Shown piece by piece: positions 1 through 64,000 of a stretch of 64,000 bases of DNA. The notes beneath the pieces were generated by a model that saw only the letters and a list, made by a program, of their open reading frames with translations, did not search any database and was not told where the DNA came from. Position 1 is the stretch's first letter, and each line of letters begins with the position of its first letter. The DNA is from Hysterangium stoloniferum. Lineage: Eukaryota > Basidiomycota > Agaricomycetes > Hysterangiales > Hysterangiaceae. The stretch spans positions 62,001-126,000 of the forward strand of contig WHVD01000044.1 of assembly GCA_015178975.1 (NCBI GenBank). The letters are read 5' to 3'. The translations under genes and the position numbers were made by a program.

Positions 1-1397
1 CCCGATCAACCTCAGTGGTCTCTTGATCAACAAGGTTTCATTAGACTTGACGATTGCATCTATGTACCAGACTCCGACGGCCTCCGCCTCAGGATCCTTC
101 AATACAAACATGATCATCCACTCTCAGGACATTTCGGGTACAACAAAAATCTATCATTAATAAGAAGAGAATATACTTGGCCCGGACTCCATGGATTCAT
201 TAAGCACTATTGTAAATCTTGCACTACTTGTCCCTGCTCGAAATCTCAGCGACACAAGCCATACGGCCTTTTGAAACAACTCCCGGTACCAGAACACCCG
301 TGGAATTCTATCTCTATGGATTTCATTGAACACCTACCAGATTCCGAAGGCTTTTCTGCTATTCTAGTCGTTGTTGACAGATTCTCAAAACAAGGTATAT
401 TCATCCCTACTTATGATACAATTACGTCCGTGTAGTTAGCAGAACTTTTCATCATCCACATATTTTCCAAGCACGGAGTTCCGTCCCACGTGACTTCCGA
501 TAGAGGATCAGAGTTCGTGTCTCACTTCTTTAGATCCCTCGGAAAATCCTTGGACATGACATTACATTTCACGTCCGGACATCATCCAGAAGGTGACGGA
601 CAAACTGAATGCGTCAACCAGACATTGGAACAATACCTCCGCGTATATTGCAACTACCAACAGGACAATTGGAAAACCTTGTTACCACTTGCAGAGTTTG
701 CTTACAACAATGCACCCTCAGCCACTACGGCGTTTCCCCGTTTTTTGCAAATAAAGGATATAATCCAAATATTACAGTACATCCAGAATGAAATCTCGCC
801 TCTGCTCGCGCTCAAGAGTTTACCACGGACCTCCACGAACTCCACGAGGAACTTTGGACTGCAATATTGTCCACCCAAGAGGAATACCAACATTCAGTGG
901 ACAAACACCAGATCCCACCACCCAACTTCAAGATTGGCGACCGTGTTTATGTCAAAGCTCAATTCTTCCGGACTACCCGTCCATCAAAGAAGCTTGCTGA
1001 AAAATATTTAGGTCCATTTGAAATTATTGCACAAGTAGGTTCAGTCTCTTGGACTCTATGGCTTCCGGATAGCATGCGTGCGGTACACCCGGTATTTCAT
1101 GTTTCTATGCTAGAACCTTGTACTGCTAACACTATCCCGGATCGCATGCAATCTCCGCCTCCTCCTGTCGTCATTGATGGAGAACCCGAGTTTGAAATCT
1201 CACAGATTTTAGATTCAAAAATAGACAAGCATCGACGCACTTGTAAACTGCTTTACTTGGTCAAGTGGGCGGGTTACGAGGGCACCGATGAAGAGACCTC
1301 ATGGATTTTGGCCACGGAACTCGGTAATGCCACAGAAATCGTTACTGACTTTCATACAGCTTACCCGCTCAAACCTGGACCATTATCTTCTCTCTAA
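1..1397 (+). pseudogene. gypsy pol 3' end: integrase + chromodomain, broken
   Basis: Reads as the H2C2 zinc finger, DDE integrase core and C-terminal chromodomain of a Ty3/gypsy polyprotein. Visible parts are the His/Cys finger (about 105-240), first Asp in MDFIEHLP (about 316), second Asp in SDRGSEF (about 496), Glu in DGQTE, and a chromodomain around 1190-1330 (FEISQILDSK, then LVKWAGYEG and ETSW). It is broken by an in-frame TAG at 433-435, where the paralogue at 58.5 kb has CAG (Gln). A one-base deletion near 727 also moves the frame. Translation ends at TAA 1395-1397. The chromodomain would target insertion to modified chromatin. Confidence 0.92.
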
Positions 1398-1608
1398 CCG
1401 CACCCCGCGGACCCCGTATTACGTTTGGACTCATTTTCATTATTCCCTGTCACCCTATGTCTCTCTTTGCTTTTACAGGTTCTGACTTGTCTTGTCAAGT
1501 CCTCAAAGCGGACCTCCTGCAGACTTTGGCTTTGACTTTAATTTTAATTTTTTTTCTTTCACACTTTGCTTTTATGATTCAAATTATTTTTTAATTCTAT
1601 ACTACTTT

Positions 1609-2591
1609 TCAGTCTACATTTATGGGACTGTGTTTTTTCCCCACCTCCTCAGCTACCTCTCCAGGAAGCTCTGCGACCTCCACGGCAACCCCCTCCTCAT
1701 CTGACCCAGCATCCTCGGAACTCCCGATCTGCGGCTCTTCATAGACATAGCCACCATACTCTGCCAGGAACTTCCAAAACTCCTCGCAGAGTCCGGACAG
1801 CTCCTTTGCCACCACAATTTGGACCTTGTTGCTCTTCTGGAGCAAGTCATTTTGGGCCTCGGTGCCCTCGGTGATCCGTCCAAGGACCTTATCCAACCTG
1901 GACAACCCATCCGTCCCGCTTATGTCTCACATCCCGGACCCTGTGGCCTGCTCGTGCACAAGCGAGCACCTCGCTTTGAGGTGCACGCATTGGTAACATC
2001 CCAGACCCCGGCTGGACTTTCGGTTGCATTCCGTGTTCCGGTCATTGCAACTGGAACACCGCGGCTCGTTCCGCGTCGGAAGACGGACTGGCGCCACCTT
2101 CCTTGCCTTCTGTTGATATGGTCAGTTTCCGCAGTTATCCCACAGACATGAGGCCTACCTTTTGGGGGCTCTCTGGCTCCCCCTCAGACTCGGACTCCAC
2201 CTCTGTCGCTTTGCGCTGAAAATCACAAGTCAGTAAAGTTCGACAAGTGAAATTTGGGACTTACTTTTCCCGCAACAATGGTGGCCCTCTCCGCGGCCAA
2301 CCGGGCTTTCTCTGCAGCCACCTGGGCATTCTCCGTGGCCACTCGCACAGCCTCCTCCGCCTCACGTTCCCTCTCCTTTGCGGCCTCTTCCTCCGCGGCC
2401 AACGCTTCCTGGTACTCTCTGTCCAGGGCCTCCTCGGCCTCCCTCACCTCTCTCTCTGCTGCTTCACGAAGCTGGCGCTGCTCTTCTCGCCATGCCAACA
2501 ATTGGGCCGCACTCCAAGGTGCCCGATACGGAGAGCCCATGGAGGGCCCTGCTGTAGGCATTGGCTTGCGTGGTGTTGGTTTTGGTCCCAT
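1609..2591 (-). pseudogene. antisense element-borne Zn2Cys6/coiled-coil gene (family A copy)
   Basis: This gene lies opposite to pol, between pol and the 3' LTR. Proposed exons are 2591-2265, 2215-2159 and 2109-1609, with introns of 49 and 49 nt (GTAAGT...CAG and GTAGGC...CAG). Exon 1 encodes a Glu/Ala/Arg-rich coiled coil. Exon 2 is acidic. Exon 3 has six cysteines at 2058-1966 spaced C-x2-C-x6-C-x9-C-x2-C-x6-C, the fungal Zn2Cys6 spacing, then a second helical segment and an acidic tail. A TATA box lies 52 bp or more upstream of the ATG. An in-frame TGA shortly after the cysteine module (where CGA would be natural) truncates it. The homologue at 59592-60564 has introns at the same places. 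Function unknown; a DNA-binding or regulatory role is inference. Confidence 0.75.
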
Positions 2592-2642
2592 AGTGACGAA
2601 GATGGGGGTAATGAAGAAGAAGAAATTTCTATTTTTTCAAAT

Positions 2643-2651
2643 TTTTATATA
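2643..2651 (-). promoter_or_regulatory. TATA box of antisense gene
   Basis: TATATAAAA on the minus strand, about 52-60 bp upstream of the antisense ATG at 2591. The homologous gene at 60564 has TATAAAA at nearly the same distance, which supports an independent promoter inside the 3' region of the element. Confidence 0.6.
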
Positions 2652-2788
2652 GGCTCGTCGCGTTTGAACCTTACCTTCCAGATCACATGACTCTTTGACA
2701 CATACATGTAACTGACATGACTTTTGACACATGCATATAGCCGACAAGAACCTTATCTAGGTCTCGAGCCTCTTTGGGACTTCGGCAT

Positions 2789-2798
2789 AAAGGGAGGA
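2789..2798 (+). other. polypurine tract (family A)
   Basis: AAAGGGAGGA, three bases before the LTR start at 2802. It corresponds to AAAAGGGGAGA before the family B 3' LTR, and is the expected plus-strand primer site. Confidence 0.75.
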
Positions 2799-2801
2799 TA
2801 C

Positions 2802-3655
2802 TGTTACGACCGGACAATCCCGCCGGACTCTGGGCACTAACCCGTATGCCCCCACGCGCTACAAGCACCAATCGTCTGTTTATAGGATTTCCCACCCGGA
2901 CTCCGTTACGTCAAGACTCGTTACGTTCAACCTCATTACGACACATATCAGTCACCGGACTTCCCCTGGACTCCATCTCTGTCTATGTCCGTCTTCATCC
3001 CACACATCAGTCACCGGTCCCCACTTAGAATCCCATCACTGCTCTAATCGAGCCCCGTTCCCGTTTTAGTCAAATGACCTGTCACGATTTAGGACTCCGC
3101 TCCTGCTCCGTTTCCCGTTATGGGTTATGCTTTGTCACGATTTGGACTCCACTCCATTCCGTTCCGTTCCTAACACCAATTTGGTGTTTACTATTCCCAT
3201 TTTATGTTTTGTTAGTTTCGTTTCATTATTACTGGATTTGGTATGTCATGCATTCCACAGTCTATATAAACTGGCAGATGTTGTACATACAATCCAGTCA
3301 GAAAATTAGCTTAGATTCCCCCCAGTAATCTAATAATAGTTTCCGCTCTAAAACCTTACTCGATTCACATCGCTCACACTAGTCACGGGCTCCAGCGCAT
3401 CTATCTCTCTCAACCAACTCGACTCACGACCCATGACCTCCAACTTATGACCCACGACCTCCGACGTACGACCCACAACCCCCGACTTATGACCTACGAC
3501 CCACAAACCCCGCCTGGACTCCCCGGGATCCCCATCTGTCCGTTTGAAATTGGACAACACGATCTAGCGAGGGCGCAGCCTATAAGCTGAAGCCAAGTCC
3601 TACCAGATATCCCGCGGGTTTCTCCAGAAACCCGGCCTGTGTGTGTATCCTAACA
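2802..3655 (+). repeat. 3' LTR of family A gypsy element (854 bp)
   Basis: Begins TGTTACGACC after the polypurine tract and ends TATCCTAACA where the foreign integrase sequence resumes. It has a TATA box (TATATAAA near 3262) and, near the 3' end, the block ATAAGCTGAAGCCAAGTCC (3582-3600), which recurs in several other LTR families of this window. A solo copy in reverse lies at 37280-38096 and a truncated copy at 43216-43577. Confidence 0.9.
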
Positions 3656-6600
3656 TCCCGCGCCACTTGTCGGTGATTTTCCAATTCTAAGATCCATTGG
3701 TCGGCTACAGGGCTATCCAATAATTCTCTGGGAACCACAGGGTCGTCCCCTCCTAGACAGCTAGACATTCCTCTTGGTAAGTAGCCCATCAGCAAAAAGG
3801 CCAGTGCATAGCTTGTTGAGCTTTGAACCGTCAAATTGTAGGTATGAGCCACTACTTGAGTCCATTTAGACCATTCCTCCTTCGAAGAGGCGCAGTACGC
3901 TCTGAGCATTTGCTCCACAATAGCATTAGCGTTCTCCATTTGACCGTCGGTCTGAGGATGGTGGGACGAGGATACTGCAAGGGCACTTCCATATACTTTG
4001 CAGACTTCTCTCCAGAACCTACAGGTCCACCTCTTGTCTCGATCACAGATTATCCTTGAAGGCAGGCCAAAAGGAACGGCTACCTTATTCACGAAGATTC
4101 ACGCGAATCCCTCTGCAGATAGATCTGAAGTGGTGGATTCACAGATTAAGAAACGCGTGAGTTTATCCACGGCGACGAAGATGGCGGAATAAGCACTCTC
4201 TGTAGAAGGAGGCAATCCGGTAATCAGGTCCATCGAGACAACCTCAAATGGCCTTAGGGGTACATCCGCGGGTCGAAGAGCTCCTTGTCGAGCGGAATGA
4301 TCAATTTTAGTTTTCTGGCATATGTCGCAGCTGCGAGCGTACGCCACGCAGTCATGCAACATCCTCGGCCAAAAGAAATGGTCTTTCATCAGCCCAAAGA
4401 GTCTGTGGCTGCCTGCATGAGCTCCTTTGAAGGGATTCTCATGTATCAGCTTGAGTATGGTTGTTGTCATGCTACTAGGAACGCAGATTCGACTTTTCCA
4501 GTCCGAATCTCGAAAGAACAATAGCTTATTCTTGCCGATGACATAATGCGAAGGAGTAGTTACCATGTTTGGAGAAATGGGATCGGTGGCGTAATGATTT
4601 CTGAAGGCAGGATCCTTCTGGTATCCATCACGAAGTTCCTTAGCATGATTTTCGTCGATCTCTATAAGCAATTGTGGATTCGAGAGAGTAAAATTCACTT
4701 CATCGGTTTCATCGTTTCTGGGGAGGTTGTGCAAGTCCCATTTCATTTGGGGGACCTCTTCCATGGTTCCGACTGGTTTGACTAACTCGTGATGAGTGAG
4801 AAAGATGGCTTTTTCCACTGGTTTGTTCTCCCATAACCTCTCATCATCATTCCAGTTATAAGAATCCGCTATTATTGGTAAAAGGTCGTCTCTCGTGGGG
4901 CTAGCATAGTCCGGTACTCGAGGAAGTCTGGACAGTGGGTCAACATTGCTATGTATTCGTCCTACTCTATGTAGGATTTCCAGACCGGGGTATGCAGCAT
5001 ATACTGCCCCCCACGTGGCCAGTTGACGATTAGTATTCTCGTAAGATCTGGCCCATTGTAATGCCGCATGGTCAGTGATCAGAAGGATATGTTCGCCTTC
5101 GATAAAGGGCTGGAAATGGACTAATCCTTCTTTAGTGGCTAACGCTTCTCGCTCTGTGGCTGAATAGTTACATTCTGCTTTCTTGAGCGTACGGCTCCAA
5201 TAGGCAATAACGTGTTTGACCGTGACACTGGTGTCGTCAAAATCTGTGGCCCAGGAATCCGTCCAGGTGAATTCTGGCTCCTTGGTTTTATAACGAGTAA
5301 TGAAGATGGGCACGTCTCATGATTGATCGAAGGCTGCTCGTGTTTGGGCATATATTTTCGTATCCTTTAGGTCTTTAAGCGTCATTTTCTGTATTTGTTG
5401 GAGACAACATCCTAGCACAAAGTCCGAAGCATCTGTGTATAACTGATAAGGCATACCACTCGTGGGGTGTCTGAGTACTGGAGCTGAGCTCAACACAACC
5501 TTGATGTCCTCAAAAGCTCAGGCGTGTTCAGAATCCCAATTCCAATGAACTCCTTTCTTCAAGAGGTTGAAAAGTGGAGCGACCGTCCAGGAGTAAAATG
5601 GTATGTATGTGGAGAAGTACAGAACCATTCCTAGAAAACGTTGAAGATCTGCTATCTTAGAAGGTGTAGCCAATTCTAATATAGCGGTGACCTTTTCTTG
5701 ATGGGTCGAAAAGCCGAGTCTAGACACCTTATGTCCTAGTAGTAGAATCGAATTATACCCCACATAGCACTTTTTGGGCGGGAGAGTGATTCCCGCAGCA
5801 ATTATGGCTTGTAAAACCTGATCTAAATGTTCTAGATGATCGTCCCATGTCTTAGAAAAGATCACAATGTCGTCAATATAAACAAGGCAGAATATCCATA
5901 AGTAAGGTGCAAGTACGGTTTGCATAACCCTTTGGAATATAGAAGGTCCATTACGAAGTCCAAAGGGCATTCTCCTGAATTGCCACAGTCCTCGATAGGA
6001 TCTGAAGGTGGTCTTCGGCTTGTCTTCCTCTAACATTTCAAGTTGGGTAAAACCGGCTAGTGCATCGAAGGAAGATAAGATGTTGGAGCCCAAAAGCGCT
6101 TGCATGATTTCCGACTGGCATGGCAGTGGGAATTTGTCGGGAACTGTTAGGCTGTTCAACTTTCTATAGTCAATCACTACTCGTGGTTTCCCGTTGCGAT
6201 AGATGACAAAGGCTGGTGCCCCCCAAGGACTCTTGGACGGTTCAATTACTCCCTGTTGGAACCAAGTATCCATTTGTTCATCAATGACTTTCCTATTAGC
6301 TGGGGAGGTTGGGAACATTGACATTGAAATAGGTTGCGCGCCTTCTTTCAATGGGACATTGACCTTGACATCTACTTGTCCCAGTCGCCCATCTACTCCG
6401 AAGGCTAGGACATTCTTAGTTAATACCGACTCCAAGTGGGAGGAGACATCAGTAGGGATGTCAGGTCCTAAGTTAACCAGCTTATGCAGATCTTCCGCAC
6501 GAAATGTTTCCATGGTGGCAACCTCTGACATTTTAGGACCTGCCGGGTCGAAATCGTCTGTGAGTTCCCGTTCTGGGGGCAGTCCGGAGGATTGAGGATT

Positions 6601-6738
6601 AAGGACATGCTCCTCTTCTATTTTTGATAGACTCTCGACGAGATGGGCGATCTTGGTTGCCGTTGACTGCATCGATGCTTTCTCAGTCGAAGATCTAGGA
6701 GTCTGGGCCCATTTGTTCGCGTCGTGAATTAATCCAAT
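3656..6738 (-). pseudogene. gypsy pol: RT, RNase H and integrase, broken
   Basis: RT lies in 6672-5518, with the FPLP/KTTFR region, MPFGLRNGP and the YIDD catalytic box (LVYIDDIVIF, about 5890-5860). RNase H is in 5480-4900 (TDASDF, then YSATEREALA and TDHAAL). An H2C2 finger (HENPFKGAH... CDICQK) and the integrase core follow, with MDLITGLP, CDRDKRW where SDRG/SDRD is usual, and QMENAN for the final acidic residue. Frame changes occur near 5500-5313 and 4095. The last residues before 3655 run straight into the family A LTR. No chromodomain is visible because the C-terminus is cut off. Confidence 0.9.
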
Positions 6739-8028
6739 GGTTTTGTAATGTATTCAGGGGATTCTCTTAGATAGCTCAATATATGCTATAGTGTCACAGA
6801 GCTTCAACAATAAAACAAGCAAAGGTCCAGTAATTTAAATACTGATCCATTAATGAGCTGCGCTATGAAGCTTAAACAACTCAAATCAATGCTTATTTTG
6901 ATTATTGAAAGGTTCAATAGAACTGTGTATGACTCTTTTAGCAAATACAAGAACTATTCCTTGAGAATAGGGGCTGGAAGCTGAATATATGCGCAGTACC
7001 TTGGCAGAGACTTGATATAAGAGCTTCGGATTCTTGTATGCTTATTTGTAACTATTAATAGTTATTTAACAAGGTGTTAAATAATTTATTAATAGAGAAA
7101 ATAATATGTATTGGATTATCTGAGTGCTTGTACTTGATTAATTCAATAAACTTAGGGCTGGGCCTTGAATAATCTAGTATTGGCAGGGATTTCAGTAAGG
7201 ATACTTAGATACTTATTAGGTTTATTATCTAATTAATAAGCCTAAAGGGTAGCTGTGAGGCTGGGGGAACTTAGATGATTAGCTAAGTCCAAGAGTTGCT
7301 GACAAAGATTCAAGATGCTGCAAGTGTAGGTGCTTGCAGTGAGTGTATCAGACTAAGGCTATTATTGTCCTTAGGATGATGAGGTAAGCTCCTGTGCTGT
7401 ACTGTAAAATATGTGTGAGATAGATTGGTTTTATTGGAAACTTGGCCCTCCTTATATACATTTTGATAACTCAATGATTAGCTAACTATTTAGTTTATGA
7501 GGTCATTAGTGAGATCATAATGACCTCATATTCTACTCATTATTTACCCTTTGTTTATCATGTGATTCTCTTCTCTGAGACAAGGGTTCTAACCTCTTGC
7601 TTGAACATGAAGGTTCAAGGCCGCAGTCCCAGGACGGAAGCAAACGATGAGTCGGCAGAATCTAATAATGACTTGGGTAGTCACATTCGTGACTTGTGCA
7701 GTGTTCAGTCGATTGGTACGACTCGGCATGTCGGCCGTCAGATCTGGACGTTCACAAGCGATGTGATCACTTCGGAAGAGCTGCCGGACATATGTCCCCC
7801 AGACTCTCCTGCAAAATGAGGGGGGCCAATATTTACGTGACATATGGCCTTAGTTGGCATAACAGATAATGCACGCTTCAGATATCGACTAATAGCACTT
7901 ATCCAGTGCTGAGTTGACGAAAATGGGCAACATTGGTTTACAAACATGCTACAGGAAGGTTGACAAGCGACGTATCCCCTTTAACAACAGCACCGTTATC
8001 GAGGCCGTTCTCCTTCTCCGTTGAGGAT

Positions 8029-8318
8029 CTCGTACATCTTTACTGCTGGCCCCAACTTGAAACAGGTAATGTCCTGTGTCATATTTCATTCTGTCCAGTG
8101 CTGAAATACACTACCTTCCCACAAACTTCCTCTTGCCTTTCAAACCATCCTACCTACCCACCAACGGCTATTGCGTCACAAGTCGTACATCTTTATTGCT
8201 GGCCCCAACTTCAACCAGGTAATGCCCTTTGTGACATCTCGTTCTGTTCAGTGCTGAAACACATCCTTTCCTTCATGCTAGGCCTCAAACTTCCTCTAGC
8301 CTTTCAAACCATCTAATC
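8029..8318. repeat. tandem duplication of about 125 bp
   Basis: 8029-8147 and 8185-8318 share CGTACATCTTTA, TGCTGGCCCCAACTT, CAGTGCTGAAA and CTTTCAAACCATC in the same order with scattered differences. It lies just upstream of the spliced gene at 8380 and could be promoter or leader sequence. No coding function is seen. Confidence 0.6.
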
Positions 8319-8379
8319 CACCAACATCAATGCATATAATCTTGCCTGACATCAAAAATTCGAGTGTTGGTGTGGGTTG

Positions 8380-9084
8380 ATGACCGTAATGAAGATGCTC
8401 ATTGAGATGAAAACCGTTGGGGGATTAACCTATGCATACTGCCCGGATTGCGGGTTAGATAGTGAGTCAATCTATCCTTGAAAACGAGTACCTGTCTGAT
8501 AACTTTGTTTCCTTGATAATTAGTGGTCCTTGATGAAAAGTATCATTCAGTGAAGATGGGGATGGACTATCCCGCAAACGACAAAGATGGCGGTAAGTTG
8601 ACTTCAGGCATGTGTTGCGTGATACATCACTAACAACAAGTTAGCTACGGTGCCGGCATCATCCACCCCTCACTTACGCATTCTGCTTCGTCCACCACTC
8701 AGGGATAGGGTCGTTATCACTAGCCGCAGGCGTTCTTCAATGGGATGTACAGTTAGTTGTCCTGTAGCAAAAAGTGAGTACATAATTGCACGTGTCACTG
8801 TTAAAACTGAGTATTGCCCCCCCGGTGCTCAGGTCTTTCGCAGAAAAGCGAGTCGCTCACAATACCGTCACGAGGCTCCAGACGACCCAAGTCCACAGTC
8901 ATCTGTGGCAGAAGGATGCATTGCTGGACCTAGTACTATAAATCCCTCGCCTTCCGGTAGCAGGAATGGTCGCTGTGACAAATCCCCTGATATATTTGAG
9001 TTATGTGATGATTGCAACAGCTATTTCCCCCCAAAAGAATTCAAAGCTGATATTTTGGAATGTCAAGTCCGTCACGTTGATTGA
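8380..9084 (+). CDS. spliced CxxC-rich small protein gene inside LTR C
   Basis: Three exons join with canonical sites: 8380-8461, 8524-8592 and 8645-9084. The introns are 62 nt (GTGAGT...TTAG) and 52 nt (GTAAGT...CTAACAACAAGTTAG, with a textbook branch site). The product would be 196 residues. It has AYCPDCGLD near the N-terminus and FELCDDCNSYF followed by C-x3-H near the C-terminus, so it is likely zinc-binding, with a Ser/Pro-rich middle. I do not recognise the family. It lies between 29-bp repeats within a solo LTR, so it is probably a host gene or fragment carried in by an insertion. The start is uncertain; several in-frame ATGs cluster at 8380-8410. Confidence 0.5.
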
Positions 9085-9771
9085 TTTTGACAGGTGCTCG
9101 TGCCAGAACTCTTTATACTCTTCTGTCTCTGCTGCTCGCTTTCTTTTTCTTTCTTGTTTACCTCAATCTTTTATTGATAGTTAAAAAAAGTTGACATTCT
9201 TTTAAATTCACGATAATACATAATATACTAAGTAATGATGGGTGTCCCACAGCATACTTGCCGAATCACATACAATACTGTTTGTGGATATTATTAGTTT
9301 AATGGAGTGGCTGGGGGTCTTCTTGCGGGACAAGCCAACCCTCGAGTCGGTTCACTTTTGATGCCATCAGATCTCCTCGAGAACATTGGAGTCGTACCAA
9401 TCAACTATAAACTCTGACTTGTGTGACTCAGGTAGTCACATCCGTGACTTGTATGACATCCCGACACTGGAGGCTTATATAATAAGTCACATGACTCCAA
9501 AAATGCGCAAACTAGGCTGCAGCAAGGTGCCGAAAGGTAATAACTAAGTAAATAAAATATAAATAATTAGTTAAAAATTATAATAAATTAACTAAGATAT
9601 AATAGCATAATATGAGTTCATATATGCTATTATTATGCGGAGTTAAAAGGAATAGAGCCTTATATTTCACAATAAAAATATAATAAAAATACAATAAATT
9701 CGAAAGAATATTAAATAATCCACAGAAAATTAAGAGGATATTATGAGATGATGCTGATACATCACAGGTTT

Positions 9772-10690
9772 CCCCTCATCTGATGATTCTTGGTGTCAGA
9801 GAGGGATTAGTGAGAGGTATCGCGGCACGTTCCCTAGAGATGGCGGTGGTGGGAGCAGCTAGTATACTCCCATTGTCGTTCTGCAAGACAACTCCCTCGA
9901 CTATCCATTGGTCACCAATAAGATCTCCTACAAAGATTGGTACTAATCGAGCCGATTCCAGTTCTATAGTACAATCCTGCAAGGCCCGTGCGACTCTTTC
10001 AGTATGCACTCCTTTGTCTGGTTTGGAAGTCAATTCAGGCGAGTCATTGGCTAATTCCTCAAAGGGGATCTTGCTAATCGAAAAGGCTAAAGGCTGCAGC
10101 TCCTTGGAAGAACTGGCTGGGATAGATCCTGCTCTCCCAGGCAAAATCAATCTGGAACCCAGCGGTTGGTCTCGCAGTGTCCCGATCTCATAGTTCACGT
10201 GAAAGTCTTCTCCAAGAAGAATCGGGACGGTCATACCTCAGACAATGTACATTTCAGTGGTAAATTTAAGGAGCATACCAGTGTCGTCCTCAAGATAAAT
10301 GGGGACGTTGACGTATCCTAATACTTTGGCATTACCGGTAAGTTGTACGAGGCGCAGCTTGAGTCCTTGCTTGAGCTTAGGGCAGTCCTCTAGTTCCTTA
10401 TAGAAGTCCTCCGAGATTAAGGAGAGGTCAGCCCCAGCGTCCAGCCTGATTTTAATAGGATTTGAGGCTTCTGAATTCCCTACGCGTCCGTAGACGTGTA
10501 ATGCTGAAATCCCAATACTGGAATATCCACCCGGAGGGTCCCTTCTGCAATAGATAATAGTCGAATCCTCCTTCATAAGTCGACTGGATTGGGGGTATTG
10601 AACTCTAGGTCTTTTGCTTTCTTTTCTTGCAGCCAGTGTGACGTTCCTCCTGATACATCTACCGTTAGGTACCTTGGGAGTGGCATTCAA
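9772..10690 (-). pseudogene. gypsy protease and pol N-terminus, broken
   Basis: Contains the aspartic-protease-like segment RLDAGADLSLISEDFY (about 10446-10400). The usual DSGA triad is DAGA, so the serine after the catalytic Asp is Ala. A second segment (10234-9776) continues the fold with a linker to RT. Stops near 10238 and 9776 break it. Coding resumes at 6738 across the solo LTR. Confidence 0.75.
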
Positions 10691-10881
10691 AATAGAGTCG
10701 TCCGCTTCAGAGTCTGACTCATCGCAAGGAATTAAGTCGGGTAATTGCCCTGGGTCGAAGGGGAAGCTCTCCTCCTCCGATCCCTCTGACTCAGAGGGGT
10801 CTTCTATAATGTAGGTCTGACTTATTTCCTTAGATCGGTTCGCAAATGCATCCTCGTCGATGATTTCCTCAATGGTGGTTG

Positions 10882-13575
10882 CTATAAAACTCTCGTCTCA
10901 GTCAGACCTTCATGGTTCTGACGATGAGCGTCTAGCCAGTCTCCTTTCTCGAGAAAATCATGGTCTGATATAGAAACATAAAATTGCGATGTTTTGTTCT
11001 CATTTGAGGATGCTTTCACGTCTGAAATGATGTTGTCCTCTGACTGAGGAAGGTAGACAGAAATGAAAATTGATTCCTCATCAATGTTATGTACTTGTCC
11101 CTGTACACTTAATCCATAAACCGTTTCATAAGCCCTTTGATCCTCCACCTCCTCCATTGGGTTCTGTGTGGAGCACTTGTTAATTGAGACATAGTGCGAC
11201 ATCCTGCCCGCGTGGGGGCAGTCGATCTTGAAATGCTCTAAACTCCCACAAATCCAACACTCCTTCGGAGGTTTGGCGATGCTTTTCTTGTCACTTCATT
11301 CGAAAAAGAACTTGCCGTGTTTCTTACCCTGCTTCGCGTTCGATCTCCTAGGGACGGTTTTATCCTCGAGTTCACCGAGGAGGACGTGACCTCGGTTAGT
11401 GGGGTTGATTCCTCCAGAGTGTTCTTCCTCATGCCAGGGATCCGACTCGTCTTGCTCGGCAATCATGACTCTGGGCTTTTGGAACCGATAACGCTTTCGA
11501 TGTGTTTGAACCCAAGTGTTAATCAAAGCCTCTTGTAAATTGTTCGCATAAGTCTGCAGGCTCATGATGTCGTCGATAGGTTGTCCCTGTAGAAGGTAAA
11601 GCCATTCCGTGGGCAGCGTCAGGATGAGTCTGCACATTTAATCCTTCCGGTTTTGGTGGAACCTGTACAAGAATCGATAGAGCTTGACCCTCCACTGAAT
11701 GTAATGAACGGGTGTCTCACGATTGTGACCGATTTGTCGAAATTTCATGGCTTCCCATTCTAGAGCTAAGGATTCGTGCCAACGAGTTCCAAGTAATCCT
11801 TCTACGATACCCCAAAGAAACGATCCGTGAGATTGACTGAATTCAGTGCGATGTTCACGGTCTAGGGTGCTCCACCAGATCTTGGCATCGCCGGTAAGTC
11901 GTCTTGGCAGAGCGACTCCCAACAGTGTGCTCATGGAGTCTGAGATCTCCGAGAGACTCATAATATCCATGATGTAATCCAATGCCTTGGACTGAGTTCC
12001 ATCATATTCAGGAAGGTCTGACCATTTTATCTTGATGTTGTTGGTGTTAAGAGCGATCCTTTTATCCTTAGGTAAGTCATCGATAGGCGTGCTGACTCGA
12101 GGCTGCATCGGAGTTTGAAAGGGAGAGTTAGGTACTCTACTGTAACGCCCCCCACGTCCCGAATTTCCTCCATAGCTTGAGGCACTAGAACTCCTGGATG
12201 AATTACTAGGGGGTCCTCCTGCTGGCAGAAAGGGGTTCGAGGAGATCGGCAGGGAATGGCGGGGATCGACTGGATTCAGCGATCCTCGACCAGCAACTTG
12301 ACCAGCTATACCCTCAGTGAATGCAGTAGAGAAAGACGGTCGACCCCTGTTGGCGACTGATCGATTCCTAGTTGCAGCTTGTTGATCACCGACATTAGGA
12401 TTACTCGGAATTCGTTCGAACGTGACGCGAGAATGGTGAATTCCCTGATGGGGGGTAGGGCTAGGTTCCGTTGTGATACCTCTCTCGATTTCAGCCGTAT
12501 TCAAAGGTCGACGAGGTTGAGGTTGATAGAGGGGAGTGCAGATTTCCATTCCCTTTTCCTGAAGACATTCTGCAACTTGCGTCCTCATATCTGACGGGAA
12601 GTCTTGCAAAAGAATGGGACGATTGAGCGAATGAAGGAAACAAGTGTCGGGAGACCCATTCAGGGTACGAACGAATGAACTGGTTGTGGAGATGGGCGAA
12701 TCGGGTACCTGGATGGAATCACCATAAGGGTAGAGCACTTCCAAAACCATCTTATCAAGCCTCCTCTGATTTCACCTTAACCGACCCCTTAAGGTAAAAT
12801 ACGCAAACGAAGAATTCCGAGTGATCCCGTTAAGAGACTCCTCCAACATCCAGATGTATATATACTGGTAGTCAACCTTAGGGACAATGTGATCCCCACT
12901 GAGGAGGACGTGAAGGATTTGCAACATGTCATCATGTGTGCGGAGCGCTTCGAGAAATGAAGAGAACACTTCTTGCTTAAGAATCGTCCTTCCTTCTTCC
13001 ATAACAGAAGTAACCTCACTCGACCATTCAGGAATCGAGTGGGTCAGATCCTCAAGGGTTCCAGGTCACGTGAATAGATCTTGTGCCGATAAAATGGCCT
13101 GATAACGACCTAACCAGACTGCTACAGTCGCCGGTAGAAGAGGGTAATCCGAATTATACTCCTCCATGAAGGGAGTAACCTGATCCGCAGGGATTCGATC
13201 GGCGTAGTACGCATCCCATTGTAAGTCGATGGGTTGAGCATAAATCATATGACCCCTGAAGAATTGCTTAAGGATGACCTGTCTAGGCGGGAACGAGAGA
13301 ACGGGTTCAGAAGCACGGATAGTCTCGACATTAGCTCCTGGAATGTTCGACTGCTCAGTCGGCGGACGTTCTTCTCGTGGACTTGGGGGGGCTTCCGTTG
13401 ACGGTCCAGCTGCTGCTCCGGGAGGACTCCCAGGAAGAACTGGTTTTTGAAAAGTCAACGAAGACTTCCTCATGGTGACATTACGGGGTGGTTCCAGACT
13501 CACAGGTCTTTGATGAGGTTTTGAATTACTCGGGGTCATCGAAGGTCTCGACGTTTGGTTCTTGCCAGTAGTCAT
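10882..13575 (-). pseudogene. gypsy gag with CCHC knuckle, broken into four frames
   Basis: Pieces run 13575-13066, 13002-12772, 12750-11638 and 11637-11296, followed by the knuckle CWICGSLEHFKIDC (11259-11218, C-x2-C-x4-H-x4-C). The N-terminal part is Pro/Ser-rich. The capsid-like helical core is in 12050-11640 (around KIWWSTLDREHR). The ATG at 13575 is 64 bp from the primer site. The first break is a TGA at about 13066, with the same frame resuming after it. Gag would form the particle that packages element RNA. Confidence 0.8.
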
Positions 13576-13638
13576 TTACGTGCTTAGAAGCTTATAGTCA
13601 TAAGATATCGTTTTTTCTTCATAGGGAAAGTACAGTCC

Positions 13639-13652
13639 GGCCCGGATCACCA
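13639..13652 (-). other. tRNA-type primer binding site
   Basis: On the minus strand, one base after the LTR, reads TGGTGATCCGGGCC. It begins with TGG, complementary to a tRNA 3' CCA end. This contrasts with the self-primed elements elsewhere in the window. The tRNA was not identified. Confidence 0.65.
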
Positions 13653-13653
13653 C

Positions 13654-14282
13654 TGTGAAGAGTGGTAGAAGTTCTAACCATTCTATATACGAAGAATATC
13701 GACCGTTTAGGTACAATACCACAATGTATTGACTGTCTAAGTCTAATACAGACCGAACACGTATTGACTACTTAGTTCAATACAGTAGAGAGAAGTAGCT
13801 ATCTAAAGTAAGGTAGATAGCTAGAACGAATAAGTAGAATCGACTGTTAAGTGCGATTCTGGACGACTGCTCGAGTGCAAGTAGAGTAGTTAGAGAGTCG
13901 AATAATAGAGTAGCGTGGATGTAGTCCACACGGGTTGAGATAAGGATTGAGTTTTGACTGGTACAGTTCGAAACTCAGATTGAATGAGTAGCTAAAGCCC
14001 GTCTGTGATGGTCGAGATGATACACCAATCACAACTTACAGGACACTAACAGGTGTCTGGGTAAGTCGTGGTTGCGGTGTAAAAGTGTCTGAGTTCTAAA
14101 CTACGGGTGCTAGAATACATAAGTCTGGCGTGTGTGCACCCACAAGAGTCAATGTACTGCATACATAGGTCGTCGAACTAATTATAGATATAATCAAAGA
14201 GAGAAAATAGAAATAATAAAGGAGATATAGTAAGAGCTGATCCGACTATATTTCCTGAGTGTATTTCACCATACCTCTCACA
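13654..14282 (-). repeat. 5' LTR of the second gypsy element (629 bp)
   Basis: Bounded by TGTGA and TCACA (5-bp inverted ends). It is adjacent to the TGG primer site on the left and to the truncated Gag-only LTR on the right. It lies upstream of gag in the correct orientation. Confidence 0.8.
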
Positions 14283-14394
14283 CTAGTGAACACTAAACTA
14301 AATATACAGAATCACATGATATGAACTGGTCGGATCTATACAGTCACAAGACGAGATATGAGATTAGACTAAATGCGTATCCCATATTCTAACA
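14283..14394 (-). repeat. 3' LTR of Gag-only copy 1, truncated
   Basis: Matches the last 110 bp of the right LTR (GTGAACACTAAAC... to ATATTCTAACA). The remaining ~200 bp were displaced by the gypsy insertion and should lie beyond the left edge of the window. Confidence 0.85.
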
Positions 14395-14406
14395 CCACCC
14401 CTTAAT
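14395..14406 (-). other. polypurine tract of Gag-only copy 1
   Basis: ATTAAGGGGTGG on the minus strand directly abuts the 3' LTR (TGTTAGAATATG). Identical in copy 2 at 33170-33181. It fixes the element orientation. Confidence 0.75.
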
Positions 14407-14420
14407 CAAATATCTCGTTG

Positions 14421-14975
14421 TTATTTCTTCAGTTTAGATTTTGACGAGGTGGTGGTAGCCGCTTGTGCTGAAGTGGACGGACCTTTCTTCTTGGCATGTG
14501 AGTGGTCCCTTCTTGACTGCGCTTGACACCGTTGTAACTTGGCAGCATCTGCTGTGAAGGCAGCGTACTGAGGGGTGAGGGGTGGCAAGGGATAAGGCGG
14601 GGTGATGAGAGAGCTGTAATCGGGAAGGGGGGTAACACACGTCCTCTTCTTATTGTTAGCAGCTATCTGTCGTCTCACTGCCTGGGGATTTTTGGACCTA
14701 CAGGCCAAAGCTTGGTGTCCTTTGGTGGAGCACTTCATACACTTGATGGGTATGGAGGCTGACTTGGATTGCGCGATGTTAGCCATCGCAATCTGTACAG
14801 ACTGCACAAGTGAAGCCTGTACCCAACCAACAATTGCTGAGGTCACGTTTATGATGAAGGTCCAGATCAATGTTATGGCTTGGTTGAATCCGGCATGCGA
14901 CATCGAGGGTGGTGCCTGTTTCAGCAATGTATCTATCTTGTTACACCATTCGATCTGGGATTTTGGATTGGCCAT
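14421..14975 (-). CDS. Gag-like CCHC protein, 184 aa (copy 1)
   Basis: Starts MANPKSQIEWCNKIDT. A hydrophobic/amphipathic helical stretch lies at about residues 30-70. The knuckle CMKCSTKGHQALAC (C-x2-C-x4-H-x4-C) is near residue 79. The tail is Pro-rich then Ser/Lys-rich and ends SKLKK. This is the only ORF of the element and is open end to end. Role by analogy: particle formation or RNA binding for an element mobilised in trans. The copy at 33198-33755 is clearly homologous (about three quarters identical by eye) and also open. Confidence 0.85.
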   Translation of the reverse strand: MANPKSQIEWCNKIDTLLKQAPPSMSHAGFNQAITLIWTFIINVTSAIVGWVQASLVQSVQIAMANIAQSKSASIPIKCMKCSTKGHQALACRSKNPQAVRRQIAANNKKRTCVTPLPDYSSLITPPYPLPPLTPQYAAFTADAAKLQRCQAQSRRDHSHAKKKGPSTSAQAATTTSSKSKLKK

Positions 14976-15005
14976 TTCTGAGGTCGATGGAAAGTAACAA
15001 GGGTT

Positions 15006-15014
15006 ATCTAGAAG
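15006..15014 (-). other. self-primer site of Gag-only copy 1
   Basis: CTTCTAGAT on the minus strand immediately follows the 5' LTR. Its complement ATCTAGAAG occurs inside the LTR at 15135-15127 (minus strand), 34 nt downstream of TATATAG (15169), the expected transcript 5' end. There is no TGG-type tRNA site. Confidence 0.65.
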
Positions 15015-15331
15015 TGTTCGAGGTGATCTACAAGCCTGGAGATCACAGTGTGAGGACTCTCTACACTGGGGAGTGTAGCCACTAAGAGTAGAGCAGTGTA
15101 GGTATTAAACCGGTGATATTGCTAGGCTTCTAGATGAGGATCCTACTCCTCAGCTAGACTAACTATATACTACGTACATGGTCTGTGCACTGGTCTGTGC
15201 ACAATGGCATGCTACAGATCTAGTGAACACTAAACTAAATATACAGAATCACATGATATGAACCAGTTGGATCTATACAGTCACAAGACGAGATATGAGA
15301 TTAGACTAAATGTGTATCCCATATTCTAACA
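15015..15331 (-). repeat. 5' LTR of Gag-only copy 1 (317 bp)
   Basis: Plus-strand ends TGTTCGAGG and TTCTAACA. TATA box at 15169-15163 (minus). The direct duplicate GGTCTGTGCACT/GGTCTGTGCACA lies just right of the TATA box, i.e. upstream on the transcribed strand. Confidence 0.88.
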
Positions 15332-15449
15332 GATATAACCCTAAGTGCCATTCCTATTAGATCATATATGATCTATACACACTGAACTCAGAGCTGTACA
15401 CCATATGGACCCAGTTGGAACAATGGTTGGTATTATATAATCTAACATT
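15332..15449. other. no feature recognised
   Basis: AT-rich flank of the Gag-only element; no ORF, repeat or RNA signal seen. The first five bases, GATAT, should be the target duplication of the Gag-only element, whose other end is out of the window. Confidence 0.5.
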
Positions 15450-15765
15450 TGACACCTTAACATAAACAGGCATTGGCAACATCAGGATCTGTAATCCTGT
15501 CGTCAATTGGGATCACTGGCGGTCACACAAGTTGACAGGACCACGGTGTATTGTCCAGAGCAGAACAAGATACAGGCAAGTGCAGCGTACGGTAAGATCT
15601 AAGGTCCTGAAAACTTCCCGGCTACTTATACCATACAACACGGTGATTATGTAATCACGTAAAACTAAAGGGTCCGTGCGTAAGACTGGGGGCACCAGGA
15701 TTACAGGATCAGTGAGATGGAGGATTAGGGATAAGTGTGATTGGGGGGGTGCTGTTAAGGTGTCA
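15450..15765. repeat. 316-bp element with 13-bp perfect inverted ends
   Basis: Ends TGACACCTTAACA and TGTTAAGGTGTCA are perfect inverted repeats. The interior (about 15494-15700) resembles the LTR at 46404-46708 (shared GGACCACGGTGTATTGTC, GTAAGACTGGGG). No target duplication is seen. It could be an LTR derivative or a MITE. Confidence 0.55.
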
Positions 15766-15949
15766 ATGAGCAAAAAGGACTAAGGTGGAAGGCCAGGAGG
15801 CCAAATGTATGGGTGACCTTATAAACCCACTCTGATGTGGGAATGTTACATTAGGCAACATTAGGCAACAGCACCCACGTGCTTTGTAATACATATTCAC
15901 ATCATCCATGTTGTGTTTGTTTCATCACAATGTCAAATAAAGTTCATTT

Positions 15950-18830
15950 TCATCCAATATTCACATCATTATGACAGCAGAAGCAGTAAAACTAGCTATC
16001 AAGTGACTCCTCACTGAAGAAGTACATATACACTGAAAACCCTCATTGTTTCCAGTTGCTAGGTGACACTTGGAAGGAATGGTTGAAACTACAATCTCAA
16101 AAGACCAATTGGCATCTTAAAAAACATTATGTTCCCAGTATGTGTCCATATTCAGAAAAACACATTACATAGTGAAGTAAATATTTGTGGAAAGACACTT
16201 ATGTGTGACCATGCCAGTTCATACCATTGTCAGGCTAACAATGATGCAAGTCCTAGCAAACAATGCCAATGCAACACAAGTATTAAATGTGATTACAATG
16301 CAAAGGTACATATCTCACAACTTGTGGATGTGACAGGTGCAGGTTGAATATCATTGGATGCATAATGGTCATGGTCTGTATTTTTAGTGCATTGATGATG
16401 TTTTCTTATAATTGAAGAATATTACAGACCCTGCTTCTTTGAATGATATGAAAACTTCAAGGAGTCCAGATGAGATACAACAATGGCTGGATGATAAAAT
16501 AAATGAGGGCTTCAATCCAAAATCAATTCAAGCCATGCTTCAAATGACCAGTGAAGAATTATCCAAGGTGCATTACTGAGATTCTCATCACTATCAGTTA
16601 TCTAAGCCTTATATTATTTGTAGATCACAATAGAAGTAAAGGAAATGCCTTTCAGTCTCAAGATCAGTTCCCAGGATATCTACAATGCTGCACAAAGAAA
16701 AGCAAATAAAGATACATATCTGGATGAAAATGCAGATGTGAGTCTCCAGTTATGACTTGTGAAGCTTCAGGAAAAGAGGTGGCAAGTATCACATAAGGCT
16801 ATCCAAGGTGAAGAAGCTCGAGGAGGCTACATGATAGCTTTATGCTTGTCATGGTAGTGTCAGGTCAGTGAATATTTCTATTTTATGTATTGGTATCACA
16901 GACACTCTAACTTACTCTAGTTAATGCAACAATATGGTGATACAGTCTGTTTAGATTCAACTCACAATATGTCCCATGGAAAAATTGGAGAAAAAGTATA
17001 TTTGAGTACATTGTTAGGTAGAGATTGCATTACCAGCAAAGGTGTACCACTGGGCTTCCTACTTGCAAACCTTGAATCACAGTAAGTGTCACAGTTTATA
17101 GAATCTTATTCAATCCCTCTCATGTTCTGGTACTTAGTTATTCATTGAAGCAATTACTGGGGTGGATGTGACAGAATTGCTATTTTGATCCCCACACAAT
17201 TATGATATTGTTCAACACAGAGACCTTGGCCATTACCTCAGCATTCTCTGACACTCCAGTACATGTATTTGTTATGACCCGTTCCCGGATGTTTCAATAT
17301 CCGACTTCCGATCTCCGACTACGGAACATCATAGTTACCGTATCATCCACATTCTTCCCTTGTTCTGCATTTGGTAATTTGTCCGTTGACAAGTATTCAC
17401 TCATTTGTTTGTTGTATTCCCATTTCGGAATATTGTCTCCCTAATATGTCTTATTGTATTTCCGTTTTAAGAACATTTCTGTTTCCGTCTTATTATGGTC
17501 TTAGTTTGTAGTACAATAACGAGTAGACTTATATTAGTTTCCGCAAATTTGTACTTTACCTTAGATCTGATATTGACTTAGTTTCTTATTCCTTCTCCCG
17601 TCTTTCTGTACACTCGATATTCGGAACTCTTCAGAACTCTAAATATCCGTATCTTCCATTGTAAGTCTCACCTCTGAAATTAAGGACTTTGAGCGTTTGC
17701 GTAGAGGCACAGCACATAAGCTGAAGCCGACGTCCTGACCCTATCTGATAGTTCCCGACTCCCCGGTGACTTTCCGATAGTTCCGGAATAAGTTCCCAAC
17801 ATGGCACTTAACAGTATTGTACTGCTATTGGCATCTTTGGCAGGCCTGGAAAAAAACATTAGAGCAAAGGTACTGTCTTTTATCATCATTAAAATTTTTT
17901 TTTTTTTTCAATTTTCCCCCAGATTGTTCATAAGCATATGTCTTGCAAAGAAGACTATGCTGAAACTTTCCATGATATTCAGATTGCATTGTGGGATTTG
18001 CTCAAGGTGGAAACACTGAAGGAATTTAATAATAAGTGGGAAGAAGTACAAGAGTGGGCAGATCAGCCTATTTGGTTGCAATACATGGAAAGAGAGTGGG
18101 TGTCACACAAACAACATTGGGTGAAAGCATGGTGCAAGGTACATATGTATGTGCTTATTCCATTGTAATTTGAAATCAATTTTCATCATGGTTTGACAGC
18201 ACACACACTATGGTATTGATACCAACAACTTCATTGAAAGCTGGCATGCAAATCTGAAGGAAAAATATATTGGTTGAATGTGGAAGCAATGAATAATAGA
18301 CTACATTATTAGAATTTTAATGCAGGATGTTGAACCAGATTACATGTGGTCACATGTCAGACTTGGTTTCAAATGATGAACACTCTGCAAGGCAGAATGT
18401 GAAGCTCAACATACATATGGCAAATGGATTACTATTTGAAGATGCAGAAAGCCAGATTGAACCAGGTAAGGGTTTATTTTATGAGAAATGTGATATTTAC
18501 TGAATGTAGTTTAGTTTATAATAGGATCATTTCCACAAGATGAGGTCTTGTATACTGTGGAAATCAAAGACAGTGGTTTTTCTAGATGTAACTGTCATTT
18601 ACATAAACTGGAGTTGCCTGCAAGTATAGGTTCCTTGCCTAGTGTATCAGTCCAATGAATATCCACTTTGAACAAATGATACTACCAGTTGCACAACCTC
18701 AAAATGAGGCTACATTGGATGCATACAGAGCAGAAAAGTGAGAATTAGTAGGAAAAATACAGATGGAAATGGATAAATTGGCTAATACATAGCAGCACAT
18801 GGAGATTTGTAGAAATGGATGCAGGAGTTT
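15950..18830 (+). pseudogene. MULE-type transposase relic, with a solo LTR inside
   Basis: Fragments in several frames resemble the Mutator-like transposases common in Agaricomycetes: GDTWKEWLKLQSQ (about 16060), a catalytic-type segment VCLDSTHNMSHGK (about 16942-16980) and LLANLESQ. After the LTR come the C-terminal segments NNFIESWHANLKEKYI (about 18218-18270) and a SWIM-like finger with CNCHLHK (about 18588). Many stops and frame changes; introns may account for some. Terminal inverted repeats were not found. Confidence 0.65.
17270..17813 (+). repeat. solo LTR, family H (544 bp), TSD GTATT
   Basis: Begins TGTTATGACCCG and ends CACTTAACA, flanked by GTATT at 17265-17269 and 17814-17818. 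It contains CACATAAGCTGAAGCC near the 3' end, the shared block of families A, B and D. It interrupts the MULE gene. Orientation is inferred from that block. Confidence 0.88.
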
Positions 18831-19361
18831 TCAATAGGTACATGTGTCCAGCATCTGTGAAAATATTGATCCAAATATCACCATTTCTGTGTCAGCCTGC
18901 TGTACAAATTCTGCTTATGTTTCCACAAAGGATATCATTATCCATTCCAAGAAAGATTTGAGAATCAATCAAGGAATTGGTGGTTATGTTGACCAACAAA
19001 TCTGCACTAAAGCCTTGTATGACTGAGGCACTTTGGTCACACTGGGACAAAGTTACATTAAGTTGAGTATTGTCATGGTGAGGAGTTGACTTTGGTGTGG
19101 GAAACTTGATGGGTACTTCCTGACTGACAATGTCAGTGTATAATGGCTTTGTAACATGGGGAGCAGTCCATGACTGAGACTCGTGAGGTGCATTGCTGTA
19201 GCATCCAACTTGGTATGGACATTGGGGAAGTGGTTGTGGAGTGTGTGCCCTATAATTGAGGTGCATACTGTATCAATCAGTGGGGTTATTAATGGAAATG
19301 GTGGGAGATTTGGTGGTACTGGTACTGGTTTTAGGGAAACTGATTCTGTAGATGATATCAT
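18831..19361. other. tail of MULE region, nothing coding recognised
   Basis: No convincing ORF. Probably the 3' non-coding part of the MULE or the sequence into which it and the TRIM inserted. Confidence 0.3.
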
Positions 19362-19490
19362 TGTTAGAGTACATTGTATTGCAAGCCATTGACACATTTT
19401 ATCTCAACACTCAGCTATTTCATACTTTACAGTAGCTTAGTCATTGTAAATAAACTTTGTCCATTTTCGCTATACTGTCAACATCGTACA
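19362..19490 (+). repeat. left LTR of TRIM (129 bp)
   Basis: Same as the right LTR except for about 18 extra bases after TGTTAGA and scattered substitutions, mostly transitions. Confidence 0.85.
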
Positions 19491-19504
19491 GGTTATGGGC
19501 CCTG
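19491..19504 (+). other. copia-type half-tRNA primer site
   Basis: GGTTATGGGCCCTG abuts the LTR end. The same string occurs at 31375-31388 at the start of the plus-strand copia element, consistent with priming by cleaved initiator tRNA-Met as in copia. Confidence 0.75.
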
Positions 19505-20203
19505 CCAGTTGCCTCTAATTTGCTTATCTACTGCTGCTACATATATCTAAACTACACCCCTTTGTCATTGTCAACATTGCTGCTCCTCTTTCGAAAATTT
19601 TTGTTGGTGCAATGAGAGGTGAACTTACAAAGTGCGGTATTGGGACTAGTAAAGATAATGTGGAGTGGCAGTGGTATATGGAGCATGGTTTATTGGGGTT
19701 TTATGAAGACAACTATTTTTGACTTCGAGTTCTGCAAACCGACTTTGTGAGTAGGCTTGTTGTCCCATGAGTGGCCAAGCTGAATTATTTCGTGTAATTT
19801 TGCATGGACTAGGAGTTTTGAGGAGGGCTCTGAGGTCTGGCATCAGAAATTCACAAGGTTAGGAGGATGTGTACTAGGAGTTCTGAGCCTGAGGTACAAT
19901 TTGATGCTAACATAGTGGATGTGTGGTCTGGGAGGTTGGGGGAATGCATTCTAGGAGCATGGATGCTCCAAGGTTCAATTCAACACCAAAAGTACCAGAC
20001 AAATCTTGCATCTAGTGGGCACAATGGGTTTCTCAACTTTTTCGAATGGATATTGCATCTAGTGGGCGCAGTGGGTTTTCATGTCAATTTTTGGATGGAT
20101 TTTGCATTGAGTGGGCACAATATTTTGTGTGTTAAAATTGTTTATTTCTCATTTGTTGTGTGTATGGACTTACTGCACACCTCAATGACTTGCAAAGTGG
20201 GCA

Positions 20204-20314
20204 TGTTAGACATTGACACATTTTATCTCAACACTTGGCTATTTCATACTTTACAGTAGCTTAGTCATCATAAATAAACTTTGTCCATTTTTGCTATACC
20301 GTCAAAATCATACA
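20204..20314 (+). repeat. right LTR of TRIM (111 bp)
   Basis: Starts TGTTAGACATTGACAC and ends AATCATACA; followed by TSD ATCAT. Confidence 0.85.
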
Positions 20315-20444
20315 ATCATGTGATTCATGTGATTTGCTCAGTAGCTGTAAGGTCATTGATTGACCTCACTCAGTCAGTACAGACAGGACTAAGTTTTCTC
20401 TGTTCAAGTGTTAGAGTATGTGGGAAATACAAATAGAAGCTTCT

Positions 20445-21845
20445 TGTCACGAATCGAATTTTACTCAATAAAGTCAAATAAACAATCAAAGAATATTCAA
20501 CAATATTGAATAAAGATGCCTCATTTGATGAAGTATTAATTTGTCCTGCTGATAAAGCGTGAGGCAAAGATAGGACACAGAGGCTCACGAATAAATAAGT
20601 CAAAGAAGGACTCGGGAAAGTCGATGATTATGTAATACAGTAATAATATAATATAATACAGGTTTTCTGACTGACTTCCCTCATTCCTATCATTGCCCTT
20701 ATATACTATATATCATTTACCTATGATGATAATATGATATCAAAGTGAAATCATCAATGACATCAACCTGAGACAAGTCGAAGATATTCGAGATTGTCGA
20801 AGATATTCGAGATTGTCGAAGATATTCGAGATTGTCGAAGATATTCGAGATTGTCGAAGATATTCGAGATTGTCGAAGATATTCGAGATTGTCGAAGATA
20901 TTCGAGATTGTCGAAGATATTCGAGATTGTCGAAGATATTCGAGATTGTCGAAGATATTCGAGATTGTCGAAGATATTCGAGATTGTCGAAGATATTCGA
21001 GATTGTCGAAGATATTCGAGATTGTCGAAGATATTCGAGATTGTCGAAGATATTCGAGATTGTCGAAGATATTCGAGATTGTCGAAGATATTCGAGATTG
21101 TCGAAGATATTCGAGATTGTCGAAGATATTCGAGATTGTCGAAGATATTCGAGATTGTCGAAGATATTCGAGATTGTCGAAGATATTCGAGATTGTCGAA
21201 GATATTCGAGATTGTCGAAGATATTCGAGATTGTCAAAGATATTCGAGATTGTCAAAGATATTCGAGATTGTCAAAGATATTCGAGATTGTCAAAGATAT
21301 TCGAGATTGTCAAAGATATTCGAGATTGTCAAAGATATTCGAGATTGTCAAAGATATTCGAGATTGTCAAAGATATTCGAGATTGTCAAAGATATTCGAG
21401 ATTGTCAAAGATATTCGAGATTGTCAAAGATATTCGAGATTGTCAAAGATATTCGAGATTGTCAAAGATATTCGAGATTGTCAAAGATATTCGAGATTGT
21501 CAAAGATATTCGAGATTGTCAAAGATATTCGAGATTGTCAAAGATATTCGAGATTGTCAAAGATATTCGAGATTGTCAAAGATATTCGAGATTGTCAAAG
21601 ATATTCGAGATTGTCAAAGATATTCGAGATTGTCAAAGATATTCGAGATTGTCAAAGATATTCGAGATTGTCAAAGATATTCGAGATTGTCAAAGATATT
21701 CGAGATTGTCAAAGATATTGTCGAAGAATAGTCGAATTGGAAGTTGAGTCGGAAGTTGAGTCGGAAAGTCGAAGGAATGTCGAGGAAATGTCGAAGAAAT
21801 ATTAAATTGAATATTATCAAAATTTGAGCTTGTACATTCGTGACA
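20445..21845. repeat. solo LTR, family F (1401 bp), TSD CTTCT, with minisatellite
   Basis: Ends TGTCACGAAT and ATTCGTGACA form 10-bp inverted termini. CTTCT duplicates flank it (20440-20444 and 21846-21850). Removing the satellite leaves about 458 bp, an ordinary LTR size. A TATA-like TATATACTATATAT lies near 20701. Orientation is undetermined. Confidence 0.88.
20777..21719. repeat. 19-bp minisatellite, 24 + 25 units
   Basis: Unit GTCGAAGATATTCGAGATT repeated 24 times from 20777. At 21233 it changes to GTCAAAGATATTCGAGATT for 25 units, plus a 12-base partial unit. Within each block I see no other variation. The first unit type has 5-bp arms TCGAA/TTCGA around GATA. The G>A change removes one CpG and that symmetry. 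The array has no stop in several frames on both strands, which creates spurious ORFs. Confidence 0.97.
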
Positions 21846-22630
21846 CTTCTCCCCTGTAACTACATTGAACAAGAGTTAACATATCTTTGGCAGAACAATG
21901 GAGTGTTGGTATCAGAGACATGGAGGGAACAAGGGACAATTGAGGTTGTGATGTAAGGTAGGAGAACAAGAGGAACAGCTCCATGGAAGACAAAGATGAT
22001 TACAGTGATTTGGCGGTCCTTTTCACACCTGGCCTTTACTCCTTCAATCCTCATCCAAACACTTAATCACTTTGTAGTCACACATATAGACATGATATCA
22101 ATCTTGAAAATAATTCTCATAATTTTCGGGAGAGTGGGTGAAGCATGGGAGTGTCATATATAGCAGAAAAGCGGAATTTGAAAAGTTCATTCTTTTTATC
22201 TCCCTTAATCAGACACATTCCTGCATACAACTCGTTTTGTTAAAAATTGGCCTGAATGTGTACATATATATAGCAGAATCTAGTGAAGAAATGAAGGGAA
22301 TCGGGCAAAAACTGAGGGAGGAAAAAATCAGAAGATGATTGATGCCAACAGAGTGTGACAGTACACAGCATCCTGCCACACTGGCAATCAGTCTTCCTGC
22401 TTCTTGGGCCCCTCTTGCCTCTTTTGACTGGTCAAAATGGTCGGGCATGCACTTTCCGAACAGGTAAAATGTCAGGCATGTTGTAGAGCTGAAAATTTGA
22501 AATATCAGGAAGTCCTTGACGAATACAGGTGCGAGCAGGAAAAACCTGTAAAACAGTGATGCGGTCTTCGACCCATTGCTGCAACGCATGACATCTGCTA
22601 CAGGACCCTGGGTAATCTAGCAAATGGGAA
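21846..22630. other. no gene recognised
   Basis: Flank between the LTR and the pogo-like relic. The part from about 22340 may be the 5' end of that transposase gene (leader or intron); no clear exon found. Confidence 0.35.
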
Positions 22631-22631
22631 A

Positions 22632-23412
22632 ATGACAATGAGTGCATTTAACGTGTCAAAGCGCAAATTATCCTATCCAGAAGAGCACATTCTCGTTGAT
22701 TTTATCATTGCATCTGCTGATTGCAGCATCCCTCTTACTCCACACAACATCACACTTCATGCAAATGTGATCATAGCAGGGCGGGTTGAACCAGGAGAAC
22801 CTGTTGGAGAGTCTTGGGTTGGCAGGTTTCTGGACAGATATCATGATGAGCTTCAGACTCATTGGTCGAAGCCCTTGGCTACAGAGAGGGCACGTTCACT
22901 GAATGAAGAATCAGTCAAAGAGTGGTTTAAATTGGTTGAAGAGCTGATTGTGAAGAGGGGTGTCAAGAAGGAAAATATCTATGGAATGGACGAGAGCAGC
23001 TTCCCACCGTCAAACCAAGGCACTCAGCATGTAGTTGGACGGTGGGGTACAAAAACCCAGCACAAGGTTGGGAGTGCTAATTGCAAGAATGTAACTGCCA
23101 TTGTGACTATCTGTGCGGATGGAACTGCCCTCAAGCCGACCATCATCTTCAAAGGGCATAATTTCTTGAAGAAGTGGGGGGCAAAGGAGGACTGACGAGT
23201 TGAAAAGGCAAACCTTGAAGAGCGCTGGAAGGCAATGCTTGAGGAGTATGAGCACACAGTCACTGAGTGGACAACAGGATGTCAGACTCTGTGAGCAGCT
23301 GGGGTAAAGGTGAAGGACTTACCAAAGAAGCCAAAACGTCCCACTAAGCCTAAATTGACAGAGCCAGAGGACAACGATGAGGGGCAGGACGACATAGATG
23401 ACGACGGCTCAT
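22632..23412 (+). pseudogene. pogo-like (CENP-B/DDE) transposase, internally deleted
   Basis: 22632-23195 reads as a CENP-B-type helix-turn-helix half (EEHILVDFIIASAD, then GESWVGRFLDRYHDEL) and the start of a DDE domain (NIYGMDESSFPPS with the first acidic residue, then TAIVTICADG and KPTIIFKGHNF). The frame ends at TGA 23193. The following reading (EERWKAMLEEYEH, KPKRPTKPKLTEPEDND, DDIDDDGS then TAG at 23412) looks like the C-terminal tail, so most of the catalytic domain is deleted. Lacking the later catalytic residues, it cannot be active. Confidence 0.75.
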
Positions 23413-26211
23413 AGAGATAACCATCAATAAACACAGTGTGTCACACATGTCACATGCTGTGAATGAAGTGAATGAAGTGACAAATGCATTGTCGACAGAA
23501 TTCAACGTCGATGAAGTGGTTCCTCTTCATTTATCTTTACCAGTGCATGTAAATACACTTATAGGACCCCATAGAACAAGATGTATTACTCAGATGTACT
23601 AAAAATTGATTGTGGAAGGTATGAGTCACGACTCATAAAAGGGTGTGAAAAGGACCACCAGAACACTGTAAGTAGAACAAAAGGAGAGTTGTGTGGGACA
23701 ATAGGGAACTGATTGGTAATGCGTGCCTGTGGTAAGACAGCCAGGATTACAGTAGCATTGTTAAAGGTTGACTTGGTTTGCTTGCATTGCAGCAGAGATT
23801 TCGGCTAGCGATGGTGGTGGTTGGAGTGTGAGCCATCGGTTAAATTATTGTTGGTTACTAAAGATGACCCTGAGTGATACGGTACTCATATTGTACATCT
23901 CTGCTAATCTCGCGCTACACTTCAGGCTTCAATTTGCAGAAGCTCAATTTATGTTTCATGTAATTTTATGTTTATTTTAAATATATATAAATCAACATAG
24001 ATAAAAATGCTAACTATTACACATGCGTGATGTTTTTATGGCGGAAACAACAACAATGTCTAATGGCGGCGTGGGACATCGTATGGGAACATCAGCTATG
24101 CCGACAGTGTAGCGCCACCAATTTAATTGTTTACAAAAACCCTAATCGATTAGCACGAGATGTAAAATATCTTTCAGGAATTAATCCTATTTGTAGACAA
24201 AAATATAGCCTTGTTGATTTTCATCACTCAGAACTTATCTCCTCGCCAGCGTCCCTCATCCCATCTTCAGGGCCAAAATGTATCGTTAATTTTGACTGTT
24301 TGACAATTGTAACACGATGCAATTGTGTTTTTATGATGGCAGGGATGCCAGAAGATCACTCATCTTGGAATTACAATTACATGACACTTTGGAGAGTCAA
24401 TCATATGCGCCAAGTAAACTGTGAGGGGAGAGCGCTGAGTTCGTTTATACGAGGATCATGCAGGTCTGTGTAATTGAGATATCGGAGGACTCACTCCAAT
24501 GTGTTTTATCCAAACACGGGTGATTTCGTCTTGTATGAAAAGATGATATCTAAGACTGCAGCCTTTGCTATTCTGGATGGAACTTTTCAGCTCCCGGATT
24601 GTACAGAATTGGTCGAGTCTGATCGTTGACAATGTACAAGACGTTCGTAAAACAAATCAAGACATCATGGATGTCGTGCCAGGTCAATTACTGAACCGAG
24701 TTTGGAAAAGTTTTATTTGAAGAAGCTAATCGCAATAATCTAAATGCTCAAGCATTGTGGACATATCATATTTGTATTGTATTATCAAGTGCTCCAAAGA
24801 TTCGAGATGGATACGGTGTTCTAGGATCTGTGTTATGTTGCATTGGACAGCTTGAAATGGGAATCATGAGTGGAGCTCTGTGCTGGTAGCCTGGCACTCA
24901 AGCGACCAAGTGCCTAGATACAGCATACCGTGATGTGGCGATGTCGCGTTTCTTTCTGTATAGGCTGCTTGACAACTCGTAACCACACATAAGTACTACA
25001 ACAACGAAGCTGACGACGATTGAAATAGATCGTCGTTCAAACTAAGTTTAATCTAATCAAGTCATCAATCAGTGGGTAATGTTACCTGCTACTACATATT
25101 GCCATGAATCGTGTGGCCTGCCTGACCTTCGATCAATCGAATTCACGCACAGCTTGGGGAATCTACGATCCCTTACGGATCTTTTCGTTTTGAACGGTTA
25201 CTCATGTGATGTGTGTATGTTGTTTGTCAAGTCAAGAGGGGCTGCTGTACATGTACTAATCTAAGAGGGCAGCCTGATCAGATATAGATGAATCTGCTAG
25301 CCATCGTCAATGTTCGAGGCAGTGGAGAATGGAAAAGACAATGGAAAAGTTTACCCAAAAGGAATAAAAAAACAAGAACCTCACCATAACATCAATGCAC
25401 ACAAATAAATTCAAACAAATCACACACTGTACGTAGTCATGAGCTAAAACACACGAATACAAAAGTCCATGCTATAATTCCAGCGGACTACCGCAGTCCA
25501 AACAAAGACAACAACAACAGCAGCGACACAACTGATAACGATGTTAAAGTAGTAGTAACTGTAAAGTAAAGTAGAGCCAACGAGTGTGATAGGTGGGTCT
25601 ATGACCCAGAAATGAGAATGAGAGTAAGCGTGCGACGGATACAGCGATTATGACTTGGTAAGACAGATGTAGTGGTAATGATAGTTCGATAAGGTGAGAG
25701 AAATAGAAACCGAGAAAGAAATTAATCGGGATTTAGAAGAACGTATCGTAAAAGTTCGTATTATTACCAGTGTCCGTTGCCATTTTGAGAGGTATTAGCA
25801 TATTGTCTAGGATATAAAGTCGGAACGGAATGGCGTCAATGTGTAGTGTAGTGCAGGTGTGCAGAGCGAGTTTCAGATTTCAAAACAGACCGACAGGTAA
25901 TGAATGGTAAAGTTTTAGATTTCAGCAAATGTTGTGTGTTGGAGGGGAGGCATGGCAGTATACGATATTGGCATAAGAGATCGATCGAATAGCGTGTACG
26001 CTATGGTAAGATACGGCCGTGAAAAGGGTGAGTGAGGATCGGGTTCTGGTGTTGAAGGCCTAATTAGCATGGGGGGCCTATGGCATATAGTGGGTGGGTA
26101 GACGGGACAAGGCTGCGGTTGCGTAGTCACGAACGACATCCGAGTCGGATGGTGCAGGAAAAGGGCAAGTCAAACTGAGCGGGGGGAGGGACGTAGTGGT
26201 TTCAAGTCGTC
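23413..26211. other. long stretch without recognised genes; STE12 3' flank at right
   Basis: No homologous ORF recognised. A perfect 8-bp-arm palindrome TATGAGTC-AC-GACTCATA lies at about 23619. Open stretches at 24027-24473 and around 24500-24620 match no family I know. About 25300-26211 is probably the 3' UTR or downstream flank of the gene at 26212 (AT-rich, no coding). Confidence 0.4.
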
Positions 26212-29200
26212 TCAAGCAACCTGCTGCTGCTCATAATATGGAACGGGCGGCTGCGACGAGTGCTGTTGCTGAGATTCGTGGTATAACGCCCCTTCAGCTT
26301 GGACATATTCATATCCCGGATCCTGAAATTGCGCGTTATGGTGGCAGGCGTGGGCCTGGGCATGAGGATGTTCAATCTCGATAGTCGGCGGGTGGTCCAT
26401 CTCGATGGTTTGTATCGGAGGATGCTCCAACTCCAGGCTCTGCACATGAGGGTGAGAAAGCGGGCGAGGACGGGGATGTTCCATGTCCACACTCCGTGCT
26501 TCATGACGATGACGAGGCTGCTCCATATCCATATCCACATCCACATCGTCCTGCTGGGAATGCGAATACCCATACTCAAATTCAGATGACGAGGATGCGT
26601 ATCCCGTATCCTGTGATTGATGGGGGTACGTCGAGGCATCTGGATATACGACGTCCTGACCTTGACCTTGACCTTGGGACGAGGCGGAGGTCGAGTACGA
26701 GTCTTGTGAGGCTGAATAGGCCGAATCCCGCGACGTAGGATATATCGCGCCACGTCCATGCGTATAATCCTGGTCATGATAAACGTCCGCATACTCAACT
26801 TTATACGCAAACTCTCCCGTATCGGAGTATTCGTACGCCTGTTCAGGATACATCTTCCCCTCCACATCCACATCCACATCCGTGTCCACACCCCTAGCCT
26901 CACCACCATAATACATCTTCTCCGCTTCCAAATACCCCGCCTCTGCCTCAGCTTCAGCCTCAGGATACAGCTTCCCTGCTTCCGAATACTCCGGCGTCCC
27001 CGCAAACGGACTACTTCCTGGACTAACGCTTGCACTAACGCTCGTGTACTGCGTACCGGGACTAGGCTGGGGTGTGTACGGCGCAAACGACGTATTGGTC
27101 CCGCTGCTAGGTGTGTATGATGCATTAGTCCCGGTGATAGGGGTGTGCGACCCTGATCCTGACTCCGCAGTCACAGTCGGCATCGACGCATACACCGAGC
27201 TCCTCCTACCCTGAGGCCCAGGTCCAGATTCAGGTCCAGAGGTGAACGACGATGACGGATTCCCGCTATTGGGGGTGTATGGCGTGAACGGTGAATTGGC
27301 GTATGGGGTGTAGGACCCATAGGACGATGTGGACGCGGAAGTATACACTGAAGGCGCAGGTGCAGGCGCGGGCGCAGCGTAGGGGTGATATCCCCTTCCT
27401 GCGTTGGCGTTACGCCAGCTTTGTCCGGCCCCCGTCCCTGTTCCGGTGGTGGGACGCGTTACAGATATGGGAGTAATTGTAGACGTGGAGGTAGTAGAGG
27501 TAACGATCGTGGAAGAGGCATATGTATTTCCTGAAAAGGAAATCAAACAAAAAGAAATCAGTACAATTATCCAAAGGGCAAACAGGAACAAAAAGAACAA
27601 AAAGGGAGACCCACCAAATTCACCCGCCCCGAACACCGGCACCTCATTAGCAGTCGAGGGTCTCCTCTTGCCTAACACTCTCGTCATGCCACTGCTGCTA
27701 CTGATATTAACGCCCTGCGAATTAACACTCCTTGGCCTTGTAGCCTCAAAAGACGTATCACCCCCTGACCCCGACCCAAATCCAAACGAAGCATCACTAT
27801 CAAACGTCACCCTCGTCGGCGGTGCAGAACGTGGCGCCGATGCCGAGACTAACTTCGAGGTGGAGATAGCAGGGGGGGCATGGGTATGATACGATGGCGG
27901 CGACGCATTCAAATTATACGCAAACGGCGGCGGGCCATCCACGCTCTCTGCACAGTGACCATGACCATGGTTCTTGTGATGCGGATGTACCATCACAATA
28001 GGGGAAGTCGGCGATATAGGCGGGTACGATGTCGAGGACAGCGACGGGGAGGGATATTGATCCGTTGCTGCCACCCCGCCGCCAGATCCAGCTCCATCAC
28101 TATATCCCCCTCCATTGCCGTTACTCTCATTGTCGTCCATCTCCTCCTCGCTATCCTTTTCTCCATCCCACCTCGGACTTCCGTCAGGTGTGGTGAGAAT
28201 ATGTGCAAACTGAGGGATTTCGGGGCTGGGCTGGTGATGGTGTTGTGCGGTGTGATGAGTGTCCCGGTGTGTCTTTTGGTGCTGGTGCTGGTAGGGATGC
28301 GCATGTGCGAATGGTGACATTGCAGCAGAGGTCACTGTTGAAGCAGAAGTAGAAGTTGAGATTTGAGCGATCGGTTGCGTAGTGGGAATTTGAACTTGGG
28401 CTTGAAGTTGCGCCTGCGTGTCCCCCTGCTGCTGTTGATGACATGCCATATGCACACCCAACGCCCCCTCGTTCGCAAAAACGCGTCGACACGTGAACAG
28501 CGGGCAGACGTGGCCTGGCGGGGATGGGGCAGCAGATTGATGTGCGTGTCCGTGGGGGTGAGGGTGGGACAGACTCAAGTTGGGGTAAGCGGGTGGGTGT
28601 GGGTGGGAGAATGAACGTTGATGAGGCTGCCCACCCTGGACATGCGCCCTGATCGGCGCAGCCATAGGCATAGGCTGGATCCTCCTCATCCCGTATACGT
28701 GTCTGTGGCCATGGCCATGTCCATTCATACTCCCTACCCCATCCCCGGACTCCAAATTCAAAGTCAGCCCCAAAGCTCTCGTGTTTTCCAACCCCATCTC
28801 TACCTCCATCTTGGCGTCCAAATCTAAATCCAAGATATTTCCGCCTACCGCGTCTTCCCAACTCCTCCTCCCGTATTCCCGCGATGCACCAGCGACGCCC
28901 TCCCAGCTCCGCCTTGCACTTCCCTCATCAAAACTCCTCCTCTGAAACTCAACGCTCCCGCCCTGTTCTAATGTCATCCCGTCTCTGTCCCTATTCATAG
29001 GGATATCCGTATCGAAACTTGCCCTGGTCTCCTTCCCCTCCACACTTGCACCCAACCTTATCCCATTAGTGGGAGCACCCTTTCCGACACCTTTATCTTT
29101 AGCAGCCTTCTTTCTGCGCTGTTTGTATGTTGGCGTGCCTTCAAGGAAGGCGAACATGTTGAAGAAAGAGGAGCCGCGGGTGCGGGTGTGGGTTGCGGTT

Positions 29201-30379
29201 GCGGTTGTAGACGTGGGTGTGGGTGCAGATGTGGTGGTGGTGGTGCTGGATGGGAATGAAGACCTGATATTCACAGTTTTTATGTCAGCGGCATTAGTCT
29301 TCAAAGGACGTGCGATATGCGAGTACGAGTGTGACTGCGGTTCACTTGTGGCGCTTTCGAAGGAGGACCGGGCGCTGGTGCTAGCGGTGTTGGCGCTGGT
29401 CGCGAGTGATAAATCGGGCAGAGACACGGATGATGCACGTGCGCGGAGACGATGACCTGGTGTTGAGCTGAGGCTGGGAATGGCGAGTGTGTTCGAACAC
29501 GCCGACTGAGTTCCAGAGTTGGTATTATCATTGGGGTTGGACTGAGACGCAGGGTTGTTGGGATTAATATTGGAATTAGGATTTGAGCCCAAGGAAGGTG
29601 AATGAGACCCAGATTTCGTAACGGCATTGACCTGTTCAAAGAGGGGCCTTTTGGGATCATATTCAAAAGAGAGTGCTGGCTCGGCGACGATGCTAGTGGT
29701 AGACTCGAGGCCCATCTTTTCGCGCTTCAGGTCGCGTTCAAGGGCGTCAATGAAGAGACGGTCATGGGGGACTGAGAACCTATCGTGGATTATTAATGGC
29801 CCGCGGGGGGTATTGGAAGTTATTATGCCGTTTTCTCACCAGTAAAAGACCTTTTGCTTCTTTTGAGTGCGGATGCATTGGTATTTGAAAAGTAAATCCA
29901 AGAATGGCGACTGCGGAATATAAACTAAACAAAAGCAAGACGACGACAATAATTGTGAAAGAATGTACCTTGGGCTCTTCCAAACAGGCATCGGTGCCAG
30001 GCTTCAGATTCCTCAAATCACTGAAGACACCCTCTTCAAACTTTTTCATGTTGCGGACTGGGCGGCCAAAGGCTTCGAAACGGAATACGAGAGCACGGAC
30101 GATGTCAGTGCCTGTGATATGGTGCACACCATTCCACAAGATACAAGTGACAAACTCTCCGGATGGGAGGAGAAAACGGTTGAGGGCGGGGTGTTGCTGA
30201 GAGGATGGGATTGGGGTTGAGTGCTTTGACGAGCAAGATGGGGCGGTTGCGAGGAAAGATTTTAGGCGTTCAAGGTAGGGCATTAAGTTTTGTCTGCAAG
30301 GTAGTGTATAAGGGTGTGATAAATGCGACGGGTAAGAAGGAGGTTTATGAAGGATAATTGAAGATGAGTTGTCGTCCAT
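26212..30379 (-). CDS. STE12: STE12-type transcription factor
   Basis: Four exons: 30379-29969, 29910-29840, 29779-27615 and 27530-26212. Introns are 58, 60 and 84 nt with GT-AG ends. The total is 3966 nt, or 1321 residues. The STE DNA-binding domain spans roughly residues 60-180 across exons 1-3: LLPSGEFVTCILWNGVHHIT, FRFEAFGRPVRNMKKFEEG, CIRTQKKQKVFYW, SVPHDRLF and ALERDLKREKMG, all diagnostic. Near residue 586 is a single C2H2-like finger, CPLFTC with HMACH (C-x4-C-x12-H-x3-H). The rest is long Ser/Pro/Gln/Tyr-rich low-complexity sequence, so many overlapping false ORFs exist. The third intron is in frame and stop-free. STE12 factors act downstream of the pheromone/filamentation MAP kinase in the nucleus. 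The gene looks intact. Confidence 0.93.
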
Positions 30380-31216
30380 TGTAATTAGATTAAGATTCAG
30401 AAGATATGCAAGGAAAGTGGTTTAAAAAGGGAGTGGGATGAGTTAGGATAAGGAACGGACGACGGACGGTAGGGAGGGTGAGGGGATGGGGGGAGAAGGA
30501 GAAGGCGAATGTGGAGGAGGAGAAAGGGAAAGAACTAGGGTGTGTCGGTAAACGCCGAGCATTCGCGCCATCACTCCGATTTAGTATCGACACCGCGTAG
30601 AACGTCCCTCCCAAGTAGATATTAAAATAATTAACAATTATGATGATCCGTCAGAATGATGCATTCTATCATTGGCACTTTGTCCCAAAATTACTGCTAC
30701 TCTTACCGAGCCTTCAGTTATTCTTCTGACCCCAGCTTTCTCACCTTGGGCGCGTCTACGACTGGAACAGCCCGTCCATCAGCAACTGATCATCAGTCCT
30801 ATTTAAAGCGTGTTTTCGTATCAGCGATTTGGATAGATGCTTTCCATAAGCGACATCTATCACTACAGGAGTACACACGGAGCTCAATTGCAACCGTTGT
30901 AGTCTGGCCTTATTCAGTACTGCGCCCTCTGTTATAACTCCTGAATTTTTCTTTTTCGATGACCTTGTGTGACATGATGTCACAACACTTCAGTTATCCC
31001 TGTGAAGAGTCTGTTGTAAATAAAGGCTAGCGCATGCTCCAGATTGCGAATCGATCGGGGAATTGTGATAAACCGTATAAGTGCTTTCTTTTGTTTTGGC
31101 AATTTACATGTGATTATAGAATAACGAAACCCTTTGTTTCTTTTCTTCCTTTGTCTCACAATTCCTATTGTCCTTGATTGCTTATAACAACCCCCAGAAT
31201 GACAGGCAATACCTCA
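30380..31216. other. STE12 upstream region and unassigned sequence
   Basis: 30380-30620 is the promoter side of the STE12-like gene. 30650-31210 contains no recognisable coding or repeat structure. Confidence 0.35.
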
Positions 31217-31374
31217 GTTGATTACACTGTCCGTGTCGACTGAGGTAAGTTACATATTCATAGTTCCTTCATCAGCGTGAATATTTTCATATCAGAGATT
31301 GTATTTGTTATAAGTAGTTCTAAATATAAGTTGATTCCACTGTCCATGTTGACTGAGAGATTGTATTTGTTATA
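31217..31374 (+). repeat. 3' end of a copia 5' LTR with internal duplication
   Basis: GTTGATTNCACTGTCCNTGT and AGATTGTATTTGTTATA each occur twice (31217-31311 and 31330-31374). The second occurrence ends directly at a copia-type primer site. The start of the LTR was not located. Confidence 0.45.
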
Positions 31375-31388
31375 GGTTATGGGCCCTG
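31375..31388 (+). other. copia primer binding site
   Basis: GGTTATGGGCCCTG, the same site as in the TRIM at 19491, about 200 bp upstream of gag-like coding sequence. Confidence 0.7.
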
Positions 31389-32185
31389 ATTCAAGTTACT
31401 AAATAACAATTGGCACGAGGCGAGGCACTAGGCCTCGACCTGAACACTGACCTCCAATTGTGCCGGCATCCCTGGACCTGACTACTGACCCCAATTGCAG
31501 ACCCAAGCACTGACCATTGCACTGACCCCAATCTGACTATAACTGATTCCTGAACATGTCTGCAACCAACATTGTTTCAGCTCCCCACCAATGTGCATTT
31601 TGATGAGAATAAGTGGCATTCCTAGAAGGAGCTCATACTGACTGCAGCAAACACTAGAGGAGTACATGGTTATTTTGATGGGAGCATAACTAAACCCACA
31701 ACAACTACACCAAATGCACAAGCAGCAACACTGATGAGCTGTTGGGGCTCCACAACTCCAACACCAGATGAATGGGCACAATGATGCTTATGCAAAGAGT
31801 ATGATTGCACTTAATGTCAAGAACCCCCTTGGTTTTGGAATTAAATCAACACAAGCAGCAGTCTGGAGTGCCTTTACCACAACATATGATGCCATATCTG
31901 ATATTGGTTATCTAAATGCAGAAAATATTCTACAATCCATTAGGCACATAGATAGTGCCAATATACATAACTGTGCACTTCACAGTTCTTTGAGAGGAAC
32001 AGGAAAAGGCAATTGGACAAGGCAGCAAAATTAATGACTGTATTATTATCCTGGGATTGATGCCTAGGGAATGGTCCATATATGTCAGTATGCTCTATGA
32101 GCAGAGGATATCAGCTGATGTCATTGCAAGACTCACAATGCATGATGATACTATAGCATGCCACAGAAGGCCTACTGTATAGACC

Positions 32186-33169
32186 TGTTTGAGGTAATCT
32201 ACAAGCCTGGGAATCACAGTAAGAGTACTCTCTACTGTTGGAGTGTAGCCACTAAGAGTAGAGCAGTGTTGGTATTAAACCAGTGATATTGCTAGGCTTC
32301 TAGATGATGATCCTACTACTCAGCTAGACTAACTACTGTATATACTTGTTAAGAACAGAAAACTGACTGATGTCAGTAGACCAACAGGGACTGAATGGAA
32401 GGACTTGGCTTCAGCTTATATGCTGCACCCTTGCAAGTTACTGTTGGGTGTCCTTAAATTTTGGGTGGGCGAGTAATAGTCCTGTCGAGTAAACCTTATG
32501 GTAAATCACCAATTGGAAACTGAAGGATGAGTTGGGGGTTGGGTCGGAGACCAAGAGTCAGAAACTGAGGGTAAGTGAGCACAAGCAGAGGCAGAGGGTG
32601 GGATACTTAGAGTGGGACTATGAGAGTTGTATACAAGTGTTCTGAGTCGATATTCTGATTGTCCTAATACTACGATACAGTACATGAGCAGCATATATAC
32701 AGAAATCCGGTGCTTATCCAAATGAAAACAGAACAAAGGAAAGTACTAATGGAGAAGACAGAACAACATATAGAGTGATGTGAAAATGGAGACCGATAGA
32801 TGGAACATTATAAATCTGGATGTAGATTACTACGGAGGTGGAAAAGGTGTAAACTGGTTGTATAGGATAAGGGGCAGATGGAAACACAAAACAGGAACAA
32901 AGAAAATGCCTAATGGAGTTATTTGGAAAGCCAATGGCTTTGCACAAATTGAGATGAACAGTGTGTGTGAAGTCCAAATTGGGCCTGATGGCTTACCAAG
33001 AACACAGGTTGTAACAATACTAAGTATATGGTCTGTGCACTGGTCTGTGCATGAATGTGCTACGGATCTAGTGAACACTAAACTAAATATACATTATCAC
33101 ATGTTGTGAACCAGTCAGATCTATACAGTCACAAGATGAGATATGAGATTAGACTTAGATGTGTTAACA
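32186..33169 (-). repeat. 3' LTR of Gag-only copy 2, interrupted
   Basis: Ends TGTTTGAGG and GTGTTAACA; about 309 bp once the nested 670-bp LTR and 5-bp duplication are removed. It retains GGCTTCTAGATGA, the self-primer partner lost from the other LTR. Confidence 0.88.
32347..33016 (-). repeat. solo LTR, family D (670 bp), TSD ATACT
   Basis: Minus-strand LTR starting TGTTACAACC (33016) and ending TTCTTAACA (32347), with ATACT on both sides (32342-32346 and 33017-33021). Its last ~300 bp match family B, including AATCAGAATATCGACTCAG and the ATAAGCTGAAGCCAAGTCC block. The first half is unrelated to family B. Confidence 0.9.
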
Positions 33170-33197
33170 CCACCCCTTAATCGAATATCTCTGCCAA

Positions 33198-33755
33198 TTA
33201 TTTCTTCGGTTTAGATCTTAATGAGGAGGTGCTAGCCACTGGTGCTGAAGTGAACAGACCTTTCTTCTTGGCACATGAGCAGTCTCTTCTTGACTGTGCT
33301 TGTTGCCATTGTACATAACTTGGCAGCATCTGCAGCAAAGGCAGTGTACTGAGGGGTGAGGGTGGCAAGGGATAAGGCTGGGCAATGAGAGCACTGTAAT
33401 CAGGAAGAGGAGTAACATGCATCCTCTTCTTCTGGTTTGCAGCAATCCATCGTCTGACAGCCACAGGGTTCTTGGACTGACAGGCCAAAGCTTGGTGTCC
33501 TTTGGTGGAGCACTTCATACACTTGATGGGTACAGAGGCCAACTTGGATTGTGCAATGTTAGCTGATGTAATCTGTACAGACTGCATGAGTGAAGCCTGT
33601 ACCCAACCAACAACTGCCTTGACCAAATTTATGATGAAGGTCCAAATAAAACTAATGGTTTGATTCATGCCTGCATTCGACATTACAGGTAGTGCTTGTT
33701 TCAGCAGTGTATCTAACTTGTTACACCATTTGATCTGGGATTTGGGATTGGCCAT
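33198..33755 (-). CDS. Gag-like CCHC protein, 185 aa (copy 2)
   Basis: Same architecture as 14421-14975: start MANPKSQIKWCNKLDT, hydrophobic helix region, knuckle CMKCSTKGHQALAC, Pro-rich and Lys/Ser-rich tail ending RSKPKK. Open throughout although the surrounding DNA is CpG-depleted and the neighbouring copia ORFs are riddled with stops. Confidence 0.85.
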   Translation of the reverse strand: MANPKSQIKWCNKLDTLLKQALPVMSNAGMNQTISFIWTFIINLVKAVVGWVQASLMQSVQITSANIAQSKLASVPIKCMKCSTKGHQALACQSKNPVAVRRWIAANQKKRMHVTPLPDYSALIAQPYPLPPSPLSTLPLLQMLPSYVQWQQAQSRRDCSCAKKKGLFTSAPVASTSSLRSKPKK

Positions 33756-33794
33756 TTCTGAAGTTGATGGTGATAAACAAGGGTTATCTAGAAG

Positions 33795-34090
33795 TGTTTG
33801 AGGTAATCTACAAGCCTGGGGATCACAGTAAGAGTACTCTCTACTGTTGGAGTGTAGCCACTAAGAGTAGAGTGGTGTAGGTATTAAACTGGTGATAGGA
33901 TCCTACTCCTCAGCTAGACTAACTATATACTAAGTACATGGTCTGTGCACTGGTCTGTGCAAAAACATGCTATGGATCTAGTGAACACTAAACTAAATAT
34001 ACATTTTCACATGTCATGAACTGGTCGGATCTATACAGTCACAAGATGAGATATGAGATTAGACTTAGATGTGTATCATATATTCTAACA
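33795..34090 (-). repeat. 5' LTR of Gag-only copy 2 (296 bp)
   Basis: Ends TGTTTGAGG and ATATTCTAACA. Compared with the other LTRs of this family it lacks about 19 bp (ATTGCTAGGCTTCTAGATG), exactly the putative transcript-start/self-primer segment. Confidence 0.88.
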
Positions 34091-34811
34091 AGACCAGCCA
34101 AGCCCTAGCCACATTGCAACAAAAGGCAATGCATAGCTCTCTTGTTTGTTCAAACCCACTATGCCAAAGAGTTCAACACATCATCAACAAATGTTTTAAA
34201 CCTGGGAATGGAATGGAGGGTCAATACCCAGATTGGTGGAAGAAGAAAGGGAACACTACTAGCCAACCCATGATAAGGGCTCAACCACAGACACCTACTG
34301 CCAATATTGCTCTTGTACCTACAGAACTGGTGACAGCCACTCAAAGAGAGATTTTTATACATTCATGACCAAGATTGCCAAACCAACTGAGAACTGTCTC
34401 ACTACATATGCCAATTCTCCAGCTAGTAACTGTTTCTTTGTCAATATTAATGATTTCTCTTCATACATATATGACATCCAATGGGAAACAAGGGACAACA
34501 GCCACTGCAGGAGGAACTTTTCAAATCCACAGTATAGGAACTGTTAACATAAAGGTCATTTTTGATGGATGAATAATTAACATGAGTTTCAAGAATGCAC
34601 TACATATCCTGGGGCTGTCACATAATCTTCTGTCTATCAGACATTTTGACAAAGCAGGTTACTCAATTTTCAGGGATGGAGGGGTTGTGTTCATCAACAA
34701 AGACAACAAACCATTGATGTGTAGAAAAGGTGTTGGGACTATGTACAAGGTGGATATCTACTCTGCAAGCAAATCAATTACACATCTCCCAGCTACCATA
34801 AGCAGTCAACA

Positions 34812-35554
34812 TGTTATGACTGTCTCGCAACCTGATGGTACCTGAGAATACTACCGTCTACCAATGTTTCAAGTTATTGATCAAGTCATCATTTTGGCAA
34901 CTGTCAGAACATCAACACTGACATATACCTTCATGGCAATCAAACCCCATTTACACCCCTGTCAAATTATACTCATACTATCTGGTTATGATTTGATATG
35001 TCCCCTTTTTATTATGATGATCCATTCTACTCTATGTTTCACCTGTGCCCATATATACTTGTAGCCCGTGGACTATTCCCTTTTCTCATAATCCCACTCT
35101 TGGCTAATCATGGCTTCTGACCTTATCGTAACCTTCCAGTTTCTAGTCAAGTCTATTGTCAAATAGTATTTCCACTCTTCCCTTAGTTAGTAGTTTCTAG
35201 ATGTCGATAACTCATATATAAACCCGCTGTAATGTAGTTACTAGGCAATCAGAATATCAACTCAGAACACTCATATACATCTCTCATAGTCTTGCTCTAA
35301 GTATCCCACTCTCTGCCTCTGCTTGTGCTTGCTCACCTCCAGTCTCTGACCCTTCGACCCTATACTCAACTTATCCTTCAGTTTCTGATCAGTAAATCAC
35401 TGTGAGGTTACTTGATAGGACTAGTTTCCACCCACCTGAAATCTAAGGACACCCCGACAGTAACTTGCAAGGGTGCAGCACATAAGCTGAAGCCAAGTCC
35501 TTCCATTCAGTCCCCATCAGTCTACTGATATCAGTCAGTTTTCTGTTCTTAACA
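34812..35554 (+). repeat. solo LTR, family B (743 bp), TSD CAACA
   Basis: TGTTATGACT...TTCTTAACA with CAACA at 34807-34811 and 35555-35559. Same family as the LTRs of the complete element at 53754 but with many C>T/G>A changes. Shared block at 35481-35500. Confidence 0.92.
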
Positions 35555-35559
35555 CAACA

Positions 35560-35904
35560 TGCACTTACAGTCAGGAACAAAACCCTTCCAATGATTTTTA
35601 GTTGTGCAAAGATTCTTGAATAACCCAAGAACCACTGTAGATACAGACCTGAAATTTGGTGGTTGGTTAGGTCTATCCATATATAGTAAAGTTGCTTGGT
35701 GGGTTGTGGGTGCAAAAATATGTAGAAATCCTGACTGGGCAAAAAAAGGTGCCAGAAAAAAAAAGGTACTGTTAGTGACTCAGCTTTCTGTTAAAAAGTA
35801 AAACCTAAATGTAACTAATAAACATTTATTAGTTACATCAAGTACTGATACATAACAATCTTTACTTACCTCAGTCTCGTTTATTGTATAACAGACTGAG
35901 GTAA
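35560..35904. other. unassigned sequence ending in two short hairpins
   Basis: No coding recognised. GTAACTAATAAA/TTTATTAGTTAC (about 35812-35837) and TTACCTCAGTCT/AGACTGAGGTAA (about 35867-35904) are perfect 12-bp inverted repeats with short loops. ACTGAGGTAA recurs at 31238 and 43586. Confidence 0.5.
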
Positions 35905-36055
35905 TACTACTGTAGTTCCAGATTATATACTTGACCATATATATTGCTAGGCCTACTAATGGCATGTTATGGATACTGGTTGCCTATGTCTGAGATTAGA
36001 TGGTCTTGGGGTCAGTCAACTTGGGGCTGCATATATTTCAATGGTGTTATCAACA
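35905..36055 (-). repeat. probable 3' LTR start of the minus-strand copia element
   Basis: On the minus strand, GTGAGGAGGAG (a copia-like polypurine tract, 36066-36056) is followed by TGTTGATAACACC at 36055, the expected LTR start. The other end of the LTR was not identified. Confidence 0.5.
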
Positions 36056-36930
36056 CTCCTCCTCACATGGTGCTTCCTTCATCGAAGACCTAGAAAACTG
36101 CAAATATTAACAAATTTTGATGGTTCAAGTGGTTTAGTAAAAATATTGGCAAGATTATTAGAGGTATTGATGTAATGTAAGGAAAAATCTTACAAAAGGA
36201 CACATTCCCACAGAAAGTGGAATTTAATATTGATGTGTTTGACATAGGAATGTAGGAGAGGATCTTTGGAAAGATTAATAGCCACATTGTTATCACAAAG
36301 GATGGTTGAAGTAGAGCAAGGGAAAGAGATTCCTGAGAGTAATGATCAAAGCCAAGTGCCCCCTCTTTGATGGTTTTGAAGGCAGCAATGTATTCAGCCT
36401 CACAAGAGGAGGCAGCAACAGTTTTTTTGTTTCTTTGTGCTCCATGAGATGATGCCAGGTCCTAAAGTGAAGGTATACCTGCTAATGCTGTGATAGGTAT
36501 CAAGACAGTTGGCCCAGTCAGAATTGGTATACATAGCTGGTAAGTGTGATATCATTGGAGCCACCCAGGCATAGTTTAAGGTTTCTTGTTCCTTTTAGAT
36601 AGTGAATGGTGTGAATGGCAGCATTCCAGTGTGATGTGGAGTAGCTGTTGAGAAATTGCGAGAGTTGTTGAATGGCAAAAGATATGTCAGGATGCATGGA
36701 GATTGCTAAATAAAGGAGACATCCTATGAGGGATTGATAAGGTATTTTGAGCAGATTGATAATTGATAATTTCAATAGTTGATAGTGAGATACAGTTGAA
36801 TTTATGAAGTTTGAGGCTGTGGTCCATAGGTGTAGAAACAGTAGTAGAATCTGCCTGACTGAATTGATGTACAATTTTATTGATAAGTGCAGTTTGGGAG
36901 AGGTGGACAGACTTGATGGGTCGATCCCAG

Positions 36931-38952
36931 TGTGAGGTATCAGTATTACATATCTCATAAAATTCTCTTAATTTTCTTTGAAATTAATTAGTATTTTTTC
37001 GAATTTATTGTATTTTTATTATATTTTTATTGTGAAATATAAGGCCTAGTTCTTTTTAACTTCACATAATAATAGCATATACATATGAGCTCATATAATG
37101 CTATTATATCTTAATTAATTAATTATAATTTTTAACTAATTATTTACATTTTATTTACTTAGTTATTGCTTCTCGGCACATTGCTTGCTCCTATGTGCGT
37201 ATTTTTGGAGTCACATGACATATTACTTAAGTCAACTTCAAGTCTTTGGCATTTGATTCTGACCTGGATCTTAGCCTCTTGTTAAGTTGCATGCACAGAG
37301 CTTATTGGAGGGTCTCCAGAGAAACCCACAGGAAAGCCAGTAGGACTTGGCTTCAGCTTATAGGCTGCACCCTGGCAAGATCGTCTTGTCCAATTTCAAA
37401 CAGGCAGACAGGAATCCCAGGGAGTCCAGGCAGGGTTCGTGGGTTGAGAGGTTGGGGAGTTGAGATGAATTGGTCAGAGGTCGAGTGATAGATGGGTCAG
37501 AGCCTGTGGGCTCCGATGAGTAAGAGTGGTGTGTTTCAAAGAGGAGAATAGAGCAGAAAATATACTTGAGATTACTGAGGGGAATCTAAGCCGATCTTCT
37601 GACTGGATTGTATGTACAACATCTGCCAGACTATATAGACTGTGGAATGAATAACATACCAAATCCAGTAATAATGAAAACTAAACTAGCAAATATAAAA
37701 CAAGATAAATAAACACCAAACTTGGTATTAGGAACAGGATGGAATGGAGTGGAATCTGAATTGTAACAGGTCGTAAAACCATAATGGGAATGGGGTGGGA
37801 GCAGAGTCCAAATCGTGACAAGTCATTTAATCATAACAGGAACAGGGCTCAGTTAGAGAGCTGATGGGTTTTCCAAGCAGGGTCTGGTAGACTGGTGTGT
37901 GGGACAGGGTTGGAGATAGACAGGAACGGAGTCTGGGTATTCCAGTGACTGATACATGAAGTAATGAAGGTCAAGCATGGACAGGTCTGATGTACAGAGT
38001 CTGGCAGGTTTTCCAGTAAACTGATAATTGGTGCATGTAGGGTGCAGGTGCATATAAGTTAGTGCCCGGAGTCCAGTGGGTTTTCTGGTCATAACACCTC
38101 TGAACCTTTGAGTTCAGGCTTAGATTGAAGCCCTGGTCTCAGACTGGGGAGTCATAGGATCAAAAAGGGGTAATAAATAGTTAGACATGATATCATTACT
38201 GACTCAGTGATGATATCATAAAATAATTAAATAGTTAAATAATTAGTTATCAAATGTATATAAGGAGGGCCAGAAATCCACAATAAATCAACTTATCACA
38301 CATATTTTACAGCACAGCTCAGAAGCTTATCTCATCATCCTAAGGACAATAATAGCCTTAGTCTGGTATACTAACTGCAAGCACCTACACTTAGAACTCT
38401 TTGTCAGCAACTCTTGAACTTAGCTAATCATCTAAGTTCCCCAGCCTCACAGCTACCCTTAGGCTTATTAAATACATAATAAACCTAATAAGTATCCTTA
38501 CTGAAATCTCTGCCAACACTTAGATTATTCAAGGCCCATACCTAAGTTAGTGAATTAATCAAGTACAAGCACTCAATTAATCCAATACAAATTATCTTCT
38601 CTATTAATAAAATATTTAACTCCTTGCTAAATATTTATTAATAGTTACAAATACACATACAAGAAACCAAAGCTCTTATATCCAGTCTCTGCCAAGTTAC
38701 TGCACATATATTCAGCTTCCAGCCCCTATTCTCAAGGAATAGTTCTTTTATTTGCTAAAAGAGTCATATATTGTTCTATTGAACCTTTCAATAATCAAAA
38801 TAAGCATTTATTTTAGTTGTTCAAGCTTAATAGTGCAACTAATTAATCTATCAGTATTTAAATTACTGGACCTTTGCTTATTTTATTGTTGAAGCTCTGT
38901 GACACTATAGCATCTATTGAGCTATCTAAGAGAAACCCCTAAATACATTACA
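36931..38952 (+). repeat. solo LTR, family C, TSD CCCAG
   Basis: TGTGAGGTATCAG...ACATTACA with CCCAG at 36926-36930 and 38953-38957. About 1200 bp after removing the nested family A LTR. It lies within copia RT. Second copy at 6744-9766. Confidence 0.93.
37280..38096 (-). repeat. solo LTR, family A (817 bp), TSD CCTCT, nested in LTR C
   Basis: Reverse of the LTR at 2802-3655: ends TGTTAAGTTGC (37280) and GGTCATAACA (38096), flanked by CCTCT at 37275-37279 and 38097-38101. Shared block (reverse) at 37343-37362. This is a third-level insertion: copia, then LTR C, then LTR A. Confidence 0.93.
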
Positions 38953-39089
38953 CCCAGTCTACCGCAATGCCAACAACAAAATGGATGGAGCCAAGGTCTG
39001 AAATAGTCCATACACAACACATTTGGTCCTTGAAGGCATTTTTTTTGGTGGCAGTGCTTGCTATAGAGAGAAAATCATTGATGTGTACT

Positions 39090-39846
39090 TGTTATGACTG
39101 TGTCGCAACCCTGTCGCAACCCAACAGCCCCTGATGATACTACTGTCTACATTTCAAGTTATTGGCCAAGTCATCATATCGGCAACTGTCAGTACACCAA
39201 CACTGACGTATACCTTCATGGTGATCAAACCCCGTTTATGCCCCTGTCAAGTTATACTTGTACCATTTGGTTATGCTTTGATATGTCCCCTTTTTATTTA
39301 TGATGATCTGTTCTACTCTATGTTTCACATATGCCTGTATATACTTGTAGCTCTTGGACTATTCCCTTTTCTCGTAATTCTGCTCTCAGTTAATCACAGC
39401 TTCCAGTCTTATTGCAACCTTCCAGTTCCTAGTCAAGTTTATTTGCCACTAATTGGACATTCCCATTCTTACCTTAGTTAGTATTTTGAGACAACAATAA
39501 CTAGTATTTAAGTCCAACTGTAATGTAGCTACAAAGCAATCAGAATATTGACTCAGAACACTTGTATACATCTCTCATAGTTTCGCTCTAAGTATCCCAC
39601 TCTCTGCCTCTGCTTGCGCTCGCTCACCCTCAGTTTCTGAGCCTTCAACCCAACCCTCAACTTATCCTTCAGCTTCCGATCAGTGACTTACCAAGAGGAT
39701 TATTCAACAGGACTAGTTTTCCGCCTGCCCAAAATTTAAGGACACCCAATGGTAACTTGTGAGGGCACAGCATATAAGCTGAAGCCAAGTCCTTCTGTTC
39801 AGTCCCCATCGGTCTACAAACATCAGTCAGTTTTCTGTTCTTAACA
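39090..39846 (+). repeat. solo LTR, family B (757 bp), TSD GTACT
   Basis: TGTTATGACTG...TTCTTAACA with GTACT at 39085-39089 and 39847-39851, splitting copia RT just before its catalytic box. Shared block at 39773-39792. Confidence 0.93.
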
Positions 39847-42800
39847 GTACTGCAGCAATTATAATACCAGTGGGAGTTTGTCTATAATAAATGCAAGATT
39901 CACATGTAAGTCAAGTGAACCCCCAAGTTAACATTTGCTTGTTCATGGTTTTGTTCCATATTTGACCACTTTTTTTCGTACCCTATAGGCCCCAGACTAT
40001 CATCCACATGTAGTCCTCTTTTCCAGATTCCTCAAAACCTTGGGGCTGTGTCATATATTGTACTTCATCATCAGGTAGTAGACCATAGAGGAAAGCAGTT
40101 TTGATATTGATTTGTTGTGCATCCCAACAAGAGTGGCAGCAATGTGGAGTAGAATTCACCAGGACTCCATGTGTGCAGTCAGTGAGGTAGTTTTATGGTA
40201 GTCTTTCTGTATACTTGTTCAAAACCCTTAAAGACTAACTTTACCTTCCAATAGATGGCTTTTCCAGATTCATCACATTTGATGCGAAAAACTGGGTGCC
40301 CTTTTCAGATTTTGCATCCCTGAGGAACTTCAGAATGGGGAATTAGTTTGTATACCCCCATGATCTTGAGGGAGTCCAATTCCTCCTGGAATCCAGCCTG
40401 CCATCTTGAAGCATCCCTCAAACAAAGGGCTTCAGCCCAGGTAAGTGGCTCATCATTGCATGTTAATGGTTGGTTCTGAGTGTTTCAGGTAAACCATCTA
40501 AGTCATTATTAGTGCTTACTGAATTAGAGCCAGATGAGAGGTATGACAGGATATGTTGGAGGCCATCACTATTAAGAGCTGGTGTTAATGCAGGGATTGC
40601 TGTCTGTAAGTCATTGATTGTATGTAAACGTTCCTGTCACTGTAATCTCAAACATTTAGCACTATCCTTCAACTCCTGAACAGTGCGATCAAGTTGGGCA
40701 GTTGAGGTAGGTTGCCCAGCAGTTGTTCGACTTGAATGCTGAAGGGATAGATCTGGTGGTTCATTGATTTCCTGCATGGGAGGTAAAGCCTGCTGTGGTA
40801 TGATTGCTGGAGAAGAATCAGGGAGGTCACCGAGATTACTGAGGGAGTGGTAGTTGGGAGATGAGGGTGTTAATTCTGGTTCTGACTCTGTATCTAGAGA
40901 GTCAGTAGACTTGTTGGTAGTAATACAAGGATGACCATTGTGACTTTTGAAAAATCAGATGTGATAAGAGGTGTAGATCAGCTGTGTTTTTTGATCGAAA
41001 CACCTGTATGTTTTAGATTTTTCATTACAAAATATCTGATTAGAACACATTCAATGGAATGTTCATAGATCTTTGGATTTACCCTATTTTGAATTAGGAC
41101 AAAAGCACAACAACTGATTTCTCTCATGTATGAATAATCCGGTTTTTGCCCATACCATAATTCCCATAGTGCTTTACCTATTAAAGATTTCATAGTCATT
41201 TAAACATGTAAATGAGTGGCAGTAAGATAAAATTCATCCCATAAATAAGTAGGCAGTCCTGCATATATTCACATTGTTCTGGCTTTGGCCCTTAAAGTGT
41301 GATGCAGCCATTCAACATGTCCAATGTGTGTGGATGTGTACAGAGCTGTGAATTGGTGATCAGTCCCCCTAGAGGCCAACCAATGAGCCATTTCATGGCT
41401 TTTGAGTTTGCTGTTGTTGGTCCTATAAGTTCCAACCTTTAACCCTGTTTTGACTTCACATGCACATTCCCATGATTGAAGATAGGAGAATGCATCACTT
41501 TTAAGTTTGAGTAAAATGGTCCAGGAGTAACTCAAATAATCATCTACAATATTCATGACATAGTTATTTCCAGTACATGAAGTGACTAATTAGGGCCAGA
41601 TAAATCTATCCACACTTTCTCCAATTTTCTCATCACTCTGTGCCCTTCCCCTGTTTCACACATTTTTGGGACAGGGGTTTTTGTCTGTTTACCAAGAATA
41701 CAGGCATCACATTTAGTGGGAGTGATGGAGGTGTTAGGGAGAGTCACACCTTGGATGAGTCCCATGTTAAGCATGTCATGAATAGCTTGGTAATTTGCAT
41801 GACTGAGTCGGTGGTGCCAAGATTCAATGGTGGGTGCATGATGAGCAGTGAGAATGTGTTCAGTTTGGGCCAAATAGAAATTGAGGGAGTAGAGGTGTTT
41901 ATGGGGAAGTAGAGTACCTTGGGCTATAGTAGCTCCAAATGATTTTGAGGTAAGCCAACATGAGGTGTTGTTGAAGTGTGCTATGATGTTTGAATCTTTT
42001 GCCAGACAATGAATGGATATTAGTCATACCATGGCATCCGGGATGTATAGGACATTTTGCAGCAGTATATTTGTGCTATGACCTATTTGTAATTTTATGT
42101 CTCCAATACCAATCACCCAGACAGAAGAACCACCCAAACCCTTAACAGAGTGGAGTTACTGCTTTCAAGGTGAGGAAGTCAGTGTGGTTAGGAGAGATAT
42201 GTATAGAGGCTATCCATCCAAAAAGGATGCGAGCCATTGGAGATAGGCATTTGAGCAGTGTGGGACACAGGGGTGATATCAGTAGTGTTGATAGCAGCCA
42301 TTGTGGGTTTGCTGTGTTTAGACCAGTTGATGTTTGTCTTCAACTCCTCCTCAATGATGAGCCAGCCATCATACTCAAGCATATCATTGGGTGATAAAAA
42401 AAGGGAAGGAATGGAGGGGTGGACAGTAGTAGGGTAGGAGGCCAGGTTGGCAGTGGGTGCATTCAAAGAAAAGAGATCTGATGGATCAACATTGAAAATG
42501 TAGATTGCACCATCAGTGCCTTGCAGTCAAATGGGGATTTTTGGTTTGGGTGTAGGGAAAATTGATCCACTTGGCTTGGAGTTGGGAGTAAGTGTGTTGG
42601 GAGCTGGGCTGGTAGATTTAGAGCTATGGGCAGCATGGCGAGCCTGTTTGGAGTCCTCAAGAGTTTTCCCTGCCATTCCTCCACCAGGATGGATGCAGAA
42701 CTCCACCTCATAGTAAGCACATTTGCAGTTTGAACAGGTGATGGATCTGGACTTTGGTTGGACAGATAGGGCAAAGGAGTCAGTGGTATGTATCTTGTCT

Positions 42801-42964
42801 GAATTAAGTAGATTTTGTTCATTATCTAAATAGAAATGTAGTTGGGTAGAGGTGAAAGGGGTGGAGTCAGCAGACACTGAGATATCCCTGGTGATGATCG
42901 ACCACACATTACTGAAGTTGTTCCCAAGTGAGCCCAAAAGAGCAATGCATTTCAATAATACCAA

Positions 42965-43215
42965 GTGCTGTTAATATGTAAATACCCTTTCCAGTTCAAA
43001 AGTGAAAAAACCCTTTCCATGGTATTGCTGTTTTAAATTGATCATGTCTCTACACCCTGTGGCCCAAATAACATGACCCAAGGAGCAATCCTGTAGCCAA
43101 GGGTATGTACTATGTATGACTCCACCAAAGCTAAGTGGAATTCCCATGCTGTAAGGCAGTGCACTTCACACACTGCATTTGGGGTTAGCATGGAAAGGGT
43201 TTTTGGAGTCACTGT
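42965..43215. other. copia gag upstream remnant, unassigned
   Basis: Low-quality continuation beyond the copia knuckle. No clear ORF, LTR or repeat boundary. Confidence 0.3.
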
Positions 43216-43577
43216 ATATAGTCCGGCAGATGTTGTACATACAATCCAGTCAGAAAATCAGCTTAGATTCCCCCAGTAATCTAATACATTTTCTGCTCTA
43301 AACTCCTACTTGAATTACACCACTCATGCTAGTCAGATCCCATGGGCTCCGATGCATCTATCTCTCTTATTTATCTCGACTCCCGACCTCTCGACCCATG
43401 ACCTCCAACCTACGACCCCTCGACCCACGAACCCTGCCTGGACTCCCTGGGATTCCCATCCACCTGTCTGAAATTGGACAACATGATCTCGCAAGGGTGC
43501 AGCCTATAAGCTGAAGCCAAGTCCTACTGGATATTCTGTGGGTTTCTCTGGAAACCTGCCGTGTACGTACCCTAACA
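43216..43577 (+). repeat. family A LTR, 3' fragment
   Basis: Matches the family A LTR from the TATA box region (TATATAGTCCGGCAGATG) to the end CGTACCCTAACA; the upstream half is missing. Shared block at 43505-43524. Confidence 0.85.
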
Positions 43578-44358
43578 ATAATGGACTGAGGTAATACTAC
43601 AGTTGATTAGGTCATAATGCATGCATAATGCTCATTCCCACCCTCAGCCAATGCATTATGAGATTTATGCAATACCAGAAGTCTCACACATATGTGACAA
43701 TATGTGACATGTACAGGCCAGTCTTTACAGTAATGTAAATAATATTTTATTAGAATATTATTTTTGCAAAAAGACAATTTCAACAGTGATTTAGTTTCAA
43801 GAGGGTAATAGATTGTCTACTATATTTTTCTCTAGATTGGAAACCATTGATAATGAATGCATATTCCACAAAGATGCAGTTGAAGAATGACAAAGGCAGT
43901 CTTCTAGCTTATGAAAATTTGATTTTCTTCCAGTACCCTGACATGCCTGATACCCAGCCTTAGCACAATGTACTGTATATGCAGATGAATGCATGCTGGC
44001 CTCCACTTCATCTTCACTGAGTATGGTCTGGCCAGAGTAGTCACCTTTGATTGGCCAGTTACAGCAGGTACGAGAGATACTCAGCGATTAATGGGCCTCA
44101 ACAGCTGCTTTTATGAACATGCTGGCCTGTGATCATGAACAGTACAGGTCTGTCTAGTGCAGAGACAATGACCACATGATACCCTATGAGGCCCAGCCTG
44201 AACATGTTTATCTGTTGCAAGAAGTATGTATATGAGTCACGAAACAAGAGTATCTGCTGTTTCTTGGTTGAGCTACAAATTAACAGTACACAAAGATGGG
44301 TAGTAAATAGATGTACTGGCCTTCATTCACATTGATGACAGCATTGAGTCTTGTAACC
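43578..44358. other. unassigned
   Basis: Begins with ACTGAGGTAATACTAC, also found beside the hairpins at 35890. No gene recognised. Confidence 0.35.
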
Positions 44359-45092
44359 TGTTAAGAACTGGAAACTGACTAATGTCAGTGGCCGACAGGG
44401 ACCAATCAGAAGGACTTGGCTTCAGCTTATGTGCTGCGCCCTCGCAAATATCCATAGGGTGTCCTTAGATTTTGGACGGGCGAAGACTAATCCTAAAGAG
44501 TTCCTTTCAGCAAGATACCGATCAGAACCAAAGGACAAGTCGAGTGTCAGGCCAAGGGATTGGGGCCAGGATTGGGCGAGCGCACACAAAGGCGGATGAG
44601 GGGATTCTTAGTATGAGACTGTTACAGACGTATGAGGGTATTCTGAGTCGATATTCTGATTGCCTAGTAACTACAACTACAGTGGGTTCATATACAAGTA
44701 ACAGGCATCTAGAAAATACTAATGGGGAGAAGGGCAGAAAATGGTATTAACAATAAGCTTGACTAGGAATGGGAAGTTTATGATTAGTTCAGAGGCCAAT
44801 GATAACCGAGAGTGGAATTACGGTAAAAGGAAATAGTTTGAGGACTACAAATATAGATAGACATATGTGAAACATAGGATAGAATGGATCAACATAATAA
44901 AAGGGACATATCAAAGTTTAACCAGACAATACGAGTATTTTGACGTGGGTGTAAATGGAGTTTGATCATCACGAAAGCATACGTCAGCTTCGGAGGCCGA
45001 TGGTTTTTTATGTGGTGACTTGAATAGTAACTTGAATCGTTGATAAGTGGCGATAACCTCAGGACCAATAGGGTTGCGACACGGTCGTAACA
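44359..45092 (-). repeat. LTR, family B, reverse (734 bp), no TSD
   Basis: Ends TGTTAAGAACTGG (44359) and CGGTCGTAACA (45092). The flanking five bases TAACC and CCACT differ, so this LTR is not a simple solo insertion. Recombination between two elements or deletion of a flank is likely. Confidence 0.85.
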
Positions 45093-45260
45093 CCACTACT
45101 CCAAATTTCACCCTGTTGGATGTCCTTTGTCAATGTGGAGCTTCAGGCGGCGGAGTTTGTAAACCCTGTTCCAATAGTACAACATATCACAGTGACAGAA
45201 ATTTGACACAGTAATTAAAATAAGATTATCTAGAATAAAAATCAATTCACAGTCACATCA

Positions 45261-46277
45261 TCAGTTGGGCTGGTTGGAGGCATCTGAGTCTGTGTCATCA
45301 TCCCTGTAACAAACGGGAATGGAGTTATCTGGCAGACCTTCTCCCTGAGCAAAATACTCTTTAGCATCCAACAGGATGGCCCCCATAGGTTCTCTCTTGA
45401 TGGTAGGTGTTTTAGGGGCAGCAAAATCAGGGCCAAGAGTGACACCTTGGGCAGGATCTCCAGGGCAGGTGCAGCCAACATGTGCAGTCCAACCCTCATC
45501 ACTGGGGACCTTTCGGCACCTCCAACACCCTCCAACTGCAGAAAGACGTTCATGGTCAGCAATACTGAGTGGATCAGGATGAGGGAGTGTGGTACTGGTG
45601 GTGGTTGATGATGTGCGAGCGGGGCCAGGTCCAGGGGTGGAACGAGTAGCAGGAATCTCCATGATTAGGCTTTCCCACTGCATGGACATGAGAGCAACAA
45701 GGTTGTCGAAGCTGATGGTCTCGAGGTCAAAGTCCGGAATAGCCATGATGCAAAGGAGGAGCATGGGGTGGGAATGAAAGAGGAGCTGGTATTTGTAGAT
45801 ATGGACATTGACAATGGTTGGCCCTAACACGTTGCATGCATCTGTGAGAGTGGCGGCATAATCCAAAAGCGAGTGCCGATTTTGAGTGCACAAAAAGAAT
45901 GTGTGAAGGGTGACCATCTTGTAGCCCTTGGGCATAAAATGACTTCAGATTTGCTTCTCGAATGTCTCCCATGATGTGAGCTTCAAGAAATCCGTGCGAC
46001 CAGCATTCCACCAGGCAGCCATTATTGGTTCTTGCATATTGGTACCTGCAAGTTGGATCTTCGTCTCAATAGAGAGGTCTGGAGCTTTTTCCATTTTTGT
46101 GGAGGCGTAGATAGCAAATCCATCCTCACACTGGCCAAGCCATGCTTCAATAGCAGTTGCTGTGAGGGGGCCAGTGAAGGTGGTGATGATCTTTGATGCC
46201 ATCGGTGATGTGTCACTGTCATCGTTGCTGTCGTCTGAATTGGGAAATGTGTGTGGCAATGGAAGGCGATTTTGCAT
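45261..46277 (-). pseudogene. stand-alone Gag-like gene with cysteine motif, one stop
   Basis: Reads as a 338-codon retrotransposon Gag: helical capsid-like region (EAWLGQCEDGFAIYA, AAWWNAGRTDFLKLTSWETF, FMPKGYKMVTLHTFF), linker, and a cysteine/histidine cluster CWRCRKVPSDEGWTAHVGC with CTCPGD. The tail is acidic. One in-frame TGA at 45947-45945 lies where CGA (Arg, in KQI-R-SHFMPKG) would fit. Otherwise open. No pol follows; 130 bp past the stop is the recombined LTR at 45092. LTR-like sequence lies just upstream (46404-46708), so this may be another Gag-only element or a truncated one. Confidence 0.75.
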
Positions 46278-46403
46278 GGAACTGGATAGGGAGTGTGAAT
46301 TGTGAGAGAATGTGAATGAGCAGTGTGGTGAGTGAACCGGGGTGTGGTGGAATCGTCCAGAGTGAAAAAAAGGCCAGTGTCAAAAAAAAAAGTGGAATCT
46401 CAT

Positions 46404-46708
46404 TGTCAATGAGATCACTGGTGGTCACACGAGTTGACAGGACCACGGTGTATTGTCTAGAACTGAGACGGGATACAGGAGGTTACAGCGTACAGTAAGG
46501 TAAGAGAGAGAAAACTACCTAGGCTATATACATATGTGATGTGATCACGTGCCAGAACAAAAGGAGTGGAACAAAGGAAACAAGAAACAAAGGGTGAACA
46601 CATAACAAAGGAGTGAACATGTAACAGGAACAATGAGTGAATGTGTAAGACTGGGGTGCCAGGCTTACAGGTTCTATTAATTGACTCTGAATTGTTTAGG
46701 ATGTAACA
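46404..46708 (-). repeat. candidate 5' LTR of the Gag-like element (305 bp)
   Basis: Minus-strand ends TGTTACATCC (46708) and CATTGACA (46404), directly upstream of the gag-like gene. It has TATATAG at about 46535. The interior resembles 15494-15700. No partner LTR was found on the other side, so this is provisional. Confidence 0.5.
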
Positions 46709-47496
46709 TTGAGAATTATTTCTCAAGGTTGGTGGTTAACAATATAATAGTCTCAGAATAGATACCACTATTTAAAGATGAAGTTTTGTAGCAATATTGC
46801 TTTTATCAGTAAACATTTGATATTATAATGATTACAAACAACCTCCTTAGCTATCCATCCCACCTCCCATCTCCATCTCCATGTATACATCCCATTTGCC
46901 ACCTCACACCTTTTAAGTATACCTTGTTATATTGTATTTAGTCTCGTTTGCAAGGTTGAGTTTTTACAGATGTTACCACGGCCTGAATGTGCGCTTCTGT
47001 CGGGAAATTGTTCAAGGCGTTAACGAAGATGCGGAGTCAGTGTCATGATCTGCCCTTCACTGATGTCAATAATACACTGCCATTGTTCACTTTGCTCCCA
47101 TTTTACGTCGAAATACATTTTTTTTCAACATACCATACTGCCATTGTTCAATTTCCTGCCATTTTACGTCGTTTTCATGGGAATTATACCGGCTGGAACC
47201 TCTACTTCCTGGGCTTGGGCCGGGTTCTGGACACCAGTGTAGCTTACTAGGGTATTTTTTATTGTACATTTTGAACTCTTCTACAAAAAACAGCCGGACT
47301 CTTCTACGGGGATGGTCCCTCCACCTCTAAGTACAATATAATAGGCGTAGGTGTATTCAAGGAGTTTTTCAGAGCCCCATATTTAACCATCGGCGACTCT
47401 CTTCCCCTCAGTCATAAATAATGTAATGTGTTCACATGTATTGACAATTAGTTCAAATGACTATCCACAGCCCTGTAAAGCCAGGACAAAATCCAA
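46709..47496. other. intergenic; contains a 35-bp direct repeat
   Basis: 47076-47110 and 47137-47171 repeat CTGCCATTGTTCA and CCATTTTACGTCG with few differences. No gene recognised. The right part is the 3' flank of the kinase-fold gene. Confidence 0.5.
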
Positions 47497-49377
47497 TTAC
47501 GAGAGGAAGTAGGAATACTCGCCGTCTTTGAATGGGAAAGGTGTACCCGTTACTACCTCATCCCACGTCTCCTCGAGGCTGCGGATTAATTCCCGCACAA
47601 CGTCGTAATTCTCGTGAGGAACCCATCCGTCTCCCTCACAGTGAAGGGCTGAGTAGACAGCAGCAACGGCTGCCTCGTAACACCGGAAATTCTCCAACTG
47701 TTTCTCGTGCTCCATCATCTCCTCTGCGGAAAGTTTGATAGGACATGTCGTATCCGAGGAAGCGAGCGCGCTCCAATTTGTACGTATACGCACGAGGGCC
47801 TCTCTCAGGTCAAATATACCGTCCGCCCAGGCTCGTGTGACGTAAGTAGGAAGCATCATGAGCTCCTCAATATGTGGCAGAGAAGACGCAGCTCGACGAC
47901 GAGCATTCAGCCCGGCTTTGGCCTGATACCACTTATGTCGATTCGCCAACCGAAGCTGTAGCCGATATTCCGCCTGCTCATCGGTACTTAACTCCTCGAG
48001 GTTCGACGGTAGAGGACCAGGAAGCGGTCCTTCCATGCTTATCTTATCCCCGTCATAGATTAGGGCAGGAGGTACAGTTGCAAAACTGAAATAAGGTAGG
48101 ATAGCCGCATGCTGCCAGTCAATAATCCCCTGCAGATTCGCAGGGCCAGAGGCAGAGACAAACAAGTTGCCCAGGCTGAGGTCTGGGTGCCACAAGGTTG
48201 GCGCGCAGGTATCGCTCTCGTTTGGCGGCATAAAGTGAGGGACGGATGCGATGTACATGGACAAGAGCTTTGAATGAACAGCATGGTCGTGTGTAGGTTT
48301 TCGGCGATACAGAGACGAGCTAGAAGAATGCTGTGCTAGAACCAACTGTGCGTTCTTTGCAGCAGCAATGAAGAAAGAGGACGCATCATCCCCTAGAATG
48401 ACATCGATTCAGAGAATTGTTTACGTTACGATGGTGAATGAGAAACTCATACAAGGACCGCGGTCCAGAGCCATGTGGATTCGCTCCCCTCGCCACCACT
48501 GGGGATTAATCAGCGGACCGACACGATATCTCTCTGAAAACTCCCGAGTGTGGATATCAACGTCACCAGAGAGGAGAGGAACGGCCTGAAGCTCGGCACT
48601 GACATCCTCTTTGAAATAGAGGCTTCCAATGCGGGAAAAACGCAGAGATTCGAATTTGCTCTCCACATCCATTAATGTATACATTATGGGTCTGACATCG
48701 CTTGCATGTTCAAGTTTTGTCCAGCGATGACCCAATCGTACTCCTGGGACCTCTTCCATAATTATATAGTCAGCACCAACGCGATTCAAGTGGTTCCGCT
48801 TCGCGCCACTCCATGTTATGACTCGGGGGACTGGAAGCCTGAGCACTTCTCTAGCGAATTGAAGAGTCGCCACCTCACTCGCAGTCACCTCATAGGAAGG
48901 CCCAGCCAAAGGGCAGGGCAGGCGTGCAATAACCCTCGACGAGTCATCCAGGGTAAGGCAAAATGCTTTGTTGTACGAGCCTAACGCACTTGACAATGAA
49001 GAAATGAAGTTCTAACAGTAAATGATGACTAGCCTTCTTCAAGCTTCGTAAAAAGTGTACAAGAACGTGTTCCCGTGGCTTCGCATGTAACTCGCACGAG
49101 CTCCTCAGAATTGAAACGAATATAACGTATTTCATTTTCTACATTTCATAAAGTGACATACGAAAACATTATATTAATAGGAAGACTCAGTTATATTCCA
49201 AAGGTGGCACTCACGCTCACGTTCGTTATACAACCAACGGCCCCGAGTATATCGAAACAATTTCTCCATCTCTTCTGAATGTAATGCATTAGAATTTGAT
49301 GTAGATAGAGTCGATTGATTCCGTGAGGATATCGATGAAGCTAAGGCTTTGGACCGAGAGAAAGTTCGAAGCAACAT
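47497..49377 (-). CDS. mitochondrial-type aminoglycoside phosphotransferase-fold protein (AIM9-like)
   Basis: Four exons: 49377-49215, 49138-49034, 48980-48453 and 48392-47497 (1692 nt, 563 residues). Introns are 76, 53 and 60 nt. The second has a GC donor (GCTAGT...GTTAG); the others are GT-AG. The N-terminus MLLRTFSRSKALASS is Arg/Ser-rich and lacks acidic residues, a plausible mitochondrial presequence, followed by FRYTRGRWLYNE. APH-fold motifs: VIARLPCPLAG (Arg where Lys is common), ASEVATLQF, YIIMEEVPG, catalytic loop LWHPDLSLGNLFV and metal-site IDWQ. The family includes yeast AIM9; substrate unknown. The gene looks intact and is flanked by repeats on both sides. Confidence 0.87.
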
Positions 49378-49740
49378 CACTGTAGTCCTGCTAGCAATTA
49401 CAGGATTTTCACACATCATTAATTCATGGCGGGCCCGAAATGCTCGGTTTTTGCCGCAGTGCTGGTCGATTCAAGATGCGGATCAATCTTTTACATATGA
49501 ACCTCAATATAGACCGAACCTATATATATTGCAAGAGACCACGGGACTAAATGATGTCCCATATTGCAATTATAAACCCAATATAAACCTTTATGCATGG
49601 ACTTGAGTATGGAGATGTTCACTTAGATACCGCTACTTTGTATAGCTAAAGGGATCTGTAAGACAGACCTTCGATAGCTTCAAAACTGGGCGATATTAAA
49701 TCGATGGGACCGCGAAATTCCTCGTTATGGCTTATTTACA
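49378..49740. promoter_or_regulatory. upstream region of the kinase-fold gene
   Basis: Short non-coding stretch, with TATATATATTGC near 49520. No defined motif beyond AT-richness. Confidence 0.3.
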
Positions 49741-49858
49741 TATTAGAGAGTATTTGCAACTAATGAAATATTAGCAAACTGGATTGGTTCCTGATATTCA
49801 TATCAGGAACACCATTCAGTTTCCTAATACATATTAGTTGCAAATACTCTCTATTAGA
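49741..49858. repeat. 118-bp foldback (hairpin)
   Basis: Arms of about 58 bp: AGAGAGTATTTGCAACTAAT is matched perfectly by its complement on the right, and the apex GTTCCTGATAT-TC-ATATCAGGAAC is perfect. The middle is imperfect. No target duplication seen. MITE-like or hairpin-RNA source. Confidence 0.85.
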
Positions 49859-51849
49859 ATAAATACCATGAAGTACGTATACACTTTAGGCGGCCGCTCA
49901 GTGACCAGTTGGAAGTTGTACAAAGACAATGGTATTCCTGTCGTCACGTTTCGCTTTCCAAATGGAAGCAATACCATTGCTTCTGATTGGTGGCCATTAC
50001 TTCCATCCATTGTCATGTTTTCACGTTACCCTGCACTGTTTTGATCATACTTGTATAAACTGGTGCATGTTACTTGGGCTTCTCAATCAACAATCGCTTT
50101 GTCCTCTGTATATCAAGCCTGAGATAGCCAACATTGACCGGTCGCCATCACCTTTGGTGAGTCCCACTTCGGAATTTATATATCCCAATAAGAACCGTTG
50201 CAGAATATGTCATTGCGTCTCCGTTTCGTAAAGTCGGCGCGTCTTTCTTCCGTAAAACATAAAGGACGCTCTGGAAAAGGTAAGTATGAAAGCTTATCTC
50301 CTCGAATATTTGACTTCAAATATCGCTCTAGGATCTATATTCACGGGTATCTGCACACATAGGGTCGGGTGCAGATGGCAGCCGCGTGTGGCCTGTTAAC
50401 CCCAAGAGGATAAGAAGTGAGGAATCCGCATCGACTTGGGCCAGAAGTTCCAAGATGCGATGACGAAGAAGTGGATGAGACACATGGTTCTTCAACTCAA
50501 CTCTGATACTGAGAACCCTGGGTTGAAGGCGGCAGTGAGAAAGAATGGCTCTCACGCGCAACGAGTTATTGTTGCTGTTCCCCTTAATTAATGATGATGG
50601 CACGGAACTTGGCTCATCCATTGATGAACAGGCTTTGAAAGAGGAATTTATTGAAAAGCTCGATGAAGGGTTTTAGTGATACTGAGGGGCAGAATGGTAA
50701 TTAGTTTGGTATTTGAGCAATGTATATAAAGACACCGGAACCTATTTTTGCATATTTCTCGTGCTCATCTGAAAACCTAACACAGGGTATTTCCAGCTCC
50801 ACATAGCAAGCAATTACATTTCTCTTTCATACATCGAAAGTGAAAGGCGTTCGAGTGCGATGTAAGAAGCATCCAACAATGATCAATCCATGGTAAATCC
50901 CTCTCCCACTGGGAAGGATGAAGGCCGGGCTCAGCAGTCAACCCTACCCCTACCCCTAGCTCGAGTTTGGTTATGAGGAGATGACGTTGCAATTTTGAAG
51001 TGGATTGCGAAGGCTCGACGTAGTAGTATGTCGAATGAGAACTTGGGGCTTGCAATTGAGTGAGAGGTATATTGGCGGCGGCGACGCGATGTCAGTATTT
51101 TCTGCCCGGGATTGCATGCAAGGGGCAAACGAATCGATGTCCACCTCATTTGATAACAAGAAAAGGTCAGTTCTGGTGGCGCAACGTAGGAATGTATCCA
51201 GTTGTCGGTTGTGTCTCAGCGATGAGAAAGCAATAGTCAGTAGACAAAATATAAGAGAATCAACTTACCTGGCTACTTAGCATGATTAGAATATTTTTGA
51301 CTTTGCCACCGATCTCCAGATCATCCAGTCTCAAGGAAGGAGCGGGTAGTCGAAGTCACGGTCGTGGAGAAAAGTTGATGGCGAGGGACCATGTTGTGAC
51401 CCATTGTGGCCGTTCATATTGTGACCAGCAACCGGGTTTGAAGTAGACTACAGGACTGATGAACTTGAAGTCCAGAGATTTGTTGACAAAAAGAAAACAA
51501 GCAGGGCTTGACTAATGGCTACATCGGCAAGATGTAGGAGGTGGGATGAGATGGACGGGGTAACATTCTGCACACAATGTCAATTACCGGTAAAACATGC
51601 CGAAACGCGTGACACCAACCTTTTCTTTGATAGGACAAATATAATTTGCCCGAGTTCTTTAGTGATCAGCGTCACTGTGTGACAATCTCCTTCTCTTCGT
51701 CTCTGTTCCTTTGCTTGCAGAATCTTCAACAGTTCTTTTTATTTCACGACCGTTGAACCTCTGGACTTGAAGGAGCAGGACGACCGGCGGGCCACTTCGT
51801 TGGCCACACGATATTTACGATACGGCACATTCGGCCACTGCTGGCTTCG
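49859..51849. other. no gene recognised
   Basis: Short open stretches on both strands (e.g. 50328-50621 minus, 51005-51280 plus) match no family I know. A TATA-like GTATATAAAGAC lies near 50722, so an undetected spliced gene is possible. Confidence 0.35.
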
Positions 51850-51890
51850 ATGGGTAGCCCATTTACTCGCAGAAGTAATAACAACCGGCA

Positions 51891-52540
51891 GTGCTCCAAG
51901 CCTTTTTTGCCATGCCCGCCCCGGCTAGTGAATTTATGCTGGTGTGCGCCAGCGTTCGCGCCGCTTCAAGCCTACACGCCACCACACCCACTTCCTTGGT
52001 GCCGAGCTTGGACAACATTTACGTCCGCTCCTCTGTGACGAGTCCGCAGCACCCCTTGCTATCGCCGGCCCACTTGTTCCCGGCTTCCCATTGGAGGACG
52101 CAATTCCCTCCCAGGATGGCTCTGGCTCATCCCAACCACCTCTCGATGGCTCTGGCTCATCCCAATCGCCTCCGGATGGCTCTGGCTCATCCCATCCACC
52201 TCCCGATAGCTCTGGTCTATCCGCTGACAGCTCTTGTCTGTCCCCCGAAGTTCGCACATCCATTCTTTTACCTTGCAGCGCTGAGCCACTGCTCCTCTCC
52301 GTCGAGTCAAAGGCGCAACCATCTTGGACCTCTGCACTACCATTGTCTCCTGCTGATGGCGACTTCCTGCTTCCCCATGCTCATCTCTTCCCCCCTCGAG
52401 GGAACCCCCCGCCGCGCCCCAACTCTGGTCCCCATATCAATGTCCAGATACCACCTCTACACTACCCCGTGTATCTTCTACCCTCAACCGAGATGTATGG
52501 GCCTTTTTCCTGGCAGATTATCCAGACCGACTGTTTGTAG
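51891..52540 (+). pseudogene. Pro/Ser-rich ORF with 30-bp tandem repeats
   Basis: Contains three to four copies of a 30-bp unit (52115-52234), translating to a 10-residue repeat of the form DGSGSSQPPL. It lies just upstream of, and in the same orientation as, the DIRS-like RT relic, and could be its gag-like or leader region. No other homology. Confidence 0.4.
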
Positions 52541-52559
52541 TCGCCCTATTGCATATTAT

Positions 52560-53640
52560 TGACCATGGCTGTAACATCAGAGGTGACAGGGCATGTAGCC
52601 AATCATGCCCTAATCTTCCTACTGCTTCTTCCTTCCCTGATGTCATTGCTTATGATATTGGCACCCAGCTCAGGTGTGGATGACTCTGAGGTCCATATTC
52701 CCGCATTTACTTCATTTCTGCTCCTCACCACTTGGTGTCGCTGCACGGAAGCGTTCTGCTAAACTTCAATGGATACATCATCTCTCTTAGCCTCATGGCT
52801 GCTCTGTCAATGATGGTATACCAGATTCCAAAGCACATTAAGTATGATATGTTTCAGACTGCTATCACTGATCTCATTGAGTCTGGCCCTGGATCAATCA
52901 TGTTCAAATTAAATCTTGAACAAGCCTTTTGTCACATCCCAATCCAGCCAGCTGATTGGCCACTACTAAGTTTCCATTAGGTAGGAAATTTTTATTATGA
53001 GCTATTCTTTATGTTTGGTCTGTGTTTGGCCCCATATATCTTCAACTTATTCTTTGGGGATCTCCACTGGATCTTGCACTGCCATCTTCCTGCCCTCATT
53101 CAGTATTATTTGGATGACTTTTTCAAACCCATATCCCACTTCCTCTTATCTATTCAGCTCTTGAATGGACCTGCAGCTTAGCAAATGCCCTTGGTCTCCA
53201 TTTCCAAGAATCTAAGATTAAGGGAATATCTACATGCCTTGAATACTTAGGCATTGAACTTGATTCCATGGCTATGGAGGCTTGTCTACCTGCAAGTAAA
53301 CTCACATATCTGTTGAACCTTCTCATCAAATAGCAGGCCAAGACACATTACACCCTCCATGAGTTGCAGGAACTAACTGGGTTTGTTTCTTCAGTTCTGC
53401 TCCCAGACTATCTTTTTCTCCAAAGTCTTCATGCACTCACTATTTGACTCCTCTATATCATTTACCTCCTGTTAGGGGACCCTCTGTCACAGACCCTAGG
53501 GAGCACCATTTTCTCATCTTTTTGAAGTCCCAAGTTCACAGTCCAACTCCATGCCTTTCGTCACTTTCCCTCTCCTTGTGGATATCAACTACTCTGGCTA
53601 TACATGCCCTCCTGCTAGCCTAGTGTGAGTACTGCAGGCA
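52560..53640 (+). pseudogene. DIRS-like reverse transcriptase relic
   Basis: Translated pieces give SVNDGI-type spacing (MMVYQIPKHIKYD), FKLNLEQAFCHIPIQPADWP, then LHWIL and the catalytic YYLDDFF (about 53103), followed by CLEYLGIELDSMAMEACLP and LHELQELTGF. This order and wording are those of RTs from tyrosine-recombinase (DIRS-type) retroelements in basidiomycetes. Stops at 52978 and many later sites. No recombinase domain found. Confidence 0.65.
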
Positions 53641-53680
53641 GCAGGGGTTGCCCTTACACCTCCTCTTTTGCACAGTGTGT

Positions 53681-53753
53681 TAAGAACTGAAAACTGACTA
53701 ATGTCGGTAGGCTGATGGGGACCGATCAGAAGGACTTGGCTTCAGCTTATGTG
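53681..53753 (-). repeat. family B-like LTR end fragment, reverse
   Basis: TGTTAAGAACTGAAAACTG... to CAGCTTATGTG: 73 bp of the 3' end of a family B/D LTR in reverse, directly abutting the 5' LTR of the complete element. The continuation is not found after 61457. Confidence 0.8.
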
Positions 53754-54473
53754 TGTTACGACCGTGTCGCAACCCTATCGGCCCCGAGGTTATCGCCACT
53801 TGTCAACGTTTCAAGTCGTCCCCTCGGAAACCATCGGCCCCGAAGCTGACGAATGTTTCGCGAAGATCAAACTCCATTTACGCCCACGTCAAATAACTCG
53901 TATTGTCTGGTCAAACTTTGATACGTCCCCTTTATTATGTTGATCCGTTCAATCTTATGTTTCGCATATGTCTATCTATATTTGTAGTCCTCGAACCATT
54001 TCCTTTTATCGTAATTCCGCTCTCGGTTATCATCGGCCTCCGAACTAATCATAAACTTCCCGTTCCTAGTCAAGCTTATTGTTAATACCGTGTTCCGCCC
54101 TTCTCCCCATTAGTATTTTCCAGACGCCTGTTACTTGTATATGAACCCGCTGTAATTGTAGTTACTAGACAATCAGAATATCGACTCAGAATACCCTCAT
54201 ACACCTGTATCAGTCTCATACTAAGACTTCCCCCATCCGCCTTCGCGTGCGCTCGCCCACTCCCGGCCCCGACCCCTTGGCCCGACGCTCGACTTGTCCT
54301 TCGATTCCGATCGGTATCACGCCGAAAGGTACTCACTAGGACTAGTCTTCGCCCGCCCGAAATTTAAGGACATCCTGCGGATATTTGCGAGGGCGCAGCC
54401 CATAAGCTGAAGCCAAGTCCTTCCGATCGGTCCCTGTCGGCCACCGACATTAGTCAGTTTCCAGTTCTTAACA
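53754..54473 (+). repeat. 5' LTR, family B (720 bp)
   Basis: TGTTACGACC...TTCTTAACA. TATA box TATAT at 54138-54142; putative transcript start near 54171 (AATCAGAATAT); shared block at 54401-54420. Confidence 0.96.
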
Positions 54474-54475
54474 GT

Positions 54476-54486
54476 ATATTCTGATT
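54476..54486 (+). other. self-primer binding site
   Basis: ATATTCTGATT, two bases after the LTR, is an 11-nt perfect complement of AATCAGAATAT at 54171-54181, which lies about 34 nt downstream of the LTR TATA box. Tf1 and related chromodomain elements prime reverse transcription by folding back the first 11 nt of the transcript. No TGG tRNA site is present here. Confidence 0.75.
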
Positions 54487-54511
54487 TCACACTCGCATTT
54501 TCCGTCTAAAC

Positions 54512-55809
54512 ATGCCTCCGAGGAAAAATGCCAAGCCTAGCGGCGAAGCAGAATCTTCCACTCTCAAGTCTCCTTTTCTGTATACAGCCCGAGCTACTCA
54601 GAGAACCCCACTACCAGAAACCTCCGAAGAATCTCGCTTTGTGGAGATTACCGGCGATGCTGAAGAAGTAACTGAAGCAACCGATCCCGAAGCAACTGAG
54701 GAGATTAACAATCAACCAGTTTCGGAACACGAACCCGAGGATGGCGACCAACCTCAGGCTAGTGGCTCCAAGAAGTCTGCAAAGAAGAAACCGGCTCTCG
54801 ACCCTGAAGAAACATGGGAATTGTTTTCAGGTACACTAGGATCCCTTAACGAATTCCTTAAAAGCAATATCAAGGAAAAGGAACCTGGGCAAACCCGAGT
54901 CAACAAACCCGAGCCATTCACTGGCTCAAACCCGAAGAAATTGCCGACATTTCTTATGCAATGTCGATTCAACTTTCGGGACCGCCCGGCTGCATTCGCA
55001 ACGGATGACCGAAAGGTAAACTTCGCACTCTCATACCTTAAGGATTCCGCAGCAGCCTGGTTTGAACCCGCATTTTCTGGCCTCACCTCCGAAGACCCCG
55101 ATTGGCTCCACGATTGGGATGCCTTTGTCAAGGAACTCGAAACCAACTTCGGCCCCTACGACCAAACCGGCGATGCAGAAACCGCGCTTTCTAATCTCAA
55201 AATGAAAGACACTCAGCGCATCACCGATTATATCGTCCAGTTCAACAACCTCGCCGCGCGTTGCGACTGGGGCGATTCGGCCCTCCGTTACCAGTTTTAC
55301 TCCGGCCTTCCGTCTCGCCTCAAAGACGAAGTTTCCAAGGGAGAGACCGGCAAGCCAAAAACCCTCCCTCTCATGCGCCTGAAAGCCCAAAATGCAGACG
55401 CTCGATACTGGGAACGACGTTTGGAAATCAGTCGCGAAAACCCGTCGGACAAAAAATCATCGGACAACAAAAATGCCAACAAGTCTGGTAATCAAAACAC
55501 CAATAACACTGGCAACTCGACTTCCGATAAGAAGTCCGAAAACAAAGGGCTAACGACAAAAAAGGCAAGGGCAAACAGTCGAATAAGTCTCAAGACAAAG
55601 ACAAACCCGACCTAACTGGCAAACTCGGCTCCGATGGCAAGCTCCTACCACAGGAAAAGCAACGCCGAATGGACAACAACCTTTGTTTGTTGTGTGCAGA
55701 TCCCGGACACCGAGTCGCTGCATGCCCAAAAGCCACAAAAGCCCGATCGGCCAACACGGCCACGACCTCACAACTGGCCAAGCCGGCTGCCGAGTCGAAA
55801 AAAGATTAA
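54512..55809 (+). pseudogene. gag with CCHC knuckle; one frame change
   Basis: 54512-55615 starts MPPRKNAKPSGEAES. The capsid-like core is at about residues 140-290 (GSNPKKLPTFLMQCRFNF, AAWFEPAF, YIVQFNNLAARCDWG, FYSGLP). Near 55545-55564 the natural reading moves back one base and continues to the knuckle CLLCADPGHRVAAC (about 55684-55725) and TAA at 55807-55809. The overlap contains A-AAA-AAG (55558-55564), a classic -1 slippery string, but a lost G in the nearby GGG run explains it equally well. Gag forms the particle. Confidence 0.8.
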
Positions 55810-58800
55810 GCAACTCTCTGGATTCCGTGCGGTTGGAGAGTTGCGTTGAATCTCCTCGCACACCGGAAAATTGTCATCTTAACGCATCCGCATTGTATGA
55901 TCCTAATTCTTTGTTCATAAATCTTACTTCGGAACCTCTCGGGAGTTTCACTTTTCGAGCTCTCATAGATTCAGGTTCAACCCATTGTTTTATAGATACA
56001 AGTTTTTCCAGAAAAAATCAGTTGAAAACCTATGCAATAGATCCGATTCCGCTCCGACTTTTTGATGGTACCTCAAACTCCGTAATCTCGCAAGCCTGCG
56101 AACTCCGACTTCGGTTCCCGTGTGGAACCTTTCAGACAGTTACGTTTTTTGTAACACAGTTGGACTCGAGCTGCTCCGTGGTTCTAGGACATAACTGGCT
56201 CACCCGCTATAATCCGTTGATTGATTGGGTATTGAGCAGTATCCATTTCCGAACCCCGTCGGCACCCGATACGACTGGTCCGTTTCCGCCTGTTTCGGCA
56301 AATATGGCCTCTACAGCACCTCCGGCCCCCGTGGCAAATCCGAGCTCTTCGCCGCCCGTCTCTCTAATAAACGCCGCAGCTTTTATGAGAGCCATCAATT
56401 GGACGGCTCCCGAGCATTTACAGTCAATCTTAAAGTTGACGAAGTCACCGGTCGCTTTGCATCCCCGGTGACCGAACCGATCGCAGATTTAGAAGGTGTT
56501 CCTAAAAAATACCATGAATTTGCAGATGTCTTCAGTAAACAAAAAGCCGATCGACTCGCCCCTCACAGGCCTTACGATTTGAAAATTGATATTGAAGATG
56601 GTTCACATCCGCCCCTAGGCCCAGTTTATCCTCTCTCGCAGTCCGAATTATCGGCTATCCGAGATTTCTTGGATGAACATTTGGCTATAGGTTTTATCCG
56701 ACCCTCAAAGTCTCCCTATGGAGCCCCTGTCCTATTCGTTCGGAAAAAAGACGGTTCCCTTCGACTTTGCGTTGACTTTCGAGGACTAAACGCGATTACT
56801 CGAAAAGACAAGTACCCATTACCATTAATCTCCGATTTACTCGACGCCCCTCGGAAGGCCCGAATTTATACAAAGATAGATCTCAAACACGCCTATCATT
56901 TGGTTCGGATCGCCGAAGGCGACGAATGGAAAACGGCTTTTCACACTCGCTATGGCTCCTTTGAATGGTTAGTAATGCCTTTCGGCCTCACCAACGCTCC
57001 AGTCGGTCTTTCAACGTTTTATCAACGACGTCTTTTCCGACCTCCTTGACATCTTTGTCATTGTGTACCTAGACGACATCCTCATCTTCTCCGAAGACCC
57101 TACACTTCATGATGAACACGTCCGTGAAGTCCTCCGAAGACTCCGAAAACATGGTCTTTTTGCGAATGGTAAAAAATGTTCTTTTGATGTCGACACGGTT
57201 GAATACTTAGGCTTCATGATGGGACCCGATGGTCTCCGCATGGACGACGCTAAAATTCAAGTCATTCAAGATTGGCCGGAACCCCGAAAGGTTAAAGATA
57301 TTCAATCCTTTTTAGGCTTCGCCAATTTTTATCGCCGTTTCATTCACAATTACTCAAAAATTACCGTTCCGCTCACTCGTCTTACTCGCAAAGACACCCC
57401 GTGGAATTTCTCCGAAGAATGCCGATCGGCATTCCAGGAATTGAAAAGTGCGTTTACATCCGCCCCTATTTTGTCGCACTGGAAACCCGACGTTCAACTC
57501 ATCGTGGAAACTGATGCTTCGGACTATGCGCTTGCCGCGATATTGTCCATTCTGGACACCGATGGTGAAGTACACCCAGTAGCTTTTCTGTCTCGCACAT
57601 TTTCGGCGCCCGAACTCAACTACGACGTTCACGATAAGGAATTACTCGCAATATTTGAAGCTTTCAAGACATGGCGACATTATTTGGAGGGCTCGGCCCA
57701 CCCGGTAGATGTTATTACAGACCACAAAAATTTAGTTTACTTTTCAACCACAAAACTTCTCACCCGTCGACAAGCTCGATGGTCCGAATACCTCTCCGCT
57801 TTCAACATGGTAATTCGCTTCCGTCCCGGCCGCCTTGGTGGAAAACCCGACGCTATGACTAGACGATGGGACGTCTATCCTAAAGAGGGGAGTAGCGACT
57901 ACGCCACAGTTAATCCGCATAATTTCAAACCTATGTTTTCATCGGAACAACTGTCCGCATCTATCCGAGCCACTTACCTCATTCATCCAGTCTTGCGAAG
58001 TGTTATCCTTATGGATACCGAAAAGTTACATCAAGACATACTATCGGCAATTCCATTAGACCCAGTCACCAAAGCACACCTCGATAACCCGTCCGACCCC
58101 GATCAGCCCCGATGGTCATTAGACTCACAAGGTTTCATTCGACTTGACAATCGCATTTATGTACCGGATTCCGACACCCTTCGGCTGCGAATCCTACAAC
58201 ATAAGCACGACCACCCAATCTCAGGACATTTCGGCCTCAATAAGACCCTCTCACTCATTAGAAGAGAATATACATGGCCCGGCATCCGAGATTTTGTTAA
58301 GCACTATTGTAAATCCTGTACTACGTGTTTACGCTCTAAATCACAGCGACACAAACCATATGGCCTACTCAAACAATTACCGATACCGGAAAAACCCTGG
58401 AACTCGATTTCTATGGATTTTATCGAGCACCTACCGGCATCCGAAGGTCACACAGCAATCCTAGTTGTTGTGGATCGGCTCTCAAAGCAAAGTATTTTCA
58501 TTCCAACATATGACACGATAACATCTGTACAGTTAGCTGAATTATTCGTTACCCATGTATTTTCCAAGCATGGCGTTCCGTCGCATGTCACATCCGATCG
58601 CGGATCCGAGTTTGTCTCTCACTTCTTTAGGTCACTCGGAAAAGCACTAGACATGAAGTTACATTTCACTTCGGGCTATCACCCGGAAGGCGATGGACAA
58701 ACCGAACGCATGAATCAAACCTTGGAGCAATACATCCGTGTCTATTGCAACTATCAACAAGACAATTGGAAATCACTACTACCGCTGGCTGAATTCGCAT

Positions 58801-59495
58801 ACAACAACGCACCGAATGCCACTACTGGCATTTCGCCTTTCTTCGCAAATAAAGGCTACAACCCCAACATCGCAATCCACCCGGAACGCGATCTCGCATC
58901 CGCCCGTGCTCAAGACTTTGTTACAAACCTCGACGAGCTACATCAAGAACTTCGTAAAACTATCGCAATGGCTCAAGAACGATACCAACGGTCTGCGGAT
59001 AAAAACCGCCTTCCACCTCCTGATTTCAAGATCGGAGACCGAGTATTCGTTAAAGCCGAGTTTTTCCGAACTACTAGACCTTCTAAGAAGCTCTCTGAAA
59101 AATATTTAGGTCCTTTTGAAGTTATAGCACAAGCCGGCACGCTTTCATGGACGCTTCGGCTCCCCGACAACATGCGTGCAGTGCACCCGGTATTTCATGT
59201 ATCTATGTTAGAACCTTGTGTTCCTAACAATATACCGGATCGCATACAACCACCACCTCCACCCGTGATTATTGATGGGGAACCCGAATTCGAGATATCA
59301 GAAATCCTAGACTCAAAAATCGACAATCGCCGACGCTCATGCAAATTACTTTATTTGGTCAAATGGGCTGGCTATGAAGGTACAGATGAAGAAACTTCAT
59401 GGATCCTAGCTACAGAGCTCGGTAATGCCTCGGAAATCGTTTTAGGGTTTCACCAAGCTTATCCGAACAAACCCGGTCCTCTCAATTCCTTATAA
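55800..59495 (+). pseudogene. pol: protease, RT, RNase H, integrase, chromodomain; frame breaks
   Basis: Protease with ALIDSGSTHCFID (about 55955) in the -1 frame relative to gag. A one-base loss near 56390 (after FMRAI) shifts to the RT frame: [52 protein letters not shown] one-base gain near 57003 shifts again to 57063-59495, with YLDDILIF, RNase H (ETDASDYALA, HDKELLAI, TDHKNL), H2C2 finger (CKSCTTC), DDE core (SMDFIEHLP, SDRGSEF, DGQTE), and chromodomain (FEISEILDSK, LVKWAGYEG) near the end at TAA 59493-59495. Apart from these breaks all catalytic residues are present. The sister copy is at 1-1397. Confidence 0.88.
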
Positions 59496-59591
59496 GTCTA
59501 TCACGCGGTACCCGACCTTTTTCCGACTATGCCTTATGTTTTCACGCTATGATTTGTTTGTTTAAAAAGAAAAACCGATATATTTCACTAT

Positions 59592-60564
59592 CTAAGTTTC
59601 TCCCTCTACAACTTCTCCCTCCTCTCCGACCTCCGAACCCTCCTCCGCACCGACAGCCACCGATACCACACCACTGACCTTCTCCGAAACCCCAATTTCA
59701 TGCCCACCGCAACTCGAGACTTCCAAATACTGCTCAAGTTGACCACCGAGAGACTCGATAACACTGGTTTGTTTCTCCAGCCCGACGCCCAAGAGTCGCA
59801 ATTGTTCAGTCATGAGCCCTTGTTGTCGCAACATCTCATATCGGTACCGACTCGTCTCCAAGAAGTAGGTCCGCATGAGGCGGTTTTGCTCTTCTAGAGC
59901 ATCGGCCTGTCGCTCCTGGAATGAGCCATCGGCCCCCGGGAAAACACACCCAAGCTTCTGATCAGCGCACTCTTGACAAGTGCGGCCCCGACCATTGGTC
60001 CGGGGATGACAGGTTCGACCCCGTTTCGTGCACCAATTGCACTTGGGGTCATTTTCGGGCCCCGCCTTGGGGGCCTGCTTTTGTTTCTATAGAAAAAAAA
60101 TCATTTAGGAAGTTTTTTTAGGAAACCGAACCCACCTTGGGGCTCGACGGCCCCAGTGCATCCTCCTCGTCCTCCTCTCCCTCTTCGTCATCGGACTCCG
60201 AAGGCGTTGCAGCCTTGCACTAACAGATATTGTCAGTAAGGTTCGCAAAAGACACCAGAGCCGACTCACTTTTCCCTCCCGCTTCTTTTTGCCGCCTCCT
60301 CCCGCGCCCGATCGGCCTCCTGCTGCTTGTTCTTTGCAAGCACTGCTTCCCAGTGCTTGCGCGCGGCCTCTTCTGCCGCCTGTTTCTTTTCCTCGGCCTC
60401 GATGGCCGCCAACTCCTCCTTCTCTTTCCGCTCCTCCTCTTCACGCGCCTTTTTCTTCTGCTCGAGTATACGCCGACGCTCCTTCGCGTTCGCCGTACCA
60501 CTTGGCGCCGACGCGCAACTGTTAACCTAACCGGGAAGGGCTTTGACCCCGAGCCTATGGTCAT
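59592..60564 (-). pseudogene. antisense element-borne Zn2Cys6/coiled-coil gene (family B copy)
   Basis: Proposed exons 60564-60270, 60219-60136 and 60086-59592. Introns are 50 nt (GTGAGT...TTAG) and 49 nt (GTGGGT...ATAG), at the same positions as in the family A copy. Exon 1: Lys/Glu/Ala coiled coil. Exon 2: very acidic (ESDDEEGEEDEED). Exon 3: six cysteines at 60041-59946 spaced C-x2-C-x6-C-x10-C-x2-C-x6-C (CNWC, RTC, RTC, QEC, LGC), then a Glu/Arg/Leu-rich helix and an acidic tail. Exon 1 has a frame break near the ATG and a missing A in the AAAAA run before the first donor, so this copy is probably dead or mis-sequenced. Not a standard retrotransposon gene; a nuclear regulator role is inference. 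Confidence 0.75.
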
Positions 60565-60613
60565 GGTGGTTAAAGGAAGGGAAGTGGAATTTCAAGCGCC
60601 AGGAACTCTCAAC

Positions 60614-60620
60614 TTTTATA
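60614..60620 (-). promoter_or_regulatory. TATA box of antisense gene (family B)
   Basis: TATAAAA on the minus strand about 50-56 bp upstream of the antisense ATG at 60564, in the same relative place as the family A box. Confidence 0.6.
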
Positions 60621-60723
60621 TGCAAACTTTTGCCGAGTCACATGATGTTTGACACACCCAGCCGTACCCGACAAGTTTTTACGTACGGGATCTAGATTTT
60701 TCGGCCTCCTTGGGATTTCGGCC

Positions 60724-60734
60724 AAAAGGGGAGA
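60724..60734 (+). other. polypurine tract (family B)
   Basis: AAAAGGGGAGA, three bases before the 3' LTR at 60738. Confidence 0.8.
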
Positions 60735-60737
60735 TAC

Positions 60738-61457
60738 TGTTACGACCGTGTCGCAATCCTATCGGCCCCGAGGTTATCGCCACTTGTCAACGTTTCAAGT
60801 CATCCTCTCGGAAACCATCGGCCCCGAAGCTGATAAATGTTTCGCAAAGATCAAACTCCATTTACGCCCACGTCAAATAACTCGTATTGTCTGGTCAAAC
60901 TTTGATACGTCCCCTTTATTATGTTGATCCGTCCAATCTTATGTTTCGCATATGTCTATCTATATTTGTAGTCCTCGAACCATTTCCTTTTACCGTAATC
61001 CCGCTCTCGGTTATCATCGGCCTCCGAACTAATCATAAACCTCCCGTTCCTAGTCAAGCTTATTGTTAATACCGTGTTCCGCCCTTCTCCCCATTAGTAT
61101 TTTCCAGACGCCTGTTACTTGTATATGAACCCGCTGTAATTGTAGTTACTAGGCAATCAGAATATCGACTCAGAATACCCTCATACACCTGTATCAGTCT
61201 CATACTAAGACTTTCCCCATCCGCCTTCGTGTGCGCTCGCCCACTCCCGGCCCCGACCCCTTGGCCCGACGCCCGACTTGTCCTTCGATTCCGATCGGTA
61301 TCACGCCGAAAGGTACTCACTAGGACTAGTCTTCGCCCGCCCGAAATTTAAGGACATCCTACGGATATTTGCGAGGGCGCAGCCCATAAGCTGAAGCCAA
61401 GTCCTTCCGATCGGTCCCTGTCGGCCACCGACATTAGTCAGTTTCCAGTTCTTAACA
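60738..61457 (+). repeat. 3' LTR, family B (720 bp)
   Basis: Same ends and length as the 5' LTR. The ~15 differences are all C/T or G/A, several at CpG. Shared block at 61385-61404. Confidence 0.96.
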
Positions 61458-61743
61458 GAGATGAGAACAATGCTTAGAGCGAAGCTTTGAGACTGTGCCA
61501 ATCCTATGACCAGTAGAAACTGCAATGTGGCTACCTGAATGACTAGCATCAAGCAGTGAGAGGATATGATTCTGGCTGGCAAGAGACAAAGTGCGCAGTT
61601 GCTAAAGGTGATATATTTATACTCCAGTACAACATGGTCATGTGACATCACGTGATTTTGTTGATATGACCTACATAATTGGAGGTAAACAAATAACAAG
61701 CTCACATGACTATAAGCATTTATAGTCATTAAAGTTGCCAGCA
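61458..61743. other. unassigned flank
   Basis: Starts with GAGATGAGAAC. CTTAGAGCGAAGCTTTGAGA (61473 on) weakly resembles the reverse of the mid-part of family B/D LTRs, so it may be debris of the inverted LTR at 53681. No coding. Confidence 0.3.
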
Positions 61744-61945
61744 AAAAAAAACCCTTTGCATGAGCCTCTTGTATATAAATATTTGTAATATTTCCATATT
61801 TGGAGCTTATGTAATGGCACCATACTTCCATAATCAAGATATGATAGAGCATATTCACAAATATTCTTGATATTTTTGCATTTTTATTCTTTGAGTTATC
61901 AGGGATATAGTTTTGAAGTACAAAACATGCAAAGGGTTTTTTTAA
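61744..61945. repeat. MITE-like insert with 18-bp inverted ends
   Basis: AAAAAAACCCTTTGCATG and its complement CATGCAAAGGGTTTTTTT bound about 200 bp of AT-rich sequence directly before the transposase fragment. The arms stay partly complementary further in. Confidence 0.6.
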
Positions 61946-62403
61946 TCACTGTATATTGGAGCTTCAAACTGATTTTGAGACCCAGAAGTCACTTGTTCAG
62001 GAGGTCATTGAGAAGGTGGGACATTTGTGCATTTTCCTGCCCAAGTTTCACTATGAGTTGAATTTGATTGAGTTTTATGGGGACAGTGCTAAAAAGTATC
62101 TCTGGGATAATTGCAATTACACCTTTGAAACATTGAAGGACAACATGCCGAAGGCTTTGGCGTCCATAAAAATTGGAACAATTCGATGGTGGGAGCACTG
62201 CGTGAAAGCCTTCATCCACAATCCATGAACAAGGTATCAGCTGGGAGGTTCCCCAAACCGAAGCTGAATAGATGCGGTGGATGGAGGCTTACAGGTCTGG
62301 ACTCAAAACGAAAGATGCAGCACTGGAGGTCCTGAAATTTGGTTCTTCGAAGTACAAATCCCATAGACGTGTTCCAGAGCGCATTGCAAGGGTTTTCGAT
62401 TAA
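61946..62403 (+). pseudogene. DDE transposase C-terminal fragment (Tc1/mariner-like)
   Basis: Reads FETQKSLVQEVIEKVGHLCIFLPKFHYELNLIEFYGDSAKK, split here as FLPKFHYELNLIEF (the region holding the last catalytic Glu) and KKYLWDNCNYTFETLKDN. The tail (PKPKLNR, SHRR-like) runs to about 62403. The catalytic N-terminal half is absent; the MITE-like insert precedes it. Non-functional. Confidence 0.65.
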
Positions 62404-62708
62404 TAATAGATAGTATATATACTCTCGCACCAAATTGACCCACCCCCTCTCAAAAAGTCTTCTCACTTAATGTTAGTCATAATAAAAAATCCCTCTTGAG
62501 AATCTCTCCGCATTATGAAATAGAGCGTTTTTGAAAGAGGAAATAAAAATCCGGGCTATTTTTAAGGGTAGCAAAATAGGTGGCACCCTAGGCACCATAG
62601 CTGACAGCCGCATTTCCCCTTTTGGGCAAACACGCAGGTTTGAACTCCGCGCCTTTGCTTCCGAATTGAAAGAACTAGCCAATCCAAGCCATTGTTGTGG
62701 AAATCGCC
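62404..62708. promoter_or_regulatory. upstream region of the small gene at 62709
   Basis: Non-coding gap between the transposase relic and the next ATG; no defined promoter motif. Confidence 0.3.
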
Positions 62709-63075
62709 ATGGTACCACCACCTCTGGGCGTACAACTTCAAAAAATTGCGAAAGCATGGAAGTTTGACCCACTTCGCCCGACATATCAGATGGAGACTTT
62801 TCTGGCTTCGCTAGCGAAGCATCCAAATCTTACACCGGAGGCTGTGAAGGCTGCAGACGCTTTGAAAAATAACGTAGCGGCACAAAAGGTCTGTCCTCCT
62901 CAAGTGGCGAATAATATACCGTTCTGAGTGTACATTGTGACAGTGGCCCATCACAGAAAAGTTATCCAGTCCAGCCTCCATGCCGTTATATTATAGTCGG
63001 TTATTAGAGGGAGTTGAGAAAAGCTCCAAGGGGATCGGCAGACCGTGGTGGAAGATATTCTTTAATATTTGGTGA
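62709..63075 (+). CDS. small conserved-looking protein, 103 aa, two exons
   Basis: Exons 62709-62888 and 62944-63075, phase-0 intron of 55 nt (GTCTGT...GACAG). Starts MVPPPLGVQLQKIAKAW (ATG at 62709 chosen; no closer in-frame ATG upstream). The middle is helical, with HPNLTPEAVKAADALKNN. It ends with a basic-aromatic box GIGRPWWKIFFNIW. No signal peptide or membrane segment. Size and basic Trp-rich tail recall small mitochondrial or ribosomal proteins, but I cannot name the family. Intact and apparently single copy, so probably a host gene. It converges on the gene at 63280. Confidence 0.65.
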
Positions 63076-63279
63076 TCGTAATTAGTCCACCGCAAAAAAT
63101 TCGAATGTGTATTCCTAGTTTGACTGCTAATATTCAACAGCGAAATAATATACGAGAATTGCGACATGTGCAGACGAGACGAGAAGTCTACAACAGCCCG
63201 TGAAATTACATAAAAAGTCATTGAAATGGGCATAGTACAATGGCCTCGTCCAATCCACAATAACTCATGCCAAGTACCA
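63076..63279. terminator. shared 3' region of two convergent host genes
   Basis: About 200 bp between the convergent stops. AT-rich, contains AATATTTGG and AAATAATATACG; polyadenylation signals cannot be assigned precisely. Confidence 0.35.
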
Positions 63280-63889
63280 TTACACCCGACCTCCGGGTGG
63301 TGTTGAAGGTGAAGGCAAAGAGCTGGGCGCTTCCCTCGAAGCCTCCGAGCTAGCTGATGTGCCAATTTGTTGTCCTGCCACTGTTGTTGTAGGAGATGTT
63401 GTAGGAGATGTTATAGCAGTGGACTTATTTGAGTCTTGAGATTGGCCAATGATGTTGTCATCGGAGGAGGTTGGGCTGGGGCTCGGGTTACTTTTATGGA
63501 CCGAACCACCCACGGCACCACCCACGACGGCACCAACGACGACAATGGCAAGGATCGCGAGTCCGATCATTCCCCCTCGAGTTTTGTACCACGGTAACCT
63601 CGTTTGCTGTGGAAGGGTACTGTTTAGGTTGGTATAAGACTCTTTGGGGTATTGGGCCTCAGGGTCTGTCGTTCGTCGAGTGGGCGGGTGGCTCGGTGGG
63701 CGCTGTTCTTGGTCTAACAGGTCAACGTTATATGATTCCTACAGAGCAGTATAGTGTGAACATGACTGTGATAAGACCTGTTGGCGCTATGAAGCTCACC
63801 TGCTTGGCAGCTTTCGAAACCGCAGGTGTTGCTGCTAGAAGACTCCGGTCATATTCTTCACCCAATGGATGCGACTTCGGAGCAGACAT
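63280..63889 (-). CDS. single-pass membrane protein with Ser/Thr/Pro-rich tail
   Basis: Exons 63889-63800 and 63702-63280, with a 97-nt phase-0 intron (GTGAGC...AACAG). The total is 170 residues. The N-terminal ~75 residues are hydrophilic and Pro/Arg/Gln-rich (MSAPKSHPLGEEYDRSLL...). One membrane segment follows, IGLAILAIVVVGAVVGGAVG (about residues 76-95). A Ser/Thr/Pro-rich C-terminal tail ends TPPGGRV. Topology is probably N-in/C-out with an O-glycosylatable exterior (inference). No catalytic motif. Acceptor choice is constrained by reading frame. Family not identified. Confidence 0.6.
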
Positions 63890-64000
63890 TGTAGTTAGAG
63901 TAGCTTCCTCAATGAAGGAGGAGGGAAGAAAGTAGCGCTCTTGGGTATCTTGGAGGCAGTGTCCAACAGCCGCCGTCAGGTTGACAGATCAATTGTTTGA

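What the first reader, a model, noticed from the sequence alone, without database searches (positions are those of the whole stretch)
59592..60564. Antisense Zn2Cys6-spaced, coiled-coil gene carried by a chromodomain retrotransposon (family B)
Seen: between pol and the 3' LTR, on the opposite strand, a three-exon reading gives a coiled coil, an acidic linker, six cysteines spaced 2-6-10-2-6 and another helix, with its own TATA box. Known: this spacing is that of fungal GAL4-type binuclear zinc clusters, while standard gypsy elements encode only gag-pol. Inference: the element acquired a regulator-like gene that could control the LTR, silence or tether the element, or act on the host.
Basis: partly seen in the sequence, partly recalled or inferred. 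Interest (0 to 1): 0.9.

Follow-up and report, generated by a model that had tools for sequence, protein, structure and literature searches.

The report
Antisense zinc-cluster gene in fungal retrotransposon
A family of jumping genes in a fungus carries a small gene written backwards near its end, preserved by natural selection in two related families, which may make a nuclear protein that lets the element manage its own activity.

Summary
At 59592-60564 (minus strand), between pol and the 3' LTR of a chromodomain Ty3/gypsy element (53754-61458), lies a three-exon gene: two GT-AG phase-0 introns of about 50 nt, six cysteines spaced 2-6-10-2-6, a TATA box about 50 nt upstream of the ATG. A second family in the window (A, gene 2591-1609) has the homologous gene with the same layout; the proteins are 33-36% identical but all six cysteines are invariant. 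The own genome gave 150 scored matches for each family (434 and 1276 first-look candidates). Across sampled copies dN/dS is 0.21-0.23 in this frame against 0.93-1.29 in four of five other frames. The window copy itself is frame-broken in exon 1; intact copies exist. GAL4-type membership is not established (Pfam E=1.7). "Coiled coil" is better read as a long charged helix. Antisense genes at this site are known in plants and in Botrytis Boty (brtn), so this is a new variant of a known kind. Best mechanism: a nuclear, element-directed regulator. Element B is rich in TCGG words and A in GGAC words, even at synonymous sites, which hints at self-targeting but is post hoc.

The parts
53754..54474 (+). 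5' LTR of element B
   Evidence: 97.9% identical to 60738-61458
54512..55615 (+). gag reading frame of element B
   Evidence: Pfam Retrotrans_gag E=4.4e-14
57063..59495 (+). 3' part of pol: RT end, RNase H, integrase, chromodomain
   Evidence: Pfam RT_RNaseH, Integrase_H2C2, rve, SH3_Tf2-1; Chromo E=3.4e-05 (24.1 bits, cut-off 25.1)
60270..60564 (-). antisense gene exon 1 (charged helix); broken by two frame lesions in this copy
   Evidence: 295 nt here; exactly 300 nt in 23 of 27 other B copies compared
60220..60269 (-). intron 1, phase 0, GT-AG, TACTGAC near the acceptor
60136..60219 (-). exon 2, acidic linker, 28 codons
   Evidence: 84 nt in 41 of 41 rows of close copies
60087..60135 (-). 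intron 2, phase 0, GT-AG
   Evidence: 47-63 nt among close copies, splice sites kept
59592..60086 (-). exon 3: basic stretch, six-Cys cluster 2-6-10-2-6, tail, stop
60613..60620 (-). TATA-like box of the antisense gene, about 50 nt upstream of the ATG
   Evidence: TATAAAAG present in 41 of 41 rows of close copies
60738..61458 (+). 3' LTR of element B
1609..2591 (-). homologous antisense gene of element A (exons 2591-2265, 2215-2159, 2109-1609), C2-6-9-2-6; one in-frame TGA in exon 3 of this copy
   Evidence: exon limits worked out from these
1..1394 (+). 3' end of element A pol, 78-84% identical in protein to B pol
2802..3655 (+). 3' LTR of element A (approximate)
   Evidence: matches the upstream LTR in L093: 92.3% over 810 nt plus a 56-nt piece at 96.4%

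Best explanation
[quoted passage not shown] Shown: the gene structure, its presence in two families, invariant cysteines and purifying selection on the encoded protein. Inferred: it is transcribed from its own TATA promoter next to the 3' LTR and spliced; because its introns are antisense to the genomic RNA they survive retrotransposition. Inferred: the product is a nuclear zinc-cluster protein (basic stretches around the acidic linker before the cluster, long charged helix) that binds DNA of its own element and controls its expression or shields it from silencing, in the manner of HBZ of HTLV-1 or VANC of VANDAL elements. I put the conserved coding gene at about 0.97 and the self-directed nuclear regulator at about 0.5.
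For: Gene: GT and AG at all four splice positions in 41 of 41 rows (close B copies) and 21 of 21 (A), exon 2 length kept. NG86 dN/dS medians by divergence class 0.14-0.39 (B, 325 pairs of 26 rows) and 0.22-0.34 (A, 190 pairs of 20 rows); frame control 0.21 and 0.23 in the gene frame against 0.93-1.29 in four of five other frames, the mirrored sense frame at 0.32. Third codon positions vary 3.4-4.7 times more than first or second even outside CpG, TpG and CpA contexts. Each of the six Cys is kept in 25 or 26 of 26 B rows and 19 or 20 of 20 A rows, and all are invariant among 3 A and 3 B proteins that are 33-36% identical between families. Young copies carry it: LTR pairs are 96.9-99.9% identical in the 9 B loci where two LTRs could be paired, of 12 tried, and exon 3 has no stop in 7 of those 9. 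Self-targeting hint: TCGG 22.3 per kb in B against 0.4-8.2 in 10 other sequences, 19-26 per kb in each of six B segments and 2.5-8.9 in three A segments; synonymous permutation in B coding DNA 80 seen, 49.8 expected, 0 of 500 shuffles; A favours GGAC (67 seen, 42.4 expected, z 5.1).
Against: No RNA or protein data were available. The cluster is not recognised by Pfam at a useful level, and no solved structure matches (best E=2.7). The word enrichment was found by looking, and five control coding sets also have top 4-mers at z 2.7-4.4 against 5.1-5.2 for A and B; A's enriched words include CAACAA, which has no CGG. A mutation or reverse-transcription bias could make such words.
Confidence: 0.5

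Rival explanations
1. The protein serves the retrotransposition cycle rather than transcription: nuclear import, packaging or integration tethering, through the long charged helix and the zinc cluster as a nucleic-acid or protein binding module.
For: Coding gene kept in recent copies; PMC7264820 (sections 5 and 7) suggests that plant antisense genes may act like retroviral accessory proteins in the retrotransposition process.
Against: Gag has its own zinc knuckle (read from the sequence) and pol its own chromodomain. The gene differs more between A and B than pol does (33-36% against about 80% protein identity), which in my judgement fits a specificity role better than a structural one.
Confidence: 0.22
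2. The antisense transcript itself is the agent: it pairs with element RNA and feeds or titrates RNA silencing; the protein is secondary.
For: The antisense gene ends 96 nt from the pol stop, tail to tail; PMC7264820 (passages) raises double-stranded RNA as a possible role; transposon-derived antisense noncoding RNAs are reported in Blumeria (PMC10648671, title and abstract start in the listing only).
Against: Purifying selection at the protein level, phase-0 introns and invariant cysteines are not needed for an RNA. Both could be true.
Confidence: 0.12
3. A host zinc-cluster gene captured by the element that acts on the host genome rather than on the element.
For: The genome has many genuine Zn_clus matches (65 of 76 over the cut-off by hand count); hhalign aligns all six cysteines with host clusters at 59% probability.
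Against: I saw no host gene of this architecture, but none was searched for specifically: the protein searches scored only the 150 best candidates, so a progenitor could be hidden. A capture would predate the A/B split.
Confidence: 0.1
4. Chance open frames in a repeat.
For: The window copy is frame-broken; 82 of 150 (B) and 39 of 150 (A) scored exon-3 matches carry stops (hand count of the tables).
Against: The selection and splice-site tests and the homologous gene in family A.
Confidence: 0.02

Closest known systems
brtn, antisense gene of Boty-like elements of Botrytis cinerea (Zhao et al. 2011, Virology; title seen in the reference list of PMC8365987, mentioned in PMC7264820 section 5; the paper itself was not read)
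   Same: Fungal LTR element with an antisense gene between pol and 3' LTR.
   Different: Ascomycete host; I could not compare sequences. The passages I saw describe no zinc cluster, introns or selection test for brtn.
Plant antisense additional ORFs: maize Grande gene23, rice RIRE2, Retand elements with TRP28 domain (PMC7264820 passages and sections 5, 7; PMC11963269 abstract and passages)
   Same: Same position and orientation; Grande gene23 has its own promoter and a nuclear product; Retand TRP28 is predicted to bind DNA.
   Different: No zinc cluster is mentioned: the term 'zinc' occurs 0 times in either main text. Retand is described as a non-chromovirus lineage.
HBZ of HTLV-1 (PMC11963269 and PMC7264820 passages; rest recalled)
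   Same: Antisense gene at the 3' end of an LTR element with a nuclear, regulatory product; spliced (recalled).
   Different: bZIP protein (recalled); antisense promoter inside the 3' LTR (PMC7264820 passage), whereas the TATA box here lies just inside the internal region.
VANC of Arabidopsis VANDAL elements (PMC5735166, abstract and passages)
   Same: Element-encoded DNA-binding protein whose short target motif is enriched in its own family and differs between related elements.
   Different: VANC motifs lie mainly in non-coding DNA and form tandem repeats; here words are spread through coding and non-coding DNA and no binding has been shown.
GAL4-type Zn2Cys6 transcription factors (PF00172)
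   Same: Cysteine spacing within the family's range (recalled), basic residues between the cysteines.
   Different: No significant Pfam match; the usual basic run and Pro of the loop (recalled) are absent.

Membership tests
Fungal Zn2Cys6 binuclear cluster (PF00172) | CX2CX6CX5-12CX2CX6-8C spacing (recalled definition) | tested here: met
   2-6-10-2-6 in B, 2-6-9-2-6 in A; six Cys invariant between families
Fungal Zn2Cys6 binuclear cluster (PF00172) | Score above Pfam's cut-off | tested here: not met
   Best E=1.7, in 2 of 6 members; hhalign to eight host cluster pieces 59% probability
Fungal Zn2Cys6 binuclear cluster (PF00172) | Two-zinc fold and DNA binding | not testable with these tools
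   Structure prediction switched off
[quoted passage not shown]
Antisense accessory gene of LTR elements (aORF-3R) | Present in most copies of the family and conserved | tested here: inconclusive
   All 40 scored DNA matches (of 309 candidates) span the full 1201-base query, but that query was this region, so copies lacking it would not show; conservation met
Antisense accessory gene of LTR elements (aORF-3R) | Own promoter and antisense transcript | tested here: inconclusive
   TATA box in 41 of 41 (close B) and 20 of 21 (A) rows; no RNA data
Chromovirus (chromodomain Ty3/gypsy) | Chromodomain at the integrase C terminus | tested here: met
   Chromo E=3.4e-05, but 24.1 bits, just under the 25.1 cut-off
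VANC-like self-targeting anti-silencing | Family-specific target motif enriched in the element | tested here: inconclusive
   TCGG in B, GGAC and CCACGG in A, by synonymous permutation; post hoc
VANC-like self-targeting anti-silencing | Protein binds the motif and removes methylation | not testable with these tools
   needs experiment

The most novel reading that the evidence does not exclude
The antisense protein is a self-recognition factor: each element family has filled its whole length, including synonymous sites of gag and pol, with its own short word (TCGG in B, GGAC/CCACGG in A) that its own zinc-cluster protein reads, so that each family marks and shields or activates only its own copies. 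Protein and word diverged together after the A/B split.
Probability: 0.2. Interest if true: 0.92.

Novelty: new variant of a known kind. Interest (0 to 1): 0.66.

Why it matters
Antisense accessory genes of LTR elements are known, but their function is open (PMC7264820 says the roles are not yet determined). Here there are two families, young copies, conserved introns that give a clear splicing test, a cysteine cluster that gives a clear zinc test, and a concrete candidate target word per family. If the self-targeting reading holds, it would be a retrotransposon counterpart of the VANC system. It may also mean that some short zinc-cluster gene models in such genomes are transposon genes (inference).

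Tried and rejected
Rejected: chance reading frame (frame control). Rejected: confined to two copies. Rejected: intron-less retrocopies as proof of splicing; long open frames in some A copies suggested this, but all 21 A rows keep both introns. Not supported: classical coiled coil. Tried without result: Pfam and PDB searches with the antisense protein, one scan of IMG/VR contigs and one plasmid search, Rfam over 53700-61500, structure prediction (switched off). The bacterial and archaeal genome collection, phage and E. coli collections were not searched. Five other chromodomain gypsy loci (L088-L092, about four families) show no such six-Cys pattern in any of six frames over the 2.2-2.3 kb fetched, so the gene seems not to be universal among such elements here. 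CGG density alone was rejected as a signal because another element (L090) also has 35 per kb. In one search the set of family A frames contained overlapping and non-coding frames; one search replaced it, and A figures are taken.

Biases: the divergent B and A copies were picked mostly from rows without stops in exon 3. L049, L064 and L080 (exon 1 replaced or interrupted) were dropped; one search also dropped both window copies. The 'stops per copy' also count missing codons. In the LTR half-site count three arrangements by 16 spacings were looked at, so single excesses mean little. Literature: ten searches were answered, nine on this question and one on VANC; lists were cut at 6 to 20 rows where more papers matched (for instance 20 of 74, 10 of 50). 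No listed title or abstract start reported an antisense zinc-cluster gene in a fungal LTR element; most subscription papers are not in the library.

Full report
What is there. The finding lies in a Ty3/gypsy element on the plus strand: LTRs 53754-54474 and 60738-61458, 97.9% identical, with gag, protease, RT, RNase H, integrase and a chromodomain (the frames are interrupted in this copy). Between the pol stop (59495) and the 3' LTR, on the minus strand, runs a gene from ATG 60564 to a stop ending at 59592, with three exons (60564-60270, 60219-60136, 60086-59592) and two introns of 50 and 49 nt. TATAAAAG stands about 50 nt upstream of the ATG. The host is a fungus by its gene content (65 of 76 Zn_clus matches over the cut-off by hand count; an STE-like factor); the tools name no species, and the assembly has 111 Mb in 554 contigs.

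The window copy is damaged. Exon 1 is 295 nt here and has two frame-breaking lesions; in 27 other B copies compared it is exactly 300 nt in 23, and 17 of those 23 have no stop in exon 1. Over the compared codons of all three exons 17 of 28 B rows (the window row, read in register, among them) and 13 of 21 A rows have no stop.

Copies. A DNA search of the own genome scored 40 of 309 first-look candidates; all 40 match the full 1201-base query at 95-100% identity. The exon 3 protein had 434 first-look candidates, of which the 150 scored all match; 68 of 150 have no stop by hand count. LTR pairs are 96.9-99.9% identical in 9 of 12 loci tried; in the other 3 fewer than two LTRs were found. In 7 of those 9 exon 3 has no stop. 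The family was therefore active fairly recently with this gene on board.

A second family. The window also holds the 3' part of element A (pol end 1-1394, 3' LTR about 2802-3655; the upstream part is in locus L093). Its pol is 79.6% identical in protein to B pol over the first 597 residues compared and gag 65% over 223. At 2591-1609, minus strand, it carries a gene of the same layout: exon 1 charged helix, exon 2 acidic linker, exon 3 with C-x2-C-x6-C-x9-C-x2-C-x6-C, both introns phase 0. Three A proteins are 33-36% identical to the first B protein, and all six cysteines are among the invariant columns. Family A seems larger: 1276 first-look candidates, 150 scored, 111 of 150 without a stop by hand count, 19 rows sharing one E-value (9.9e-93), as expected from a recent burst.

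Selection. Splice dinucleotides are kept at all four positions in 41 of 41 rows of close B copies (window counted twice), in 25-28 of 28 rows of the mixed B set with the rest gapped or misaligned at those positions, and in 21 of 21 A rows. Among close B copies intron 1 is always 50 nt and intron 2 47-63 nt; in the mixed set and in A both vary. Exon 2 is 84 nt in 41 of 41 close and 25 of 28 mixed B rows, and 57 nt in 20 of 21 A rows. NG86 dN/dS medians fall from 0.29-0.39 among close pairs to 0.14 among the most distant B pairs, and from 0.34 to 0.22 in A. Read in other frames the same exons give 0.93-1.29 in four of five. The fifth, the mirrored sense-strand frame, gives 0.32 in both families, as expected when its codon positions face the gene's (my reading); it has more stops per copy than the gene frame (8.0 against 4.3 in A, 11.4 against 4.8 in B, both figures including missing codons). 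Third positions vary most even after removing CpG, TpG and CpA contexts (B 0.033/0.044/0.155; A 0.041/0.033/0.141). Each of the six cysteines is kept in 25 or 26 of 26 B rows and 19 or 20 of 20 A rows; of the two other B cysteines C70 is kept in 6 of 25 and C254 in 25 of 26. The copies were mostly chosen without stops in exon 3, which could lower dN/dS slightly but should not create the frame contrast.

What the protein looks like. A Pro/Gly-free stretch of 74 (B) or 82 (A) residues that is 82-84% E/K/R/Q/A, without heptad periodicity, so a charged single helix is as likely as a coiled coil. Then a basic KRKA motif, an acidic linker, a second basic stretch (PKKQK or QKKARK, NLS-like by my recollection), the six-Cys cluster, and a tail. 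Pfam gives Zn_clus at E=1.7 in 2 of 6 members, PDB a best E of 2.7. hhalign against eight host Zn-cluster pieces gives 59% probability, E=9.1e-05 for the single comparison, with all six Cys aligned. It has the spacing of a Zn2Cys6 cluster; it is not shown to be a member of that family.

Self-targeting hint. An unguided k-mer scan found the elements rich in family-specific words. TCGG occurs at 22.3 per kb of B against 0.4-8.2 in 10 other sequences including A, at 19-26 per kb in each of six B segments and 2.5-8.9 in three A segments. In the aligned pol (1798 of 2429 nt identical) TCGG occurs 47 times in B and 16 in A. Shuffling synonymous codons with protein and codon usage fixed, B coding DNA has 80 against 49.8 expected, reached in 0 of 500 shuffles, and it is the top 4-mer at z 5.2; in A the top 4-mer is GGAC at z 5.1, and CCACGG is the top 6-mer at 13 against 2.7 (in the rerun it was second to CAACAA). 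Five control coding sets (three open frames ending in other chromodomains, one further gypsy, one long ORF) have top z of 2.7-4.4; their four best 4-mers never include TCGG or GGAC, and TCGG is at z -0.9 to -3.7 in them. TCGG contains the CGG triplet typical of Zn2Cys6 targets (recalled), and the B LTR has CGG-N2-CCG three times and CGG-N3-CCG twice against 0.2-0.3 expected, among 48 arrangements looked at. Against this: the search was post hoc, A's words are only partly CGG-like, ACAA words are also raised in both families, and a mutational or reverse-transcription bias is not excluded.

Mechanism. Shown: a conserved, intron-bearing, protein-coding antisense gene. Inferred: transcription from the TATA box beside the 3' LTR, splicing, nuclear entry, zinc binding, element DNA binding. 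Introns would survive retrotransposition because they are antisense to the genomic RNA. The greater divergence of this protein than of gag or pol, with fixed cysteines, fits a recognition protein that changes target. I rate a self-directed nuclear regulator or anti-silencing factor at 0.5.

Known relatives. [quoted passage not shown] passages and sections 5 and 7 read). Grande gene23 has its own promoter and a nuclear product (same source); Retand TRP28 is predicted to bind DNA (PMC11963269, abstract and passages). Boty's gene is brtn (Zhao et al. 2011, not read; reference and passages in PMC8365987). VANC binds a short motif and causes loss of methylation in its TEs (PMC5735166, abstract and passages). 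My searches listed no report of an antisense zinc-cluster gene in a fungal LTR element (term finds in PMC3248453, PMC10799480 and PMC2864245; PMC2864245 mentions an additional ORF of unknown function in a figure legend, not followed up). Lists were capped and the library lacks most subscription papers. I class it as a new variant of a known kind.

Noticed in passing
L088 (C441:1413850-1416020) and L089 (C323:346870-349070): Two other chromodomain gypsy families carry a related sense-strand open frame after the chromodomain (shared stretch SKEYRR.LH..G.R.PYAPDDPV), a second kind of accessory gene.
   Followed up: no
L090 (C367:94150-96350): A further family has a 484-residue stop-to-stop open frame on the sense strand, beginning about 0.75 kb into the fetched stretch, which starts at the chromodomain.
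   Followed up: no
L094 (C56:39100-40000), L095 (C115:74400-75150): Loci with several Zn2Cys6-type clusters in short open frames; Zn_clus matches recur along contig C56.
   Followed up: partly
window, from 20625 over about 1.2 kb: Minisatellite with a 19-base unit.
   Followed up: no
window 29780-30379 and 26212-29715, minus strand: STE-like transcription factor piece (Pfam E=1.6e-29) upstream of a 1167-residue open frame without a Pfam match at E 0.01.
   Followed up: no
A and B coding regions: ACAA/TTGT is the second most enriched 4-mer at synonymous level in both families, unexplained.
   Followed up: no
L069 intron 1: A long T run inserted in intron 1 of one family A copy while both splice sites are kept.
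   Followed up: no
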